From Candidatus Tepidifontimicrobium thermophilum (lineage in GTDB: Bacteria; Sysuimicrobiota; Sysuimicrobiia; Sysuimicrobiales; Sysuimicrobiaceae): 64,000 bases of DNA. The translations under genes were made by a program, and so were the position numbers. Below the pieces are notes generated by a model. That model worked only from the letters and a program-made list of their open reading frames with translations. It made no database searches and was not told the DNA's origin. Of the stretch, positions 1 through 64,000 are shown in pieces. The stretch's first letter is position 1, and every line of letters starts with the position of its first letter. The stretch lies in assembly GCA_031296405.1 (NCBI GenBank), contig JAVKKH010000004.1:1-64000 (forward strand). Direction: 5' to 3'.

Positions 1-94
1 CACCGGCACCCCAGACGCCTTGAAGGAAGCCACCCGGGACATCGAGGGGCTGGAGATCGTGGTCATGGAGCCGGGACAGACCTGGGCCGGCTAG
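1..94 (+). CDS. C-terminal end of an unidentified protein (partial)
   Basis: Only the last 30 codons are inside the window, read in the frame that starts at base 2 and stops with TAG at 92-94. The visible residues include LKEATRDIEGLEIVVMEPGQ and look like the closing helix and strand of a globular cytoplasmic enzyme. No motif identifies the family. The gene converges on the minus-strand transporter operon, and a strong hairpin lies just after its stop, which supports a real gene end here. Confidence 0.5.
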   Translation, partial: TGTPDALKEATRDIEGLEIVVMEPGQTWAG

Positions 95-104
95 ACGCCA
101 CCCC

Positions 105-134
105 GGGCCGGCCGCCGCGTGCGGCGGCCGGCCC
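105..134. terminator. Bidirectional hairpin terminator between convergent genes
   Basis: A perfect inverted repeat has 14-base arms at 105-118 and 121-134 separated by GT. It fills the 44-base gap between the stop of the plus-strand gene (94) and the stop of the minus-strand operon (139). A short pyrimidine-rich run follows on the plus side but there is no long T tract, so termination may rely on stem strength. Confidence 0.7.
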
Positions 135-138
135 TCTC

Positions 139-333
139 CTACCGCGTGCCCCTCGACCGCACCCACAGGGCCACGCCCACCACGCCCAGACCCAGCCCGA
201 CCACCGAGACCCCGTACGCGACCAGGGCCACCACTAAGTCCGACGGGATCGTGCGCAACACCATGAGGAAGACCGCACCCCAGCTCCCGACCAGCAGGAC
301 CAGTCCGGTACCCATCAGCCGCAGGGGGCTCAC
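139..333 (-). CDS. Small two-helix membrane protein at the end of the opp operon
   Basis: This 64-aa protein is almost wholly hydrophobic, with likely membrane helices at about residues 7-24 and 30-54 and a basic tail ending RSRGTR. The GTG start at 333 overlaps the oppF stop in a GTGA, with a GGAGGG ribosome site just upstream inside oppF, so translation is probably coupled to the transporter. I do not recognise the family. Its position suggests an accessory or stabilising subunit of the peptide importer, but that is inference. It could also be an unrelated membrane protein that merely shares the transcript. Confidence 0.6.
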   Translation of the reverse strand: MSPLRLMGTGLVLLVGSWGAVFLMVLRTIPSDLVVALVAYGVSVVGLGLGVVGVALWVRSRGTR

Positions 334-1355
334 GGAGATCCCCCTCCTTCCACGGCCGGCGCCGCGGTCACGGTGCGGGCTCCTTCGTACAGCCAGCAGG
401 CCGCCACGTGCCCCGCACCCACCTCGAAGTCCGGGGGCTCGCGTCGGTCGCACACGCCCGGGATGGCCGCAGGACACCGGGGGTGGAACCGGCAGCCCTC
501 GGGAGGGCGAACCAGGCTCGGCGGCTCCCCCGGCGGTACGGGGCGGAGCCGCCTGGCGTTCTCCGGGTCCGGGTCCGGAATGGCCGCCAGCAAGGCCTGC
601 GTATAGGGGTGCTTGGGCTCCCGCAGCAGGTCCGTCACCTGCGCCTGCTCCACGAGTTTTCCCGCGTACATGACCAGCACCCGTTCGCAGAAGTGGCGCA
701 CCGTGGAAAGGTCGTGCGTGATGTACACCACGGACAGCCGGTGACTCTGCTGGAGGCTCCTCAGGAGCTGCAACACCTCCGCCCGGACGGAGGCGTCCAG
801 CATGGAAACCGGCTCGTCCGCCACCAGCAACCGGGGACCGAGGAGGGTGGCACGGGCCACCACCAGCCGCTGCTGCTGCCCGCCGCTGAGCATGTGGGGA
901 AACCGGGGGAGGAACTCCTCCGGAGGTACCAGCTGGACAGCTTCCAAAGCCTCCACCACCCGGGCCCGCCGCTTCGAGGGTGAGCTCACGCCGTTGACCA
1001 CAAGAGGTTCCTCGAGGATGCGGCGCACGCTCATGAAAGGGGGCAGGGCCCCGTACGGGTCCTGCTGGACGTAGCCCACCCGACGCCGGTACCAGCGCCA
1101 GTCGTCCGCGCCGCCGAGGCGTCGACCTTCGAACCAAACCTCTCCGCGCAGGGGACGCACGAGTCCGAGCAGGGTCTTGGCCAGGGTGCTCTTACCGCAG
1201 CCGCTTTCCCCGACCACCGCCACCGCTTCGCCCTCCGCCAACTGGAAACTGACGCCGTCCACCGCCCGCACCCAGCCCTGGTGCAGGAAGCCCCACCGGC
1301 GCAGCTCGTACCAGGTGGCCAGCCCGCGGGCCGCCAGCAGCGGATCACCGCGCAC
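330..1355 (-). CDS. oppF: Peptide ABC transporter ATP-binding protein, OppF/DppF type
   Basis: This is one of the two ATPases that power an oligopeptide or related importer at the inner face of the membrane. The 341-aa protein has a Walker A motif GESGCGKST at about 49-57, the signature LSGGQQQR and Walker B LLVADEPVSMLD. It ends with the OppD/F C-terminal extension containing the cysteines of CRFHPRCP. Translation starts with GTG at 1355 behind AGGAGG and overlaps the end of oppD by 11 bases. A 64-aa membrane protein follows through a GTGA overlap. The substrate cannot be told from the ATPase. Confidence 0.93.
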   Translation of the reverse strand: MRGDPLLAARGLATWYELRRWGFLHQGWVRAVDGVSFQLAEGEAVAVVGESGCGKSTLAKTLLGLVRPLRGEVWFEGRRLGGADDWRWYRRRVGYVQQDPYGALPPFMSVRRILEEPLVVNGVSSPSKRRARVVEALEAVQLVPPEEFLPRFPHMLSGGQQQRLVVARATLLGPRLLVADEPVSMLDASVRAEVLQLLRSLQQSHRLSVVYITHDLSTVRHFCERVLVMYAGKLVEQAQVTDLLREPKHPYTQALLAAIPDPDPENARRLRPVPPGEPPSLVRPPEGCRFHPRCPAAIPGVCDRREPPDFEVGAGHVAACWLYEGARTVTAAPAVEGGGSP

Positions 1356-2328
1356 GCGTGGCCTCCTGAGCGTACAACCAGCACATCACGCGCCTGCCGC
1401 CCTCCACGGGCACGAGGGGAGGGGCCTGTCCGCACGGATCGAACCGGGCCGGGCACCGCGCCGCGAACCGGCACCCGGCCGGAGGGTTCAGCAGGCTGGG
1501 GGGACGTCCGGGCAGCGGTTGCGGAGCCCGTTCCTCCCGCAGGCTGACCACGCTGGCCCGAAGGGCCTGGGCGTAGGGGTGCATGGGGCCGGTGAGGAAG
1601 CGATCTAGGGGCCCGAACTCCACGATCTGGCCCGCGTACATGAGGGCCACGTCGTCCGCCAGCTCGCTGGCGGTAGCCAAATCGTGGGTGATCAGGAGGA
1701 AACTGGTGCCGAGTTCCCACCGCAATGTCTTGAGCAGGTTCAGGAGGTTCGCCTGGGTCAACACATCCAGCGCCGAGGTGGGCTCGTCCAGCACGACCAG
1801 CTGGGGCCTGAGGACCAGGGCCATGGCGATGGCCACCCTCTGACGCATCCCTCCACTGAGTTCGAACGGGTAGCGGTCCGCGAACTCTGGGGGTACCCCC
1901 ACCCGCCGCAAGGCTTCCACCACGTGATCCCGTGCCTCCTCCGGCCGGCGCACCCGTCCGTGCAGCCACAAGGGCTCGGCCACCTGGTCGCCTACCCGCA
2001 GCACGGGGTTGAGGGAGTTCATGGCGGCCTGCGGGACCAGCGACAGCCGAGCCCAGCGGACCTCCTGCCGGAACCGCTCCTCCGGCAGGACCATGAGGTC
2101 CTCCCCGTCTAGCAGCACCCGACCGCTGTAGTGGGCCACGTTGCGGGGCAGTAGCCGTAAGATGGCGCGCGCCAGGGAGGTCTTCCCGCAGCCGCTCTCC
2201 CCTAGCACCGCCACCGTACGGCCGCGTCCGACCTCCAGGTACACGCCGTCCACGGCCCGCACCGGCCCGGCGGCGGTGCGGAAGTGGAGATGCAGGTCCT
2301 CCACGCGCAGGAGCGGGGCCACCGTCAC
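1345..2328 (-). CDS. oppD: Peptide ABC transporter ATP-binding protein, OppD/DppD type
   Basis: This is the partner ATPase of OppF in the same importer. The 327-aa protein shows Walker A GESGCGKT at 43-50, the signature LSGGMRQR, Walker B LVVLDEPTSALD and the typical C-terminal cysteines (CRFAARCP). Much upstream sequence is open in this frame, but the start is placed at GTG 2328 because it overlaps the oppC stop in a GTGA and gives the usual family length. The operon order is binding protein, B, C, D, F. Confidence 0.92.
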   Translation of the reverse strand: MTVAPLLRVEDLHLHFRTAAGPVRAVDGVYLEVGRGRTVAVLGESGCGKTSLARAILRLLPRNVAHYSGRVLLDGEDLMVLPEERFRQEVRWARLSLVPQAAMNSLNPVLRVGDQVAEPLWLHGRVRRPEEARDHVVEALRRVGVPPEFADRYPFELSGGMRQRVAIAMALVLRPQLVVLDEPTSALDVLTQANLLNLLKTLRWELGTSFLLITHDLATASELADDVALMYAGQIVEFGPLDRFLTGPMHPYAQALRASVVSLREERAPQPLPGRPPSLLNPPAGCRFAARCPARFDPCGQAPPLVPVEGGRRVMCWLYAQEATRAR

Positions 2329-3647
2329 AGCTCCCTCAGCCGGGGGTTGAAGACCCGATCCAGGGCGAAGCCCAGGAGCGTGAAGGCCAACCCACTTAGC
2401 ATGAGCATGAAGGCGGGCTCCAGGACCCAGTAGGTGTAGCCCACATAGAGGGCGCCCGCGCGGTAAGCGTCCTCGATGACCTTCCCCCAGGTGGGTAAGA
2501 CCGGGTCGCCGAGCCCCAACAGGGCCAGGGTGGCCTCCAGGAACACGAAGCCGGGGATGAGGGTTACGAACTGGGGCAAGAGCACCGGGATAGCCCTCGG
2601 GACCAGGTACACCGCCACCATGCGCAGGTTCCCCACCCCGTACGCGCGGGCAGCTTCCACGTAGGGCGCTTCCTTCACCTGCAGGAACAGGGCGCGGTAG
2701 GTCTTGATGCCGCCCCCGAAGATCCCCAACAGGATCACCGCACCCAGGATCACCCACAGGCTCCGGGAGTAGAGGGTGCCGATCATGATGAGGATGGGCA
2801 GGCCGGGCAGGATCAGGTTCACCTCGGTGATCCGCTGGATGAGGCCATCCACCCACCCGCCGTACCACGCACCCACCGCGGCGATCAGCAGCGTACTCAG
2901 GGACGACCCCACCGCCGCCAAAAGTCCGAAGGCCAGCGCGATGGGCGTCCCCCACAGCAAGGGGAGCAAGAGGTCGCGCCGCAGGTGGTCCGTCCCTGCG
3001 AGCCCGTACACCTCCCCGTACACCACCAGCTCCGCCCGCACCGAGGAGCCCGGCTCGAACAGGAAAGCCCGCACCGTCAAGGTGTACCGGCCGGGGACTG
3101 CCTCTCCGGGCCGGTCTGCCGTGGAGAACAACATCTGCTCCGGGGCGCCCCCGAGGTTCCGGCGCAGCTCCGCGTCCGCGGACAGACGGTAGATGTCCTG
3201 GCGCCGCGGGGTCAGGTCCGCCAGGCGCAGCTCGGAGCCTGTGGGAGTCCGCCAGCTGAGCTCCAGCTGCGGCGCCTGCTCCTGGTAGTCGGCGTACACG
3301 AACACCGCGACCTCGGTGGGGAACCGACGGTAGCGGTACTCGAAGGGGAGGTCGAACTGCACCTCTCGCACGCCGCTGCCCAGGTCCCGCTCCCGGGCAG
3401 GTACCCGGGGGCTGTGCACCACCAAGGTGCGCGGTAACCGGCCTCCCCACAGCCAGTTCAGCCACTCGGGCCGCGCGTTGCGGGGGTTGCGGGGCCAGGC
3501 GGCCTCCCCCCCACTCCACAGGCGGACCGCCTCCGGGTACGGGATCGCCACCAGCGCGTACACGGAGATCCCCACGAGAAACGCGAGGATGGCAAGTCCC
3601 GCCAACGCGGACGGGTACCGCACCAGCTCCCGTAGGGTGCCCCTCAC
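2325..3647 (-). CDS. oppC: Peptide ABC transporter permease OppC with a large external insertion
   Basis: This 440-aa permease has a first membrane helix at about 13-35, then some 170 extra residues rich in beta-strand character, and only then the canonical OppC core beginning near residue 216 with GLAGTDHLRRDLLLPLLWG. The ATPase-coupling loop includes EAPYVEAARAYGV. OppC proteins usually carry only a short loop between helix 1 and the core, so the insertion is probably an extracytoplasmic domain that meets the binding protein. The start is GTG 3647, overlapping the oppB stop in a GTGA. The transport substrate is unknown. Confidence 0.88.
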   Translation of the reverse strand: MRGTLRELVRYPSALAGLAILAFLVGISVYALVAIPYPEAVRLWSGGEAAWPRNPRNARPEWLNWLWGGRLPRTLVVHSPRVPARERDLGSGVREVQFDLPFEYRYRRFPTEVAVFVYADYQEQAPQLELSWRTPTGSELRLADLTPRRQDIYRLSADAELRRNLGGAPEQMLFSTADRPGEAVPGRYTLTVRAFLFEPGSSVRAELVVYGEVYGLAGTDHLRRDLLLPLLWGTPIALAFGLLAAVGSSLSTLLIAAVGAWYGGWVDGLIQRITEVNLILPGLPILIMIGTLYSRSLWVILGAVILLGIFGGGIKTYRALFLQVKEAPYVEAARAYGVGNLRMVAVYLVPRAIPVLLPQFVTLIPGFVFLEATLALLGLGDPVLPTWGKVIEDAYRAGALYVGYTYWVLEPAFMLMLSGLAFTLLGFALDRVFNPRLREL

Positions 3648-4765
3648 CGCTCGCCTCCGAGGCCGACCTTCACCCGTGGGTCCACCACCGCGTACACGAT
3701 GTCCAGGGCGAACACTGTGACCGCCAGCAGGTAGGCGTACAGGATGGTCGTCCCCACGATCACCGGGGTGTCGTACAGCCCCACCGCCTGGTACAGGGCG
3801 CGCCCCAGCCCCGGCCAGTTGAACACCGTCTCCAGGACGATCGCCCCCGTCCACGCGCCGATGAGGCCCAAGGCGAAGGACGTGAGGATGGTCGGCAGGG
3901 CGGGCCGGAGGATGTACCGCCGCTCCACCAGGCGGCCCGGGAGTCCCTTGGCCCGCGCCAGCTCCACGTAGTCCTCGCTGCTGAAGATGAGGAAGAAGGT
4001 CCGCCACGCATAGACCGACAGGAAGATGGAGCTCAAGGCCAGGCTGGCCAGGGGCAGGACCATGTGCTTGAGGACGCTGGCGGCGTACGCCAGCTTGCTT
4101 TCGGGGGGTGGCGCGTCCACCATGCCGCCGAAGGGGAGCCACCGCAGGCCCGCGGCGAAGACCAGGATGAGGAAGATGCCGTAGAACCACGCGGGCGCCG
4201 CAGAGGTCGGCGCCAGCGCCACCACCAGTCGGTCCGCAAGGCCTCCGTACCGGCGCGAGAGCGCCAGAGCCGCCGCCACCGACGAGAAGAACAGCACAAG
4301 CTGCGCGCTGAGGAACAGCAGCAAAGTGGCAGGCAACCGGTCCAGGATGATCTGCCGCACCAGGCGCGATCCGGTGTCGCTCGTCATGCGCTCCGCGAAG
4401 CCCAGGCGCAGCAGCAGGGCATCCCGCAGGTACCCCACCGACCGGGACAAGAACGGCCGGTCCAAGCCCAGGCGGCGCTCCTCGTTACGGATCATCTGCT
4501 CGGCCACCCGCTCCCGCACGTCCGCGGGCAGCCGCCGCATCTGCTCGTTGAGGGAGATGGCCAGGGCCACCTGCTCCCGGATCTCCGCCCGCTTGATCTG
4601 GTCCACGTACCCGCCCATGTTGGCCACCAGGATGGTGAGGTACACCCCCACCACCACCGCGGCGAACAGGGCCACCAGCCGCGTGGCGGAGTACAGAAGG
4701 ACCCGCATGGCGGGGTGCTGCCGCACCCCGCCGCGGGGTGCCGTCACGGCCACGGCCTGTGCCAT
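3644..4765 (-). CDS. oppB: Peptide ABC transporter permease OppB
   Basis: This is the OppB-type membrane subunit of 373 aa, with an N-terminal helix at about 22-48, a charged external region of some 80 residues and five further helices. The EAA coupling loop reads DYVELARAKGLPGRLVERRY and the core ends with YAVVDPRVKVG. The ATG at 4765 lies 10 bases after the binding-protein stop but has no clear ribosome site. An internal ATG at 4708 (MRVLLYS), directly before the first helix, is a realistic alternative start. It couples to oppC by a GTGA overlap. Confidence 0.9.
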   Translation of the reverse strand: MAQAVAVTAPRGGVRQHPAMRVLLYSATRLVALFAAVVVGVYLTILVANMGGYVDQIKRAEIREQVALAISLNEQMRRLPADVRERVAEQMIRNEERRLGLDRPFLSRSVGYLRDALLLRLGFAERMTSDTGSRLVRQIILDRLPATLLLFLSAQLVLFFSSVAAALALSRRYGGLADRLVVALAPTSAAPAWFYGIFLILVFAAGLRWLPFGGMVDAPPPESKLAYAASVLKHMVLPLASLALSSIFLSVYAWRTFFLIFSSEDYVELARAKGLPGRLVERRYILRPALPTILTSFALGLIGAWTGAIVLETVFNWPGLGRALYQAVGLYDTPVIVGTTILYAYLLAVTVFALDIVYAVVDPRVKVGLGGER

Positions 4766-4775
4766 GGAGGGGGAC

Positions 4776-7250
4776 TCACCGCGCCGGCAGGGAGGTGAAG
4801 GTCAGGGAGGCGAAGCTGGGCACGCTCACCACCTTGGAGACCACCACCGCCTCCAGACGGTTCGAACCTGGCGTCAAACGGGACGTGACCTCGCGGCCGA
4901 GGAGCACCCGCCACACCTCCCCCGCCCGCTGCGCCCGGCCCTGGGCCACCAGCTCGTTGCGGGCGTTGAACAGCAGGTACTTGACTTCCTGGAGGTCCTG
5001 AGGCGGGTACGGCTTGTCGGCCTCCGCCACGCGGATCTCGAAGGCGGCCTCGCTGCCCGCGGTGACCTGCCGGGGACCGACAACACTCACGGACGCCAGC
5101 CGGGGCTCGCCGAACCGCAGCCACTTGGTCGCGGGGTCTGGGAAGCGGCCGAACCGGCGCAGCTCCACGATCTTCTCCACGGGGGAGACACGCTGCAGCA
5201 GGAACGGGCCCATGCCGACCCAGTAGTGGCCCCGGCCCGCCCGCCACGCAGCCAACAGCCGCCACCGCTGACGCGCCTCCTCCGGCTTGATCCACCGGCC
5301 GAGAGCCCGCTCGAAGGGGATGTAGTTCTCCGCCCGCGCGGCCTCCAGCTCCCGGTCCAGGACCGCCAGGGTGGGGCCGGCCACGTAGTTCAGCCGCTCC
5401 ACCTTCTTCTCCGCGGCCTTGGCGGCGGTGAAGGCGGCGCGGCCCGCGGCTTCCGCCCGGATGCCGAGGGCCACCGTGTGCCACGGGCCCGGTCCGAACC
5501 CGTACACGGGCCAGAAGCTCCCTGCCGCAGTCATCAGCTCCGCGTCCATGGTCCAGGAGGTGCTGTAGAACTCCGCCACCAGGGGGTCCTCGCTCACGAT
5601 CCGGAACCCCCGGAACGTTTCCATGAAGGACTGGAAGCTGGGCACGTAGGAGCGGTCAAACAGAGGACTGTGTTCGTCGGCGCGTTCGAAGGTCAGGATC
5701 CAGCCCAGCAGGATGTCCCCCAGGGACAGGCGGTTGCCGTCGTGCCACTGCACCTTGCGGAACAGATCCTTCTCGAAGTACACGGTGCTCTTCACCAGGG
5801 CCTCCAGGCCCTGGGGGTGCTTCTCCCGCACTGTGACGAACCGCTGGGCACGGGAGTCCCACCCGATGATGGCGTCCTCGGGCACACGGATGGTGGGTGC
5901 GAAGCGCAGCTGAACCCAGTCCGAGTTCTTGGTGACCGGCAGCCCCTGCTTGACGGTGATCTCCACCCGCTCCACCCGCTGCCGCTCCGGCAGCCCCGTG
6001 TGCGGGTTGGCGATCAGGGGGTAGTCCTGGGTGGCCCGGTACAGGGTGGTGTCGAAGATCCAGTTGGACCCTCCGATGGGGTTCCACGGCTCCGGAAGGA
6101 TGCTGGGGACTCCGATGCGCACGACCCCGCCCGCGCGGCCCCGGAACCGCACCGTGTACGGCCACAGGAACGAACCCGAAAGGCCGCCCGCGAGGTCCCC
6201 CACCAGCTCCAGCTCCGCCCGCCAGGGCCAGACGGACTGCCGTTCCACCAGCCACAACCGCACGGAGTCCTGCAGTGCCAGCTCCAGCGCCCGGGCCATC
6301 AGGCGCGCCCGCTCCCCGACGCTCCGGAAGTCGCGCTTGTTCAGACGGTCGCTCAAGCGGTCGAACTCCGGGCTGGGCCGGTACGCCTGCCACAGGGGAC
6401 GCGCCAGTCCCCGCTTGGTGTAGAAGAAGTCGAAGTTGTCCGCCTGGTCGCGGTCGATCACCGTGCTGATCCAGCCTCCCGTGTACACGTGCCACCGGCC
6501 CTCCGCGGGGTCCTGGACGATCCAAAGAGGGTTGAGGTCCGCGGCCCGACCGTACCGGCGCTCCACGACAAACCCGAGCTGCTCCAGCAGACCCGCCACG
6601 TAGTCTCCGATCTGGCGACGTTCGTCCTCCACCCGGATGAGGAAGGTGATGGTGACAGGCCGGCCGCGGAACTGCCACCGCCCGCCCACCAGGTTCGCCC
6701 CCAACTTCTGCATCTCCTCGGTGATGACCGAACGCGCCCGCTCCGGGTCGTGCCGGTAGCGGATCTCCAGCCGCCGGGCCACGTCCGCCAGCCGGGCGTA
6801 GTCTGGGAAGGCGGTGTTGATGGGCAGCCACCGGGGGACCCCCATTCCGCCCATGATCTCCTGTGCGATGTGACGGCGGTCCACCAGCCAGTTCATGGCC
6901 TCGCGGATGCGCGGCACCGCAAACGGGTTGAGGCGGTCCGTGCCAGGGAAGACGGGCCCCACGGGGTTGAAGGTCAGCTCGTGGTACAGTCCGTACGAGA
7001 CCGCGGACCGCAGGGTGCGGGACTGGCGGATCCGGTTGGCGATCTCCGGGTTGGCGGTGGCGCTGAACCAGGCCTGCAGGTCGTTCGCCTCCAGCCGGCG
7101 GACCGCGGCGGCGTCGCTGGGTTCTTCCACCGCCACCACCCCGTCCACCCACGTACCCACCCGCTGGGCCTGGGCTCCCGCGGCAGCGGGCAGGACCAGG
7201 AGCGCCACCCAGGTCAGCGCCCACAGTTTCCCCCTGCACATGCGCCGCAT
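4776..7250 (-). CDS. Extracellular solute-binding protein, family 5 type, apparently circularly permuted
   Basis: This 824-aa exported protein begins with a signal peptide (hydrophobic core about 9-25). Residues 30-372 match the second half of family 5 binding proteins, including VPRIREAMNWLVDRRHIAQE and the ageing-helix region around 210-230. Residues 373-710 match the first half, including VQWHDGNRLSLGDILLGW and GMGPFLLQRVSPVEKIVELR. Residues 715-824 look like an Ig-like domain. The lobes therefore run in reversed order. The ATG at 7250 is chosen over a GTG at 7259 because AAAGGGAGG lies about 10 bases before it. It is first in the opp operon and should capture the substrate outside the cell; peptide or sugar oligomer is possible. 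Confidence 0.85.
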   Translation of the reverse strand: MRRMCRGKLWALTWVALLVLPAAAGAQAQRVGTWVDGVVAVEEPSDAAAVRRLEANDLQAWFSATANPEIANRIRQSRTLRSAVSYGLYHELTFNPVGPVFPGTDRLNPFAVPRIREAMNWLVDRRHIAQEIMGGMGVPRWLPINTAFPDYARLADVARRLEIRYRHDPERARSVITEEMQKLGANLVGGRWQFRGRPVTITFLIRVEDERRQIGDYVAGLLEQLGFVVERRYGRAADLNPLWIVQDPAEGRWHVYTGGWISTVIDRDQADNFDFFYTKRGLARPLWQAYRPSPEFDRLSDRLNKRDFRSVGERARLMARALELALQDSVRLWLVERQSVWPWRAELELVGDLAGGLSGSFLWPYTVRFRGRAGGVVRIGVPSILPEPWNPIGGSNWIFDTTLYRATQDYPLIANPHTGLPERQRVERVEITVKQGLPVTKNSDWVQLRFAPTIRVPEDAIIGWDSRAQRFVTVREKHPQGLEALVKSTVYFEKDLFRKVQWHDGNRLSLGDILLGWILTFERADEHSPLFDRSYVPSFQSFMETFRGFRIVSEDPLVAEFYSTSWTMDAELMTAAGSFWPVYGFGPGPWHTVALGIRAEAAGRAAFTAAKAAEKKVERLNYVAGPTLAVLDRELEAARAENYIPFERALGRWIKPEEARQRWRLLAAWRAGRGHYWVGMGPFLLQRVSPVEKIVELRRFGRFPDPATKWLRFGEPRLASVSVVGPRQVTAGSEAAFEIRVAEADKPYPPQDLQEVKYLLFNARNELVAQGRAQRAGEVWRVLLGREVTSRLTPGSNRLEAVVVSKVVSVPSFASLTFTSLPAR

Positions 7251-7298
7251 CCCGCGCACACCTCCCTTTTAGTGGTCAGAGCCAGGAGCGGTCTGCCG

Positions 7299-7670
7299 TC
7301 AGGACAGCACCGACCGGGCGCGATCCAGATCGCTCACGGCCAGGACGAGCCGTGTGCGGGTGGCCAGGTACGCCCAGTCGATGTTCACGCCCGCGTCGGC
7401 CAGCTTCCGGGCCACCGAGCCCAGGGTCCCTGGCTGGTCCACCACGTCCACCACGAGGACGTCCCGCTCCGCCACCACCGGGATCCCGGCTTCCTCCAGG
7501 GCCCGGCGCGCGGCGGCGGCGTCCTCCACCAGGACGTGGATCCGACCCTTCCCCTGGAAGGGTACGCCGCAGAAGCCCTCGATGTTCACCCCGGCCCGGC
7601 CCAGGGCCTCCCCCAGCCGCGCCAGGGTGCCCGGGCGGTCTAGTAGCTCCACCTGCAGGTCCTTAGGCAT
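7299..7670 (-). CDS. Tandem ACT-domain protein
   Basis: This 123-aa protein consists of two ACT domains back to back, each opening with the typical loop: ELLDRPGTLARLGEALGRAG at about 8-27 and VVDQPGTLGSVARKLADAG in the second copy. ACT domains bind amino acids or other small effectors and often act as free-standing sensors. There is no catalytic domain. The ATG at 7670 has a GGGAGGGAGG site just ahead. It sits 15 bases after the radical SAM gene and before the opp operon, so it could sense an amino acid linked to either, but this is inference. Confidence 0.85.
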   Translation of the reverse strand: MPKDLQVELLDRPGTLARLGEALGRAGVNIEGFCGVPFQGKGRIHVLVEDAAAARRALEEAGIPVVAERDVLVVDVVDQPGTLGSVARKLADAGVNIDWAYLATRTRLVLAVSDLDRARSVLS

Positions 7671-7685
7671 CCTCCCTCCCCCCTT

Positions 7686-8714
7686 TCACCCGAGTACGAG
7701 GTACGGGCCGCGCCGCCACCGGCTGTCCAGGCGCCACAGCCCGGCTTCCCGCGCGTAGGCCACCGCCTGTTGGTACTCGCGGCTCGTGATGGGCCGGTTG
7801 ATCTCCGCGTACTTGGCCTCGGTGCGGGCCTTCCACGCCGGACGGTACTGGTCCATGACGTTCACGTACGTGTCCGGAGACAGCTCCGCGAGCCAGTGCA
7901 GGATCTCCCGGGTGTCGTCCAGCAGCCCGGGCATCACCAGGTGCCGCACCAGGACCCCTCGGCGGGCCAGCCCGTCCTCGTTCACCTTCAGGACTCCCAC
8001 CTGCTCGTGCATGGCGCGGATCACCTGCCGGGCCACCTCGGGGTAGTCGGGGGCCAAGAGGTACTTCCGCGCGTGCTCTCGATTCGACAGTTTGAAGTCC
8101 GGCATGTACACGTCCACCACGCCGTCCATGAGGCGGATGCTGTGCAGGCTGTCGTAACTGCTGGTGTTGTACACCAGGGGCAGCCGCAGCCCGCCCTCGA
8201 TGGCATACGGCAGGGCCTCCAGGATCTGCGGGACCACGTGCTCAGGGGTCACGAAGTTGATGTTGTGGCAGCCGAGCTCCTGCAGCTTCAGCATCATGGC
8301 GGCCAGCTCCCGGGGCCCGACGTCCACGCCCTCCCCGATCTGGCTGGTTTCGTAGTTTTGGCAGAAGACGCAGCGCAAATTACACCACGCGAAGAAGATG
8401 GTCCCTGACCCGGCCCAGCCCCGCAGCACGTCCTCCTCGCCGAAGTGCGGGAAGAAGGACGACACGCGGGCGTACCGGCCCACCCGGCACACCGCGAACC
8501 GGTTGGCCAGGCGGTCCACGTGGCAGTTGCGCGGGCACAGGGTGCAGTCCCGCAGGGCCTCCAAGGCCTCCTCCACCTTCCCCCGCAGGCGCCCCTCCTC
8601 GTACGTCCGAAGGTACGCGGGGGTGAAGTCGCGGTCCGGCAGCACGAACCGCCCGTTGCCGTGCACTTCCACGGGGATGTCCCGGGAGGCCAGCAGCACG
8701 CTTCCACCCCTCAC
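7686..8714 (-). CDS. Radical SAM protein, PflX type (COG1313)
   Basis: This 342-aa protein carries the radical SAM cluster motif CNLRCVFC (Cys111, 115, 118), which binds the [4Fe-4S] cluster that cleaves S-adenosylmethionine. A cysteine-rich N-terminal segment CTLCPRNC (Cys57, 60, 64) and Cys76 precede it, as does GRYARVSSFFPHFGEE, the pattern of PflX-like proteins. These resemble pyruvate formate-lyase activating enzyme, but their target is not established. No glycyl-radical enzyme lies nearby. The GTG start at 8714 overlaps the stop of the baeRF gene in a GTGA, so the two are probably translated together. Confidence 0.85.
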   Translation of the reverse strand: MRGGSVLLASRDIPVEVHGNGRFVLPDRDFTPAYLRTYEEGRLRGKVEEALEALRDCTLCPRNCHVDRLANRFAVCRVGRYARVSSFFPHFGEEDVLRGWAGSGTIFFAWCNLRCVFCQNYETSQIGEGVDVGPRELAAMMLKLQELGCHNINFVTPEHVVPQILEALPYAIEGGLRLPLVYNTSSYDSLHSIRLMDGVVDVYMPDFKLSNREHARKYLLAPDYPEVARQVIRAMHEQVGVLKVNEDGLARRGVLVRHLVMPGLLDDTREILHWLAELSPDTYVNVMDQYRPAWKARTEAKYAEINRPITSREYQQAVAYAREAGLWRLDSRWRRGPYLVLG

Positions 8715-9901
8715 GAGAACCGGAGGAGCGCGCCCACCCCACCGTGCCGCCGCAGGGTCCCCTCGGAGAGCAGGACCAGCTCCGCCCGGTTGCTCCGCGC
8801 GAGCACCGGCAGCACCTGGGTAGCGTCCACCTCCTGTAGGACCGCGCCGCAGGTGGGGCAACGCTCCGTGGAATTGGTCGTGGCGAACTCGCAGGCGGCG
8901 CACGTCCGCACCCGGGCCGCGAGATCCCGGTCTGCGGCCACCGTCAGAACCTGGCGGCGGGCTAGTGCCTGCAGCGTGCTCTCCAGATCCAGCACCGAGC
9001 CCGCCGGTCCCCCGTTGCCCACCAGGGCCTCCACCAACTCCGCTTCCCGCCGCGCCCGGTCCTGGCGGGCCACCTCCAGGACCCGGTCGCGGACCTCCCG
9101 CCACTCCTCCAGGGGAGGCACGGACACTGTGGCCACCACCAGACGTCGGGTGGGCTCCGGCAGCAGGTCCACCACCGCCGCGGTCCCCTCCGGAGGACCG
9201 CCCACGATCAGCCGCTGCACCCCAAGCTCCTCCAGCGCCCGCGCGGCGGCAGAGGCCACGCCCGACCAGAACCGGCGGACGTGGTCCTCCACCCGGGCGT
9301 CGTACACGTCCCGCTGCGCCCCCCGGCTGCTGGACATCCCCATCCCCTTGGCAAACGACGGCGGCTTGCCCGCAGTGAACCGCCAGTGCTGCGTGTCCAG
9401 GTGAAACTCCTCGTCCTCCACCACCGCCGCCTCCCCCAGATGGGTCACCAACAGCCGCGTGTGGTCCCTGTGGACGAGGAGCACCGCGTACGGCGTGTAG
9501 GCCTGCCGCAACCACAGCACCGGCCACACGTCCACCAGGCCGTACCGCGCCCGGTTCTCCACGGATACGGGCCACACGAACTCCTTCCAGACCCCGTCCG
9601 CCGCGTACAGGCTGAGCCCGCGGCCGCGGGGCCGCTCGCTCCGGAGCCTGGCCTCCACGCGGTCCGCGAACTCCAACACCCGCCGCCGCCCCTCCTTGGG
9701 GAGCCCTTCCGCGAGGGACTGCAGGGCCTGGCGGGCCCAGATCCGGTACGCCGGCTCGCTGCGCTGGTTCTCGGGTCGGGTGGGGTCGGTGTCCAGGTGC
9801 AGGCTGAGGACCTGCTGGCGATCCAGGGCCAGCAGGCCGTCTGGGTCCGCGGCCTGGAGCAGCTCGGAGATCCGCGCTCGCCCTGCGGGTTCCTGCGCCA
9901 C
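8711..9901 (-). CDS. Bacterial eRF1-like (baeRF/Vms1-like) protein with zinc ribbon
   Basis: This 396-aa protein resembles the bacterial archaeo-eukaryotic release factor families, relatives of eRF1 and Vms1. The nucleoprotein core around HRDHTRLLVTHLGEAAVVE is followed by a Gly/Ser-rich loop ending RGAQRD (Arg193-Gln196), the place where eRF1 has GGQ and Vms1-type peptidyl-tRNA hydrolases have GSQ. The C-terminus has a zinc ribbon with Cys334, 337, 348 and 351. A role at the ribosome, in rescue or tRNA release, is plausible but unproven. The start is GTG 9901, nine bases after an AGGAGGAG run; GTG 9910 is too close to it. It couples to the radical SAM gene. Confidence 0.75.
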   Translation of the reverse strand: MAQEPAGRARISELLQAADPDGLLALDRQQVLSLHLDTDPTRPENQRSEPAYRIWARQALQSLAEGLPKEGRRRVLEFADRVEARLRSERPRGRGLSLYAADGVWKEFVWPVSVENRARYGLVDVWPVLWLRQAYTPYAVLLVHRDHTRLLVTHLGEAAVVEDEEFHLDTQHWRFTAGKPPSFAKGMGMSSSRGAQRDVYDARVEDHVRRFWSGVASAAARALEELGVQRLIVGGPPEGTAAVVDLLPEPTRRLVVATVSVPPLEEWREVRDRVLEVARQDRARREAELVEALVGNGGPAGSVLDLESTLQALARRQVLTVAADRDLAARVRTCAACEFATTNSTERCPTCGAVLQEVDATQVLPVLARSNRAELVLLSEGTLRRHGGVGALLRFS

Positions 9902-9932
9902 TTGGTTCACCTCCTCCTCGCCACGCCCCTCT

Positions 9933-10943
9933 TCAGGGTACTGCAGCCCGGGGGTTCTGGCGCAGCACCACCACCGCACTGCCCACCAGGCGGCCCCTGC
10001 GCAGGTCCTCCAGCGCCCGATTCACTTCCTCCAGCGGGTACGGGGTCGCGCGGACCCGCACGGGCACCTGCGGCGCCAGGGCCAGGAACTCCTCCGCGTC
10101 CGCACGGGTGAGATTCGCTACCGACCGCACCACCCGCTCCTCCCACAACAAACGGTAGGGGAACGACGGGATGTCGCTCATGTGAATCCCCCCGCAGACC
10201 ACCACACCCGCGGGAGCGGTGGCCCGCAGGGCTTGCACCACCAGCTCCCCCACGGGGGCCAGAACGATGGCGGCGTCCAGGGGTTCGGGGGGCAGCTGGT
10301 CCGAACCGCCTGCCCAGTGCGCCCCCAGCTCGCGCGCGAAAGCCTGCGCCTGCCCGTCGCCCGGCCGGGTGAAGGCGAACACGCGCCGCCCCTGCCAGAC
10401 CGCTACCTGCGCGATCAAATGGGCCGCGGCCCCGAACCCGTACAGGCCCAGCCTCCTGGCTTCTCCCGCCATCCGCAGACACCGGTAGCCGATCAGCCCC
10501 GCACACAGCAGCGGTGCGGCGTGCAGGTCGTCGTAGGCCTCCGGCATCCGGAAGGCGTAGCGCGCGTCGGCCACCGTGTACTCCGCGAACCCTCCGTCCC
10601 GGTGGTACCCGGTGAACTGGGCCTTCCGGCAAAGGTTCTCCAGTCCCCTCTGGCAGTACGAGCACTCGCCGCACGTCCAGCCCAGCCACGGGACTCCCAC
10701 CCGGTCACCTTCCTGGAGGTCGTGCACGCCGTCTCCCCGCGCCACCACGACACCCACCACCTGGTGGCCCAAGACCAGGGGCAGCTTGGGGTCCGGTAGC
10801 TCCCCGTCCGCCACGTGCAGGTCGGTGCGGCAGACTGCGCAAGCGTGCACCCGAACCAGGACCTCCCCCCTGCCGGGCACCGGAGTCGGCCGCTCCTCGA
10901 GGATAAGAGGCCGACCCGCAGCATGGAGGACCGCGGCACGCAT
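9933..10943 (-). CDS. Zinc-dependent alcohol dehydrogenase family protein
   Basis: This 336-aa medium-chain dehydrogenase has the structural-zinc cysteines at about 91, 94, 97 and 105 (CGECSYC then C) and catalytic-zinc ligands Cys38 and His60. The Rossmann motif is LYGFGAAAH. The usual Glu after the catalytic His is Gln (GHQVVG), a variant seen in one branch of the family. It should oxidise an alcohol or reduce an aldehyde with NAD(P); the substrate is unknown. It lies between the VWA genes and the baeRF gene with short gaps, so it probably shares their transcript. Confidence 0.88.
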
Positions 10944-10959
10944 CGCTGGCGGGAGCGCG

Positions 10960-11943
10960 TCAGGAGACCCGGTGCGACCAGAGTACCGAGAGGGCCACGG
11001 AGGACACCAGCAGGACCGCGCCGGCGGCAGCCACCACGGACGAGACTTCCGTGGGCTTCCGCTCCCAGCCAATGGTCCGTCCCAGGCTGCGGTAGACGCG
11101 CCGCAGCTCATGAGCGGAGGAAGCGTGGAAGTAGGCACCCTCGGTGATGGCCGCCACTTCCTTCAACGTGTCCTCGTCCAGGCGCACCCAGATGGGCCGG
11201 CCGCCGATGTTCAGGAACGTCCCCTCCGGGGTGCCCACGCCCACCGTGTACACCTTCACCTGCTGGTCCCGCGCCACCCGCGCGGCCTCGGCGGGGGTGA
11301 CCCCGCGGTTGCTCTGGCCGTCCGACATGAGGACCACCACCCCGGGCGGCAAGCGGCCGGACGGAGGATGAGGTGCGGTCTGCGGCCAGGCGGGCCGCGT
11401 CCTACCCGGCAGGGCCCACACGGCTTCCAGCAGCCCGTCCCCGATGGCGGTGGCGAACTCCGCCTGCAGCGCCTGGATCGCGTGGATCACCCGCTCGTGG
11501 TCCGTGGTAGGAGCTGCCAGCAGGGTGGCGTACGAGCTGAAGGACACCAGTCCCACCCGGGCGTTCCTCGGCAGCGTCCGCACGAAGTCCACCGCGGCCA
11601 CCTTGGTGGCCTCCAGGCGGTTCGGCCGCACGTCCTCCGCCAACATGCTCCGGCTCACGTCAATGGACAGGACCACGTTCACGTTGGCCGCGGGTACCGG
11701 CAGGGGCGCCACCGGGCGTGCCAGGGCCAGGAGGACCGCGGCCAGCGCGAGGCCGAAGGCCGCGGCGGGCAGGTGCGCCCGCCACGGGCGCGCGACCCGG
11801 GCAGCCTCCTGGAGGATGGGAAGCTGGGTGTGCGCCAGGCCGAGCCGGCTACGTCCGCGGAGCGCCCGCAGGTACACCCAGACCAGCACCGGAAGCGAGA
11901 CCAGCCCCCACAGCACCGCGGGCCACAGGAATCCGTACCCCAC
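10960..11943 (-). CDS. VWA-domain membrane protein, BatA type (second copy)
   Basis: This 327-aa protein has an N-terminal helix (about 7-27), a second helix near 60-80, a von Willebrand A domain with the metal site DVSRS at 95-99, and a C-terminal helix before the end at HRVS. This is the usual layout of Bat/aerotolerance-type proteins, which display a VWA domain at the membrane and work with a MoxR ATPase. It is a clear paralogue of the preceding gene (11962-12972), sharing the APTTD and YTVGVGTP or HTVGVGTP segments. The pair follows MoxR and DUF58. Confidence 0.88.
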
Positions 11944-11961
11944 CGCAGTCCCCTCCCTACG

Positions 11962-12972
11962 CTACGGTACTCTCCGGAACCAGACCAGGGAAAGCACCCC
12001 GCCCGCCAGCATCAGCAGTCCGCCCGCCGCGGCCACCAGGGAGGTGATCTCCGTACGCTGCCGCTGCCAGGTCATGGCCCTCCCCAGCTCGCGGCCGATG
12101 GTGCGGAAGTCCTCCGGGGTGGGCGGGTAGAAGTAGCGACCCCCCGTCACCTGCGCCACCTGCTGCAACCCGTTGGGGTCAAAGGGGATGAAGACCAGCT
12201 GGCCGTCCACCGTCTGGACTTGACCCGTGGGCGTCCCCACGCCCACCGTGTGGACCCGGACCCGGTACTGACGGGCCACCTGGACGGCCTCCATGGGGTC
12301 CAGCCCGAAGTTGGACACGCCGTCGCTGAACAGCACCAGGGCTCCGGGTGGCAGGTCCGCGTTGGGCGGCGGGCTAGGCGGGTAACCAGGCAGGAGCCCC
12401 TGTTGCCGCCGCAACAGGTCCTCGCCGGCCCGCTCCCGTCCGGGTAGCGCCCGGATCCCCATGAGAATGGCGGAGCCGATGGAGGTAGCCTGCTGGGGCT
12501 GGAGCCGGTCGATGGCCTCCAGGACCTCCTGCCGGTCCGTGGTGGGCGCGACCAGTACCTGCGCGTAGTCGCTGAACGCCACCACCCCGACCCGTAAAGA
12601 CCGCGGCGTGGCTAGCACCAGCTCCTTCGCCATGCGCTTGGCCGCGTCCAGCCGGCTGGGCGCGATGTCCGTGGCCACCATGCTTTTGCTGGTGTCGATC
12701 CCCACCACCAGGGCCGCCTGGTTCGTGGGAAAGGGGATGGCGGCCACGGGGCGCGCGGAGGCCAGCACCAGCAGCGCCACCGCCCCCAGGTAGCAGGCGA
12801 AGGGCAGCCACGGAGCCCGCAGGGGACGCCCGAATCGCAACAGGGGGAGCAGGTGCGGGTCCGCGAAGGCCTGCGCCGCCCGCGCCTGGTACCGGCGCAC
12901 GGACGCGTGGGCCGCCACCAGCAGCGGGACCGCCGCCAGCCCCACCAGCATCACCGGCCACGTGAACTCCAC
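11962..12972 (-). CDS. VWA-domain membrane protein, BatA type (first copy)
   Basis: This 336-aa protein has two N-terminal membrane helices, a VWA domain with metal site DTSKS at 93-97, the segment [12 protein letters not shown] and a C-terminal membrane helix. The start is GTG 12972 behind GGAGGAGG and overlaps the DUF58 stop by 22 bases. Long open sequence upstream in this frame lacks a better start. Bat-type VWA proteins are thought to assemble complexes remodelled by MoxR ATPases; the client here is unknown. Confidence 0.88.
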
Positions 12973-13841
12973 CGCCGCCTCCTCCGGTAGGTCACGAACC
13001 GCACCAGGGGTTCCACGATGGACGTGTGGGTGGACAGGGTCAGCACGTCCACCCGGGCCTGCCGGAAGGCCTGCTGCAGCCGGGCTTCCCACTGGGCTAC
13101 CCGCTCTCTGTACGCCCGGCGCACCGCGGGGTCGGAGGTGTCGACCCGCACCTGCTGGCCGGTCTCCGGGTCCTGCAGGGTCAAAACGCCCACGTCCGGT
13201 AGCTCAGATTCTGCGGGGTCGGTGATCCGCACCGCTACCACGTCGTGCCGGTGGCCCAGCTGCCGCAGGGGGACCTCCCACCCCTCCTCCGACAGGAAGT
13301 CGCTGACCACGAACACCAGGGATCTCCTCCGGAGCATCCGGTTCAGGTCCCGCAGCACACGCCCCAGGTCGGTCCGGCCTGACGCGGGCGGGGTTTGCAG
13401 CCGCTGCAGGGCGTGCAGCACCCGCAGCGCCTGACGCCGGCCGGTCCGGGGCGGGATCAGGTAGGGGTGCGGGAAGAAGACCGCGCCCACCTTGTCCCCG
13501 TGCCGCGTGACGATGTAGCTGGCCGCGCCGCAGAACTCCGCGGCCAGCTGGCGCTTGAGGACCCTCCGGGTACCGAAGGCCATGGACGGCGACAGGTCCA
13601 CCGCCAGCCACGCGGTGAGCTCCTTCTCCTCCCGGTACTGCCGGACGTGCAGGCGGGTGGTGCGGGCCGTGACGTTCCAGTCGATCCGGCGGACCTCGTC
13701 GCCCGGCACGTACTCCCGGACCTCCGCCAGGTCCAGGCTCGGCCCGTAGAACAGCCCCGTGTAGTCGCCGAACAGGAAGCCGTCCAGCCTCCGGACGACG
13801 CTAAACTCGAGGCGCCTCAAGATCCGCTCGGGCGTCTCCAT
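12951..13841 (-). CDS. DUF58 family protein
   Basis: This 296-aa protein carries the DUF58 core REYVPGDEVRRIDWNVTART at about 42-61, then a VWA-like metal motif DLSPS at 82-86. DUF58 proteins occur almost always beside MoxR ATPases and are believed to be their partners. It appears cytoplasmic, with no convincing membrane helix. It ends with a strongly basic tail ([12 protein letters not shown]). The ATG at 13841 lies inside the last 41 bases of the MoxR gene, so the two are tightly coupled. Confidence 0.92.
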   Translation of the reverse strand: METPERILRRLEFSVVRRLDGFLFGDYTGLFYGPSLDLAEVREYVPGDEVRRIDWNVTARTTRLHVRQYREEKELTAWLAVDLSPSMAFGTRRVLKRQLAAEFCGAASYIVTRHGDKVGAVFFPHPYLIPPRTGRRQALRVLHALQRLQTPPASGRTDLGRVLRDLNRMLRRRSLVFVVSDFLSEEGWEVPLRQLGHRHDVVAVRITDPAESELPDVGVLTLQDPETGQQVRVDTSDPAVRRAYRERVAQWEARLQQAFRQARVDVLTLSTHTSIVEPLVRFVTYRRRRRWSSRGR

Positions 13842-14838
13842 GGGGGTCCCCGATGTGCACCCTGGGAAGCGGCACCCGCTCCAGGATCCGGTCGATGATG
13901 TGATCCGGCTGCACGTCCTCCGCCAGGGCCTCGTACGAGAGCACGAACCGGTGCCGCAGGACCTCGTAGGCCAGGTCCCGCACGTCCTCGGGCAGCGCGT
14001 ACTCCCGCCCCCGCAGCACCGCCAGGGCCTTGGCACCCAGGATCAGGTTCAGGGGCGCCCGGGGGCTGGCTCCGAACTGGATGTACCGCTTCAACTCGGG
14101 CAGTCCCACACTGGCGGGGTCCCGGGTGGCCACGGCCAGCTGCACCGCGTACTCCATCACCCGGGGCGCCACGTACACCGTGTCCGCCACCCGCTGCAGC
14201 TCCAGGAGTTGCTCCGCGGTCAGCACCTGTTCTGCCACCGGCCGCGTCTCCCCGGTCCCCCGCTCCACCACCTCGATCTCCTCGTGGACGGACGGGTAGG
14301 TGATCACCACCTTGAACATGAAGCGGTCCACCTGCGCCTCGGGGAGAGGGTAGGTCCCCTCACTCTCGATGGGGTTCTGGGTAGCCAGGACCAGGAAGGG
14401 TTCGGGGAGTCGGAAGGTCTGCTTCCCGATGGTCACCTGCCGTTCCTGCATGGCCTCCAGGAGAGCGGACTGGACCTTCGCGGGTGCCCGGTTGATCTCG
14501 TCCGCCAGGACCAGGTTGGCGAAGATGGGCCCCAGCTCTACCTCGAAGGTCCCCCGCTGCTGGTTGTAGATCCGGGTCCCCACCAGGTCCGCGGGCACCA
14601 GATCCGGGGTGAACTGGATACGCTTGAACTCGCCCCCCACCACCTGGGCGGTGGTCTTGACCGCCAGGGTCTTGGCCAGTCCCGGCACCCCTTCGATGAG
14701 GATGTGGCCCCGGGCCAGCAGGGCGACCAGGATGCGCTCCAGCATCAGGTCCTGGCCCACGATGACCTTCTTGATCTCGAACAGCACCCGTCGCAGGGTG
14801 CTGGCGGCCTGCACGTACACGTCGGTGGCGAGCGGCAT
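13801..14838 (-). CDS. MoxR family AAA+ ATPase
   Basis: This 345-aa AAA+ ATPase has Walker A GVPGLAKT at 50-57, Walker B LVLADEINRAPAK and the sensor region ATQNPIESEGTYPLPEAQVD. MoxR proteins act as chaperones that insert cofactors or assemble VWA-containing complexes. The ATG at 14838 is preceded by GGGAGG. A well-formed promoter lies just upstream, so this is the first gene of the MoxR-DUF58-VWA-VWA operon and perhaps of everything downstream to the opp genes. Confidence 0.95.
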   Translation of the reverse strand: MPLATDVYVQAASTLRRVLFEIKKVIVGQDLMLERILVALLARGHILIEGVPGLAKTLAVKTTAQVVGGEFKRIQFTPDLVPADLVGTRIYNQQRGTFEVELGPIFANLVLADEINRAPAKVQSALLEAMQERQVTIGKQTFRLPEPFLVLATQNPIESEGTYPLPEAQVDRFMFKVVITYPSVHEEIEVVERGTGETRPVAEQVLTAEQLLELQRVADTVYVAPRVMEYAVQLAVATRDPASVGLPELKRYIQFGASPRAPLNLILGAKALAVLRGREYALPEDVRDLAYEVLRHRFVLSYEALAEDVQPDHIIDRILERVPLPRVHIGDPHGDARADLEAPRV

Positions 14839-14872
14839 GGAAGACCTCCCGCGCTGGTCCTTCGTTTCCTCG

Positions 14873-14901
14873 ATGCTACCCCGGCCGTGCGGAGGGGTCA
14901 A
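14873..14901 (-). promoter_or_regulatory. Sigma-70 promoter for the MoxR operon
   Basis: On the minus strand TTGACC (14901-14896) is followed after exactly 17 bases by TAGCAT (14878-14873). Both hexamers are close to consensus. A start site near 14866 would leave a leader of about 28 bases before the MoxR ATG. It is among the best-formed promoters in the window. Confidence 0.7.
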
Positions 14902-14929
14902 ACGCAGACCTTCACCGTGCCGTGACAGC

Positions 14930-15793
14930 CTATCCCTTGATCGCGCCTGCCGTGAGGCCCGCGATGAACCGGTCGATGAAGGAGCTGTACACCACCGCGA
15001 TGGGGACGCTGGTGATCAAGCAGGCGGCCATCAGGGAGCCCCAGTAGAAGACGTCCCCCCGCACCAGGGCCACGGGCACGCCCAGGCTCAGGGTCATCCG
15101 CTCCACCTGGCTGATGAAGGTGAGGGCGTAGACGAACTCCTGCAGGACCAGCGTGAACGCGAAGATCACCACGGTGAGCATCCCCGGGACCGCCAGGGGC
15201 AGTACCACCTTGCCGATGACCGCGAGCCGGCTGTAGCCGTCGATCATGGCCTGCTCCTCCAGGTCCCGGGGCACGGAGCGGAAGAAGCCCATCATGAGCC
15301 AAGTGCAGAAGGGGATGGTGAAGGTGGGGTAGACCAGCACCAGGGCTCCCAGCTTGTTCTGCAGGCCCAGCAGTGAGATAACCCGGGCGAAGGGGATGAA
15401 CAGCAGGGTGGGCGGGACCAGGTACGTGAGGAAGATGCCGATCCCGAGCCGCTCGCCCCACCGGCCCGCCAGCCGCGCCAGGCTGTACCCGGCAGGGACA
15501 GCCACCCCCAGGGTGATGGCCACCACCGCCAGCCCTACGAGGGCCGTGTTCTTCACCCACACCAGGTACGGGGTGCCGAAGAACAGGAGCCGCACGTGGT
15601 CCAGGGTGGGCGGGTCGTTGAAGATCCACGGCACGTGCTGCAGGTTAGTGGCGCCCACGTACAGGTCCCGGTTCTGCTTGAACGCAGTGAGGAACATCCA
15701 GTAGAAGGGGAAGACCGCGAACACGGTGAAGACCGCGGCGGCGGTGTACAGGGCGACCCGCTTGGCCCCCCGCAGCACCGCCCGCCCGGTCAC
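14930..15793 (-). CDS. Sugar ABC transporter permease, MalG/UgpE type
   Basis: This 287-aa permease has six predicted membrane helices and the MalG-type coupling loop around EEQAMIDGYSRLAVIGKVVLPL. It ends RFIAGLTAGAIKG, as is typical of carbohydrate-uptake permeases. The start is GTG 15793, overlapping the preceding permease stop in a GTGA; the longer open frame upstream is not coding. It pairs with the MalF-type permease, the MalK-type ATPase and a Tat-exported binding protein. The sugar or polyol transported cannot be assigned. Confidence 0.92.
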   Translation of the reverse strand: MTGRAVLRGAKRVALYTAAAVFTVFAVFPFYWMFLTAFKQNRDLYVGATNLQHVPWIFNDPPTLDHVRLLFFGTPYLVWVKNTALVGLAVVAITLGVAVPAGYSLARLAGRWGERLGIGIFLTYLVPPTLLFIPFARVISLLGLQNKLGALVLVYPTFTIPFCTWLMMGFFRSVPRDLEEQAMIDGYSRLAVIGKVVLPLAVPGMLTVVIFAFTLVLQEFVYALTFISQVERMTLSLGVPVALVRGDVFYWGSLMAACLITSVPIAVVYSSFIDRFIAGLTAGAIKG

Positions 15794-16734
15794 GTGCCCA
15801 CCTCCGCCCGCCGGGCCAGCCGAAGCATGACCACCGCAGCCACCAGCAGCACCGGCAGCAGGAACAGGGCCACCGCGGCGCCCTCGCCCAGGTTGGCCCC
15901 CAGAATCCCCCTCTGGAAGGCCAGGGTGGCCAGGACGTGGGTGCTGTTGTAGGGCCCGCCGCGGGTCAGCAGCCAGACCACGCTGAAGTCGGTGGCGGTA
16001 AACACCACCCCGAACAGGACCGCCACCGTCACCACGGGCAGCAGCATGGGCAGGTTCACGTGGAAGAGCCGCCGGAAGAACCCGGCCCCGTCCACCACCG
16101 CGGCCTCCCGGATGTCCTGGGGGATGGCGCTCATGCCCGCCAGCACGATGACGGTAGCGAAGGGGAACATGCGCCACACGTGGACGGTGATGATGGCCAC
16201 GGTGGCGAGCCCGGGCTCCCCGAACCAGTACAGCCAGCCCGGCAGCAGGCCCAAGACCTTCAGCGTCCAGTTCACCACACTGAAGGTGGAGTCGAAGATC
16301 CACACCCACGCCATGGAGGCCAGCGCCACGGGCGCCGCCCACGGCAACAGAAGCAGAGACCGGACCAGCCGCTTGCCCACGAAGGCCGCGTCCAGCACGT
16401 GGGCCGCGGTCACCGCCAGGACCATCACCAGCACCTGCGACACCAGCATGAACCGCAGGGTGTTCCCCAACGATCGGTGGAACTGCGGGTCGGACAGCAG
16501 CCGGGTGAAGTTCCGCAGCCCCACCCAGTTAAAGTCCAGGCTACCGGCGGTGGCGGAGGAGAAGCTCAGGAGGATGGCCAGGACGAAGGGGACGCCCACC
16601 AGGAGGATCACGTACACGAGGGCAGGCGCCAGCATGAGCGGGCCCAGGACCGACTCCCGGTCCGCCAGGGTCCTTCGGGCGAACACCGGAGCGGGAGGAG
16701 CCAGGGTGACCTGCGCCTGAGGCCCCGAGGACAT
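15790..16734 (-). CDS. Sugar ABC transporter permease, MalF/UgpA type
   Basis: This 314-aa permease has six membrane helices after a short cytoplasmic N-terminus. Its coupling loop contains REAAVVDGAGFFRRLFHVNL, and LLTRGGPYNSTHVLAT near the C-terminus is a family hallmark. The ATG at 16734 lies two bases after the ATPase stop. It forms the heterodimeric channel with the next permease, to which it is joined by a GTGA overlap. Confidence 0.92.
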   Translation of the reverse strand: MSSGPQAQVTLAPPAPVFARRTLADRESVLGPLMLAPALVYVILLVGVPFVLAILLSFSSATAGSLDFNWVGLRNFTRLLSDPQFHRSLGNTLRFMLVSQVLVMVLAVTAAHVLDAAFVGKRLVRSLLLLPWAAPVALASMAWVWIFDSTFSVVNWTLKVLGLLPGWLYWFGEPGLATVAIITVHVWRMFPFATVIVLAGMSAIPQDIREAAVVDGAGFFRRLFHVNLPMLLPVVTVAVLFGVVFTATDFSVVWLLTRGGPYNSTHVLATLAFQRGILGANLGEGAAVALFLLPVLLVAAVVMLRLARRAEVGT

Positions 16735-16736
16735 GG

Positions 16737-17819
16737 TCAGCTGGGCGCGGGTTTACGCAGGCCCGTGCGGGCGTCGAAGAAGCGCAGGTCCCGGCGCCGG
16801 ACCGCGAACTCGTACGCCTCCCCTTCCGCGATGGGGAGGGTGACGGTGATGGGGACGGCGGCGATGACCGGCTGGTCGCTGCGCCGTTCCTCCTCCAGGT
16901 ACCCGTAGGCTAGCCGGTCCGAGCCCAGGTACTCCACCTCCCGCACCCGGAGCCGGTAGGTCACGAGGTCGGCCTCTCCCCCGAACGCCTCCCGCGGCAG
17001 GAAGTGCTCGGGCCGGAAGCCCACCAGGGTTCGCTCGTCGTACTCCACCAGGTTCATGGGAGGCGAGCCGAGGAAGGTGGCCACGAAGGTGTCCGCGGGA
17101 TTGTCGTAAACGTCCCGCGGGGTGCCGATCTGGCGGATCTTCCCTTTGTCCATGACGGCGATGCGGTCGCCCAACCCCATGGCCTCCACCTGGTCGTGGG
17201 TCACGTAGATGGTGGTGGTGCCCAGCTGCCGCTGTAGCTGTTTGAGCTCGAACCGCGCCACCGCCCGCAGCTTCGCGTCCAGGTTGCTCAGGGGTTCGTC
17301 CAGCAGGAACACCCTCGGGTCCCGCACCACGGCCCGCGCCAGGGCCACCCGCTGGCGCTCCCCGCCGGAGAGCTGTCTGGGGTGCCGGTCCAGCAGGCGC
17401 TCCAGCCCGAACAGGGCCGCCGCCCACTCCACCTTCCGACGCAAAGTGGACCGCTCCACCTGAGCGGCCTCCAGGGGGAACGCGATGTTCTGAAAGGCGG
17501 TCTTGTGCGGGTACAGGGCGTAGCTCTGGAAGACCATGGCGATCCCGCGGGCCCGGGGCGGCACGTCGTCGTCCACCCGCTCCCCCGCGATGTAGATCTC
17601 GCCCGCGGTGGGCCTCTCCAGGCCCGCGATCATGCGCATGAGGGTGGTCTTCCCGCAGCCGCTGGGCCCCAGCAGGACTACGAACTCCCCTTCCATCACG
17701 CACAGGTCCACCCCGTCCACGGCGCGGACGTCCCCGAAGTGCTTGCACAGGCCGCGGGTCTCCACGTACCCGAGGGCAGTCGGCTCCTCGGTGATCGGTG
17801 GACGAGTCAGCGTGCTCAA
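16737..17819 (-). CDS. Sugar ABC transporter ATP-binding protein, MalK/UgpC type
   Basis: This 360-aa ATPase has Walker A GPSGCGKT, the signature LSGGERQR, Walker B VFLLDEPLSNLD and a C-terminal TOBE/OB region beginning VGFRPEHF. UgpC/MalK ATPases energise carbohydrate importers and can serve several permeases. I place the start at TTG 17819 because GAGGAGGTCG precedes it. The first strongly conserved residues (VETRGLCKHFGDV) come about 18 codons later, so a downstream start is possible. A large hairpin separates it from the binding-protein gene. Confidence 0.9.
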   Translation of the reverse strand: MSTLTRPPITEEPTALGYVETRGLCKHFGDVRAVDGVDLCVMEGEFVVLLGPSGCGKTTLMRMIAGLERPTAGEIYIAGERVDDDVPPRARGIAMVFQSYALYPHKTAFQNIAFPLEAAQVERSTLRRKVEWAAALFGLERLLDRHPRQLSGGERQRVALARAVVRDPRVFLLDEPLSNLDAKLRAVARFELKQLQRQLGTTTIYVTHDQVEAMGLGDRIAVMDKGKIRQIGTPRDVYDNPADTFVATFLGSPPMNLVEYDERTLVGFRPEHFLPREAFGGEADLVTYRLRVREVEYLGSDRLAYGYLEEERRSDQPVIAAVPITVTLPIAEGEAYEFAVRRRDLRFFDARTGLRKPAPS

Positions 17820-17834
17820 CGACCTCCTCCTCGC

Positions 17835-17869
17835 GGGCGGGCCGGGCGGCCGTGCCCCCCGGCCCGCCC
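17835..17869 (-). promoter_or_regulatory. Strong intercistronic hairpin between binding-protein and ATPase genes
   Basis: Perfect 12-base arms (17835-17846 and 17858-17869) enclose an 11-base loop in the 78-base gap between the binding-protein stop and the ATPase start. There is no T tract after it. Such hairpins commonly protect the upstream mRNA or attenuate readthrough, so that the binding protein is made in excess of the membrane subunits. That role is inferred from position. Confidence 0.55.
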
Positions 17870-17897
17870 TCAAGACTCGCAGCTCGGGCCCCGGAGC

Positions 17898-19352
17898 TTA
17901 CCGGTCCCGTCCTCCGCCCACCAGACCCTGCTGCCGCCACTTGCGGAAGATCTCCACGCACCGACGGTGGGTCTGCTGGACCGCCTCCCTCACACTCAGC
18001 CGGCCCGTGGCCGCCTGGGCGAACATGTCCGGGATCAGGTAGGTGTCGAAGATCTCGCCCTCGGCGGGGTTGGCAGGCCCGGGGTGCCCGATGTTGGTGG
18101 ACCACTGCTCCGCGTCCGCCAGCACCCGCAGCTTGTCCGGCGGGTTGGACCCGAAGGGGTCGCGGATCACTGCCGCCCGCATCCACCGGCGGCCCGCATC
18201 GGGCTTCTCCGCCACCGGCACCCGCCTGTCCGCCACGCTCCCCATGAAGGACGGGAAGTTGTACAGCTTGCTGGCCAGCACCGCGTCCCGGTAGTTGTCC
18301 ACCAGGTGCAGCAAGAACTCCTTCGCCAGGTCGGGGCTGCGGGCGAACCGCCAGATCACCCACACGCCCATCACGTGCTCGCTGGCCCACCGGCCGCCGG
18401 GGCCCCGCAGGGCCGGCACGAACCAGATGTCGTCCGCCACCGGGAGCCGGTTGTCCTGGGCGGTCCGGTACGCAGAGATGGAGTTGAGGATGTAGGCGGT
18501 CTGACGGGCGTTCAGGGCCTGGTTGTTGCTGGCCGCGTTCCAGCTCAGCACCGCCGGGTTCATGCACTCCCGGAACAGCCGGACCCCGTACTCCACCGCG
18601 CGGATGGTCTGCTCGCTGTTGAGGACCACGTTCTCGTTGGCGTCCTGGATGCTGGCCCCGAAGGACCACAGGATGGCCCGGGTGGCCATGTTGGAGTCGA
18701 TGTCCTGGCTGAAGCCGATGCCGATGGGGATCTGGATCTCGGGGAACCGGCGCTTGATCTCGTTGCCCGCCTTGATCAGGTCGTCCCACGTGGCGGGCCC
18801 GTTGGGGTAGCCCACCGCGGTCCACACGCTCTTCAGGTAGTCCCCGGGGTCGGGCACCCAGTTGTCGGAGAAGCCGTAGAACTTCCGGGAGTTAGGGTTG
18901 TACACGCTCTTGCGCACCAGGGGGACCATGGGCCCGTACCGCCGCTCCGCCTCCTGGTTGATGTCTCGGAGGTCCAGGACGTGGGGTTCGAAGGCTGAAG
19001 GCGGCGAGAGGAAGAAGAACAGGTCGTGGCCCTGCTGGGCCGCCACCTCCGCGTTCGCCCGCGGCACGATGTCCGCGAAGGACACGTGGTCTACAGTCAC
19101 CTGCACCCCCCGCTCGCGGCCCCACCGCTGCGCGAAGGGGTCGAACCACTCGTCGAAGGCCGGCACGAAGTGGCTCCAGGTGAGGATCCGCAGGGTCCGC
19201 TGCTGGGCCAGGGAGTACTTGGGCACGTAGAAGTACGGCATGCCCAGGGCCGCGGTGGCCACCGCGGCCTTCCTGATGAACTCCCGTCGGGAGATGCGGA
19301 CGTCCTCCGCCTGGGCGGCTCCCGCTCCCGCGGCCTTGCGAGACTCGTCCAT
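17898..19352 (-). CDS. Tat-exported extracellular solute-binding protein of a sugar ABC transporter
   Basis: This 484-aa protein has a twin-arginine signal: SRREFIRKAA at 21-30, then a hydrophobic stretch to about residue 40. The mature part begins with LRILTWSHFVPAFDEWF, the usual start of family 1 sugar-binding proteins. The ATG at 19352 follows GGGAGGGGG at good spacing. It is the first gene of the binding protein, ATPase, permease, permease operon. A Tat signal means the protein is exported folded, perhaps with a cofactor or for stability. Confidence 0.92.
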   Translation of the reverse strand: MDESRKAAGAGAAQAEDVRISRREFIRKAAVATAALGMPYFYVPKYSLAQQRTLRILTWSHFVPAFDEWFDPFAQRWGRERGVQVTVDHVSFADIVPRANAEVAAQQGHDLFFFLSPPSAFEPHVLDLRDINQEAERRYGPMVPLVRKSVYNPNSRKFYGFSDNWVPDPGDYLKSVWTAVGYPNGPATWDDLIKAGNEIKRRFPEIQIPIGIGFSQDIDSNMATRAILWSFGASIQDANENVVLNSEQTIRAVEYGVRLFRECMNPAVLSWNAASNNQALNARQTAYILNSISAYRTAQDNRLPVADDIWFVPALRGPGGRWASEHVMGVWVIWRFARSPDLAKEFLLHLVDNYRDAVLASKLYNFPSFMGSVADRRVPVAEKPDAGRRWMRAAVIRDPFGSNPPDKLRVLADAEQWSTNIGHPGPANPAEGEIFDTYLIPDMFAQAATGRLSVREAVQQTHRRCVEIFRKWRQQGLVGGGRDR

Positions 19353-19500
19353 CCCGAGCTTCACCCCCTCCCGGTGGTTGGGATCCCCGGCCCCCCTTGT
19401 TCGGGAAGTCCGGTCGTGCACTACCTACGCCGCCGCGCGCCCCCTTCCCTCCGCAAAGCACTCACCGGCTCGGACCTGAGGGTGGACGGACGCGGGAGAG

Positions 19501-19576
19501 TGGTGGCCCCAGGGGAATTCGAATCCCCGTCTCCGCCTTGAGAGGGCGGTATCCTAGGCCTCTAGACGATGGGGCC
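19501..19576 (-). tRNA. tRNA-Glu (anticodon CTC)
   Basis: The minus strand folds as a 76-nt tRNA with acceptor arms GGCCCCA and TGGGGCC. The anticodon stem-loop CCGCC-CTCTCAA-GGCGG reads CTC (glutamate GAG), and the T arm contains GATTCGAAT. The 3' CCA is encoded (19501-19503). It follows tRNA-Gln by 22 bases and probably shares its transcript. Confidence 0.96.
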
Positions 19577-19598
19577 ACGTCACGACCAAAGCCACCAG

Positions 19599-19672
19599 TG
19601 GCTGGGGGAGGAGGATTCGAACCCCCACTAACGGGTCCAGAGCCCGTCGTCCTACCGTTAGACGATCCCCCA
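19599..19672 (-). tRNA. tRNA-Gln (anticodon CTG)
   Basis: The minus strand folds as a 74-nt tRNA with acceptor arms TGGGGGA and TCCCCCA, discriminator G and encoded CCA (19599-19601). The anticodon stem-loop ACGGG-CTCTGGA-CCCGT reads CTG (glutamine CAG). It lies between gltX and tRNA-Glu, which fits a synthetase that handles both tRNAs. Confidence 0.95.
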
Positions 19673-19687
19673 GGGCCTACACACCAA

Positions 19688-19707
19688 GCCCCGCGTTTCC
19701 GCGGGGC
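19688..19707 (-). other. Hairpin in the 5' leader of the tRNA transcript
   Basis: Eight-base arms GCCCCGCG and CGCGGGGC enclose TTTC. The hairpin sits directly downstream of the predicted tRNA promoter and 15 bases before tRNA-Gln, so it should form the 5' end of the tRNA precursor. It also lies downstream of the gltX stop but has only a weak T run, so a terminator role for gltX is less certain. Confidence 0.5.
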
Positions 19708-19715
19708 CCGCCGCT

Positions 19716-19745
19716 ATTGTGCCCGGCCCGGCTGCGGGTTGTCAA
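19716..19745 (-). promoter_or_regulatory. Promoter for the tRNA-Gln/tRNA-Glu pair
   Basis: On the minus strand a consensus TTGACA (19745-19740), overlapping the gltX stop codon, is followed after 18 bases by CACAAT (19721-19716). The start site would be near 19709, about 37 bases before tRNA-Gln. Confidence 0.6.
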
Positions 19746-21295
19746 ACCGCGCTCCCCGCCGCCGTCCCGACCGCCACGGCGTGCTCCAGGCGCCGCAGGA
19801 CCCGCTCCCGTCCCAGGACCTCCATGAGCTCGAACAGGCCGGGGCCCACGGTCTTCCCCGTGAGGGCCACCCGGACCGGATGCACTACCGCCCGCATGGA
19901 AAGCCCGCGCTCCGCCGCGGCCCGGCGCAATGCGGCCTCGAGGGTGTCTGCGGCGAAGGGCTCCACCTCCCGGGCCACCTCCTGTGCTAGCCGCAGGACC
20001 GCCGCGGCCTGCTCCCCCTGGAGGTACGAGGCCACGGCCTGCGGCTCGTACCGCGGGGTTTCGAGGAAGAAGAAGTCCCCGTACCTGAGGACGTCCGCCC
20101 CCTCCTTGATCCGCTCGCCCAGCACCTCCACCACCCGCCGGACGTACGTGCGCTGCTCGGGAGGGAGTTGCTCGGGCAGCAGGCCCTGGCGGGCGAGGTA
20201 GCCGGCCACCAGATCCACCACCCGGTCGGGGTCCTCCCGTAGGGCCCGGCGCATGTACTCCCCGTTCATCCACAGGAGTTTCTGCCGGTCGAACACAGGG
20301 GAGGCACGCCCCACCTGGGACAGGTCGAACCGCTGGACCAGCTCCTCCGTGCTGAAGATCTCCCGGCCGTCCTCGGGGTACCAGGCCATGAGGGCGAAGA
20401 AGTTCCGGAGCGCCTCTGGGAGGTACAGCTCGTCCCGGTACTCCCGCAGGGCGGTGTCCCCGTGCCGCTTGCTGAGCTTCTTTCGATCGGGCCCCACCAG
20501 GACGGGAAGGTGGGCGAACTGCGGCGGCTCCCAGCCCAGGGCCCGGTACAGCAACACCTGGCGCGGGGTGTTGCTCAGGTGTTCGACCGCGCGGACCACG
20601 TGGGTGATGCGCATCCCGTGGTCGTCCACCACGTTGGCGAAGTTGTACAGGGCGGTGCCGTCGGACCGGACCACGATGAAGTCGTCCAGCTCGTCCAGGG
20701 CGAAGGCCACCTCGCCCCGGATCAGGTCGTGCACCACCACGTACAGCCGGTCCCCGCCGTCCTCCCGCCGCGCCTGCAGCCAGCCGTCCGCGCTGACCCA
20801 GCGGGGGTCGTGGAACCGCCCCACGTCCAGCCGCAACGCCGGCCGCCGGCCCTCCCGTTCCAGCGCACGGACCTCGGCCTCCGACCGAGCCCGGCAACGC
20901 CCAGAGTAGCGGTACGGCCGCCGCTCCGCCAGAGCCCGCTGCCGCTCCTGCTCGATCTCCTCGGGCGTGCAGTAGCAGCGGTACGCCGCTCCCGCCCGCA
21001 GCAGCGCTTCGGCCGCCTCCCGGTACAGGTGCGCTCGCTGGCTCTGCCGGTACGGGCCGTACGGCCCCCCGACGTCCGGCCCCTCGTCCCAGTCGATCCC
21101 CAGCCACCGGAGGTCCTCGTAGATGGCCCGCTCGTACTCGGGGGAGGAGCGCGCGGGGTCCGTGTCCTCGATGCGCAGGACCACCTGGCCCCCGTGGCGC
21201 CGGGCGAACAGCCAGTTGAAGAAGGCCGCCCAGGCGTTCCCCACGTGCAGGTAGCCTGTGGGGCTGGGCGGGATGCGGGTGCGCACCGAGCCCAT
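19742..21295 (-). CDS. gltX: Glutamyl-tRNA synthetase
   Basis: This 517-aa class I synthetase charges tRNA-Glu in the cytoplasm. It has the HIGH-type motif in PSPTGYLHVG (10-19), the segment RIEDTDPARSSPEYE and the KMSKS-type motif KLSKRHGD near 275, followed by a helical anticodon-binding region. The ATG at 21295 lies four bases after the prs stop. Directly downstream are the genes for tRNA-Gln and tRNA-Glu. In bacteria without glutaminyl-tRNA synthetase this enzyme also misacylates tRNA-Gln, later corrected by GatCAB; no glnS or gat gene is in the window, so which applies is unknown. Confidence 0.96.
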   Translation of the reverse strand: MGSVRTRIPPSPTGYLHVGNAWAAFFNWLFARRHGGQVVLRIEDTDPARSSPEYERAIYEDLRWLGIDWDEGPDVGGPYGPYRQSQRAHLYREAAEALLRAGAAYRCYCTPEEIEQERQRALAERRPYRYSGRCRARSEAEVRALEREGRRPALRLDVGRFHDPRWVSADGWLQARREDGGDRLYVVVHDLIRGEVAFALDELDDFIVVRSDGTALYNFANVVDDHGMRITHVVRAVEHLSNTPRQVLLYRALGWEPPQFAHLPVLVGPDRKKLSKRHGDTALREYRDELYLPEALRNFFALMAWYPEDGREIFSTEELVQRFDLSQVGRASPVFDRQKLLWMNGEYMRRALREDPDRVVDLVAGYLARQGLLPEQLPPEQRTYVRRVVEVLGERIKEGADVLRYGDFFFLETPRYEPQAVASYLQGEQAAAVLRLAQEVAREVEPFAADTLEAALRRAAAERGLSMRAVVHPVRVALTGKTVGPGLFELMEVLGRERVLRRLEHAVAVGTAAGSAV

Positions 21296-21298
21296 GGC

Positions 21299-22240
21299 CT
21301 ACGTGAACAGGGCGCTGACGGACTCGTCCCCGTGGATGCGGCGGATGGCCTCCGCCAGCAGGGGCGCCGCGGACAGCACCCGGACCTTGGGCGGCGCCTC
21401 GGGGTGTCGGGGGATGGTGTTGGTGACGATGACCTCCCGGATCTCGGGCCGGCTCAGCCGCTGAAGGGCAGGGCCCGCGAACACCGCGTGGGTGGCGCAC
21501 ACGTACGCCTCCGGCTGGGCCCCGTGCTGCACCAGGGCGTCCACCGCACCCGAGATGGTCCCCGCGGTGTCGATGATGTCCTCGATGAGGATGGGGACCC
21601 GCCCTTCCACCTCGCCCACTACCTCCACGGGCTGCTTGGTGTCCTTGCCCACGCGCCGCTGGAAGACGATGGCCAGGGGCAGATCCAGGCGGTCGGCCAG
21701 CTGCTTGCTGCGCTTCACCGCACCGTCGTCCGCCGCCACCACCACCGCGTTGCGCAGGCCCTTGTGCCGGAGGTCGTCGCTGAACAGGGGCATGGCCCGC
21801 AGGTGGTCCACGGGGATGCTGAAGAAGCCCTCGATCTGTCCCGCGTGCAGGTCCACGGTCAGCACGCGGTCCACGCCCGCGGTGATGAGGAGATCTGCCA
21901 CCAGCCGGCCCGTGATGGGCTCCCGGGGCGCGTCCTTCTTGTCCTTCCGTGCGTAGCCGTAGTAGGGGATCACTGCGGTGATGCGGCCCGCGGACGCCCG
22001 GCGGAGGGCGTCCACCATGATGAGCAGCTCCATGAGGTTCTCGTTCACCGGGTGGCACAGGGACTGGACCACGAAGGCGTCCACGCCCCGCGCGTTTTCC
22101 TCGTAGCGCACGTAGATCTCCCCGTCCGCGAACCGCTCGATCCGCACCCGGCCCAGCTCCATGCGCAGGCACCGGGCGATCTCCTCCGCCAGGGGGCGGT
22201 TTGAGGTCCCGCTGAACAGCTTGAGGGGTCCGTACTCCAA
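21299..22240 (-). CDS. prs: Ribose-phosphate pyrophosphokinase (PRPP synthetase)
   Basis: This 313-aa enzyme makes phosphoribosyl pyrophosphate from ribose 5-phosphate and ATP for nucleotide, His and Trp synthesis. Conserved segments are FSGTSNRPLAEEIA, ERFADGEIYVRYEENARG, the flexible-loop region YARKDKKDAPREPI and the ribose-phosphate loop DIIDTAGTI. The TTG start at 22240 is supported by GGAGG five bases before it and by matching family length. It is transcribed just ahead of gltX. Confidence 0.96.
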   Translation of the reverse strand: MEYGPLKLFSGTSNRPLAEEIARCLRMELGRVRIERFADGEIYVRYEENARGVDAFVVQSLCHPVNENLMELLIMVDALRRASAGRITAVIPYYGYARKDKKDAPREPITGRLVADLLITAGVDRVLTVDLHAGQIEGFFSIPVDHLRAMPLFSDDLRHKGLRNAVVVAADDGAVKRSKQLADRLDLPLAIVFQRRVGKDTKQPVEVVGEVEGRVPILIEDIIDTAGTISGAVDALVQHGAQPEAYVCATHAVFAGPALQRLSRPEIREVIVTNTIPRHPEAPPKVRVLSAAPLLAEAIRRIHGDESVSALFT

Positions 22241-22269
22241 GGGCGCCTCCGGCCGCGGCCTCCGAACCC

Positions 22270-22275
22270 ACTATA
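22270..22275 (-). promoter_or_regulatory. Candidate -10 box upstream of prs
   Basis: TATAGT on the minus strand lies about 30 bases before the prs start, in the 52-base gap after spoVS. The -35 region is weak: CTGACC with only a 15-base spacer. It would drive prs and gltX. Confidence 0.35.
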
Positions 22276-22292
22276 GCAGCCGCAACGCGCGG

Positions 22293-22571
22293 TCAGCGAG
22301 CCGGGGGCGTCCGGGCCTCCACCAGGAACCGGATGGCGGTGCGCTCCTGACCGTCGATCTCGACCTTGGTGAAGGCGGGGATGGCCACCAGGTCGATCCC
22401 GTTGGGGGCGATGAACCCGCGGGTGATGGCGATGGCCTTCACCGCCTGGTTCACCGCACCCGCACCGATGGCCTGCAGTTCCGCCGACCCGTGCTCGCGC
22501 AGCAGGGCCGCCAGAGCTCCGGCCACGGCCTTGGGGTTGGAGTCCGCAGAGACCTTCAGGACCTCGGGCAT
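22293..22571 (-). CDS. spoVS: Stage V sporulation protein S (SpoVS)
   Basis: This 92-aa protein matches SpoVS almost throughout: EVLKVSADSNPKAVAGALAA, QAIGAGAVNQAVKAIAITRG and GIDLVAIPAFTKVEIDGQER. SpoVS is a small Alba-like, probably nucleic-acid-binding protein. It is needed for spore coat and cortex formation in Bacillus but also occurs in non-spore-formers such as Thermus, so it does not prove sporulation. The ATG at 22571 gives the family length; a GTG at 22610 would add 13 unconserved residues. Confidence 0.93.
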   Translation of the reverse strand: MPEVLKVSADSNPKAVAGALAALLREHGSAELQAIGAGAVNQAVKAIAITRGFIAPNGIDLVAIPAFTKVEIDGQERTAIRFLVEARTPPAR

Positions 22572-22631
22572 CTCGACCACCCGCGGTGGGGCGGTCTTTC
22601 GCTCACGCACCGCGTAGGTTACTTTTCCTTG

Positions 22632-23372
22632 TCAACCCGCCCCTTCCCTCCTGGAGGCGGACCGGAGGACCAGCCAGGCGAAATGGGGCAAAGCGAGCTG
22701 CCTCCGCCACCGCCTGGGCTCCCGCAGCAGCCGGTACAGCCACTCCAGGTGGACCCGGCGGAGCCACGCAGGGGCTCTGGCGCTGCGGCCCGCCAGCACG
22801 TCCAGGCTCCCTCCCACCCCCATGGCCACCCGCACCCCTAGCCGGTCCAGGTGGCGGCTCAGCCATAGCTCCTGCCGGGGGCTGCCCAGCCCGCAGAACA
22901 GGAGGGCCGCGCCGGAACGCGCCACCGCCTCCACCACGGCCCCTTCTACTTGGAAGTATCCGTGGTGGGTACCGGCCACCGGCAAACCGGGCCAACGCCG
23001 GCGCAGCTCCGCCGCCGCCTGTTCTGCTACCCCCGGCAGGCCCCCGAGCAGGAAGATAGGCCAACCCTGGCGTGCTGCCCGCTCGCACAACGCCTCCATC
23101 AGCTCGACCCCGGGCACACGCTCGGGCAGGGGCCTGCCCAGCCGGCGAGACGCCCACACCACGCCGATCCCGTCCGCCACCACCAGGGAAGCTCCCCGCA
23201 CGGCCCGGACTAGCTCCGGGTCCTTCCTGGCGGCCATCACCAGCTCCGGGTTGGCGGTCACCACCAAGTGAGCGCCGCCTGACTCCACGAGGGAGGCCAC
23301 GCGGTCAGCCGCCTCGGCGAGTCTCACGGGGTCGAAGGGAACCCCGAGGACCCACACCCGGTCGGTCAACAC
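22632..23372 (-). CDS. tagA: WecG/TagA/CpsF family glycosyltransferase
   Basis: This 246-aa GT26-family enzyme has the hallmark segments VTANPELVMAARKDPEL, VVADGIGVVWASRRLG, FLLGGLPGVAEQAA and LLFCGLGSPRQELWL. Relatives transfer N-acetylmannosamine or a similar sugar to a lipid-linked GlcNAc acceptor in teichoic-acid or surface-polysaccharide synthesis on the cytoplasmic side of the membrane. The GTG start at 23372 overlaps csaB by seven bases. It is part of a surface cluster with CsaB and DUF5693; the exact sugar product is unknown. Confidence 0.9.
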   Translation of the reverse strand: MLTDRVWVLGVPFDPVRLAEAADRVASLVESGGAHLVVTANPELVMAARKDPELVRAVRGASLVVADGIGVVWASRRLGRPLPERVPGVELMEALCERAARQGWPIFLLGGLPGVAEQAAAELRRRWPGLPVAGTHHGYFQVEGAVVEAVARSGAALLFCGLGSPRQELWLSRHLDRLGVRVAMGVGGSLDVLAGRSARAPAWLRRVHLEWLYRLLREPRRWRRQLALPHFAWLVLRSASRREGAG

Positions 23373-24394
23373 ACCACCCCCACCAGCCCTGCGGCCAGCT
23401 GGGCGGGCCGGCGGGCCAGAGGCCGCAGGGAGTCGACCCTTTCCTGCAGCCGACCGGACGCCCCGGGGTCTTCGGCCAGCGCCACCACGTGGCGCGCCAG
23501 CTCCGGCGGATCCACAGAGTTAGCTGCTAGGCAGGGCATCTCCATAGAGGCGGCGAAGGACGACACCTTGGGGTCGTAGGCGAGCCCCACGAACGGTACG
23601 CGTGCCGCGGCCGCGAGGATCAGGGCGTGTAGCCGCATGCCCACCACCACCCGGGCGGCCGCCACGGCTTCCAGCGCCTCCCCGGGGCTGGAGGGTACCA
23701 CCAGATCACAGCCCAGCTGCGCCGCCACGTCCTCCGACACCGAGCGGTCGGCAGCCCGGTGCAGGCACACCACCTGCGGCTGCAGTCCCGCCTCCCGGGC
23801 CGCCCGCCGCAGGGCCTCCAACAGGTGCGACCACGAGACCCCGGGCCACCGCCGGACGCACACCACGAGGGTGCGGTCCGGAAGGTGGGAGGCTGAAGCG
23901 GACAGGGCGAGCGCGGGATCGCACACCACCTCTAAGGCGCGCTCCACCCCAAGCTCCCGCAGCCGGTCCGCGGAGTCCTGGTCCCGCACCGTGATGGCGG
24001 CGGCCCCCTCCATCGCGCGCCGGGTCACCGCGCGGCTCGTCCGTCGGTGCAAGGGGCCGATGCCCTGGGCGTACACCAGCACGGGAGTCCCCCGGGCCAG
24101 CTCGTGCAGCAGGCCGTAGAACAACGGGCTACGCCAGGAGGTGACGTCCTGGAACAGGCTGCCTCCGCCGCTGCACACCAGGTCTGAAGACCGGAACAGC
24201 CGTCGGACCGCCCGCAGGTCGCTCCTGGGCAGGCTGCGGACGCGATGCGTCCGCTCCGTCTGCGCCGGATCCCCCGACAGCACCCAGAGCTCCACGCCCG
24301 GCAGTGCCTCCCGGAGGTGCTCCACCATGGCCTGCAGGACCGCCTCGTCGCCGAGATTCCCGAAGCCGTAGTAGCCGAAGATGGCCACCCGCAC
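23366..24394 (-). CDS. csaB: Polysaccharide pyruvyl transferase CsaB
   Basis: This 342-aa protein matches CsaB, which adds ketal-linked pyruvate to secondary cell-wall polysaccharide so that S-layer proteins with SLH domains can anchor. Visible hallmarks are FGYYGFGNLGDEAVLQAMVE at the N-terminus, SGGGSLFQDVTSWRS, YAQGIGPLHRRTSR and MRLHALILAAAARVPFVGLA. The GTG start at 24394 lies two bases after the DUF5693 stop. It implies a pyruvylated cell-wall glycan and, by inference, an SLH-type S-layer encoded elsewhere. Confidence 0.93.
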   Translation of the reverse strand: MRVAIFGYYGFGNLGDEAVLQAMVEHLREALPGVELWVLSGDPAQTERTHRVRSLPRSDLRAVRRLFRSSDLVCSGGGSLFQDVTSWRSPLFYGLLHELARGTPVLVYAQGIGPLHRRTSRAVTRRAMEGAAAITVRDQDSADRLRELGVERALEVVCDPALALSASASHLPDRTLVVCVRRWPGVSWSHLLEALRRAAREAGLQPQVVCLHRAADRSVSEDVAAQLGCDLVVPSSPGEALEAVAAARVVVGMRLHALILAAAARVPFVGLAYDPKVSSFAASMEMPCLAANSVDPPELARHVVALAEDPGASGRLQERVDSLRPLARRPAQLAAGLVGVVC

Positions 24395-24396
24395 CG

Positions 24397-26463
24397 TCAG
24401 CGCGCCCGCACAGAGCTCCGAGGGCCTGAAGCCGCCGGCTCCGCGGCCGAGTCCGACCCCACAGGGCCGCCCACCCGCAGGGTCTGTGGCAACCGGCGGA
24501 GCAGCCAGCTCAAAAGCAGGTAGAGGACGGCGCCGAGGACGCTACCCAGCACAAGGCCGTTCGCGGTCCTCCAAACCGTGTACAGCAGGGGGGTGTGCAG
24601 GTGGGAGAAGGAGTTTACCAGGCCGGCCTGGCCCACCGCCGCCAGCACCAGCAGCGGCAACGTCCAGCTGCGGAGGCCCAGGGCACCGGAAGCCAGGGCC
24701 AGCACGAGGGCCGGGTGCCCGAGCAGATACTCCTTGGTGCGGGGCCTCGCCACCAGCGCGCGCTCCAGGGCATCCCGCAGGCGCTCCTCCACGGACGGCA
24801 CGGGGATCCCCGTGTTCCCGGTGCGGAGAACCAGCAGCAGCGCCACGCCAGCCACCGACGCTACCGCCACCGCGCTGCCCAGGGTGACGGGCCTGGCGAG
24901 CCACCGGGACAGCTCGCCGGCCGCACTTCGCGCGGTGAGCCCCCGGTGCTGCCAGGCGAACCACACTCCCGCCACCAGCGCCGCGGGCACCACGGTGGCC
25001 AGCTTCACCCCGAAGAACACGTCCGCAGCCAGCCGGAAGGGCCAGTCCGCCAGAAGAGCGGCCACCACCACGCCGCCAGCCATGGAGACGGCGCTGGCTG
25101 TCCACAACCCCACGAGGGCAGCGCCTAGCCCGACCCGACGCGACCCAGACAGGTCGGCCACGTGCAGGAGGGCCAGGGTGGGGAACGCCACCGCGGCAAT
25201 CAGCGCCCCCAACTTGTTCACCCACGCACCCAGCCCGGCCGCTTGAACCCCCGCCGCCGCCAGCAGAGCCGCCACGACCGCTAACAGGGCCGTGCTCTGG
25301 GGGGATGGCACGCCGGCGGCGTGTGCCACCTCCACTCCCAGCAAGGCCCCGGAGGCCGCCGCGGCCACCAGTGCGGCCCACCGGAGGACCTCCGGCACCG
25401 CCAGCTCGGGCAGAGGTGCCGCGGGCCCCAGCTGGAAGCCTGCCGCCCGTACCGCGGAAGCCACCCGTTCCACGTAGTCCAGGTTGAACGCGACCGCGTC
25501 CACCCCGCCCGGGGTCTGCAGGTACGGTCGGAGGTAGACCACCCTCAGGTTGCGCTCCCGCACCCCCCGGGCGAAACGCTCCACCGCGTCCTCCGGAGCC
25601 AGCCGCTCCAGCTCCTCCGGTGGGATGCTGACCACGCGGACCACACCGGGCCGCATGGAACGCGTCATCGCCTCCTCGCCCCGCATCCGGCGCGCGGGCA
25701 CGAGAACCTCCACCCGGCCGTACACCACCCCCAGGGACCGCAGGGCGCGGGCGGCTTCCTCCACGAGCCGCTCGTAGCCCAGGACCTCATTCAGGTCGAA
25801 CACCGCGGTACGGCCCCGAGCCAGCTCCCCGTACCCCGCCACGCGCTCGGCGAGGCGCTCGGGGGTGAAGCTCCGGACGTTGCGGGGTCTCAGGACCACC
25901 CGGAAGCCCAGAGTTTCCCACCCCGCGACCACGGACGGCAGGAACCCCAGCCCGGTTTCCTCTAGGTCCCTGGGCCGTCCCAGGACCCGCAGCACCAGGG
26001 GTTCCCGGAGCACCACCGCCACCCGCTCCGGCCCCAGGGCCGTGCGGAAGCCGAACTCCACCTGCCGGGCCACCTCAGGATCTCCTGGAAACACGTACAG
26101 GGCCTGCGGCTGTGCGGAGGCGGCCAGCCCGCGCAGGGCTGGCGCGAGGACGCTGGTACGGGCCAGGTCGCGCAGCTCTGCGCCCGAGCGGTACGTCAGC
26201 CGCCCTTCCTCCTGCAGCCGCCGCAGGGTGGCCTCGTACACCGCCACCGACCCCGCGCCCCGGGCCCGCAGCGCCTCCCACAGCTGGGCGCCCCTCCGTC
26301 CCTCCCGCTGGGCCAGAAGCCGCCAGTCCTCGGAGTCCACCACCAGCTCCACCGTGCGGTACTCTGACTCCACCCGGTGGCGCTGCCAGCCGACAGCCGC
26401 CGAGGCAGCCACCCCCAACGCTGCCAGGGCCACCAGCCACGGGGATCTGCTCGATGCCCGCAC
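24397..26463 (-). CDS. DUF5693 family membrane protein
   Basis: This 688-aa protein has one N-terminal membrane helix (about 8-26), an external or cytoplasmic soluble domain of some 330 residues and then about nine to ten membrane helices. It contains LLGHPALVLALASGALGL and ends with a basic tail. The layout and sequence fit DUF5693, a family of unknown function that often precedes csaB in Bacillota. The soluble part has motifs such as VDSEDWRLLAQREGR. A role in export or assembly of the secondary cell-wall polymer is suggested by its neighbours only. Confidence 0.82.
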   Translation of the reverse strand: MRASSRSPWLVALAALGVAASAAVGWQRHRVESEYRTVELVVDSEDWRLLAQREGRRGAQLWEALRARGAGSVAVYEATLRRLQEEGRLTYRSGAELRDLARTSVLAPALRGLAASAQPQALYVFPGDPEVARQVEFGFRTALGPERVAVVLREPLVLRVLGRPRDLEETGLGFLPSVVAGWETLGFRVVLRPRNVRSFTPERLAERVAGYGELARGRTAVFDLNEVLGYERLVEEAARALRSLGVVYGRVEVLVPARRMRGEEAMTRSMRPGVVRVVSIPPEELERLAPEDAVERFARGVRERNLRVVYLRPYLQTPGGVDAVAFNLDYVERVASAVRAAGFQLGPAAPLPELAVPEVLRWAALVAAAASGALLGVEVAHAAGVPSPQSTALLAVVAALLAAAGVQAAGLGAWVNKLGALIAAVAFPTLALLHVADLSGSRRVGLGAALVGLWTASAVSMAGGVVVAALLADWPFRLAADVFFGVKLATVVPAALVAGVWFAWQHRGLTARSAAGELSRWLARPVTLGSAVAVASVAGVALLLVLRTGNTGIPVPSVEERLRDALERALVARPRTKEYLLGHPALVLALASGALGLRSWTLPLLVLAAVGQAGLVNSFSHLHTPLLYTVWRTANGLVLGSVLGAVLYLLLSWLLRRLPQTLRVGGPVGSDSAAEPAASGPRSSVRAR

Positions 26464-26508
26464 GGGAGCTCGGTTAGGCCACAGGTCCGCGTCTCACGGA
26501 GGGCCCTC

Positions 26509-27631
26509 CTACCCCCTCCGGGAGCCCGCGGCTCCGGACTCCTGCTCGGCCCGCTGTCGCAGGTACGCGTAGATGAACGGGTCCAGCTCCCCCTCCAGCA
26601 CCGCCTCTGCGTTGCCCGTCTCCTGCCCGGTCCGGTGGTCCTTGACCAGCGTGTACGGCTGCAACACGTACGAGCGGATCTGGTTGCCCCACGCGGCTTC
26701 CCGGTGCTCGCCCCGCAGGGTCCGGAGTTTCTCTTCCTGCTCACGCCGCCGGAGCTCGTACAGCCGGGCAGCCAGGATCCTCAGGGCGTTCTCCCGGTTG
26801 GCGTGCTGGCTGCGCTCGTTCTGACACTGCACCACGAGACCGGTGGGCAGGTGCGTGATCCGCACCGCGGTCTCCACCTTGTTCACGTTCTGGCCGCCCG
26901 CCCCTCCACTCCGGAAGGTCTCCACCCTGAGTTCCTCAGGCCGGATCTGGACCGCCACGGGCTCCACCTCAGGCAGCACCTCCACCAGGGCGAAAGAGGT
27001 GTGACGGCGGTGGGCGGCGTCGAAGGGGGAGATGCGGACCAGCCGGTGGGTCCCGCCCTCGCCCTTGAGGTAGCCGTACGCGTAGGGACCGCGGACCAGC
27101 ACGGTGGCGCTCTTGATGCCCGCCTCCTCCCCGGGCGAGACGTCCAGGACCTCTGCGGCGTAACCGCGACGTTCGGCCCAGCGCAGGTACATGCGCAGCA
27201 GCATTTCCGCCCAGTCCTGGGCGTCCACCCCCCCCGCGCCCGCGTGCACGGAGAGGAGCGCGTTGCGGGCGTCGTGCTCGCCGCTCAGGAGGGTCTCCAG
27301 CTCCAGGCGGTCCAGCCGGTCGTGCAGGTCCCGGGCCTCCTGCTCCAGCAGCTGCAGCTCCTCGGGTTCCGTGGGCGCCAGCTGCAGCCACTCCCGCAGG
27401 TCCAAAAGCCCCCGGCGCACCGCGCGCAGGGTCTCCAGCCGCTCCCGGAGGGCCTCAAGTTCCTGGTGCACCTGCCGGGCCCGGTCAGGCTCCTGCCAGA
27501 GGGCGGGGTCCTGAACCTGCCGCTCTAGCTCGGCAAGCCGCGCCTGCCGCTCGGGCGCGTCAAAGATACCTCCCGACGTCCTCTACCCGCCGGAGGTCTT
27601 CCTCCACCTGAATCCGCAGTCGGTCGATCAC
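26509..27631 (-). CDS. prfB: Peptide chain release factor 2 with programmed +1 frameshift
   Basis: RF2 ends translation at UGA and UAA. The gene starts at GTG 27631 with 23 codons in frame 0 ([20 protein letters not shown] then RYL) that stop at UGA 27562-27560. Skipping the U at 27562 continues into the long frame ([15 protein letters not shown] onward) to the stop at 26509, giving 373 aa. The stop-recognition motif SPF is in [11 protein letters not shown] and the catalytic GGQ in [14 protein letters not shown]. It is a normal autoregulated gene, not a pseudogene. It lies downstream of secA, as in many Bacillota. Confidence 0.95.
27559..27574 (-). promoter_or_regulatory. RF2 autoregulatory frameshift site
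   Basis: The minus strand reads GGGAGGTATCTTTGAC. A Shine-Dalgarno-like GGGAGG sits three bases before CTT, followed by the in-frame stop TGA and C. This is the classic slippery site: low RF2 slows termination at UGA-C and lets the ribosome shift +1. Confidence 0.95.
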
Positions 27632-27663
27632 GGCGCTTCCCTTTTCGGTCGTCTTCCTAAGCC

Positions 27664-27669
27664 ACTGTA
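27664..27669 (-). promoter_or_regulatory. Candidate extended -10 promoter for prfB
   Basis: TGCTACAGT on the minus strand has the TG-N extension and a near-consensus -10 (TACAGT). It stands in the 74-base secA-prfB gap, about 33 bases before the prfB GTG. No good -35 is visible. Confidence 0.4.
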
Positions 27670-27705
27670 GCACGCCACGGAGGCGGGTTGCAGCCGGGGC
27701 GCGGC

Positions 27706-30378
27706 TCAGGAGGTGCGCCCGCAGCACTTCTTGTACTTCTTCCCGCTGCCGCACGGGCAGGGGTCGTTGCGCCCCACCTTGACTCCCACCGTCACGGGCT
27801 GGGGCCTGCCTTCCGCGGGCGGCTGCGCCTGCGCGGCCTCCCGCAGGGCTGCCGACCCCAGGGCGGTGGCCTCCTCGGGACCACGCTGGGCGGTGACCCG
27901 CGCTACCGGCCGCACGGCCTGCGGCACCTCCCGCTCCACCCGCACCCGGAACAGGTCCCTTACGGTGTCGCGCTGGATGGCGTGCAGCATCTCCTGGAAC
28001 AGCTCGTACGCCTCCCTCTGGTACTCCAGCAGAGGGCTGGTCTGGCCGTACGCACGGAGCCCGATGCCCTCCCGCAGCTCGTCCATGGCGTAGAGGTGGT
28101 CGACCCACTTGCGGTCGATGTGCGACAGGAGGACGATGCGCTCCACCTCCCGAAGGACGTCTGGGCCCACCTCCTCCTCCTTCCCCTCGTACGCCCGGAG
28201 GGCGGCGCTGGTGAGCTCCTCCGCCACCTGTTCAGGGGTCTTGTCCGCTAGGCTGTCTGCGGAGATGGCCAGCACCTCGGGTGCGGGGACGAGCTGGGCC
28301 ACCTCCCCCAGCAACCCTTCCAGGTCCCACTCCTCCCTAGGCGCCTGGGCCGGGCAGTAGGCGTCCACCAGGGACCGGACCTGGCGCTCGATCATGTCCA
28401 GCACGTTCTCCCTCAGGTCCCGGCCCTCGAGGACCTTCCGCCGCTCCCCGTACAGGGTCTTGCGCTGGACGTTCATCACGTCGTCGTACTCCAGCACGTG
28501 CTTGCGGAGGTCGAAGTGGTACTGCTCCACCCGCTTCTGCGCCCCCTCGATCTGCCGGGTGAGGAGGGGGCTCTCGATGGGGGTGTCCTCGTCGATCCGC
28601 AGCCGGTCCATCAGGGCGGCGATCCGCTCGCCTGCGAACAGGCGCAGCAGCTCGTCCTCCAGGGACAGGAAGAACCGCGAGGACCCCGGGTCGCCCTGGC
28701 GGCCCGCGCGGCCGCGCAGCTGGTTGTCGATCCGCCGCGCCTCGTGGCGCTCCGTACCGACCACGTGCAGCCCGCCCAGCCGCCGGACCCGTTCCGCCTC
28801 CTCCGGGTCCGGTGGGTTGCCGCCCAGGAGGATGTCCACCCCCCGGCCCGCCATGTTGGTGGCGATGGTCACGGCGCCGAGCCGGCCTGCCTGGGCGATG
28901 ATCTGGGCCTCCCGCTCGTGGTGCTTGGCGTTCAGCACCTGGTGCGGGATCCCCTCCCGGCGGAGCATCTCCGACAGCATCTCGCTCTTCTCGATGGACC
29001 GGGTCCCCACCAGCACCGGCTGGCCCCGCTCGTGGCAGCGCTTGATCTCCTCTACCACCGCCCGCCACTTGGCCCGTTCCGTCTTGAACACCACGTCTGG
29101 GTAGTCCTTGCGGATCATGGGCTTGTGGGTGGGGATCACCACCACCTCCAGCCCGTAGATCTTCCGGAGCTCCTCCTCCTCCGTCTTGGCGGTCCCCGTC
29201 ATGCCCGCCAGCTTCTCGTACATCCGGAAGTAGTTCTGGAAGGTGATGGACGCAAGGGTCTGCGTCTCCCGTTCGATGCGGACGCCCTCCTTGGCCTCGA
29301 TGGCCTGGTGCAGCCCGTCCGAGTACCGGCGGCCGAACATCAACCGACCCGTGAACTCGTCTACCAGGATGACCTGGCCGTCCTTCACCACGTAGTCCAC
29401 GTCCCGGTGGTAGCAGGTCAGGGCCCGCAGGGCCTGCTGCACGTGGTGGAGGGCGTCCGCGTTGGCGGGGTCCGCCAGATTGTCGATCCCCAACAGGCGC
29501 TCCACCTTCCGCACGCCCTCGTCGGTCAGGAAGGCGTTCTTGGCCTTCTCGTCCACCGTGTAGTCCACGCCAGCCTGGAGCCGGCGGACCAGCCGGGCGA
29601 ACTCGTAGTACTTGCGGGTGGACTCCTCCACCTGCCCGGAGATGATGAGGGGGGTGCGGGCCTCGTCGATCAGGATGAAGTCCACCTCGTCCACGATGGC
29701 GTAGTACAGCTCGCGCTGCACCACATCCTCGAGGCGCAGGGCCATGTTGTCCCGCAGGTAGTCAAACCCGAACTCGTTGTTGGTCCCGTAGGTGATGTCC
29801 GCCCGGTAGGCCTCCCGCCGCGGGACGGGCCGGAAGTGGTTCAACCGGTCGTCCGCGTGGGGTTTCGGGTCCTGGTAGGCGGGGTCGTACAGGCCCGCGA
29901 ACTCGTGGCAGATGACCCCCACGGACACCCCCAGGGCGTGGTAGATGGGGCCCATCCAGCCCGCGCCCACCCGGGAGAGGTAGTCGTTGGGGGTCACCAG
30001 GTGACAGCCGCGACCCAGCAGGGCGTTCAGGTACAGGGGGAGGGTGGCCACCAGGGTCTTGCCCTCCCCGGTCTTCATCTCCGCAATCTTCCCCTCGTGG
30101 AGGACCACCCCGCCGATGATCTGCACGTCGAAGTGGCGGAGCCCCAGGGTGCGCTTGCTGGCCTCCCGGACCGCGGCGAAGGCCTCGGGGAGCAGGTTGT
30201 CCAGGGTCTCCCCCTCCCGCAGGCGACGGCGGAACTCCTCCGTCTTCGCCCGCAGGGCCTCGTCCGACAGCCGCTCGAACTGGGGCTCGAGGGCGTTCAC
30301 CCGCTCCACCACGGGCAGGTACCGGCGCCACGCACGGTCCTCCCCGCGGCCGAGCAACTTCTCCAGGACCTTCAGCAT
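27706..30378 (-). CDS. secA: Preprotein translocase ATPase SecA
   Basis: This 890-aa motor drives secreted proteins through SecYEG. It has the helicase motifs MKTGEGKT (101-108), [20 protein letters not shown] and the second-domain segments [18 protein letters not shown] and [17 protein letters not shown]. The SecB/zinc tail [20 protein letters not shown] closes the protein. The ATG at 30378 is preceded by GGAGG. The order hpf, a DUF3048 gene, secA, prfB resembles the Bacillota arrangement with one extra gene. secY lies 20 kb away in the ribosomal cluster. Confidence 0.98.
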
Positions 30379-30407
30379 CGCGCCTCCGGCGGCGGTGGAC
30401 TCCACCC

Positions 30408-30413
30408 ATTATA
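30408..30413 (-). promoter_or_regulatory. Candidate -10 box (TATAAT) for secA
   Basis: A perfect TATAAT lies on the minus strand about 30 bases before the secA ATG, in the 62-base gap after the DUF3048 gene. Such an AT-rich word is rare in this high-GC sequence. No convincing -35 is present. Confidence 0.5.
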
Positions 30414-30440
30414 ACCGGGGCCCGCCGCGCGCCTTTCCCT

Positions 30441-31451
30441 TCAGCGGACCGCGACCGGGCGGCCTTCGGGGACCACGCTCACCCAGACCGGCCCCGGCAG
30501 GATCAGGCCGCGCCCCTGCAGGTCCGTGAATGCTGTGGGCGCAAGGTCCGAGGACTTGTGCCACCGCACGGGGACCACCACGCCCCCGGTCAGCACGAAC
30601 CCCTCGCCGCTACCCACCATCCCCACCTCGGACACGTCCACTCTCCCGGCCCGCCAGCCCCGCCACCGCGCGTACTGTACCACCACCGTGCGCACCCGCA
30701 GGGGCCGGCCCGAGTCGTCCAACTGCAGCCGGCCGGCCACCCACCGCTCGTACGCCCCGTCCCGGTAGACGAAGCGGACCTCGAACCCGGGCGGGTAGGG
30801 CAGGGCCACCTCCGCCGCCGCATGCCCCTCAGGCAACCGGTACTCGAGGCGTTCCGGGGGCACCCGGGTCGCTGGCTGGCGGTCCCAGCCCAGGCGGCGC
30901 ACGGCCTCCCGCAACCGCGGGAGCGACGCGTACAGGTTGTGGGGCATGCGCCGGGACCGGTCGCGCCAGTACGGCCAGGGGATGGAGAACTCGTTGAGGA
31001 CGGGGACGGGCCCCGTGCGGATGTACCGGTAGGCGGGCTCGCTGGCGCCCGCGTGGGCCACCACCGCTCCCAGCTCCGCGGCCACCTGCAGGAAGGCGGG
31101 CCGCACGCTGCGTACGGGCCCCACGCGTTCCGGGCCCGCGTCCGCGAACACCGCCATCAGGCGCGGGAACCGGGCCTCGATGGGGATTTCGTAGACCAGG
31201 CAGGCGCTGGCCAGCCCGCTTTGGGGTCGCGCCCGCGGGTCGTGATCCACCATCACCGCCAGCAACCGCGTGTACCCCTCCTCCGCCGCGCACCCGCTGC
31301 CCAAAAACCCGGAGAACGCCACCCCAGGCTGCAGGCTTTCCAGCAGCCGAGGCGGAGGCAGGTCCAGTCGGGGCAGGCGCCGCAGGTCCGGCCCGCGCGC
31401 GCACGCCGCCAGGATCCCGACCGCCGCCAGCACCAGACAGGTCCGCCGCAC
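30441..31451 (-). CDS. DUF3048 (YerB-like) lipoprotein
   Basis: This 336-aa protein has a lipoprotein signal with lipobox LAAC (Cys17), so it is anchored outside the membrane. The body matches DUF3048: RPQSGLASACLVYEIPIEAR, VGPVRSVRPAFLQVAAELGA and later YARWRGWRAGRVDVSE. The Bacillus homologue is YerB, whose function is not known. The GTG start at 31451 lies two bases after the hpf stop; upstream open sequence in this frame is non-coding. Its place between hpf and secA is unusual. Confidence 0.82.
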   Translation of the reverse strand: MRRTCLVLAAVGILAACARGPDLRRLPRLDLPPPRLLESLQPGVAFSGFLGSGCAAEEGYTRLLAVMVDHDPRARPQSGLASACLVYEIPIEARFPRLMAVFADAGPERVGPVRSVRPAFLQVAAELGAVVAHAGASEPAYRYIRTGPVPVLNEFSIPWPYWRDRSRRMPHNLYASLPRLREAVRRLGWDRQPATRVPPERLEYRLPEGHAAAEVALPYPPGFEVRFVYRDGAYERWVAGRLQLDDSGRPLRVRTVVVQYARWRGWRAGRVDVSEVGMVGSGEGFVLTGGVVVPVRWHKSSDLAPTAFTDLQGRGLILPGPVWVSVVPEGRPVAVR

Positions 31452-31453
31452 CG

Positions 31454-32014
31454 CTACTCGGCCTCGATGACGCCGTAGTCGCCGTCCTTCCTCCGGTACA
31501 GGACGCAGATGCGGCCGGTGTCCGCGTCCCGGTACACGAAGAAGTCGTGGCCCAGCAGCTCCATCTGCAGGACAGCGTCCTCCTCCGTCATGGGCTTCAT
31601 GGGGAAGCGCTTGCGGCGCACCACCCGGGGCGACAGCGGCTCCGGTTCCTGCTGCGCGGCGGCCTCCGCCCGCGCGCGCTGTACCGTCCGCTGCCGCCGC
31701 TCGTCCAACCGGCGCTTCCGGATCAGCCGGCTGCGGTGCCTGGCGATCTGCTTCTCCAGCTTGTCCACGATACGGTCCACGGAAGCGTACGGGTCTGCGG
31801 CGGCCTCCTCGCCCCGCAGCACGAACCCGTCTCCCCACACCGTGACCTCCACCACCTGCGCCCTCCCCACCGGCCGGCGCCGCTCCTCCCGCATCACCAC
31901 CTTCGCCTCCTGGAGGTGGTTGAAGTGCCGGCTCAAGCGCTGCAGCTTCTGGGCCACGTACGCCCGGATCCCCTCCGCCACCTCCACGTTGGCGCCGGTC
32001 ACCACGATGTTCAC
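31454..32014 (-). CDS. hpf: Ribosome hibernation promoting factor, long form
   Basis: This 186-aa protein binds idle 30S subunits and causes 100S dimer formation. The N-terminal domain (MNIVVTGANVEVAEGIRAYV to about residue 105) is the YfiA/HPF fold. A charged linker follows. The C-terminal domain has KPMTEEDAVLQMELLGHDFF and FRDADTG-like YRDADTG, the dimerisation module of the long type found in Bacillota, Cyanobacteria and others. It starts 10 bases after an amino-acid permease stop and precedes the DUF3048 gene and secA. Confidence 0.95.
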   Translation of the reverse strand: MNIVVTGANVEVAEGIRAYVAQKLQRLSRHFNHLQEAKVVMREERRRPVGRAQVVEVTVWGDGFVLRGEEAAADPYASVDRIVDKLEKQIARHRSRLIRKRRLDERRQRTVQRARAEAAAQQEPEPLSPRVVRRKRFPMKPMTEEDAVLQMELLGHDFFVYRDADTGRICVLYRRKDGDYGVIEAE

Positions 32015-32023
32015 GGCTCCCTC

Positions 32024-32830
32024 CTACGGCGTAAAGGCTCCCCAGCCCGGAGCGCGGGTCACCCGTTCCAGCAGCCGGACGCCCGCGGACCCCGCCAGGG
32101 TCATACACAGGTAGAGCAGGGCCACGGCGTTGTACGTCTCGAAGGACCGGAAGGTCCGCGCTACGTTCAGGTTGCCCGAGTACGTGAGCTCCGTGACGGA
32201 GATCACGGAGGCCAGGGACGAGTCCTTCAGCAGTGCCACGAAGTCGTTCCCCAGGGGCGGCAGGACGATGCGTAGGGCCTGGGGCAACACCACGTGCCGG
32301 AGGGTCTGGGCCCGCGACAGCCCCAGGGAGAAAGCCGCCTCCACTTGCCCCCGCGGGATCGCTTCGATGCCCGCCCGGTACACCTCGGCCAGGTAGGCGC
32401 CATAGCCGATCCCCAGCCCCATCACCGCCCGCACCACGTTATCCCGCCACCACCGCACGCCGGTCACGTCCGCCAGCCACGGCGTCACCACGAAGGCGAT
32501 GTAGAGGAGCAGCACCAGCAGGGGCACCCCCCGCACGACCTCCACGTACAGCACGGCCACGGTCCGCAGGAGGGCCGACCGCGACAGCCGGAGGAGGGCG
32601 GCCACCAGGCCCGCCACGAGCGCCACCGCGAAGGAGGCCACGGTGAGGAACAGCGTGGTGGACACCCCCGCGGCGAGGAAGCGCAGGGTCTCCCGGTAGA
32701 CCTCCGAGCCCGCCAGGCGCGCCACGACCACCAGCCCCGCGGCCACCAGGACCAGAACCCACGGCGGCACGCGGTCCAACGGGATCGGGAGGGCGCGGCC
32801 GTTGGCCGTCCCGGGGGGCACCGGGCTCAC
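32024..32830 (-). CDS. Polar amino-acid ABC transporter permease
   Basis: This 268-aa permease belongs to the His/Glu/Gln/Arg family, with about five membrane helices and the coupling loop EAAFSLGLSRAQTLRHVVLPQA. It contains YVEVVRGVPLLVLLLYIAF, the N-terminal family signature. It starts with GTG four bases after the binding-protein stop. No ATP-binding subunit is adjacent, so it presumably uses an ATPase encoded elsewhere. Confidence 0.92.
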   Translation of the reverse strand: MSPVPPGTANGRALPIPLDRVPPWVLVLVAAGLVVVARLAGSEVYRETLRFLAAGVSTTLFLTVASFAVALVAGLVAALLRLSRSALLRTVAVLYVEVVRGVPLLVLLLYIAFVVTPWLADVTGVRWWRDNVVRAVMGLGIGYGAYLAEVYRAGIEAIPRGQVEAAFSLGLSRAQTLRHVVLPQALRIVLPPLGNDFVALLKDSSLASVISVTELTYSGNLNVARTFRSFETYNAVALLYLCMTLAGSAGVRLLERVTRAPGWGAFTP

Positions 32831-32834
32831 GCCC

Positions 32835-33659
32835 CTACTGGGTCGGCTTCCACTCCTCGAACCACTTGCGGTACAGGCGATCCAGGGTGCCGTCCTCCTT
32901 CAAGGCCCGCAGTGCAGCGTTGAAGGCGTCCCGCAGCTCCGCGTTGCCCTCCCGCACCACAATCCCCAACTGCTCCTCGGTCAGCTTCTCGCCCACCGTC
33001 TTGAGCTTGCCCGGGTGCTGCGCCATGAACCCCAGGCCCGCCACGCTGTCGATAATCACCGCGTCCACGTCCCGGTTCAGGAGGGCGGCTACGGCCAGGT
33101 CGAAGGTGCGGTAGCGCTTCACCTCCCGGATCCTACCGTCCTTGTGCAGCTTGCTGGCCAGCTCGTCGTTGGTCGTGCCGAGCTGCACCGCCACCGTCTT
33201 GTCCGTGAGGTCCTGCGCTCCCTGGATCCGGGTCTCGTCGGCCCGGACCAGCACCACCTGGCCCACCGTGATGTACGGCTCGGTGAAATCCACCTGCTTT
33301 TCCCGCTCCTCCGTGATGGTGATGCCGGAGATGGCCACGTCGTAATCTCCCTGCTGGACGCCCGGGAGGATCCCCTCCCACGCCACGCTGCGGATCTCCG
33401 GCTTGCAGTTCACACGCCGGCAGATCTCCTGGATCAGATCCACGTCGTAGCCCACGATGTTCTTGTCCTTGTCCAGCATCTCGAAGGGCGGGTACGTGGC
33501 GTCGGTGGCGACCCGCAAGGTCCGGCCCCCCAGGTCGGGCAGGCCGGCTGCCTGCGGGGACGCTGCCGGGGTGGCCCGACCGCCCGTGCGGGGAGCGCAC
33601 CCACCGACCCAGAAGGCCACCGCCACCACTAGCGCCCAACGGACGAATCCCCGGCTCAT
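32835..33659 (-). CDS. Amino-acid ABC transporter substrate-binding lipoprotein
   Basis: This 274-aa family 3 binding protein has a lipobox ending in GGC (Cys21), then TLRVATDATYPPFEMLDKDK and VDLIQEICRRVNC, the usual ligand-pocket segments, and GDYDVAISGITITEERE. It captures a polar amino acid outside the membrane and delivers it to the permease that follows. The ATG at 33659 follows AAGGAGGGG. The gene is divergent from the DUF402 gene across 96 bases. Ligand identity is not readable. Confidence 0.93.
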   Translation of the reverse strand: MSRGFVRWALVVAVAFWVGGCAPRTGGRATPAASPQAAGLPDLGGRTLRVATDATYPPFEMLDKDKNIVGYDVDLIQEICRRVNCKPEIRSVAWEGILPGVQQGDYDVAISGITITEEREKQVDFTEPYITVGQVVLVRADETRIQGAQDLTDKTVAVQLGTTNDELASKLHKDGRIREVKRYRTFDLAVAALLNRDVDAVIIDSVAGLGFMAQHPGKLKTVGEKLTEEQLGIVVREGNAELRDAFNAALRALKEDGTLDRLYRKWFEEWKPTQ

Positions 33660-33738
33660 GACTCCCCTCCTTCACACGACTGCCGCCTGTGCGTGGTGGG
33701 TTCGGCCCTGGAGCCCGCGCCTCCTGCGCCGCCCGTCC

Positions 33739-33744
33739 TACAAT
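33739..33744 (+). promoter_or_regulatory. Candidate -10 box for the DUF402 gene
   Basis: TACAAT lies 12 bases before the ATG in the divergent intergenic region. The leader would be very short and no good -35 is seen, so support is modest. The downstream gene is isolated on the plus strand and needs its own promoter. Confidence 0.3.
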
Positions 33745-33755
33745 CCGGTCAGAGG

Positions 33756-34292
33756 ATGCCGCCCTCGCCGTGGCCCTTCGCCGCACATCTCCCGGAGGTG
33801 GTGGAGGTCAAGCGCCGTCCGGACGGAACGTCCGTGCGGTTCTTCTGCCGGCTGGTGCAGCGCAGGCCGGGGACCGCGGTCCTGCTGTACGTGCTGGGGG
33901 AGCCCTGGACCGTGGCGGACCTGCGCCTGCCCGAGGGTTCGGCCACCTTCGCGTACTACTGGACCACCCGCTGGTACAACGTGTACCACTGGCTGGCGCC
34001 CGGCGGAGCCAGCCTCGGGCACTACGTGAACGTGGCGACCCCCGCGCGGCTGAGCCGGGACGAGGTGGAGTGGGTCGACCTGGGGGTGGACGTGCTGGGG
34101 GTCCCAGGCAGGGCCCCTCGGGTCCTGGACGGGGACGAACTGGACCGCCTTCCCGCTTGGCTGCACCTCCCAGCCCGCCGGTCCCTGGACCGGGTCCTGC
34201 GGAGGTGGCCCCTGCTCGTGGACGCCGTGGAACGCAGGACCCGCAGGCTCCTGGCCCGGCTCACCCGAGGCGGTCCAGCACCTCCGGGTTGA
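33756..34292 (+). CDS. DUF402 family protein
   Basis: This 178-aa protein fits DUF402: an early [20 protein letters not shown], then [33 protein letters not shown] and DLGVDVLG, with acidic metal-binding positions in the last part. Characterised relatives include nucleoside diphosphatase-type phosphohydrolases and ribonuclease-like proteins, so phosphate-ester hydrolysis is plausible but not shown. The ATG at 33756 follows AGAGG; a GTG farther upstream would add 21 unconserved residues. The end overlaps the convergent dehydrogenase gene by 32 bases. Confidence 0.8.
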
Positions 34293-35250
34293 CGGGGTTC
34301 GGCGGCCGGCGCCCGGACAGCACGGCCACGCAGTTCTCCGCGGCCATCTCCGACATCCGGGCGCGGGTGGCGAAGCTGGCGCTGCCGATGTGGGGGAGCA
34401 GCACCACATTGTCCAGGGACAAAAGCGGCGAGTCCGGGGGCAGCGGCTCGCGGTCAAAGACGTCCAAGCCCGCGGCCCAGATCCACCCTTCCCGGAGGGC
34501 GTCCACGAGGGCGGCCTCGTCCACCACCGCCCCGCGACAGGTGTTGACCAGCACCGCGGTGGGCTTCATGCGACGCAGCCGCTCCCGGTTGATGAGGCCG
34601 TGCGTCTCGGGCGTGAGGGGCGTGTGCAGGCTCACGAAGTCCGACTCCGCCAGCAGGTCGTCCAGCTCGCGCCACCGCACGCCCAGCTCCCGTTCCGCAT
34701 CCTCGTGCCGCCGGCGGCTGGTGTACAGGACCCGCATGCCGAAGCCTAACGCCCGCCGCGCCACCGCCCGGCCGATCCTCCCGAGCCCCACGACCCCCAG
34801 GGTGCGGCCGTAGACGTCCTGGCCCAGCATGAGCTCCAGCCCCCAGGAACGCCACCGTCCGGCCCGGGTGAACCGGTCGCCCTCAGCCACCCGCCGGGCG
34901 GCCGCCAGCAGCAGCGCCCAAGCCAGGTCTGCGGTGGTCTCCGTGAGCACGTCCGGGGTGTTGGTGACCACGACCCCCCGACGGGTGGCTGCGGCGACGT
35001 CCACGTTGTCGTAGCCCACGGCCACGTTGCTCACCACCCGGAGCCGGGGAGCTGCGGCCAGCAGCGTCTCGTCCACCCGATCCGTGACCAGGGTCACCAG
35101 CCCGTCTGCCTCTCGGGCCTCGGCCACCAGCACGTCACGGGGCGGCGGCGCCTCCGGGTCCGGCCAGACCCGGACATCGCACCGCTCCTCCAGGATCCCC
35201 ATGGCACGGCCCAAGAGGGGCCGGCACACGTACACACGCGGTCTGCTCAC
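34261..35250 (-). CDS. D-2-hydroxyacid dehydrogenase (glyoxylate/hydroxypyruvate reductase type)
   Basis: This 329-aa NAD(P)-dependent enzyme has the Rossmann motif [13 protein letters not shown] and the catalytic Arg, Glu and His in [20 protein letters not shown] and [27 protein letters not shown] is typical of glyoxylate reductases (GyaR-like), which reduce glyoxylate or hydroxypyruvate. Phosphoglycerate dehydrogenase activity is less likely because the regulatory domains are missing. The start is GTG 35250, behind GGGAGG; the longer frame upstream overlaps the divergent gene. Confidence 0.92.
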
Positions 35251-35263
35251 TCTGGCCTCCCGG

Positions 35264-35269
35264 TACAAT
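35264..35269 (+). promoter_or_regulatory. Candidate -10 box for the tandem exported proteins
   Basis: TACAAT lies 20 bases before the ATG at 35289, in the 38-base divergent gap with the dehydrogenase gene. AAGGGGG follows as ribosome site. No clear -35 is visible; it would fall within the first codons of the dehydrogenase gene. Confidence 0.35.
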
Positions 35270-35288
35270 GACTCCAAGGGGGTGTACG

Positions 35289-35864
35289 ATGCGGACACTG
35301 GGCCGTCCTGCCCTGTGGGCCTTCCTGGGGGTCCTTGCGGTGCAGCTGGCTGCCGCGGCGCAGCCCGAGCCCCGGGAACCGGTCCAGCGACAGGAGGACG
35401 TGCCCGTGGTACCCGGCGAGCGCGTCGGGCCCCTCACCGTCCGCATGCGGGCGAGCGAGATGGTGGCGGTGCTGGGCCCCCCGGAACGGGTGGACCGCTA
35501 CCCGGAGCGGAACATCCTGTCGTACGACTGGAAGTCGGAGGGTTATCTGGTGTCCTTCGAGCTGTCCACCGGACGGGTGCGGGTGGTGGGGGTGTACGGC
35601 ACGGTGCAGCGCTTCGTCACCGACCGCGGGATCCGGCTCATGATGCCCTTGGATCGCGCCCTGCGCGCCTACGGCCGCGGGGGGGGCTACGCCCGCGTGG
35701 ACTGCCGCGGGGATCGGATCACCCTGGTGCGCTACCACGAGGTGGGCCTGCAGTTCGCAGCCGCGTACGACCCGGGACAGCCCATCCACGGTCGCATCTT
35801 CAACATGGGCGTGTTCCGGCCGGGCAGTCTGCGGACGGAGGGCAGCCCCTGCGTCACCCGCTGA
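35289..35864 (+). CDS. Exported protein of unknown function (first of a tandem pair)
   Basis: This 191-aa protein begins with a signal peptide ([17 protein letters not shown], cleavage near residue 23) and has no other membrane segment. The mature part includes [50 protein letters not shown] and MGVFRPGSL. The next gene shares the FVTDRG, PLDRA and GVFRPG blocks. The internal pattern of a GP start, a near-diagnostic strand set and GxQF recalls beta-rich periplasmic domains, but I recognise no named family. The ATG at 35289 follows AAGGGGG. Confidence 0.75.
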
Positions 35865-36424
35865 AAGCCTTCGTGGTCGCGGCAGCGGTCCTCGCCGGAC
35901 TGGTCCCCTCCGGCTCGGCCCAGCCCGAACCGCCCTCACCGACGCCGGTACTCCTGGTGGACCCGGGCCGGGGAATCGGCCCGTACCGGCTGGAGCTGGG
36001 ACTGGAGCGGATCCTGGCGAGGCTGGGGCGCGCGGGCGCCGAGCGCGCGGTGGTGGACATGGCCCAGGCGACCCGGGACTGTACGGTACGGGCCCGCGGT
36101 CGGGTGGTACGGTTCACCTGGCGCCCGGAGGGCCTGTGGGTCACCGCGGACGCGGACACCGGAGCCCTTCGGGTGCTGGCGGCCTTCGGGACTTCGGGGC
36201 CGTTCGTCACCGACCGGGGGGTCCGGCTTGGAACTCCCCTGGACCGGGCGGAGCGGCTGTACGGGCCAGGGGCCCAGCATGTGGAGTGCGAGCTGCCTCG
36301 GGGCCTGCGGGCACGCGTGATCCGCTACCGGGATCTGGGCATCCAGTTCACCGGGTTCGAGGGTCCCACGCCACACGCAGGGCGGGTCTGGGAGATCGGG
36401 GTGTTCCGGCCGGGCGTGTTCTGA
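35849..36424 (+). CDS. Exported protein of unknown function (second of a tandem pair), probable CTG start
   Basis: This paralogue of the preceding gene shares FVTDRGVRLGTPLDRAERLYG, RYRDLGIQFTGFE and GVFRPG. The choice of start matters. CTG 35849 has GGAGGG six bases before it and yields a proper signal peptide ([20 protein letters not shown]) and 191 aa, exactly the length of its neighbour. The next candidates, CTG 35861 and GTG 35873, have no ribosome site, and the GTG loses the basic n-region. It overlaps the upstream gene by 16 bases. The stop is five bases from the convergent nuoC stop. The function is unknown. Confidence 0.65.
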   Translation: MRHPLKAFVVAAAVLAGLVPSGSAQPEPPSPTPVLLVDPGRGIGPYRLELGLERILARLGRAGAERAVVDMAQATRDCTVRARGRVVRFTWRPEGLWVTADADTGALRVLAAFGTSGPFVTDRGVRLGTPLDRAERLYGPGAQHVECELPRGLRARVIRYRDLGIQFTGFEGPTPHAGRVWEIGVFRPGVF

Positions 36425-36429
36425 ACTCG

Positions 36430-37119
36430 TTACCCCCGTTCCCCCAGGGGCGGCTGGACTCCGGAGACCTCGCTCTGGCGGACTCTGGCCAGCTCTACCA
36501 GCCAGTCGGGGTCCTCGTACACGTAGTCCTTGCGCAGGGGGTGGCCCTTCCAGTCCTCGGTGAGGAGGATGCGCCGGAGGTCGGGGTGTCCCTCGTACAC
36601 CACCCCGAACAGGTCGTAGGTCTCCCGCTCGTGCCACTCCGCGGTGCGCCAGAGGTCGCTCACCGTAGGGATCCTGGGGTCGTCGCGGTCCACCGGCACC
36701 TTCACCAGCAACTCGTGGTTGTGCACCGTGGACCACAGGTGGTAGGTGCACTCCATCCGGTCCTTCCAGTCGATGGCGCTCGCGAAGGACAGGTAGTCCA
36801 TACGGAAGGCGGGGTCGTCGCGCAGGAACTCCATCACCTCCCGGAACACCTCCCGGGGCACCTCGAAGGTCGGGGTGCGGTACCGGGGGACGGCGGGCTC
36901 CTCTTTCCGGGGAGGCCGAGGCGCGGGCTTGCCCTCCGCCTTGGCCCGCTCCACCTCCTCCTGGTAGCGCCGCTGCCGCTCCTCCTGCTCCCGCTCGAAG
37001 GCCTCCAGGGCTTCCCGCGCCGCCTCCGCGGCGTCCCGCACCTGCGGGAAGCGCTCCCGCAGCCGCGCGGCCAGCTCCGGAGGGAGGAACCCGCCTGAGG
37101 GGTTGCGGCTCGGCGTCAT
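36430..37119 (-). CDS. nuoC: NADH-quinone oxidoreductase subunit C with charged insertion
   Basis: This 229-aa subunit of the peripheral arm has the 30-kDa domain: [40 protein letters not shown] and [15 protein letters not shown]. Between the first helix ([14 protein letters not shown]) and this domain lies an insertion at about 28-80, rich in Glu, Arg and Lys and probably coiled-coil, then a Pro/Lys linker; the usual subunit lacks it. The ATG at 37119 overlaps the nuoI stop in an ATGA. It is last in a B-D-I-C operon. Confidence 0.93.
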
Positions 37120-37580
37120 CGCAAGATCCCCCTGGCCACGGGCTCCTTGGGGGCCGCCCGGTGCAGATCCTCCAGGGTGTACAGCAGGTTCGCGCGGTTG
37201 TAGGTGCTGGCCTCGTAGTGAGGGGTGAACACGATGGCCTCCGTGGGGCAAACCTCCACGCACAGCCCACAGTACTGGCACTTGTCCATCTCGATGTCGA
37301 ACCGCGTGAGCACGCGCTCCTTCCCCTTCCCGGTGGCCTCGATGTGGATGCACCGGCTGGGGCAGATCCGCTCGCACTGGAAGCAAATGATGCACCTGTC
37401 GTTGCCCGTCTCCGTGTCCACGGGCAGGGCCAGAAGCCCGTGCCAGCGGGGGGACACGTTGGACTTCTCGAGGGGGTACAGGAGGGTGACCTTCGGGCGG
37501 GTCAGGTTCTGGAAGGTCACCCCCAGACCGGTCACCAGTCCCTGGACGGCCTCCACGGTGCGCTGGAGCAGGCCCGGCAT
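37116..37580 (-). CDS. nuoI: NADH-quinone oxidoreductase subunit I
   Basis: This 154-aa ferredoxin-like subunit carries clusters N6a and N6b. The cysteines are at 63, 66, 69, 73 ([11 protein letters not shown]) and 101, 104, 107, 111 ([11 protein letters not shown]). It passes electrons toward NuoB. The ATG at 37580 follows GGAGGGTCGT. It lies between nuoD and nuoC instead of after nuoH, an unusual order. Confidence 0.96.
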
Positions 37581-37590
37581 ACGACCCTCC

Positions 37591-38700
37591 TCAGCGGTCT
37601 ACGTCTGCCAGCACGATGTCGATGCTCCCCAGGATGGCGATGATGTCCGCCACTTTCCAGCCTTTCATCATCTCCGTAAGGGCGTGCAGGTTCACAAAGG
37701 AGGGCGCCCGGATCTTCACCCGCCAGGGCGTCTCTCCTCCCGTGCTGACCAGGTGGATCCCCAGGTCTCCCCGGGGAGACTCCACCCGCGTGTACACCTC
37801 CCCCGGAGGGACTTTGAGGTTGAGGGGCACCCGGGCAGCCCGGACCTCCCCCTCCGGCATCTGATCCAGGCACTGCAGGATGATCCGGGTGGACTCCCGC
37901 ATCTCGTCCATCCGGACCAGGTACCGGGCGTAGCAGTCTCCCTCCGTGTACACGGGGACCTGGAAGTCCACCCGGTCGTACACCTCGTACGGGTGGCTCT
38001 TGCGCACGTCCCACTGGAGCCCCGAGGCCCGCGCCACAGGCCCGCAGGCGCCGAAGGCGACGGCCTGCTCCCGGGTCAGCACCCCCACGCCCTGCGTGCG
38101 GGCCTGCCAGATGGGGTTGCCGGTGAGCAGTCTGTGGTATTCGTCCAGGCGATTCAGGAAGTAGTGGCAGAACTCCCGGCACCGGTCCGTCCAACCGGGG
38201 GGAAGGTCTTCGTTCACCCCACCCAGGCGGAAGTACACGTGGTGTAGCCGCCCTCCCGTGGTGGCCTCGAACAGGTCCATGATGAGCTCCCGCTCCCGCA
38301 TGCACCACAGGAAGGCGGTGAAGGCGCCCAGGTCGATCCCGTAGGTGCCCAGCCACAACAGGTGGCTGGCGAGGCGCTGGAGCTCCATGAAGATGGTCCG
38401 GATGTACCGGGCCCGTTCCGGCACCGGCACGTCTGCCAGGGTCTCCGCCGCCCGGAGGATGGCCATCTCGTTCACTAAGGCCGCCAGGTAGTCCATGCCC
38501 CGGTCCGCCAGGGCGATGTTCTGGGTGTAGTTGCGGTGCTCCATCATCTTCTCGACGGAGGAGTGGAGGTAGCCGATGTCCGGCTGGACCTCCACGATGT
38601 TCTCCCCGTCCAGGGTCACCAGCAGCCGGAGGACCCCGTGGGTGCTGGGGTGCTGCGGGCCCATGTTGAGGATGAGCTCCTCGGTACGCAGCGACCGCAT
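37591..38700 (-). CDS. nuoD: NADH-quinone oxidoreductase subunit D
   Basis: This 369-aa 49-kDa-type subunit helps form the quinone-binding site. Hallmarks are LNMGPQHPSTHGVLRLL, DIGYLHSSVEKMMEHRNYTQ, VNEDLPPGWTDRC and DIIAILGSIDIVLADVDR at the C-terminus. The quinone-site His and Tyr regions are intact. The ATG at 38700 is immediately after the nuoB stop. Together with B, C and I it forms the Q-module core. Confidence 0.96.
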   Translation of the reverse strand: MRSLRTEELILNMGPQHPSTHGVLRLLVTLDGENIVEVQPDIGYLHSSVEKMMEHRNYTQNIALADRGMDYLAALVNEMAILRAAETLADVPVPERARYIRTIFMELQRLASHLLWLGTYGIDLGAFTAFLWCMRERELIMDLFEATTGGRLHHVYFRLGGVNEDLPPGWTDRCREFCHYFLNRLDEYHRLLTGNPIWQARTQGVGVLTREQAVAFGACGPVARASGLQWDVRKSHPYEVYDRVDFQVPVYTEGDCYARYLVRMDEMRESTRIILQCLDQMPEGEVRAARVPLNLKVPPGEVYTRVESPRGDLGIHLVSTGGETPWRVKIRAPSFVNLHALTEMMKGWKVADIIAILGSIDIVLADVDR

Positions 38701-38701
38701 C

Positions 38702-39286
38702 CTAAGCCCCCGCCTCCTGCAGCCGGCGCGTCAGGCGGCGCTCCCGCTGGATCTTCTCCTGCAGCTTCAGCACCCCCTCGATGAGGGCCTCCGGCCGGGG
38801 CGGGCAGCCCGGCACGTACACGTCCACGGGGATGACGGTGTCGATCCCCTTGAGGATGGAATAGTTGTCGTAGTAGAAGGGCCCGCCACAGGTGGCGCAG
38901 CTGCCCATGCTGATCACGTACTTGGGTTCCGGCATCTGCTCCCAGAGCCGGCGGACCACCGGGGCCATCTTGATGGTGCACCGGCCCGCCACGATGATCA
39001 GGTCCGCCTGCCTGGGGGTGGCCCGGGGAATCACGCCGAACCGGTCCAGGTCGAACCGGGTACCCATGGCCTGCATCATCTCCATGGCGCAGCACGCCAG
39101 CCCGAAGGTGAGAGGCCAGATGGAGCGGGCCCGGGCCCAGTTCAGCACGTTCTCGATGCTGGTGACGAGGATCTGCCCGCCCGGCAGCCGATGCAGCACC
39201 TCCACCAGCTGCTCGATGGGAGCCTCCCGGCTCCCGTCCGCGGGCACACGCACCATCCGTGTGACTTCCGGACCGCCGGACGACAC
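38702..39286 (-). CDS. nuoB: NADH-quinone oxidoreductase subunit B
   Basis: This 194-aa subunit ligates cluster N2, the last iron-sulfur centre before quinone. The ligands are Cys65 and Cys66 (LACCAMEMM), Cys130 (SMGSC) and Cys161 ([11 protein letters not shown]). The N-terminus is about 30 residues longer than in typical NuoB. The start is GTG 39286 behind AGGAG. It opens the B-D-I-C operon; nuoA, E-H and J-N are not in the window. Confidence 0.96.
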
Positions 39287-39358
39287 GGTTTCACTCCTGG
39301 TGTAGGATTGGGGCCGGGTGCGACCCCCTGGGATTCTCGCACACCGCGGGCGCGCCCC

Positions 39359-40678
39359 TCAAGCGCCCCGGGCCGCCCGCTCCGCCTCCGACGTCCGCCA
39401 CACCTCGGCCCCCAGGGATCGGAGCTTGCGCTCGAGGCCCTCGTACTTGCGGTCCAGGTGCTCCACCCCCGTGATGCGGGTCTCACCCTCCGCCACCAGC
39501 CCCGCGATCACCATCGCGGCGCCCGCCCGGATGTCCAGGGCCTGTACCGTGGCTCCCGTGAGCCGCTCCACGCCCCGCACGTAGGCGGTGTTGCCGTCCA
39601 CCCGGATGTCCGCCCCCATCTTCACCAGCTCGTAGGCGTAGCCCATGCGGCCGTCGTAGATGGTCTCCCGCACCACCGCCTGCCCCTCCGCGGTGGCGAG
39701 CAGCGCCGCGAAGGGCGGGTGCAGGTCGGTGGCGAATCCCGGGAACGGCGCGGTGTCGATGTCCACGGCGCGCAGGCGCCGGGGCGCGCGCACCCGTACC
39801 CGGTCGGTGTTGGCGTCCACCTGGCAGCCGGCCTCCGCCAGCTTGCTCAACAGGGCGGTCACGTGCTCGGGGATGAGGGCGTCCACCTCCACGTCCCCGC
39901 CCGTGGCAGCCCCCGCCACCAGGTACGTCCCCGCCTCGATGCGGTCGGGGATGACCGCATACCGAGCCCCGTGCAGCCGGCGCACACCCTCCACCACCAC
40001 GGTGGGGGTCCCCGCTCCCCGGATGCGGGCGCCCATGAGGTTCAGGAACACCGCGGTGTCGGTAACCTCGGGCTCCAGGGCCGCGTTCCGGAGCACCGTG
40101 GTCCCCTCCGCCAGCACCGCGGCCAGCATCAGGTTGATGGTGGTCCCCACGCTGCGCCGCGGCACGAGGAACTCGACCCCCCGCAAGCTCCGGGCGCGCC
40201 CCACCAGGTAGCCCCGCTCGGTGACCACGTCAGCTCCCAGGGCCGAGAACCCCTTGAGGTGGAAGTCCACGGGCCGCCCCCCGATGGAGTCGCCGCCGGG
40301 TAGCCCCACCTCGAACTGCCCCGCCCGCCCCAGCAGCATCCCTGCGGCGTAGTACGAGCCTCGGATGCGGCCGCACAGCTCCGCGGGCGCGTGGGTGCTG
40401 CTCAGCCGACGCGCGTCCACCGCCAGCCGCCCGCCGTCCGTGAGTTCCACCTCGCAGCCCAGGCTCCGCAGGATGTCCGCCATGACCTGGACGTCGCGGC
40501 ACCGGGGGACGTTCTCGATCACCGACACGTCTGCGGCCAGGGCCGCCGCGGCCATGATGGGGAGCACCGTGTTGACCGCGCCGGCCACCTTCACCGCGCC
40601 CTCCAGCCGGCGTCCGCCACGGACCACCAGGAGCTCTGCCACCGGCTCGCCTCGGCAGGTCACCGCTTCCGGGGGCAC
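39359..40678 (-). CDS. murA: UDP-GlcNAc 1-carboxyvinyltransferase (MurA family) with altered active site
   Basis: The family starts peptidoglycan synthesis by joining phosphoenolpyruvate to UDP-GlcNAc. The 439-aa protein aligns along its length: PGGDSIGGRPVDFHLKGF, IPDRIEAGTYLVAGAA, FATDLHPPF and DIRAGAAMVIAGLVAEGETR. Two key positions differ. The catalytic-loop Cys (Cys115 in E. coli) is Asp130, as in naturally fosfomycin-resistant MurA. The PEP-binding Lys22 is Val35 (GAVN for GAKN). The start may be GTG 40678, used here, or GTG 40642, which gives the typical N-terminus. It may be active or a second, diverged MurA-like enzyme. Confidence 0.88.
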   Translation of the reverse strand: MPPEAVTCRGEPVAELLVVRGGRRLEGAVKVAGAVNTVLPIMAAAALAADVSVIENVPRCRDVQVMADILRSLGCEVELTDGGRLAVDARRLSSTHAPAELCGRIRGSYYAAGMLLGRAGQFEVGLPGGDSIGGRPVDFHLKGFSALGADVVTERGYLVGRARSLRGVEFLVPRRSVGTTINLMLAAVLAEGTTVLRNAALEPEVTDTAVFLNLMGARIRGAGTPTVVVEGVRRLHGARYAVIPDRIEAGTYLVAGAATGGDVEVDALIPEHVTALLSKLAEAGCQVDANTDRVRVRAPRRLRAVDIDTAPFPGFATDLHPPFAALLATAEGQAVVRETIYDGRMGYAYELVKMGADIRVDGNTAYVRGVERLTGATVQALDIRAGAAMVIAGLVAEGETRITGVEHLDRKYEGLERKLRSLGAEVWRTSEAERAARGA

Positions 40679-40682
40679 GCGC

Positions 40683-40958
40683 CTAACCCTCGAGAGCCGG
40701 CCGGATCCGCTTCTCCACGTAGAAGCGCACCAGCTCCTCCAGGATCCGGTCCCGGTCGACCTTACGGATGAGGGAGCGGGCACCCCGATGGCTCGTGATG
40801 TACGTGGGGTCTCCCGAGATCAGGTAGCCCACCAGCTGGTCCTTGGGGCTGTAGCCGCGCTCCTGCAGGGCCCGGTACACCTCCAGGAGGATCTCGAACA
40901 CCCCGGGCAGTTCCTCGCCCAGGCGGTACACACCGGTCTGCTCGTGGGACTCGCTCAA
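40683..40958 (-). CDS. IreB family regulatory protein
   Basis: This 91-aa protein matches IreB (formerly DUF965): [40 protein letters not shown] and [17 protein letters not shown]. In Enterococcus IreB is a substrate of the Ser/Thr kinase IreK and affects cephalosporin resistance; the N-terminal phosphorylated Thr region here has Thr8. The TTG start at 40958 overlaps the preceding stop in a TTGA and has AGAGGTG before it. Long upstream open sequence is not coding. Location next to murA fits a link to cell-wall control. Confidence 0.9.
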
Positions 40959-41749
40959 CTCCGCACCTCTGGCCGGCCCTCGGGCCCGGCCAGTGAGGGG
41001 TTCGCGGCGGCGGGGCGTCCTTCCTGGCGTCCAGGAGGTTTGTCCGCTGCGTGCACCGCCACCGCCCCGAAAAGCAGGTTCCGGTACCAGACGCTCCGGA
41101 AGCCCGCCTGGTGGAGCAGGTCGCGGAAGGCCTCCTGGTCCGGCCAACCTCGGATGGAGGTCGGCAGGTACCAGTAGGCGTCCGGGTGGCGGGAGAGCCT
41201 GCGGCCTACCCACGGGATGGCGGTGTACGAGTAGAGGTCGTAGAGGGCACCAAACAGCCGGGAGCGGGGCCGGCTGAACTCCAGCACCACAAGCCGGCCG
41301 CCCGGCCGCAGGACCCGGAACAGCTCTCGCAGGGTACCCAGAGGGTCAGCCACGTTGCGCACCCCAAAACCCACCGTGGCCGCGTGGAAGGTCCCGTCCG
41401 CAAAAGGCAGCGCCTGTGCGTCCCCCTGCACGAACCAAACCCCCCGAGCCCCGCCGGCCCGCTTCCGGGCCAGGTGCAGCATGGGCTCCGCGAAGTCCAC
41501 ACCCACCACGCGGCCTTGGGGGCCCACGCGGCGGTGGAGGAGGAAGACCAGGTCACCGGTCCCGCAGCACACGTCCAGGGCGAGGCCGCCCGGGGGCGGC
41601 GCGGCGACTGCCACCGCGTACTGCTTCCAACGCTTGTGCAGGCCGAAGCTCAGCAGGGTGTTCAGGAGATCGTACCGGCGGGCGATGGCGCTGAACATCG
41701 CCCGCACGTACCGGCCCTTTTGTTCGGGGCTCTGCTCGGGAAGGAGCAC
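40955..41749 (-). CDS. menG: Demethylmenaquinone methyltransferase (UbiE/MenG)
   Basis: This 264-aa SAM-dependent enzyme performs the last methylation of menaquinone or ubiquinone synthesis. It has [19 protein letters not shown], the SAM motif [26 protein letters not shown] and LEFSRPRS. A 30-residue Gly/Arg-rich C-terminal tail is extra. The GTG start at 41749 lies only 16 bases after the tRNA gene. As the cell also has a quinone-linked Nuo module, a menaquinone product is likely. Confidence 0.92.
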
Positions 41750-41765
41750 CAGTACACTCCGATCG

Positions 41766-41838
41766 TGGGCCCGCCTGGGCTCGAACCAGGAACCCGCCGG
41801 TTATGAGCCGGCCGCTCTGACCCTTGAGCTACGGGCCC
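41766..41838 (-). tRNA. tRNA with CAT anticodon (elongator tRNA-Ile2 or tRNA-Met)
   Basis: The minus strand folds as a 73-nt tRNA with acceptor arms GGGCCCG and CGGGCCC, anticodon stem-loop GCCGG-CTCATAA-CCGGC (CAT) and T arm CCTGG-TTCGAGC-CCAGG. CCA is not encoded. The overall pattern (GGCTCATAACC) resembles the lysidine-modified tRNA-Ile2, but elongator tRNA-Met cannot be excluded without its identity elements. Its 5' end overlaps the truA stop by 10 bases. Confidence 0.93.
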
Positions 41839-42584
41839 GCACCCCACTCAGTATATCCCACCCGTACCAGGTACAGCCCCCCGGGGGCCACCACGGGACC
41901 TGCCCGCTGGCTGTCGCGGGAAGCCAGCACCTCCCCGACCTCCTCCGGACTCCGCTTGCCCGCTCCCACCTCCAGCAGCGTCCCTACCAGCATCCGAACC
42001 ATGTGCCGCAGGAACCGATCCGACACCACCTCCACCACCACGAAGGGCCCGCGGCGTCTGACCCGGAACCGGTGCACGGTGCACCAAGTGGTCCTGGGGT
42101 TGCTGCCGGTGGCGCAGAAGGCGGCGAAGTCGTGCCCGCCCACCAGCAGCTCGGCGGCACGCTGCATGCGGGCCACCTCCAAAGGCCCCTCCCACGCCAG
42201 CGCCCGGTCCACCAGGAAGGGGTTGCGGCCGGGGCGGTTCCAGATCACGTAGCGGTAGGCGCGCCAGCGGGCGTCCCGACGGGCGTGGAAGGCCTCCGGG
42301 GCGTCCTGGGCGGACCGCACGGCAATGTCCGCGGGGAGGTAGTGGTTGAGGGCCGTTACGAAACGCTCCGCAGAAAGTGAGGAGGCGGTGCGGAAGTGCG
42401 CCACCTGGGCCAACGCGTGTACGCCCGCGTCCGTACGCCCCGCACCCACCACCCGCACGCGCTCTCCGGTGACGCGGGCCAGGGCCACCTCTAGCTCCCC
42501 CTGCACCGAAGGCCGGCCCGGCTGCCGCTGCCAGCCCGCGTAGCGCGTGCCCACGTACCACACTACGAGCCTCACCGTCCGCAC
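41829..42584 (-). CDS. truA: tRNA pseudouridine synthase A
   Basis: This 251-aa enzyme makes pseudouridine at positions 38-40 of the tRNA anticodon stem. The catalytic Asp52 is in GAGRTDAGVHA; other hallmarks are RRDARWRAYRYVIWN, GGHDFAAFCATGSN and VSDRFLRHMVRMLVGTLLEVG. The GTG start at 42584 is four bases after ecfT. The last codons and the stop lie inside a tRNA gene. The ecfA1-ecfA2-ecfT-truA order is typical of Bacillota. Confidence 0.96.
   Translation of the reverse strand: MRTVRLVVWYVGTRYAGWQRQPGRPSVQGELEVALARVTGERVRVVGAGRTDAGVHALAQVAHFRTASSLSAERFVTALNHYLPADIAVRSAQDAPEAFHARRDARWRAYRYVIWNRPGRNPFLVDRALAWEGPLEVARMQRAAELLVGGHDFAAFCATGSNPRTTWCTVHRFRVRRRGPFVVVEVVSDRFLRHMVRMLVGTLLEVGAGKRSPEEVGEVLASRDSQRAGPVVAPGGLYLVRVGYTEWGAGP
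41850..41855 (-). promoter_or_regulatory. Candidate internal -10 box for the CAT tRNA
   Basis: TATACT on the minus strand, inside the last codons of truA, would place a start site about five bases before the tRNA. The -35 (GGCTGT at 17 bases) is poor. If functional it gives a tRNA transcript independent of truA. Confidence 0.35.
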
Positions 42585-42588
42585 AGTC

Positions 42589-43401
42589 CTACGGTCCGCC
42601 CGACCAAAGCACGAGCACGCTGGCGCCCACGACCACCAGCCCGGCCCAGAGATCCCGGGCGCGGTAGCGCAGCTGTTTCATCCGGGTCCGGCCCTCGCCG
42701 CCGCGGTAGCCCCGGGCCTCCATGGCTACTGCCAGCTCGTCCGCCCGACGGAAGGCGCTGACGAACAGGGGGACCAGGATGGGGACCAGAGCCCGCGCCC
42801 GCCGCAGGGGGCCGCCGGTGTCCAGGTCCGCGCCCCGGGCCATCTGTGCCTTCATGATTTTCTCCGTTTCCTCCACCAGGGTGGGGATGAACCGGAGGGC
42901 GATGGTCATCATCATGGCCAGCTCGTGGGCCGGGACCCCCAGCCGCCGGAACGGGTTCAGCAGCCGCTCCATCCCGTCCGCCAGCTCCACGGGGGAGGTG
43001 GTGAAGGTCAGCAAGGAGGTGGAGACCACCAGGAGCACTAGGCGGGCGGTGACGAACAACCCCTGGACCAGGCCCTCCCGCGTCGCCACCAAGGGCCCCA
43101 GCCTCCACAGCACGGTCCCGCCCGAGGCCCCGCCGAAGAACACCTGCAGGACCAGGGTGAGCAGAAGCAGAAACCAGATGGGCCGCAGGCCGCGCAGCAC
43201 GAACCCCGCGGGCACTTGCGAGAGGACCACCGCACCGGCCAGGAACGCCGCAAACACGCCCAGCCCCCGGAAGTCCCGCGCGAGGAACACCACCACCATC
43301 AGGACCGTGGTGGCCAGGATCTTCGTCCGCGGATCCAGCCGGTGCACCGGGGAGGCCCGCGGGACGTACTGGCCGATGGTCAGGCTTCGGAGGAGCTCCA
43401 C
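42589..43401 (-). CDS. ecfT: ECF transporter transmembrane subunit EcfT
   Basis: This 270-aa protein links the two EcfA ATPases to vitamin- or metal-specific S subunits. It has SPVHRLDPRTKILATTVLM near the N-terminus, five or so membrane helices, and the coupling Ala-Arg-Gly motifs in KAQMARGADLDTG and AMEARGYRGGEGRTR. GTG 43401 is the only plausible start near the family N-terminus and overlaps ecfA2 by 22 bases. S subunits must be encoded elsewhere. Confidence 0.93.
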   Translation of the reverse strand: MELLRSLTIGQYVPRASPVHRLDPRTKILATTVLMVVVFLARDFRGLGVFAAFLAGAVVLSQVPAGFVLRGLRPIWFLLLLTLVLQVFFGGASGGTVLWRLGPLVATREGLVQGLFVTARLVLLVVSTSLLTFTTSPVELADGMERLLNPFRRLGVPAHELAMMMTIALRFIPTLVEETEKIMKAQMARGADLDTGGPLRRARALVPILVPLFVSAFRRADELAVAMEARGYRGGEGRTRMKQLRYRARDLWAGLVVVGASVLVLWSGGP

Positions 43402-44267
43402 CGCCGGTTCCCCTGCAGCACCCGCACGATCTCCTCGCACGCCTCCTCCACGGTGAGGCGGTCGCACCGCACGGGAAGCCCCGCGGCCTTTAACCGCAGC
43501 AGTACGTCGGTGACCCGGGGCACGTCCAGCCCGATGCTCCGCAGCCGGTCTGACTGCGCGAACGCCTCCCGGACGGGCGCGTCGAGGAACACCTGGCCCC
43601 GGTGCAGCACCACCACCCTCTGGCACAGCCGCGCCACGTCGTCCATGCTGTGGGAGATGAGCACCACCGTGAGGGCCGCCTTGCGGTGCAGATCCCGCAC
43701 CCGGCTCAGGATCTCCCGCCGCCCCTCCGGGTCCAGGCCCGCGGTGGGCTCGTCCAGCACCAGCACCTGCGGCCGCATGGCCAGCACCCCCGCGATCGCC
43801 ACCCGCCGCATCTCGCCGCCCGAAAGGGAAAAAGGCGAACGCGGGCCGAAGCGGTCCGGGTCTAGCCCCACCCACTCCAGGGACTCGCGGACCCGCTCCT
43901 GCACTTCCTCCGGATCCAGGCCCAGGTTACGGGGCCCGAAGGCCACGTCCTCGAACACCGTCGCCTCAAAGAGCTGGTGCTCGGGGTACTGGAATAGCAG
44001 CCCCACCTTGCGGCGGACCTCCCGCACCACCGCGGTGCCGGGACGGATCTCCACCCCGTCCACCCAGACCCGGCCTTCCGTGGGCCGCAGCAGCCCGTTG
44101 AAGTGCTGCACCAGGGTGCTCTTGCCGGATCCCGTGGGCCCCACCAACCCCAGGCACTCGCCCCGGCGGACCACCAGGTCCACGCCGCGGAGGGCTACCG
44201 ACTCGAAGGGGGTTCCCCGGAGGTACACGTGCGTGAGGCCCTCACAGACCACCACGGGGTCGCTCAC
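43380..44267 (-). CDS. ecfA2: ECF transporter ATP-binding subunit EcfA2
   Basis: This 295-aa ATPase has Walker A GPTGSGKST, the Q-loop FQYPEHQLF, the signature LSGGEMRR, Walker B VLVLDEPTAGLDP and H-loop LISHSMDD. It pairs with EcfA1 to energise uptake of vitamins or metals. The GTG start at 44267 overlaps the ecfA1 stop in a GTGA. Open sequence upstream belongs to the other frame. Confidence 0.95.
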   Translation of the reverse strand: MSDPVVVCEGLTHVYLRGTPFESVALRGVDLVVRRGECLGLVGPTGSGKSTLVQHFNGLLRPTEGRVWVDGVEIRPGTAVVREVRRKVGLLFQYPEHQLFEATVFEDVAFGPRNLGLDPEEVQERVRESLEWVGLDPDRFGPRSPFSLSGGEMRRVAIAGVLAMRPQVLVLDEPTAGLDPEGRREILSRVRDLHRKAALTVVLISHSMDDVARLCQRVVVLHRGQVFLDAPVREAFAQSDRLRSIGLDVPRVTDVLLRLKAAGLPVRCDRLTVEEACEEIVRVLQGNRRWSSSEA

Positions 44268-45124
44268 ACCACCACCCCGCACCAGCGCAGCAGCTGAGCG
44301 GCCAGCTCCTCGGGATCCAGGGGTTGGCCCTCCACCGGGATCCCGCGCCGTCTCAGGCACCCGCTGAGCTCCGCCACCTCCGGCAGGTCCAGCCGCAGGC
44401 CCCGCAACCGCTGGACGTCCCGGAACACCTCCCGGGGGATCCCTTCCAGGGCCACGCGGCCCTCGTGGAGCACCACCACCCGGTCTGCCTGCGCCGCTTC
44501 CTCCATGTTGTGCGTGATGTGCACCACTGCGATCCCCTCTTGTTCTCGCAACCGGTGGGCCGTCCGCAGCACCTCCCGGCGGCCTTCGGGATCCAGCATG
44601 GTGGTCGCCTCGTCCAGCACGATGCACTGGGGACGCATGGCCAGGACCCCGGCGATGGCCACCCGCTGCTTCTGCCCGCCGGAGAGCAGGTGGGGCTCCC
44701 GGCGGCGGTGCTCCAGCATCCCGACCGTCCGCAGGGCTTCCTCCACCCGTTGCGCGATCTCCTCCGGGGGAAGGCCCAGGTTCTCCGGGCCGAAAGCCAC
44801 GTCCTCTTCCACCACGGTGGCCACGATCTGGTTGTCCGGGTTCTGGAAGACCATCCCGACTTTGCGGCGGATCTCCCAGAGGGCGTGGGGATCGCGGGTG
44901 TCCAGCCCGTCCACCACCACGCGGCCCTCGGTGGGCAGAAGCAGAGCGTTAAGGTGCTTGGCGAGAGTGGACTTCCCGGACCCGTTGCCGCCCACCAGGG
45001 CCAGGAACTCCCCCCGGTAGACGGTCAGGGACACGTCGTGAACCGCCCGGACCTCCTGAGGGGTCCCCGCGTGGTAGACGTGGGTGAGATGGTGGACTTC
45101 GATGAGGGGGACGGGTTCCGACAC
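44264..45124 (-). CDS. ecfA1: ECF transporter ATP-binding subunit EcfA1
   Basis: This 286-aa ATPase has Walker A GGNGSGKST, the Q-loop FQNPDNQIV, the signature LSGGQKQR, Walker B CIVLDEATTMLDP and H-loop HITHNMEE. The FQNPDNQ and DEATTMLDP forms distinguish EcfA1 from EcfA2. It starts with GTG 54 bases after rplQ, so the transporter module is probably read through from the ribosomal operon. Confidence 0.95.
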   Translation of the reverse strand: MSEPVPLIEVHHLTHVYHAGTPQEVRAVHDVSLTVYRGEFLALVGGNGSGKSTLAKHLNALLLPTEGRVVVDGLDTRDPHALWEIRRKVGMVFQNPDNQIVATVVEEDVAFGPENLGLPPEEIAQRVEEALRTVGMLEHRRREPHLLSGGQKQRVAIAGVLAMRPQCIVLDEATTMLDPEGRREVLRTAHRLREQEGIAVVHITHNMEEAAQADRVVVLHEGRVALEGIPREVFRDVQRLRGLRLDLPEVAELSGCLRRRGIPVEGQPLDPEELAAQLLRWCGVVV

Positions 45125-45178
45125 ACCTTCCCCGGCGGTGTCTAGGCCACGCCACTCGCGCGCTTCATACCCCGACGC

Positions 45179-45535
45179 TCAGTCCTTCACCAGCTCCAGG
45201 TAAGCCATGGGCGCCGCATCTCCGCGCCGGGGGGCGTCCTTCACGATCCGCGTGTAGCCGCCCCGGCCGCGAGGGTAACGGGGAGCAATGGTGCTGAACA
45301 GCTTCCGCAGCGCCTCCTTGTCCTGTACCAAGCGCGCCGCCTGCCGCCGGGCGTGCAGGGTCCCCTCCTGGGCCAGGGCGATGAGCTTGTCGGCCACCTT
45401 CTTGGCCTCCTTGGCCTTGGCCTCCGTGGTGTGGATGCGCTCATACCGGATCAGCGCCGTCACCAGGTCCCGGAACAGCGCCCGGCGCTCGCCCGTGTCC
45501 CTTCCGAGCTTGCGTGTCTTCACCCCGGTTCCCAT
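45179..45535 (-). CDS. rplQ: 50S ribosomal protein L17
   Basis: This 118-aa large-subunit protein has the conserved [21 protein letters not shown]-terminal segment, [20 protein letters not shown] and the closing [15 protein letters not shown]17 lies near the exit tunnel. It follows rpoA by 18 bases and is the last ribosomal gene of the alpha operon before the ECF genes. Confidence 0.97.
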
Positions 45536-45553
45536 GGCGTCCCGTCCCCCGCG

Positions 45554-46507
45554 TCAGGAAGAGCTGGCCTTGCGCAGGGAGAGGCCCAGAGCGGCCAGCT
45601 TCTCCGTGACCTCCTCCAGGGACTTGCGGCCGAAGTTCTTGACGTTGGCGATCTCCTCCTCCGTCCGCTGCACCAGGTCCCCGATGGTGTGGATCCCCGC
45701 CCGCTTCAGGCAGTTGTAGGGCCGGACGGACAGTTCCAGCTCCTCGATGGGCGTCTGGAGGAGTCGCGCCATCTCGGGGTCCGTGGCACCCGCGGAGGCG
45801 GCCTCCCCTTCGGTGATCCCGCCCACCAGCCGGAAGTGGTCAATGAGCAGCCGGCTGGCCTCCGCGATGGCCTCGTCGGGCCGGACCACGCCGTTGGTCC
45901 ACACCTCCAGGACCAGCCGCTCCAGCTCCGCCCCCGCCCCCACGCGGGTGTCCTCCACGGTGTAGTTGACCTTCTGCACGGGGGAGAAGATGGAGTCGAC
46001 GGGGATCACCCCGATGACGTGCTCGCTCTTCCGGTGCTTCTCCGCGGGCACGTACCCCTTGCCGCGCTCCACCACGATCTCCATCGCGAGCCGTGCGTCC
46101 TTCCGGTCCAGGGTGGCGATCACCAGGTCGGGGTTGAGGATCTCCACCTCCGGGTCTGGCTGGATGTCCGCGGCGGTGACCTCCCGCTTCCCCTTCGCCT
46201 CCAGCCGCAGCAGCTTCGGCTTGTCCGTGTGCAGCCTCAGGGTCAACTCCTTCAGGTTCAGGAGGATCTGCGTCACGTCCTCCACCACCCCGGGGATGGT
46301 GCTGAACTCGTGCAGCACGCCCTCGATCTTCACCGAGGTGACCGCCGCCCCGGTGATGGACGACAGCAGCACCCGGCGCAGGGCGTTGCCCACGGTCACC
46401 CCGAAGCCCCGCTCCAGGGGCTCCACCACCAGTCGGGCGTACGTGTCGGACAGCTCCGCGTACTCCACCTTGGGCTTGGTGAGTTCCCACAGACTGAAGA
46501 TGCTCAT
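45554..46507 (-). CDS. rpoA: RNA polymerase alpha subunit
   Basis: This 317-aa subunit nucleates polymerase assembly. The N-terminal domain has EPLERGFGVTVGNALRRVLL and GVVEDVTQILLNLKEL. The C-terminal domain has ELSVRPYNCLKRAGIHTIGD and NVKNFGRKSLEEV, which contact upstream promoter DNA and activators. I start at ATG 46507, nine bases after GGAGG, not at the TTG nine bases earlier that abuts the ribosome site. Confidence 0.98.
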   Translation of the reverse strand: MSIFSLWELTKPKVEYAELSDTYARLVVEPLERGFGVTVGNALRRVLLSSITGAAVTSVKIEGVLHEFSTIPGVVEDVTQILLNLKELTLRLHTDKPKLLRLEAKGKREVTAADIQPDPEVEILNPDLVIATLDRKDARLAMEIVVERGKGYVPAEKHRKSEHVIGVIPVDSIFSPVQKVNYTVEDTRVGAGAELERLVLEVWTNGVVRPDEAIAEASRLLIDHFRLVGGITEGEAASAGATDPEMARLLQTPIEELELSVRPYNCLKRAGIHTIGDLVQRTEEEIANVKNFGRKSLEEVTEKLAALGLSLRKASSS

Positions 46508-46538
46508 CGCCTTCAACCTCCCCGTCTCCTGCCGAACG

Positions 46539-47162
46539 CTACCTGGAGTAGAACTCCACCACCAGCTGCTCCTGGACCGGCACGTCGATGGCCTGCCGGT
46601 CCGGCAGGCTCAGCACCCGGCCCTCCAGGCGCTGCGGGTCGAACTCCAGCCACGGGGGCGGCTGCCGTCCCCCGGACTCCACCAGCAGGCGGACGCGGGG
46701 GTTCCGCTGGCCCCGCGGCGTAAGGCCCACCACCTGCCCGGGCCGGACCAGGTAGGAGGGAATGGTGACCTTCCGGCCGTCCACCGCCACGTGTCCGTGC
46801 ACCACCAGCTGGCGGGCCTCCTTCCGGGAAGAGGCCAGGCCCAGCCGGTACACCACGTTGTCCAGCCGGGACTCCAGCAGCTGCAGCAGGCGGGTGCCCG
46901 TGACCCCCTTGAACCGCGCAGCCTCCTGGAAGTACCGCCGGAACTGCGCCTCGTGGACCCCGTAGATCCGGCGCAGCTTCTGCTTCTCCCGCAGCCGGAT
47001 AGCGTACTCTGAGGGCTTCCGCCGGCTGGGGGGGTGCATCCCCGGCGGCTTCGCCCGCTTCACCACCGGGCACTTGTCCGTGTAGCACTTCTCGCCCTTC
47101 AGGTACAGCTTGAGCCCCTCGCGGCGGCACAGCCGGCACACCGCGTCGTGGTATCGTCCCAT
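46539..47162 (-). CDS. rpsD: 30S ribosomal protein S4, zinc type
   Basis: This 207-aa protein nucleates assembly of the 30S body and the mRNA entry site. The N-terminus has a zinc-binding set CRLCRREG then CYTDKC (Cys9, 12, 26, 31). The S4 RNA-binding domain ([36 protein letters not shown]) follows. The gene is preceded by a 103-base leader with strong predicted structure. In several bacteria S4 represses its own operon, so autoregulation here is plausible. Confidence 0.97.
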
Positions 47163-47186
47163 GAATCCCTTCCCTCCGTTCCGGCA

Positions 47187-47240
47187 GACACCCGGGCCCC
47201 TGGCCCGGGACCCCGCCTCTCAGCCGGACTGCGGGGTGTC
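47187..47240 (-). promoter_or_regulatory. Structured leader between rpsK and rpsD
   Basis: The 103-base gap contains an apparent three-way junction. The outer pairing is GACAC (47187-47191) with GTGTC (47236-47240). Inside lie CCCGGGCC/GGCCCGGG (47191-47198 and 47202-47209) and CCCCGC/GCGGGG (47211-47216 and 47231-47236), which share single border bases with the outer helix. It is the longest untranslated gap in the ribosomal cluster. An S4-binding leader or a processing/attenuation element is the likeliest explanation. Confidence 0.5.
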
Positions 47241-47265
47241 GCTGTCCCCCCTCGAGTCTCTCGGA

Positions 47266-47652
47266 TCAGACCCGACGCCGCTTCGGCGGCCGGCAGCCGT
47301 TGTGGGGCACCGGCGTGACGTCCTTGATCAGGCTGATGTCCAGCCCCGCGGCCTGCAGGGACCGGATGGCGGCCTCCCGCCCGGGGCCGGGACCCTTCAC
47401 ATACACCTCCACCTGCCGGACCCCGTGCTCCATCGCCTTCTTGGCCGCCGCTTCCGCCGCCAGGCCCGCCGCGAAGGGGGTCCCCTTACGGGAACCCTTG
47501 AACCCCTGGGTGCCCGCGCTGGCCCACGCCAGCACGTTCCCCTGCGGGTCGGTGATGGTCACGATGGTGTTGTTGAAAGTCGACTGGATGTGTGCGTGCC
47601 CCAGGGGCACGTTCTTGCGCTCGCGCCGGCGCGTCCGGCCCTTCTTCGCCAT
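47266..47652 (-). CDS. rpsK: 30S ribosomal protein S11
   Basis: This 128-aa platform protein has [40 protein letters not shown] and the C-terminal [18 protein letters not shown]. It starts with ATG 12 bases after rpsM. The start [15 protein letters not shown] is normal for the family. Confidence 0.97.
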
Positions 47653-47664
47653 CCCTGTGACCTC

Positions 47665-48048
47665 CTACTTCTTGGCCACGGCCCGCTTCTTGATCCCCAC
47701 GGTCTTCCGCGGTCCCTTGCGGGTGCGCGCGTTGGTGCGGGTGCGCTGGCCCCGCACCGGCAGGCCCCGCTTGTGGCGGATCCCCCGGTAGCAGCCGATC
47801 TCCACCAGGCGGCGGATGTTCATGGCCACTTCCCGCCGGAGGTCCCCCTCCACCTTGTAGTGCCGCTCGACCACGTCCCGCAGCCGCGCCACCTCGTCCT
47901 CCGTGAGGTTGCGGACCCGCGTCTCTGGCTTCACCCCCGCCCGCAGGAGGATCTCGTAGGCGCGGGACCACCCGATCCCGTAGATGTAGGTCAGCGCTAC
48001 GTCCACCCGCTTGTCCCGGGGCAGGTCGACACCGGCGATGCGCGCCAT
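47665..48048 (-). CDS. rpsM: 30S ribosomal protein S13
   Basis: This 127-aa head protein contacts the P-site tRNA and the central bridge. It begins [20 protein letters not shown] and ends with the basic tail [17 protein letters not shown]. It lies 10 bases after the rpmJ stop in the infA-rpmJ-rpsM-rpsK-rpsD order. Confidence 0.97.
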
Positions 48049-48058
48049 GCCCGCCTCC

Positions 48059-48172
48059 CTAGCCCTGCTTCTGCTTGTGCTTGGGGTTCTCGCAGATCAC
48101 CCGCACCCGGCCGTGCCGGCGGATGATCTTGCATTTCTCACACATCCTCCGCACCGAAGCCCGAACCTTCAT
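48059..48172 (-). CDS. rpmJ: 50S ribosomal protein L36, zinc type
   Basis: This 37-aa protein, too short for most gene finders, reads [15 protein letters not shown] and continues [20 protein letters not shown]. The zinc ligands are Cys11, Cys14, Cys27 and His32, the zinc-containing form. The ATG at 48172 lies 13 bases after the infA stop and follows GAGG. Its presence completes the spc/alpha junction. Confidence 0.97.
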
Positions 48173-48185
48173 CCTCCCTCACCTC

Positions 48186-48410
48186 TTACCGGTAGCGGTA
48201 CGTGATGCGGCCCCGGCTGGGGTCGTACGGCGACAGCTCCACCTTGACCCGGTCCCCGGGGGAGATCCGGATGAAGTGGATCCGCATCTTCCCCGAGATG
48301 TGGGCGAGCACCCGGTGTCCGCTCGGCAGCTCCACCCGGAACATGCCGTTGGGCAGCACCTCCACCACGGTGCCCTCCACCTCGATGGCTTGTTCCTTCT
48401 TCGCCGTCAT
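48186..48410 (-). CDS. infA: Translation initiation factor IF-1
   Basis: This 74-aa OB-fold factor binds the 30S A site during initiation. It has the family core [38 protein letters not shown] and [20 protein letters not shown]. It starts with ATG 34 bases after map. Confidence 0.97.
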
Positions 48411-48444
48411 CCCCGTCCGAGCCCGGACCGCACGAAGTTTTATG

Positions 48445-49224
48445 TTACCAGGGATTCTCCCCGTCGTCCAACAGGGTGAGGATCTCGTAGCCGTCCTCGG
48501 TCACCGCCACCGTGTGCTCGAAGTGAGCCGACAGCCGCCCGTCCGCGGTGCGCACGGTCCAGCCGTCCCCGTCCACCACCGCCCGCCAGGTCCCCTCGTT
48601 CACCATGGGCTCCACCGCGATCACCACGCCCGGCCGCAGGACCATCCCCTTGCCGGGTTTCCCAAAGTTGGGCACCTGCGGGTCTTCGTGCAGGGACCGC
48701 CCGACCCCGTGGCCCGCGAACTGCCGGACCACGGAGTAGCCGTGTGACTCCACGAAGGACTGCACCGCGTAGCCCACGTCCCCCAGCCGGGCCCCTGGCC
48801 GGACCGCCTCGATGCCCCGAAACAAGGCCTCCTCGGTGACCTGCAGCAGCCGCCGAACCCGCGGGGGGATCGGCCCCACCGGGAAGGTGGCCGCCACGTC
48901 CCCGTGGTACCCGTCCACCAGGGCGCCCAGATCCACCTTCACCAAGTCCCCCTCCTTCAGCACCCGCCGTCCGGGGATGCCGTGCACGATCTCGTCGTTG
49001 ACGGAGATACACGCGCTGGCGGGGAACCCCCGGTACCCCAAAAACGAGGGGGACCCTCCGAGGGACCGGATGGCCTGGTAGGCTACCCGGTCCAGCGCCC
49101 CCGTGGTGGTGCCTGGCCGCACAGCCCGGCCCACTTCCCGCAGGGCCAGGGCTGCCACGCGGCCCGCGCGGCGCATGCGCTCGAGCTCCCTGGGGCTCTT
49201 GACGAAGACCCCCGCCACCGCCAT
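48445..49224 (-). CDS. map: Methionine aminopeptidase, type I
   Basis: This 259-aa metalloenzyme removes the initiator Met from new proteins. Metal ligands are visible in [18 protein letters not shown] (two Asp), [16 protein letters not shown] (His), EPMV (Glu) and [11 protein letters not shown] (Glu). [11 protein letters not shown] contains the substrate His. The ATG at 49224 lies two bases after the adk stop, and its ribosome site is weak. It has no N-terminal zinc finger, as is usual in bacteria. Confidence 0.96.
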
Positions 49225-49226
49225 GG

Positions 49227-49883
49227 CTACAAGACACCCGCCTGTCGGAGGGCTGCCTCCACGCGCCGACCCACCTCCTCGGGGTCCGCGGAGGCGTCCA
49301 CGGTGTGCAACAGGCCCCGCGCACGGTAGTATTCCACCAGCGGGGCGGTCTGCCGCGCGTACACCTCCAGTCGCCGCTCCACGGTCTCGGGCCGGTCGTC
49401 CTCCCGCTGGACGAGCTCGCTGCCGTCGTGGTCGCATCGCCCCGGGACCTGCGGCGGGCTGTAGAGCTCGTGGAAGACGTGCCCGTGGGCCTGGCACACC
49501 CACCGGCCGGAGAGCCTGCGGACCAGGGCATCCCGGGGGACCTCAAACAGCAACACCGCCTGGACCTTGCGACCCATGCCGTCCAGGAGGCGGTCCAGCC
49601 CCTCCGCCTGCGGCACGGTGCGGGGGAATCCGTCCAGGATGAACCCCCGGGCAGCGTCGGGCTGGCGCAGGCGCTCGGCTACCACCTCCAGCATGATCTC
49701 GTCGGGCACCAGGTCCCCTCGGTCGTAGTACGACCGAGCCCTGCGGCCCAGCTCGGAGCCGGAGGCCATGGCCTCCCGGAGGATGTCGCCGGTGGCGATG
49801 TGGGGAACGCCGAACCGCTCCGCCAGGCGGTGGGCCTGGGTCCCCTTGCCCGCCCCCGGGGGGCCCAGGAGCACCACGTTCAC
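49227..49883 (-). CDS. adk: Adenylate kinase
   Basis: This 218-aa enzyme converts ATP and AMP to two ADP. It has the P-loop GPPGAGKGT (about 7-15), PHIATGDILREAMASGSELG and LDGFPRTVPQAEGL. The long lid has a metal-binding set of two pairs, C-x2-H in VCQAHG and C-x2-D in RCDHDG. This is a Cys-His-Cys-Asp variant of the zinc-lid enzymes. The GTG start at 49883 overlaps the secY stop in a GTGA. Confidence 0.96.
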   Translation of the reverse strand: MNVVLLGPPGAGKGTQAHRLAERFGVPHIATGDILREAMASGSELGRRARSYYDRGDLVPDEIMLEVVAERLRQPDAARGFILDGFPRTVPQAEGLDRLLDGMGRKVQAVLLFEVPRDALVRRLSGRWVCQAHGHVFHELYSPPQVPGRCDHDGSELVQREDDRPETVERRLEVYARQTAPLVEYYRARGLLHTVDASADPEEVGRRVEAALRQAGVL

Positions 49884-51163
49884 CGCATGAACCCCTCGTA
49901 GTGGCGCATCAGCACGTACGCCTCGATCTGCTTCATGGTCTCCAGGGCCACTCCCACCACGATGAGCAGAGAGGTGCCCGCCAGGTACAGGGTGAGGCCT
50001 GCGGTCTGACGGAACAGCAGGGGGAAGACGGCGATCACGGCCAGGAACAGGGCGCCCACGAAGGTCAGCCGTTCGGTGACCCTCATGAGGAACTCCCCGG
50101 TGGGCCGGCCGGGCCGAATCCCCGGGATGAACCCCCCGTACTTCTTGATGTTCTCGCTGATCTCGTGGGGGTCGAACTGCACCGCAGTGTAGAAGTACGT
50201 GAACACCACGATGAGGATCGCGTACAGCACCGTCCCGAGGGGGTGCTGGCCCGGCTGCAGCCGGTTGCCCCAGTCCACCAGGGGTTCCCACCGTACGAAG
50301 GAAGCCACGGTGGCGGGGAACTGCAGCACCGAGATGGCGAAGATGATGGGGATCACGCCGGCCTGCACGATGCGCAGGGGGATGTGGGTCGTCTGGCCTC
50401 CCAGAACCCGCCGACCCACCACGCGCTTCGCGTACTGGACCGGAATCCGCCGCGTGGCCTGGGTGACCAGGATCACCGCCACGATGCTGGCCAGCACCAG
50501 CACGATGTCTGCCAGCAGCCACCCTACGGAGGTGCTGCCCACCCGCACCTGGGCCACCGTGGCCGCCAGCTGACGCGGAATCCGGGCCACGATCCCCCCG
50601 AAGATGAGCAGGGACACCCCGTTGCCCACCCCGTGTTCGGTCATCACCTCACCCATCCACGTGAGGACCATGGAGCCCGCCACCAGGGTGGACAGGATCA
50701 GGGCCCAGTTGAGGGGGCTGAAGTCGGTGATGGCCCGACCCTGCGAGAAGGCCTGGATGAGCCCTGTCTGGCCCCACCCCTGCAGCGCCGCCAGCGGGAT
50801 GGTGAGGTACAGCGTGTACCACCCGATCCGCTTGCGGCCCGCCTCCCCTTCCTCCTGCGCCATCTTCTTCAGGTTGGGGAACGCCACCTGCAGGAGGCTC
50901 ATGATGATGGAAGCGGTGATGTACGGGATCACCCCCAGCGCGAAAATCGAGAAGTTCTCCAGCGCACCGCCCACCAGCAGGTTCAAAAAGCCGAAGGCGG
51001 TGCCCGCGGCCGCCTGCTCGAACTGGGTCCGCACCGCCTCCACGTTGACCCCGGGCACGGGCAGGTGCGCACCCAGGCGGAACAGGGCGAGCATGCCCGC
51101 GGTGAACAGCAACCGGCGCCGCAGCTCCGGGATCCGGAACGGGTTGGCGATCCCGCCGATCAA
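49880..51163 (-). CDS. secY: Preprotein translocase subunit SecY
   Basis: This 427-aa channel protein has ten membrane helices. Hallmarks are NPFRIPELRRRLLFTAGML, GVIPYITASIIMSLLQVAFP, the SecA-contact loop KRVVGRRVLGGQTTHIPLRI and FIPGIRPGRPTGEFL. The TTG start at 51163 overlaps the rplO stop in a TTGA. It is the membrane partner of the SecA encoded at 27706-30378. Confidence 0.97.
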   Translation of the reverse strand: MIGGIANPFRIPELRRRLLFTAGMLALFRLGAHLPVPGVNVEAVRTQFEQAAAGTAFGFLNLLVGGALENFSIFALGVIPYITASIIMSLLQVAFPNLKKMAQEEGEAGRKRIGWYTLYLTIPLAALQGWGQTGLIQAFSQGRAITDFSPLNWALILSTLVAGSMVLTWMGEVMTEHGVGNGVSLLIFGGIVARIPRQLAATVAQVRVGSTSVGWLLADIVLVLASIVAVILVTQATRRIPVQYAKRVVGRRVLGGQTTHIPLRIVQAGVIPIIFAISVLQFPATVASFVRWEPLVDWGNRLQPGQHPLGTVLYAILIVVFTYFYTAVQFDPHEISENIKKYGGFIPGIRPGRPTGEFLMRVTERLTFVGALFLAVIAVFPLLFRQTAGLTLYLAGTSLLIVVGVALETMKQIEAYVLMRHYEGFMR

Positions 51164-51633
51164 GCGATCACCTCCGCCCGGCCGCCCGCGGCCTCGATGG
51201 CCGCCCGTGCGGAAGCGCTAAAGGCGTGGGCCTTCACCGTCAGGGGGTGCGGGAGGCGGCCCGGGCCTAGAACCTTGATCCGGCCGCGGCGGTGAACCAC
51301 CCCCGCTTGGCGGAGGGTCTCCGGGGTCACCTCCGTGCCGGGCTCGAACCGGGCTAGGCTGGCCAGCTTCACTTCAACGAATCCGGGGCGCGGCCGGCCC
51401 CCCGTGTGGGAGCTCCCGTACGCTCTGACCCCTCGCTGAAATGGCAGACGCTTGCCGAGGGGAGTCTGCCCGCCCTCGAAGCCCGGGCGGGGTCCCTTCC
51501 CGCTGCGTGCCTTCTGACCCTTGATCCCACGGCCCGCGTACGTGCCCTTGCCCGAGCCCAGCCCGCGGCCCACCCGCTTGCGCCGCCGGCGGGCCCCAGC
51601 GGGCGGCTTCAGCTCACCGATCCGCAGCGCCAT
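51160..51633 (-). CDS. rplO: 50S ribosomal protein L15
   Basis: This 157-aa protein has the flexible basic N-terminus RKRVGRGLGSGKGTYAGRGI and the domain FEGGQTPLGKRLPFQRGVR and VVHRRGRIKVLGPGRLP. I start at ATG 51633, seven bases after GGGAGG; a GTG six bases earlier is less likely. It overlaps rpmD by 20 bases and secY by four. Confidence 0.96.
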   Translation of the reverse strand: MALRIGELKPPAGARRRRKRVGRGLGSGKGTYAGRGIKGQKARSGKGPRPGFEGGQTPLGKRLPFQRGVRAYGSSHTGGRPRPGFVEVKLASLARFEPGTEVTPETLRQAGVVHRRGRIKVLGPGRLPHPLTVKAHAFSASARAAIEAAGGRAEVIA

Positions 51634-51859
51634 CTCCACTCCTCCCGTCGTCCGCTCCTCCTACCGCCGCAGGGTCCTCCCCTGGGCCCACCGGCTCCAC
51701 CTCCACTAGGTGCCGGATGCGGCGGAGCAGGCCCTCCAGCTCGGGACCTGCGGGGCGTACCACGGACTGGCCCACCTTCCGGAGCCCCAGGGTGGCCGCG
51801 CACGCCCGGTGCACGGGCTTGGTGCCGATCAACGAGCGACGCAGGGTGATCCGAACCAT
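51614..51859 (-). CDS. rpmD: 50S ribosomal protein L30 with C-terminal extension
   Basis: The first 57 of 81 residues are a normal L30: MVRITLRRSLIGTKPVHRAC, TLGLRKVGQSVVRPAGPELE and IRHLVEVEPV. The remaining 24 residues (GPGEDPAAVGGADDGRSGDG and more) are Gly/Asp-rich, look disordered and run on into rplO. The tail probably arose by loss of the ancestral stop. The ATG is at 51859. Confidence 0.92.
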   Translation of the reverse strand: MVRITLRRSLIGTKPVHRACAATLGLRKVGQSVVRPAGPELEGLLRRIRHLVEVEPVGPGEDPAAVGGADDGRSGDGAADR

Positions 51860-51874
51860 ACAAGACGACCTCCG

Positions 51875-52396
51875 TCAGCTCGCGGCGCGGCGGCCCACCA
51901 GCTCCGGCACGCTCTTCCCCCGCAGCCGGGCCACCTCCTCGGGCGTCTGCAGCTCCAGCAGGCCCTGCAGCGTGGCGCGGGTCATGTTGATGGGGTTGCT
52001 GCTGCCCAGGGACTTGGTCAGCACGTCGCGGATGCCCGCGGCCTCCACCACAGCCCGTACCGGGCCTCCCGCGATCACGCCGGTCCCCTCGCTGGCCGGC
52101 TTCAACAGCACCCGGGCGGCACCGAAGTGCCCGATGACCTCGTGGGGGATGGTGGTGCCGCGGCGTGGGATCCTCCAGAGGTTCTTCTTGGCGTCCTCCA
52201 CCGCCTTCCGGATGGCGTCGGGCACCTCCGCGGCCTTGCCGAGACCCACGCCCACGGTGCCCTGCTCGTCGCCCACCACCACGAGGGCTCTGAAGTTGAA
52301 CCGCTTGGCCCCCTTGGTGACCTTCGCCACCCGGTTTATGGACACCGTCTTCTCGAACGTCAGGTTCACTTCCGTCGGGTTCACACGCTCAGCCAT
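51875..52396 (-). CDS. rpsE: 30S ribosomal protein S5
   Basis: This 173-aa decoding-fidelity protein has [60 protein letters not shown] and [20 protein letters not shown]. The positions linked to spectinomycin resistance and ambiguity mutations lie in intact loops. It follows rplR by 12 bases. Confidence 0.97.
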
Positions 52397-52408
52397 CCGC
52401 GTCTCCTC

Positions 52409-52777
52409 TCAGAACTCCAGGCCGCCCTCCCGGGCCCCCTCCGCGAGGGCTTTGACCCTGCCGTGGTAAGCGTACCCGCCCCGGTCGAACACCACCCGCA
52501 CGATGCCCTTCTCCCGCGCCCGCTCCGCCAGGACCCGGCCCACCACCCGGCTCTGCTCCACCCGCTTCAGGCCGCTCAGCTGTGCGGCGATCTCCGGCTC
52601 CCGGGTGCTGGCGGCCACCAGGGTGTGACCCCGCGTGTCGTCGATGATCTGGGCGTAGGTGTGCTTCAGACTCCGGAACACGCTCAGCCGCGGCCGGTCC
52701 GGAGTGCCCACCACCCGCTGGCGGATCCGGCGGTGCCGGATCTTCCGTCGCTCCTCACGGCTGATTCGCAACAGCAT
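52409..52777 (-). CDS. rplR: 50S ribosomal protein L18
   Basis: This 122-aa 5S rRNA-binding protein has [40 protein letters not shown] and [20 protein letters not shown]. It starts with ATG 15 bases after rplF. Confidence 0.97.
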
Positions 52778-52792
52778 ACGATCCTCCCGGGC

Positions 52793-53344
52793 CTACTTCT
52801 TGCCCGCCGCCCGGCCCGCCTTGCCCGGCCGCAGGCGCACCACCTCGTGGGCGTACCGGATCCCCTTCCCCTTGTACGGGTCCGGTGGCCGGACCGCCCG
52901 GACCTTCGCGGCCACCTGGCCAACCAGTTCCTTGTCCGCACCCCGCACCACCACCCGGGTGGGCTGCGGGACCTCGAAGGTGATGCCAGAGGGAGGGTCC
53001 AGCTCCACAGGGTGGGTGTAGCCCACCTGGAGCACGAGCCGGTCGCCCTGCTTGGAGGCCCGGTACCCGGTGCCGTGGATCTCCAGCTCCACCGCGTAGC
53101 CCTCGCTCACGCCCCGGACCATGTTGTTCAGCAGGGCCCGGGTGAGGCCATGAAGGGCGCGGTGGTGCCGGAGATCTGTGGGCCTCCGCACCACCAGCTT
53201 CCCGTCCTGCAGCTCGATCCGCAGGTCGGGGTGGAAGGTGCGCTCCAGCTCGCCCTTGGGCCCCTTCACCCGGACCCGGGAGCCGTCCACCTGCACCTCC
53301 ACGCCCGGCGGCACGGGCACGGGCATCCGACCGATCCGGCTCAT
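52793..53344 (-). CDS. rplF: 50S ribosomal protein L6
   Basis: This 183-aa protein sits at the base of the L7/L12 stalk near the factor site. It has MSRIGRMPVPVPPGVEVQVD, ALHGLTRALLNNMVRGVSEG and the C-terminal DPYKGKGIRYAHEVVRLRPG. A long upstream open frame is non-coding; the ATG at 53344 gives the standard N-terminus. Confidence 0.97.
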   Translation of the reverse strand: MSRIGRMPVPVPPGVEVQVDGSRVRVKGPKGELERTFHPDLRIELQDGKLVVRRPTDLRHHRALHGLTRALLNNMVRGVSEGYAVELEIHGTGYRASKQGDRLVLQVGYTHPVELDPPSGITFEVPQPTRVVVRGADKELVGQVAAKVRAVRPPDPYKGKGIRYAHEVVRLRPGKAGRAAGKK

Positions 53345-53373
53345 AGTCTCGCTCCCCTCCGGGCTCCTTGGCA

Positions 53374-53775
53374 TCACCACACGTAGCACAGGACCTCGCC
53401 GCCCACGCCCAGACGTCGCGCCTGGCGGTCCGTGAGGATTCCCCGGGACGTGGACAGGATGGCGATCCCCAAACCTGCGCGGACCCTGGGGATCTCCTGC
53501 CGCCGGACGTACACCCGCAGGCCGGGCTTGCTGACCCTCCGGATGCCCCGGAGCACCCGGTCCCGCTTGGGGCCGTACTTCAGGGTGATCCTCAGGGTCC
53601 CCTGGGGGCCGTCCTGCACCCAGGTCCAGTCCTGGATGAACCCCTCTTCCTTGAGGATCCGGGCGATCTCCGCCTTCAGCTTGGAGGCGGGGACGCGGAC
53701 CTCGTCGTGGCCCGCCGCGTTGGCGTTCCGGATCCGGGTGAGCATGTCCGCGATGGGGTCCGTGACGGTACCCAT
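53374..53775 (-). CDS. rpsH: 30S ribosomal protein S8
   Basis: This 133-aa central-domain protein has [40 protein letters not shown] and the C-terminal [20 protein letters not shown]. It starts with ATG nine bases after rpsN. S8 often regulates the spc operon, but no leader site is obvious here. Confidence 0.97.
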
Positions 53776-53784
53776 GCCCTCCTC

Positions 53785-53970
53785 CTACCAGCTGGCCTTG
53801 GTCATCCCGGGGATCTCGCCCCGGTACGCCAGCTCCCGCAGGCAGATCCGGCACAGCCGGAACCGGCGGAACACCGCCCGCGGCCGACCGCAACGCTCGC
53901 AGCGGGTGTACGCCCGCACGCGGAACTTCGGCGGCCGCTTCCACTTCTCCAGCAACGCCTTTTTGGCCAT
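53785..53970 (-). CDS. rpsN: 30S ribosomal protein S14, zinc type (type Z)
   Basis: This 61-aa short S14 carries four zinc cysteines in [11 protein letters not shown] and [17 protein letters not shown]. The longer zinc-free form is absent here. It starts with ATG 20 bases after rplE. S14 type Z is typical of Bacillota, Thermus and Actinomycetota. Confidence 0.97.
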
Positions 53971-53990
53971 CGTCCCTCCCTGTTCGGCTT

Positions 53991-54551
53991 CTAGGCAGCC
54001 GCGGACTCGCGCTCCCGGAACGGCATGCCCAGCAGGCGCAGCAGCTCCCGCGCCTCCTCGTCCGTCCGGGCCGTGGTCACGATGGCGATGTCCATGCCGC
54101 GGATTCGGTCCACCTTGTCGTACTCGATCTCCGGGAACACCAGCTGCTCCCGCAGCCCGATGTTAAGGTTCCCGCGCCCGTCCAGCTGGCGCTCCGAGAT
54201 CCCCCGGAAGTCCTTGATCCGGGGCAGGGCCACGTGGATCAGCTTGTCCAGGAACTCGTACATCCGCCGGCCCCGCAGGGTCACGTACACCCCGATGGGA
54301 GCCCCCTTGCGGAGCTTGAAGGCCGCGATGGACTTTCGGGCCCGCGCCACCACCGGCCGCTGGCCCGTGATGGCCTGCAGGTCCTCCACCGCCCGGTCCA
54401 CCTGCCGCGGGTCCTGGGCACCGGCGCCCACCCGCATGTTCACCACTACCTTGACCAGCTTCGGCACCTGCATGGGGTTACGGTACCCGAACCGTTCCCG
54501 CAGGGCCGGCACCACTTCGCGCTCGTACTTTTCCTTCAGGCGTGGCACCAT
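53991..54551 (-). CDS. rplE: 50S ribosomal protein L5
   Basis: This 186-aa 5S rRNA-binding protein has [60 protein letters not shown] and [20 protein letters not shown]. It contacts the P-site tRNA elbow. It starts with ATG 10 bases after rplX. Confidence 0.97.
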
Positions 54552-54561
54552 GGGCGCTCCC

Positions 54562-54906
54562 TCACTTGTCCACTAGTTCGCCCGACCGCTTGGCGTAGCG
54601 GACCCGGCGTCCGTCCCCCAGGACCCGGATCCCCACCCGGGTCCGCTCCTTGGTCTCGGGGTCCACCAGCATGACCTTGGAGACGTGGATGGGGGCCTCC
54701 CGCTGGACGATGCCGCCCTGGGGGTTCTTCGGGGAGGGCTTGGTGTGGCGCTTCACCACGTTCACGCCCTCCACCACCACGCGTCCCGTCTTGGGCAGCA
54801 CCCGCAGGACCTTGCCCCGCTTGCCCCGGTACTTCCCCGAGATGACCACCACCAGGTCTCCCTTCTTCACGTGCATGTGCACCCGCCGCGCTCCCACGAC
54901 CGGCAC
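54562..54906 (-). CDS. rplX: 50S ribosomal protein L24
   Basis: This assembly-initiator protein has the KOW motif [20 protein letters not shown], then [20 protein letters not shown] and [13 protein letters not shown]. The start is uncertain. GTG 54906 (114 aa) has GGAGG eight bases before it, whereas ATG 54876 gives the usual family start MHVKKGD but has no good ribosome site. It lies just after rplN. Confidence 0.93.
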
Positions 54907-54919
54907 CGGCCTCACCTCC

Positions 54920-55288
54920 TCACAGGACCTCCGGGGCCAGGGAGACGATCTTCATGAACTGCCGCTCCCGGAGCTCCCGGGCCACGGGGCCGAAGATGCG
55001 GGTGCCGCGGGGGTTCATCTGCTCGTTGATCAGCACCGCGGCGTTGTCGTCGAACCGGATGTACGACCCGTCCGGACGCCGGATCTCCTTCCGGGTCCGC
55101 ACCACCACCGCCTTCACCACCTCGCCCTTCTTCACAGGGCTGTTGGGGATGGCCTGCTTCACCGTGGCCACCACCACGTCGCCCACCCGGGCGTAGCGGC
55201 GCTTGCTCCCGCCCAGCACCCGGATCACCAGGATCTCGCGGGCGCCCGTGTTGTCCGCCACCTTGAGCCGTGACTCCTGCTGCAGCAT
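54920..55288 (-). CDS. rplN: 50S ribosomal protein L14
   Basis: This 122-aa subunit-interface protein has [60 protein letters not shown] and the C-terminal [19 protein letters not shown]. It lies three bases after rpsQ. Confidence 0.98.
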
Positions 55289-55291
55289 GGC

Positions 55292-55573
55292 CTAGCCCTC
55301 CACGGGGGCCTCTGCGACGCCCCGTTCCAGGATCTCCACCACCCGCCACCGCTTCTCCCGCGACAGGGGTCGGGTCTCCATGATCCGCACCCGGTCGCCC
55401 ACCCGGCACTCGTTGCGCTCGTCGTGAGCCTTGTACTTCTTGTGCCGCCGCACCGGCTTCTTGTACAGCGGGTGCCGGAAGGTGGACTCCACCCGGACCA
55501 CCACCGTCTTGTCCATCCGGTCGCTGACCACGACCCCCACCAGCTCCTTCCGCTTCGGCGCCCGGTCCGCCAT
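55292..55573 (-). CDS. rpsQ: 30S ribosomal protein S17
   Basis: This 93-aa OB-fold protein binds 16S rRNA helices 7 and 11. It has [40 protein letters not shown] and [20 protein letters not shown]. The ATG at 55573 follows GGGAGGG; an ATG five codons upstream is unlikely. Confidence 0.97.
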
Positions 55574-55584
55574 GCAGCCCTCCC

Positions 55585-55782
55585 TCACACCCGGATCCCG
55601 CGTTCTGCCAGGACGGTCTTCACCCGGGCGATGGCCCGGCGAACCTCCCGCAGCCGGGAGGGGTTCTGGGCCTTGCCCGCGGCGATCTGCATGCGCAGCT
55701 GGAACGCTTCCTGCTCCAGCTCGTCCAGCCGCCGCCGCAGCTCCTCGGGCGTCAGTTCGCGGAGCGCTCGGGCTTTGACCAC
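55585..55782 (-). CDS. rpmC: 50S ribosomal protein L29
   Basis: This 65-aa helical protein near the exit tunnel has [40 protein letters not shown] and [15 protein letters not shown]. It starts with ATG 10 bases after rplP. Its partner L23 is encoded at 58401-58688. Confidence 0.97.
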
Positions 55783-55792
55783 GTCCGTCCTC

Positions 55793-56221
55793 CTACCCCA
55801 CGGATCCGGGAAGCTCTTCCCGCTTGACGAACTGGGTGCGGACCGGCAGCTTGTGGCTGGCCAGGGTCATGGCCTCCCGGGCCACCGCCTCGGTGACCCC
55901 CGCCAGCTCGAACAGCACCCGTCCGGGGCGGACCACCGCCACCCAGTACTCCGGGTTGCCCTTGCCGCTGCCCATCCGGGTCTCCGCGGGTTTCTTGGTC
56001 ACGGGCTTGTCCGGGAAGATGCGGATCCACAGCTTGCCTCCCCGCTTGATGTAGCGGGTGATGGTACGCCGGGCCGCCTCGATCTGAGCCGCGGTGACCC
56101 ACGCGGGGCTGGTGGCCCGAAGCCCGTACTCTCCGAAGGCCAGGGTGGACCCCGCGTAGCTCAGCCCCTTCATCCGACCCCGCTGCTGCTTTCGGTACTT
56201 CACGCGCTTGGGCATCAGCAT
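55793..56221 (-). CDS. rplP: 50S ribosomal protein L16
   Basis: This 142-aa protein near the A-site tRNA has [60 protein letters not shown] and [20 protein letters not shown]. The start is ATG CTG ATG; either ATG could be used. The hydroxylated Arg region RMGSGKG is intact. Confidence 0.97.
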
Positions 56222-56236
56222 GGCGCCTGCCTCCTG

Positions 56237-56899
56237 TCACCGGGCCCGCACCACGGGGCGCGCCTCGCGCTTCTCGGGGAACACGTCGCCCCGGTAGATC
56301 CACACCTTCACGCCGATGCGGCCGTAGGTGGTGAGCGCCTCTGCGACCCCGAAGTCGATGTCCGCCCGCAGGGTGTGCAGGGGGACGCGGCCCTCCCGGT
56401 ACCACTCGTAGCGCGCGATCTCCGCGCCCGCCAGGCGTCCCGAGCAGGAGATGCGGATGCCCTTCGCTCCGGCCCGCAGGGTCCGCTGGACCGCCTGCTT
56501 CATGGCCCGTCGGTGGGCCACCCGACGCTCCAGCTGCTGGGCCACGTTCTCCGCCACCAGCTGGGCCTCCAGGTCTGGGCGCCGGATCTCCTGCACGTTC
56601 AGCTGGACCTCCTTGCCCGTCAGCTCCGCCAGCTCCTTCCGGAGGGCGTCGATCCCGGTGCCTCCCCGTCCGATGATGATTCCCGGCCGGGCGGCGTGGA
56701 CGGTGATCTTGACCACCTTGGACTGCCGCTCGATCTCGATCCGCGGGATCCCGGCCCGGTACAGCTTCTCCTTGATGTACTTGCGGATCCGCAGGTCCTC
56801 GTGGAGGTAGTCCGCGAAGTGCTTGTCGCTGTACCAGCGGGACTCCCAGTCCCGGATGATCCCGATCCGCAGCCCCACGGGGTGGACCTTCTGTCCCAC
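56237..56899 (-). CDS. rpsC: 30S ribosomal protein S3
   Basis: This 220-aa protein lines the mRNA entry channel. It has [20 protein letters not shown], the KH motif [20 protein letters not shown] and the C-terminal [20 protein letters not shown]. The start is GTG 56899 behind GGGAGG; upstream open sequence is non-coding. It is typical in length. Confidence 0.97.
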
Positions 56900-56910
56900 G
56901 CAACACCTCC

Positions 56911-57255
56911 CTACTCGCGCTCCGCCACTACCACGGTCACGTGGCAGTTGCGCCGGGTCATGACGTCCGCCCGGCCCCGCGCCCGGGGAACCAAGCGCTT
57001 CCACATGCCCCCTCCGGGACCCCGGTCCACCGCGATGCGGGCCACCACGAGGGTGGAGCGGTCCAGCTCCAGGTTGTGCTCCGCGTTGGCCACGGCCGAC
57101 CGGACCACCTTCTCCACCACCCGGGCCGCGCGGTGGGGCATGGCCCGCAGCAGCGCCAGGGCCTCGTCCACCGACCGCCCCCGGACCACGTCCGCCACCC
57201 GCCGTACCTTCCACGGCGACATCCGAATGTACCGGGCCACCGCCCGCGCCTCCAT
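56911..57255 (-). CDS. rplV: 50S ribosomal protein L22
   Basis: This 114-aa protein has a long beta hairpin in the exit tunnel. It shows [40 protein letters not shown] and [20 protein letters not shown] at the tunnel-loop end. The ATG at 57255 gives the normal length. Confidence 0.97.
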
Positions 57256-57266
57256 CTCCGTCCTCC

Positions 57267-57554
57267 CTAGCCCTTCACGCTGGTGGTCCGCTCGGACGAG
57301 CCCCCGTGGCCCCGGAAGGTCCGGGTCGGCACGAACTCCCCCAGCTTGTGGCCCACCATGGACTCGGTGACGTACACGGGCACGTGCTTGCGTCCGTCGT
57401 ACACCGCGATGGTGTGGCCCACGAACTCGGGTAGGATGGTGGACCGCCGGGACCACGTCCGGATCACCCGCTTCTCCCGGCGCTGGTTCAGCTCCCGGAT
57501 CTTCCGCAGCAGCGGCTCGTCCACGAACGGACCCTTCTTCGTCGAACGCCCCAT
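57267..57554 (-). CDS. rpsS: 30S ribosomal protein S19
   Basis: This 95-aa head protein has [40 protein letters not shown] and [20 protein letters not shown]. It contacts S13 and the A-site tRNA. The ATG at 57554 lies eight bases after rplB. Confidence 0.97.
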
Positions 57555-57562
57555 ACGGTGCC

Positions 57563-58390
57563 TCACTTCCGCCGTTTGATGATATCCTTGTCGGACCGCT
57601 TCCTCGGCTTGCGGGTCTTCTTGCCCAGGGTGGGTTTGCCCCACGGCGACACGGGGCTGGGCATGCCGATGGGCGAACGACCCTCGCCGCCCCCGTGGGG
57701 GTGGCTGCGGGGGTCCTGGGCCACACCCCGGACCGTGGGCCGGATCCCCAGCCACCGCTTGCGGCCCGCCTTCCCCAGCTTGATGGCCTCGTGCTCCACG
57801 TTGCCCACCTGGCCCACGGTGGCCTTGCACCTCAGGGGGACGCGCCGGACCTCGCCCGAGGGCAGCCGCAGCTGGGCGTACTCCCCCTCCTTGGCCATGA
57901 TCTGCGCCGCGGTCCCCGCAGCCCGGACCAGCTGGCCGCCGTGGCCCGGCTGCAGCTCCACGTTGTGCACCAGGGTCCCCACGGGGATCTTCTCCAGGGG
58001 CAAGGCGTTGCCCGGCTTGATCTCCGCCTCGGGCCCGGAGGTCACCACGTCTCCCACCTGCAGACCCACAGGCGCCAGGATGTAGCGTTTCTCCCCGTCC
58101 GCGTAGTGCAGCAGGGCGATGCGGGCGGACCGGTTGGGGTCGTACTCGATGGCTGCCACCCGCGCAGGCACGCCGTCCTTGTCCCGTTTGAAGTCCACGA
58201 TCCGGTACAGCCGCTTGTGCCCACCCCCCCGGTGGCGGGTGGTGATCCGTCCCTGGTTGTTCCGGCCCGCGTGGCGGTGCAGGGACACCACCAGGGACTT
58301 CTCCGGCTCGGACCGGGTGATCTCCTGGAAGGTGTACCCGGTGGCGAAGCGCCGGCCCGGCGTGGTCGGTTTGAACCGCTTGATCCCCAT
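57563..58390 (-). CDS. rplB: 50S ribosomal protein L2
   Basis: This 275-aa protein is essential for subunit joining and the peptidyl-transferase centre. It has [40 protein letters not shown] and the C-terminal [20 protein letters not shown] with the conserved His. The start is ATG 58390, six bases after GGAGG, not the GTG two codons earlier. Codon use strongly prefers C- and G-ending codons such as GCC and ACC. Confidence 0.98.
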
Positions 58391-58400
58391 GGGCACCCTC

Positions 58401-58688
58401 CTACAGCAGCTTCTCCAGGTCGATCTTCTGACCCGGAGCCAGGGTCACCACCGCCTTCTTCCGGTCGGGGGTACGGTAGGTGTGCCGGCCCCGGCGCTTG
58501 GTCTTGCCCGGGACGTTCAGGGTGTTCACCTTCACCACCCGGACGCCGAACAGCCGCTCCACCGCCTCGCGGATCTCGGGCTTGGTGGCGTCCCGCGCCA
58601 CCTCAAAGGTGTACTTGCCGGCCTCCGCGCCCCGCATGGACTTCTCCGTGATCACCGCCCGGCGCAGGACGTCGCGGTGGCCCCTCAC
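58401..58688 (-). CDS. rplW: 50S ribosomal protein L23
   Basis: This 95-aa protein at the exit-tunnel rim docks trigger factor and SRP. It has [40 protein letters not shown] and [20 protein letters not shown]. The GTG start at 58688 overlaps the rplD stop in a GTGA. Confidence 0.97.
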
Positions 58689-59311
58689 GCCAGCACCTCC
58701 TCCACCGCACCCAGAGCGTCCCGGCTCACCACGATGCGATCCGCCCACAGCAGGTCCGCCACGTTCAGGGTGTTGGGGGTGAGCACCGCCACCCGGGGCA
58801 GGTTGCGGGCCGCCCGGCCCACGAGCGGGCCTTCCGAGCCCGCCAGGAGAACCACCCGCTGGTCCTCGAGGTCCAGCTTCCGCAGGAAAGCGGCCACCTC
58901 CCGAGTGCGGCCTTCCTGCACCCCGAACCCTTCCACCACCACCAGGCGGCCGGTCTGCGCCGCGTCCGACAGGACTGACCGCAGCGCCAGGCGGCGCATC
59001 GCCTTGGGCAGCCGCTGGCTGTAGTCGCGGGGCTTGGGTCCGAAGGCCACGCCCCCTCCCACGAAGATGGGAGCTCGGATGTCGCCGTGCCGGGCGCGGC
59101 CGGTACCTTTCTGCCGCCAGATCTTCCGGGTGCTCCCCTCCACCTCACCGCGGGTCTTGGTGGACGCGGTCCCCTTGCGGGCGTTCGCGTGCTGGGCCAC
59201 CAGGGCCTGGTGCACCACGGCCGCGTGGGGCCGGATCCCGAACACCTCCTCGGGGAGGTCCACCTCACCCGCTGGCTCTCCCGTGGCGCTGAACACGGCT
59301 ACCTTCGGCAT
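58685..59311 (-). CDS. rplD: 50S ribosomal protein L4
   Basis: This 208-aa protein has a tunnel loop in [20 protein letters not shown] and [20 protein letters not shown]. The second half includes [21 protein letters not shown] start at ATG 59311 behind GGAGGG; a GTG nine codons earlier is less likely. In enterobacteria L4 regulates the S10 operon, but no leader for that is evident here. Confidence 0.97.
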
Positions 59312-59347
59312 CCCGTCCCTCCACACCGCGTGGACCATCCGACGTCC

Positions 59348-59968
59348 CTAGTCCATCCTGCGGACCATCACCAGCCCGCCCCGGGGGCCGGGGATCGCGC
59401 CGCGGATGAGGAGCAGGTGTCGCTCCGGGTCCACCCGGACCACCCGCAGCCCGCGGATGGTGACCCGCTCCCCCCCCATGCGCCCCGGCATGCGCTTGCC
59501 CTTCCACACGCGGCCGACGCCGGAGGTCCCCAGGGATCCCACGGCCCGGTGCATGAGCGATACGCCGTGGGAGTCCGCCTGTCCGCCGAACCCGTGGCGC
59601 TTCATGGCGCCCGCGAACCCCTTGCCCTTGCTGGTCCCCGTCACCGCCACCCGGTCCCCTTCCCGGAAGACCGTAACGGAGATCTCCTGGCCCACCTGGT
59701 AGTCCTCGCCCTCCGGGAGCCGAACCTCCCGGATCACCCGCCGCGGCGAGACGCCCGCGCGGCGGAACACGCCCCGCAGGGGGCGGTTCACCCGGCGCTC
59801 GGGCACCTCCTCGAACCCCAGCTGGACCGCCCGGTAACCGTCCCGCTCGGGAGTGCGCACCCCCACCACCACGTTGGGCTGTGCCTCCACCAGGGTCACC
59901 GGCACCAGGTTGCCCTGGGCGTCGAACACCTGCGTCATCCCCACCTTCCGTCCCAGGATCGCCGCCAT
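59348..59968 (-). CDS. rplC: 50S ribosomal protein L3
   Basis: This 206-aa protein nucleates 50S assembly. It has [40 protein letters not shown] and the loop reaching the peptidyl-transferase centre, [20 protein letters not shown]. The ATG at 59968 follows GGAGGG; an overlapping GTG three bases upstream is less likely. Confidence 0.97.
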
Positions 59969-59994
59969 CACACTCCCTCCCTCGGAGGGTCCGC

Positions 59995-60300
59995 CTACAG
60001 CTTGATCTCGATGTCCACACCTGCCGGAAGATCCAGGGTCATCAGGGAGTCCACGGTCTTCTGGGTCGGCTCCAGGATGTCGATCAGCCGCTTGTGGGTC
60101 AGGATCTGGAAGTGCTCCATGGACTCCTTGTCGATGTGCGGACCCCGGATCACGCAGTAGACGCTCCGGTCCGTGGGCAGCGGGATGGGCCCCCGGATGC
60201 GCGCCCCGCTCCGGCGGGCAGCCTCCACCAGGGTGGCCGCGGACTGGTCCAGCAGCCGGTGGTCGTACGCCTTCAGTTTGATGCGGATCCGCTGCGCCAC
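59995..60300 (-). CDS. rpsJ: 30S ribosomal protein S10
   Basis: This 101-aa protein, also NusE in antitermination, has [40 protein letters not shown] and [20 protein letters not shown]. It heads the S10 block and follows tuf by 13 bases. Confidence 0.98.
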
Positions 60301-60313
60301 GGCCTCCTCCCGT

Positions 60314-61531
<1,218 letters not shown>

Positions 61532-61561
61532 TCTCCTCGCCCCCTCCGCGCAGGGTTTTTC

Positions 61562-63649
61562 CTAGGTCCGGGCCACCGCGAGCCGGCCCTTGAGGACCTC
61601 CTCGGCTACGGCCGCGGGGACCTCCTCGTAGTGGGAGAACTCCATAGTGTACACCGCCCGTCCCTGGGTCCGCGACCGCAGGTCCGTGGCGTACCCGAAC
61701 ATCTCTGCCAGCGGCACCAGGGCCGTGATCACCCGCAACCCCTGCCGCTGCTCCATGGCCTGGATCCGGCCCCGGCGGGCGTTCAGGTCCGCCAGCACGT
61801 CGCCCATGTAGGCCTCCGGGGTGGTCACCTCCACTTTCATCACGGGCTCCAGGAGGACGGGCTTGGCCTTCCGGGCCGCATCCTTGAACGCCAGGGAGCC
61901 CGCGATCTTGAAGGCCAGCTCCGAGGAGTCCACCTCGTGGTAGGAGCCGTCCACCAGGGTCACCCGCACGTCCACCACGGGGTACCCGGCCAGGACCCCA
62001 GACTCCATAGCTTCCCGGACCCCGTCCTCCACGGGCTTGATGAACTCCCTGGGGATCACCCCGCCGGTGATCCGGTCCACGAACTCGAACCCGCTGCCCC
62101 GGGGCAGGGGCTCGATCTCCACCACCGCGTGGCCGTACTGGCCCCGGCCGCCCGTCTGCCGGATGAAGCGCCCCTCTCCCCGGGCCGGCTGCCGGATGGT
62201 CTCCTTGTACGCCACCTGGGGCCGGCCCACGTGGGCCTCCACCTTGAACTCGCGCACCAGCCGGTCGGTGATGATCTCCAGGTGCAGCTCCCCCATCCCC
62301 GCGATGAGGGTCTGCCCGGTCTCCGGATCGAACCGCACCCGGAAGGACGGATCCTCCTCCGCCAGTTTGGCCAGGGCCGCGGTCAGCTTGTCGGAATCCG
62401 CCTTGGTCTTCGGCTCCACCGCCACCGAGATCACGGGCTCCGGGAACTGGATGGGCTCCAGCACGAGAGGGGCTGCCTCGTCACACAGGGTGTCCCCCGT
62501 GGTGGTCTCCCGCAGCCCCACTGCGGCCACCACGTTCCCCGCGGTAGCCTCCGGAATGTCCTCCCGGTGGTTCGCGTGCATCAGCAGGATCCGGCTGACG
62601 CGCTCCCGCACGCCGCGGGTGGCGTTGAAAACATAGGACCCGGCGCGCAGGGTGCCCGAGTACACGCGGAAGTAGGTGAGCTTGCCCACGTAGGGGTCGG
62701 TCATGATCTTGAAGGCCAGGGCGCAGAAGGGCGCCTGCTCGTCCACCGGCCGCTCCTCCACCTCTCCGGTCCTGGGGTGGGTCCCGCGGACGGCTCCGAT
62801 GTCCAGGGGGGAGGGGAGGTAGTCCACCACCGCGTCCAGCAGCGGCTGCACTCCCTTGTTCCGGAAGGACGATCCTGCCAGAACCGGTACCAGCCTGCCC
62901 GACAGGGTCCCCTTCCGAATGGCCCGCCGCAGGTCTGCCTCCGGGACCGGCTGGCCCTCCAGGTACCGCAGCATCACCGCGTCGTCGCACTCCGCGGCCG
63001 CCTCCAGGAGCCGCTCCCGGTAAGCGTCCACCAGGTCCTGGATCTCCGGCGGGATGGCCGTCTCGCTGGAGCGGGTTCCCAGGTCGTCCAGGTACAGGAT
63101 GGACTTCATCCGCACCAGGTCCACCACGCCCTGGAAGGACTCCTCCGAGCCCACCGGGAGCTGCACGGGGACCGCGGGCGCCCCCAGGCGCTCCCGCACC
63201 ATGTCCACCACGCGGAGGAAGTCCGCGCCCACCCGGTCCATCTTGTTCACGTACAGGATCCGGGGCACCCGGTACCGGTCCGCCTGCCGCCAGACCGTCT
63301 CCGACTGGGGCTGGACGCCCTCCACGGCGCTCAGGATCACCACCGCACCGTCCAGCACCCGCAGGGACCGCTCCACCTCGATGGTGAAGTCCACGTGGCC
63401 CGGGGTATCGATGATGTTGATCCGGTGGTCCCGCCAGAAGCACGTGGTGGCCGCGGAGGTGATGGTGATCCCTCGCTCCCGCTCCTGGACCATCCAGTCC
63501 ATGGTGGCGGAGCCCTCGTCCACCTCCCCGAGCCGGTGCACGCGCCCGGTGTAGAAGAGGATGCGCTCGGTGGTAGTCGTCTTGCCCGCGTCGATGTGGG
63601 CGACGATCCCGATGTTCCGAATCCGCTCCAGCGGTACCCTCACGGCCAA
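61562..63649 (-). CDS. fusA: Elongation factor G
   Basis: This 695-aa GTPase drives translocation. It has [20 protein letters not shown], the switch region [36 protein letters not shown] and [17 protein letters not shown]; domain IV includes [20 protein letters not shown]. The TTG start at 63649 has GGAGG eight bases before it; GTG 63643 is a possible alternative. It stands in the str operon between rpsG and tuf with normal high-GC codon use. Confidence 0.97.
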
Positions 63650-63670
63650 CGCCGACCTCCCGACACCGGA

Positions 63671-64000
63671 CTACCAGCGGTAGTGGGCGAAGGCCTTGTT
63701 GGCCTCCGCCATCCGGTGTACCTCCTCCTTCCGCTTCACCGCACCGCCCTGCCCCTGGGCGGCATCCAGGATCTCCCGGGTGAGTTTCTCCACCATGCCG
63801 CGCTCCGGCCGCTGCCGCGCGTACTCCACCAGCCACCGGATCCCCAGAGACACCCGACGCTCCGGCCGGACCTCGACGGGCACCTGGTAGTTCGCCCCAC
63901 CCACCCGCCGCGGCTTCACCTCCAGCAGCGGCATCACGTTCTGCAGCGCCTTCTCCAGCACCTGTACCGCGGGCTGGCCGGTCCGCTGCTCCACGTTCCG
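63671..64000 (-). CDS. rpsG: 30S ribosomal protein S7 (partial, 5' end outside window)
   Basis: The last 109 codons of S7 are present and the frame is open to the window edge at 64000. Conserved segments are [40 protein letters not shown] and [13 protein letters not shown] at the C-terminus. S7 organises the 30S head. It continues as rpsG-fusA-tuf, so rpsL is expected just beyond the window. Confidence 0.97.

Follow-up and report, generated by a model that had tools for sequence, protein, structure and literature searches.

Evidence for a circularly permuted family 5 substrate-binding protein encoded in an Opp-type transport operon

Results

Organization of the locus

The window analyzed here is a 64,000-nucleotide stretch of DNA from Candidatus Tepidifontimicrobium thermophilum (contig JAVKKH010000004.1, positions 1 to 64,000). 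Its minus strand carries an open reading frame at positions 4776-7259 that begins with a GTG codon, contains no internal stops, and encodes an 827-residue substrate-binding protein (SBP) with an N terminus resembling a signal peptide. The features of the SBP and of the transport genes that follow it are listed below.

4776-7259, minus: SBP gene, very likely a circular permutant of family 5 (open reading frame; Pfam SBP_bac_5, 60.7 bits; swapped match to 7fi3_A; AlphaFold2 model with pLDDT 95.2 and pTM 0.92)
7170-7259, minus: signal peptide, residues 1-30, without a lipobox (sequence MRGMRRMCRGKLWALTWVALLVLPAAAGAQ; low pLDDT at residues 1-23)
6144-7169, minus: residues 31-372, corresponding to the textbook second half (B) but located first (in native order, profile-profile comparison aligns profile columns 7-331 with ordinary family 5 proteins at E 7e-29; the second half of TkOppA is also matched)
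6120-6164, minus: junction of the old C terminus and the old N terminus, approximately residues 366-380 (best plateau of rotation cuts q360-q410; a seamless junction is also seen in archaeal homologue L222 compared with normal-order L224)
5106-6143, minus: residues 373-718, corresponding to the textbook first half (A) but located second (match to the first half of TkOppA; rotation tests)
4779-5105, minus: C-terminal Ig-like beta-sandwich, residues 719-827 (at least 8 strands, pLDDT ~97)
3644-4765, minus: OppB-type permease (BPD_transp_1, E 1e-25; after the SBP gene in 69 of 71 loci)
2325-3647, minus: OppC-type permease of ~440 aa (BPD_transp_1; present in 68 of 71 loci)
2973-3566, minus: stretch of ~200 residues between TM1 and TM2 of OppC (hydropathy; the alignment extends across it in 66 of 68 loci)
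1345-2331, minus: OppD-type ATPase, start approximate (ABC_tran and oligo_HPY; downstream position conserved)
330-1355, minus: OppF-type ATPase (ABC_tran and oligo_HPY; downstream position conserved)

This gene order is conserved. In 66-69 of 71 loci, genes for the SBP, OppB, OppC, and two oligopeptide-type ATPases were consecutive and shared a strand. The permuted SBP gene was nearly always the first of the SBP-OppB-OppC-OppD-OppF operon. The gene immediately upstream of the SBP gene (window positions 7299-7670, minus) has the same orientation and encodes a double ACT-domain protein.

The halves of the SBP are in the reverse of the textbook order

Pfam analysis of the SBP revealed a match to SBP_bac_5 (PF00496) that was confined to residues 38-272, corresponding to profile positions 148-355 of 368 (60.7 bits, against a cutoff of 32.4). 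The first half on its own gave no Pfam match and was recognized only by profiles and by comparison with TkOppA, and the Ig-like beta-sandwich likewise had no Pfam match. When the PDB was searched with phmmer, one protein, 7fi3_A, was matched in two significant stretches whose order was swapped: residues 398-570 of 7fi3_A aligned with residues 106-267 of the query (E 4.5e-17), and residues 69-314 aligned with residues 457-714 (E 6e-9). A profile version of the search likewise matched 7fi3_A in swapped stretches.

The matched protein is OppA of Thermococcus kodakarensis (TkOppA, PDB 7fi3), the closest solved relative, which is homologous to the window SBP in both halves, has the motifs YT(G/E)GW and NPFAV..R.A in common with it, and, according to the title of the PDB entry, was solved with an endogenous pentapeptide. 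TkOppA differs from the window SBP in that its halves are in the textbook order and in that it has no Ig-like domain where the chain of the window SBP is cut. Thus, of two properties expected of a canonical family 5 protein, homology in both halves and the canonical order of those halves, the window SBP has the first and lacks the second.

The order of the halves was assessed by rotation, using a profile built from 70 homologues and a 598-residue fragment of TkOppA as the target. The native-order profile scored 104 bits and covered one half of TkOppA only, whereas a profile rotated to start anywhere at residues 270-450 scored 188-189 bits in a single alignment over positions 59-577. Permuted homologues showed the opposite behavior to TkOppA, with scores of ~325 bits that dropped on rotation. 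In profile-profile comparisons with 11 ordinary family 5 proteins, the native order scored 238 over 294 columns; rotation raised the score to a plateau of 303-305 when the cut lay at residues 360-410, with up to 460 columns aligned, and the rotated match ran across the old junction, as it does in normal proteins. Rotation also extended the Pfam match from profile positions 148-355 to 113-355 and raised it from 60.9 to 68.3 bits.

The first-pass annotation had proposed a second half followed by a first half and then an Ig-like domain, and had named as support a match to ordinary family 5 proteins only after a circular shift of about 340 residues. The layout held, with boundaries at ~30-372, ~373-718, and 719-827. 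This criterion was satisfied at the sequence-profile level: TkOppA gave one continuous match only after rotation, and the best cut at residues 360-410 equals a shift of 330-380 residues from the mature N terminus. The further proposal that the break falls at the hinge between lobes failed in detail. Alignment to TkOppA places the new N terminus in a loop ~80 residues before the R..AMNWLVDR helix; by the topology of DppA this site is inside lobe I, which puts the break in a loop of that lobe and not exactly at the lobe-lobe hinge. In a natural permutant, the old termini should be joined in frame and a single loop of the old chain should supply both new termini; both features were found, from the sequences of L222 and L224 and from the TkOppA alignment.

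An alternative explanation is that two half-genes of different family 5 proteins were fused in the wrong order. In a single sequence, fused complementary halves would look like a permutant, and the first half is far more diverged from Pfam than the second. However, 7fi3 is the nearest normal-order protein for each of the halves; trees built from the two halves are broadly congruent; the junction is that of the native C and N termini, with no evident linker; and homologues of 35-46% identity are known in both orders. We consider such a fusion very unlikely, and there is little doubt in our view that the window SBP is a circular permutant of an Opp/Dpp-type SBP.

Predicted fold and continuity of the reading frame

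An AlphaFold2 model built with 124 homologues was of high quality (pLDDT 95.2, pTM 0.92) and formed one compact domain; with only 11 homologues, pLDDT was 49.7 and the model was unusable. Foldseek searches with the model returned family 5 binding proteins as the best PDB matches, with 7fi3_A at the top (E 4e-19). These alignments covered only ~310-394 columns, with sequential TM-scores of 0.37-0.50 by target length. Coverage of about half of the protein is expected for a permutant, because an aligner that works sequentially has a place for only one of the two halves. Ordinary cluster C (SBP_bac_5) proteins, such as OppA, DppA, NikA, and AppA, have homologous halves and the same kind of operon partners and supply the best structural matches, but their halves are in the opposite order, and they consequently align sequentially over about one half only. 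No MglB-like (Type I/cluster B) structure was among the listed structural matches, which were cluster C proteins. The model thus predicts, with high confidence, one compact family 5 fold; the order of the halves is shown by sequence and not by an order-independent three-dimensional superposition.

Two outcomes had been named in advance as refuting a permutation: superposition of the predicted structure on ordinary family 5 proteins in normal order, and the presence of two complete binding domains. Neither was observed, since the confident model aligned sequentially over about one half and no open reading frame contained two complete domains. The claim that the continuous frame is not an assembly join of two genes also held, given the single open reading frame and its collinear homologues. 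Ten close homologues (67-96% identity) and 80 SBP loci from another collection (43-96% identity) are collinear with the window SBP over almost their entire length, which rules out an assembly join. We regard it as all but excluded that the gene is an artefact of assembly or frameshifting, or that it encodes two complete binding domains in tandem. We found no evidence for either, and against them stand one open frame in more than 70 loci, drawn from assemblies that are unrelated and from two domains of life, the absence of any open reading frame with doubled halves, and the single compact, confident model.

Distribution and membrane anchoring

Full-length collinear relatives were found within the genus, family, and order of the window, and the nearest named records were from Bacterium HR32, an Armatimonadetes MAG, and ANGP1 MAGs, which points to a thermophilic or soil member of this uncultured group as the source of the window. 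A scan of genome contigs returned 172 relatives, of which 80 were kept (collinear, 43-96% identity). Those kept include members from Chloroflexota, Pseudomonadota (Thioalkalivibrio, Halomonas, and Thiococcus), Bacillota, Lentisphaerota, and Bipolaricaulota and, among the archaea, from Bathyarchaeota, Sulfolobales, and Caldarchaeum. In a sample of Thermoproteota, 165 of 250 genomes had a match, most listed matches spanned nearly the whole profile in one alignment, and many genomes encoded a permuted protein of 820-930 aa. Matches were present in 22 of 251 Chloroflexota genomes. Among 1192 open reading frames, both halves occurred in the permuted order in 200 records and in the textbook order in 2. 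The 200 records include some duplicates, in which the same gene was cut differently, and reduce to 74 representatives at <58% identity. The permutation is natural and old, being common to hundreds of bacteria and archaea, and what the first-pass annotation had treated as a single odd gene belongs to a large, old family.

A duplicated half, as would be carried by a tandem-duplication intermediate, was not found in any open reading frame searched, and a search of a plasmid collection gave no match. All 13 of the archaeal members had a C-terminal transmembrane segment, and an N-terminal lipobox was present in 24 of the 26 Chloroflexota members. We therefore rejected a role of the permutation in any single mode of anchoring, as bacterial members use the N terminus and archaeal members the C terminus.

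Textbook-order homologues nested among permuted archaeal proteins

The textbook order is found in two archaeal homologues, L224 (genome G108) and L226 (G185), whose matches to TkOppA are in order, yet the proteins closest to them, at 35-46% identity, are permuted. In one of these, from genome G077, a piece matching residues 375-802 lies directly before a piece matching residues 7-365 within one open reading frame. In a tree of the joined SBP halves, L224 and L226 were nested inside permuted lineages with support of 100/99, and none of 200 bootstrap trees needed only one change of order. The AU test rejected a single clade of the three normal-order proteins (p 0.0025) when more relatives were included; with fewer rows, in a smaller tree, a single order change was not rejected (p 0.079). 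TkOppA is placed with less certainty, as it sits on a long branch. A tree of OppB, OppC, OppD, and OppF, which is independent of SBP order, also nested the normal-order operons inside the permuted ones (99/99). The five-gene operon has the same layout with permuted and with normal-order SBPs. In the closest permuted relatives, the first half runs straight into a Thr-rich linker and a transmembrane segment without an Ig-like domain, from which we infer that re-joining would have been simpler.

The nesting of L224 and L226 in both the SBP and the permease/ATPase trees suggests that the permutation was probably reversed there, the SBP gene of these two genomes having returned to the textbook order within an orthologous operon. 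On this bolder reading, which we consider likely, a family-wide permutation was undone in at least one archaeal lineage (G108 and G185; perhaps separately in the lineage of TkOppA), and the Ig-like domain was lost in sister lineages. A rival account, which concerns the history only, holds that the textbook order is ancestral in the archaeal clade and that independent permutations occurred in several lineages, without reversal. In its favor, ordinary family 5 proteins all have the textbook order, and the root provided by the outgroup is distant. Against it, the SBP and permease trees both place L224 and L226 among permuted lineages, and this account therefore needs several parallel permutations with an identical break and junction. 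We regard it as unlikely and favor reversal. If the reversal is true, the connectivity of the cluster C fold is evolutionarily reversible.

Coevolution of the OppC insert with the permutation was considered separately and rejected, since normal-order operons also encode a long OppC (~500 aa).

Discussion

We propose that the old C terminus was joined to the old N terminus at approximately residues 366-380 and that a surface loop of lobe I was opened to give the new termini. By sequence, the chain runs from signal peptide to second half, first half, and Ig-like domain, and it is predicted with high confidence to fold into one compact domain; the Ig-like domain and the leader or anchor hang from the new termini. 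We infer that the permutation arose early in the history of a bacterial-archaeal clade, by the usual route in which a gene is duplicated in tandem, fused, and truncated. In functional terms, the window SBP is very likely the binding protein of an Opp/Dpp-type ABC importer; it would catch its solute and pass it to an OppBC channel powered by OppDF, and Venus-flytrap closure is inferred, in the absence of binding data. The operon context and the pentapeptide of TkOppA, rather than binding or transport data, point to a peptide or peptide-like solute as the most likely ligand.

In the open-access literature that we searched, the only natural permuted ABC binding protein described was TpMglB-2 (Tp0684) of Treponema, a cluster B protein for which its authors proposed the designation "Type Ic/Cluster Bc" (PMC4990184). 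Like the window SBP, TpMglB-2 is a natural permutant common to many species, and it has kept its fold and ligand binding (PMC4990184). It differs in belonging to another family, with a Type I/cluster B sugar-binding fold and another break point. By analogy with Cluster Bc, the group of the window SBP could be regarded as a permuted subclass of cluster C. The Sulfolobus dipeptide-type binding proteins CbtA and OppASs are ones that we take to be possible permuted members, on the basis of host group only.

No description of a permuted family 5 protein was found in the open-access literature searched; subscription papers were mostly outside the search, and an earlier description is not excluded. 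Family 5 is among the most studied groups of binding proteins. An entire permuted branch nevertheless appears to be undescribed in the literature searched; it occurs in most of the Thermoproteota sampled and in cultured Halomonas, Thioalkalivibrio, Thiococcus, and Bellilinea. The rearrangement was missed by annotation because Pfam sees only the second half. Homologues of ~40% identity in both orders and in the same operon constitute a natural experiment on the effect of chain connectivity on folding, export, anchoring, and permease docking.

We also noted a second, very divergent family (L021, L022, L023, L025, L027, and L028) with the half order of the window SBP. Its first half is detectable toward the C-terminal side. 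The N-terminal part, compared for five of the six members, can be aligned along its full length with the second half, but only in profile-profile comparison (E 1.3e-4 local, 4e-7 global), and it lacks the R..A...DR helix motif. At least L022 is located after a branched-chain-amino-acid-type binding protein and not beside Opp genes.

Finally, one ANGP1 bacterium (genome G013, contig C163) encodes a permuted SBP and OppB in one open frame of 1290 aa (L029, positions 2337-6206). This may be a natural fusion, but a sequencing error is also possible, since the two are separate in the sister genome G025. Directly upstream of this permuted gene, at positions 784-2541 of L029, lies a gene for a family 5 binding protein of ordinary order.
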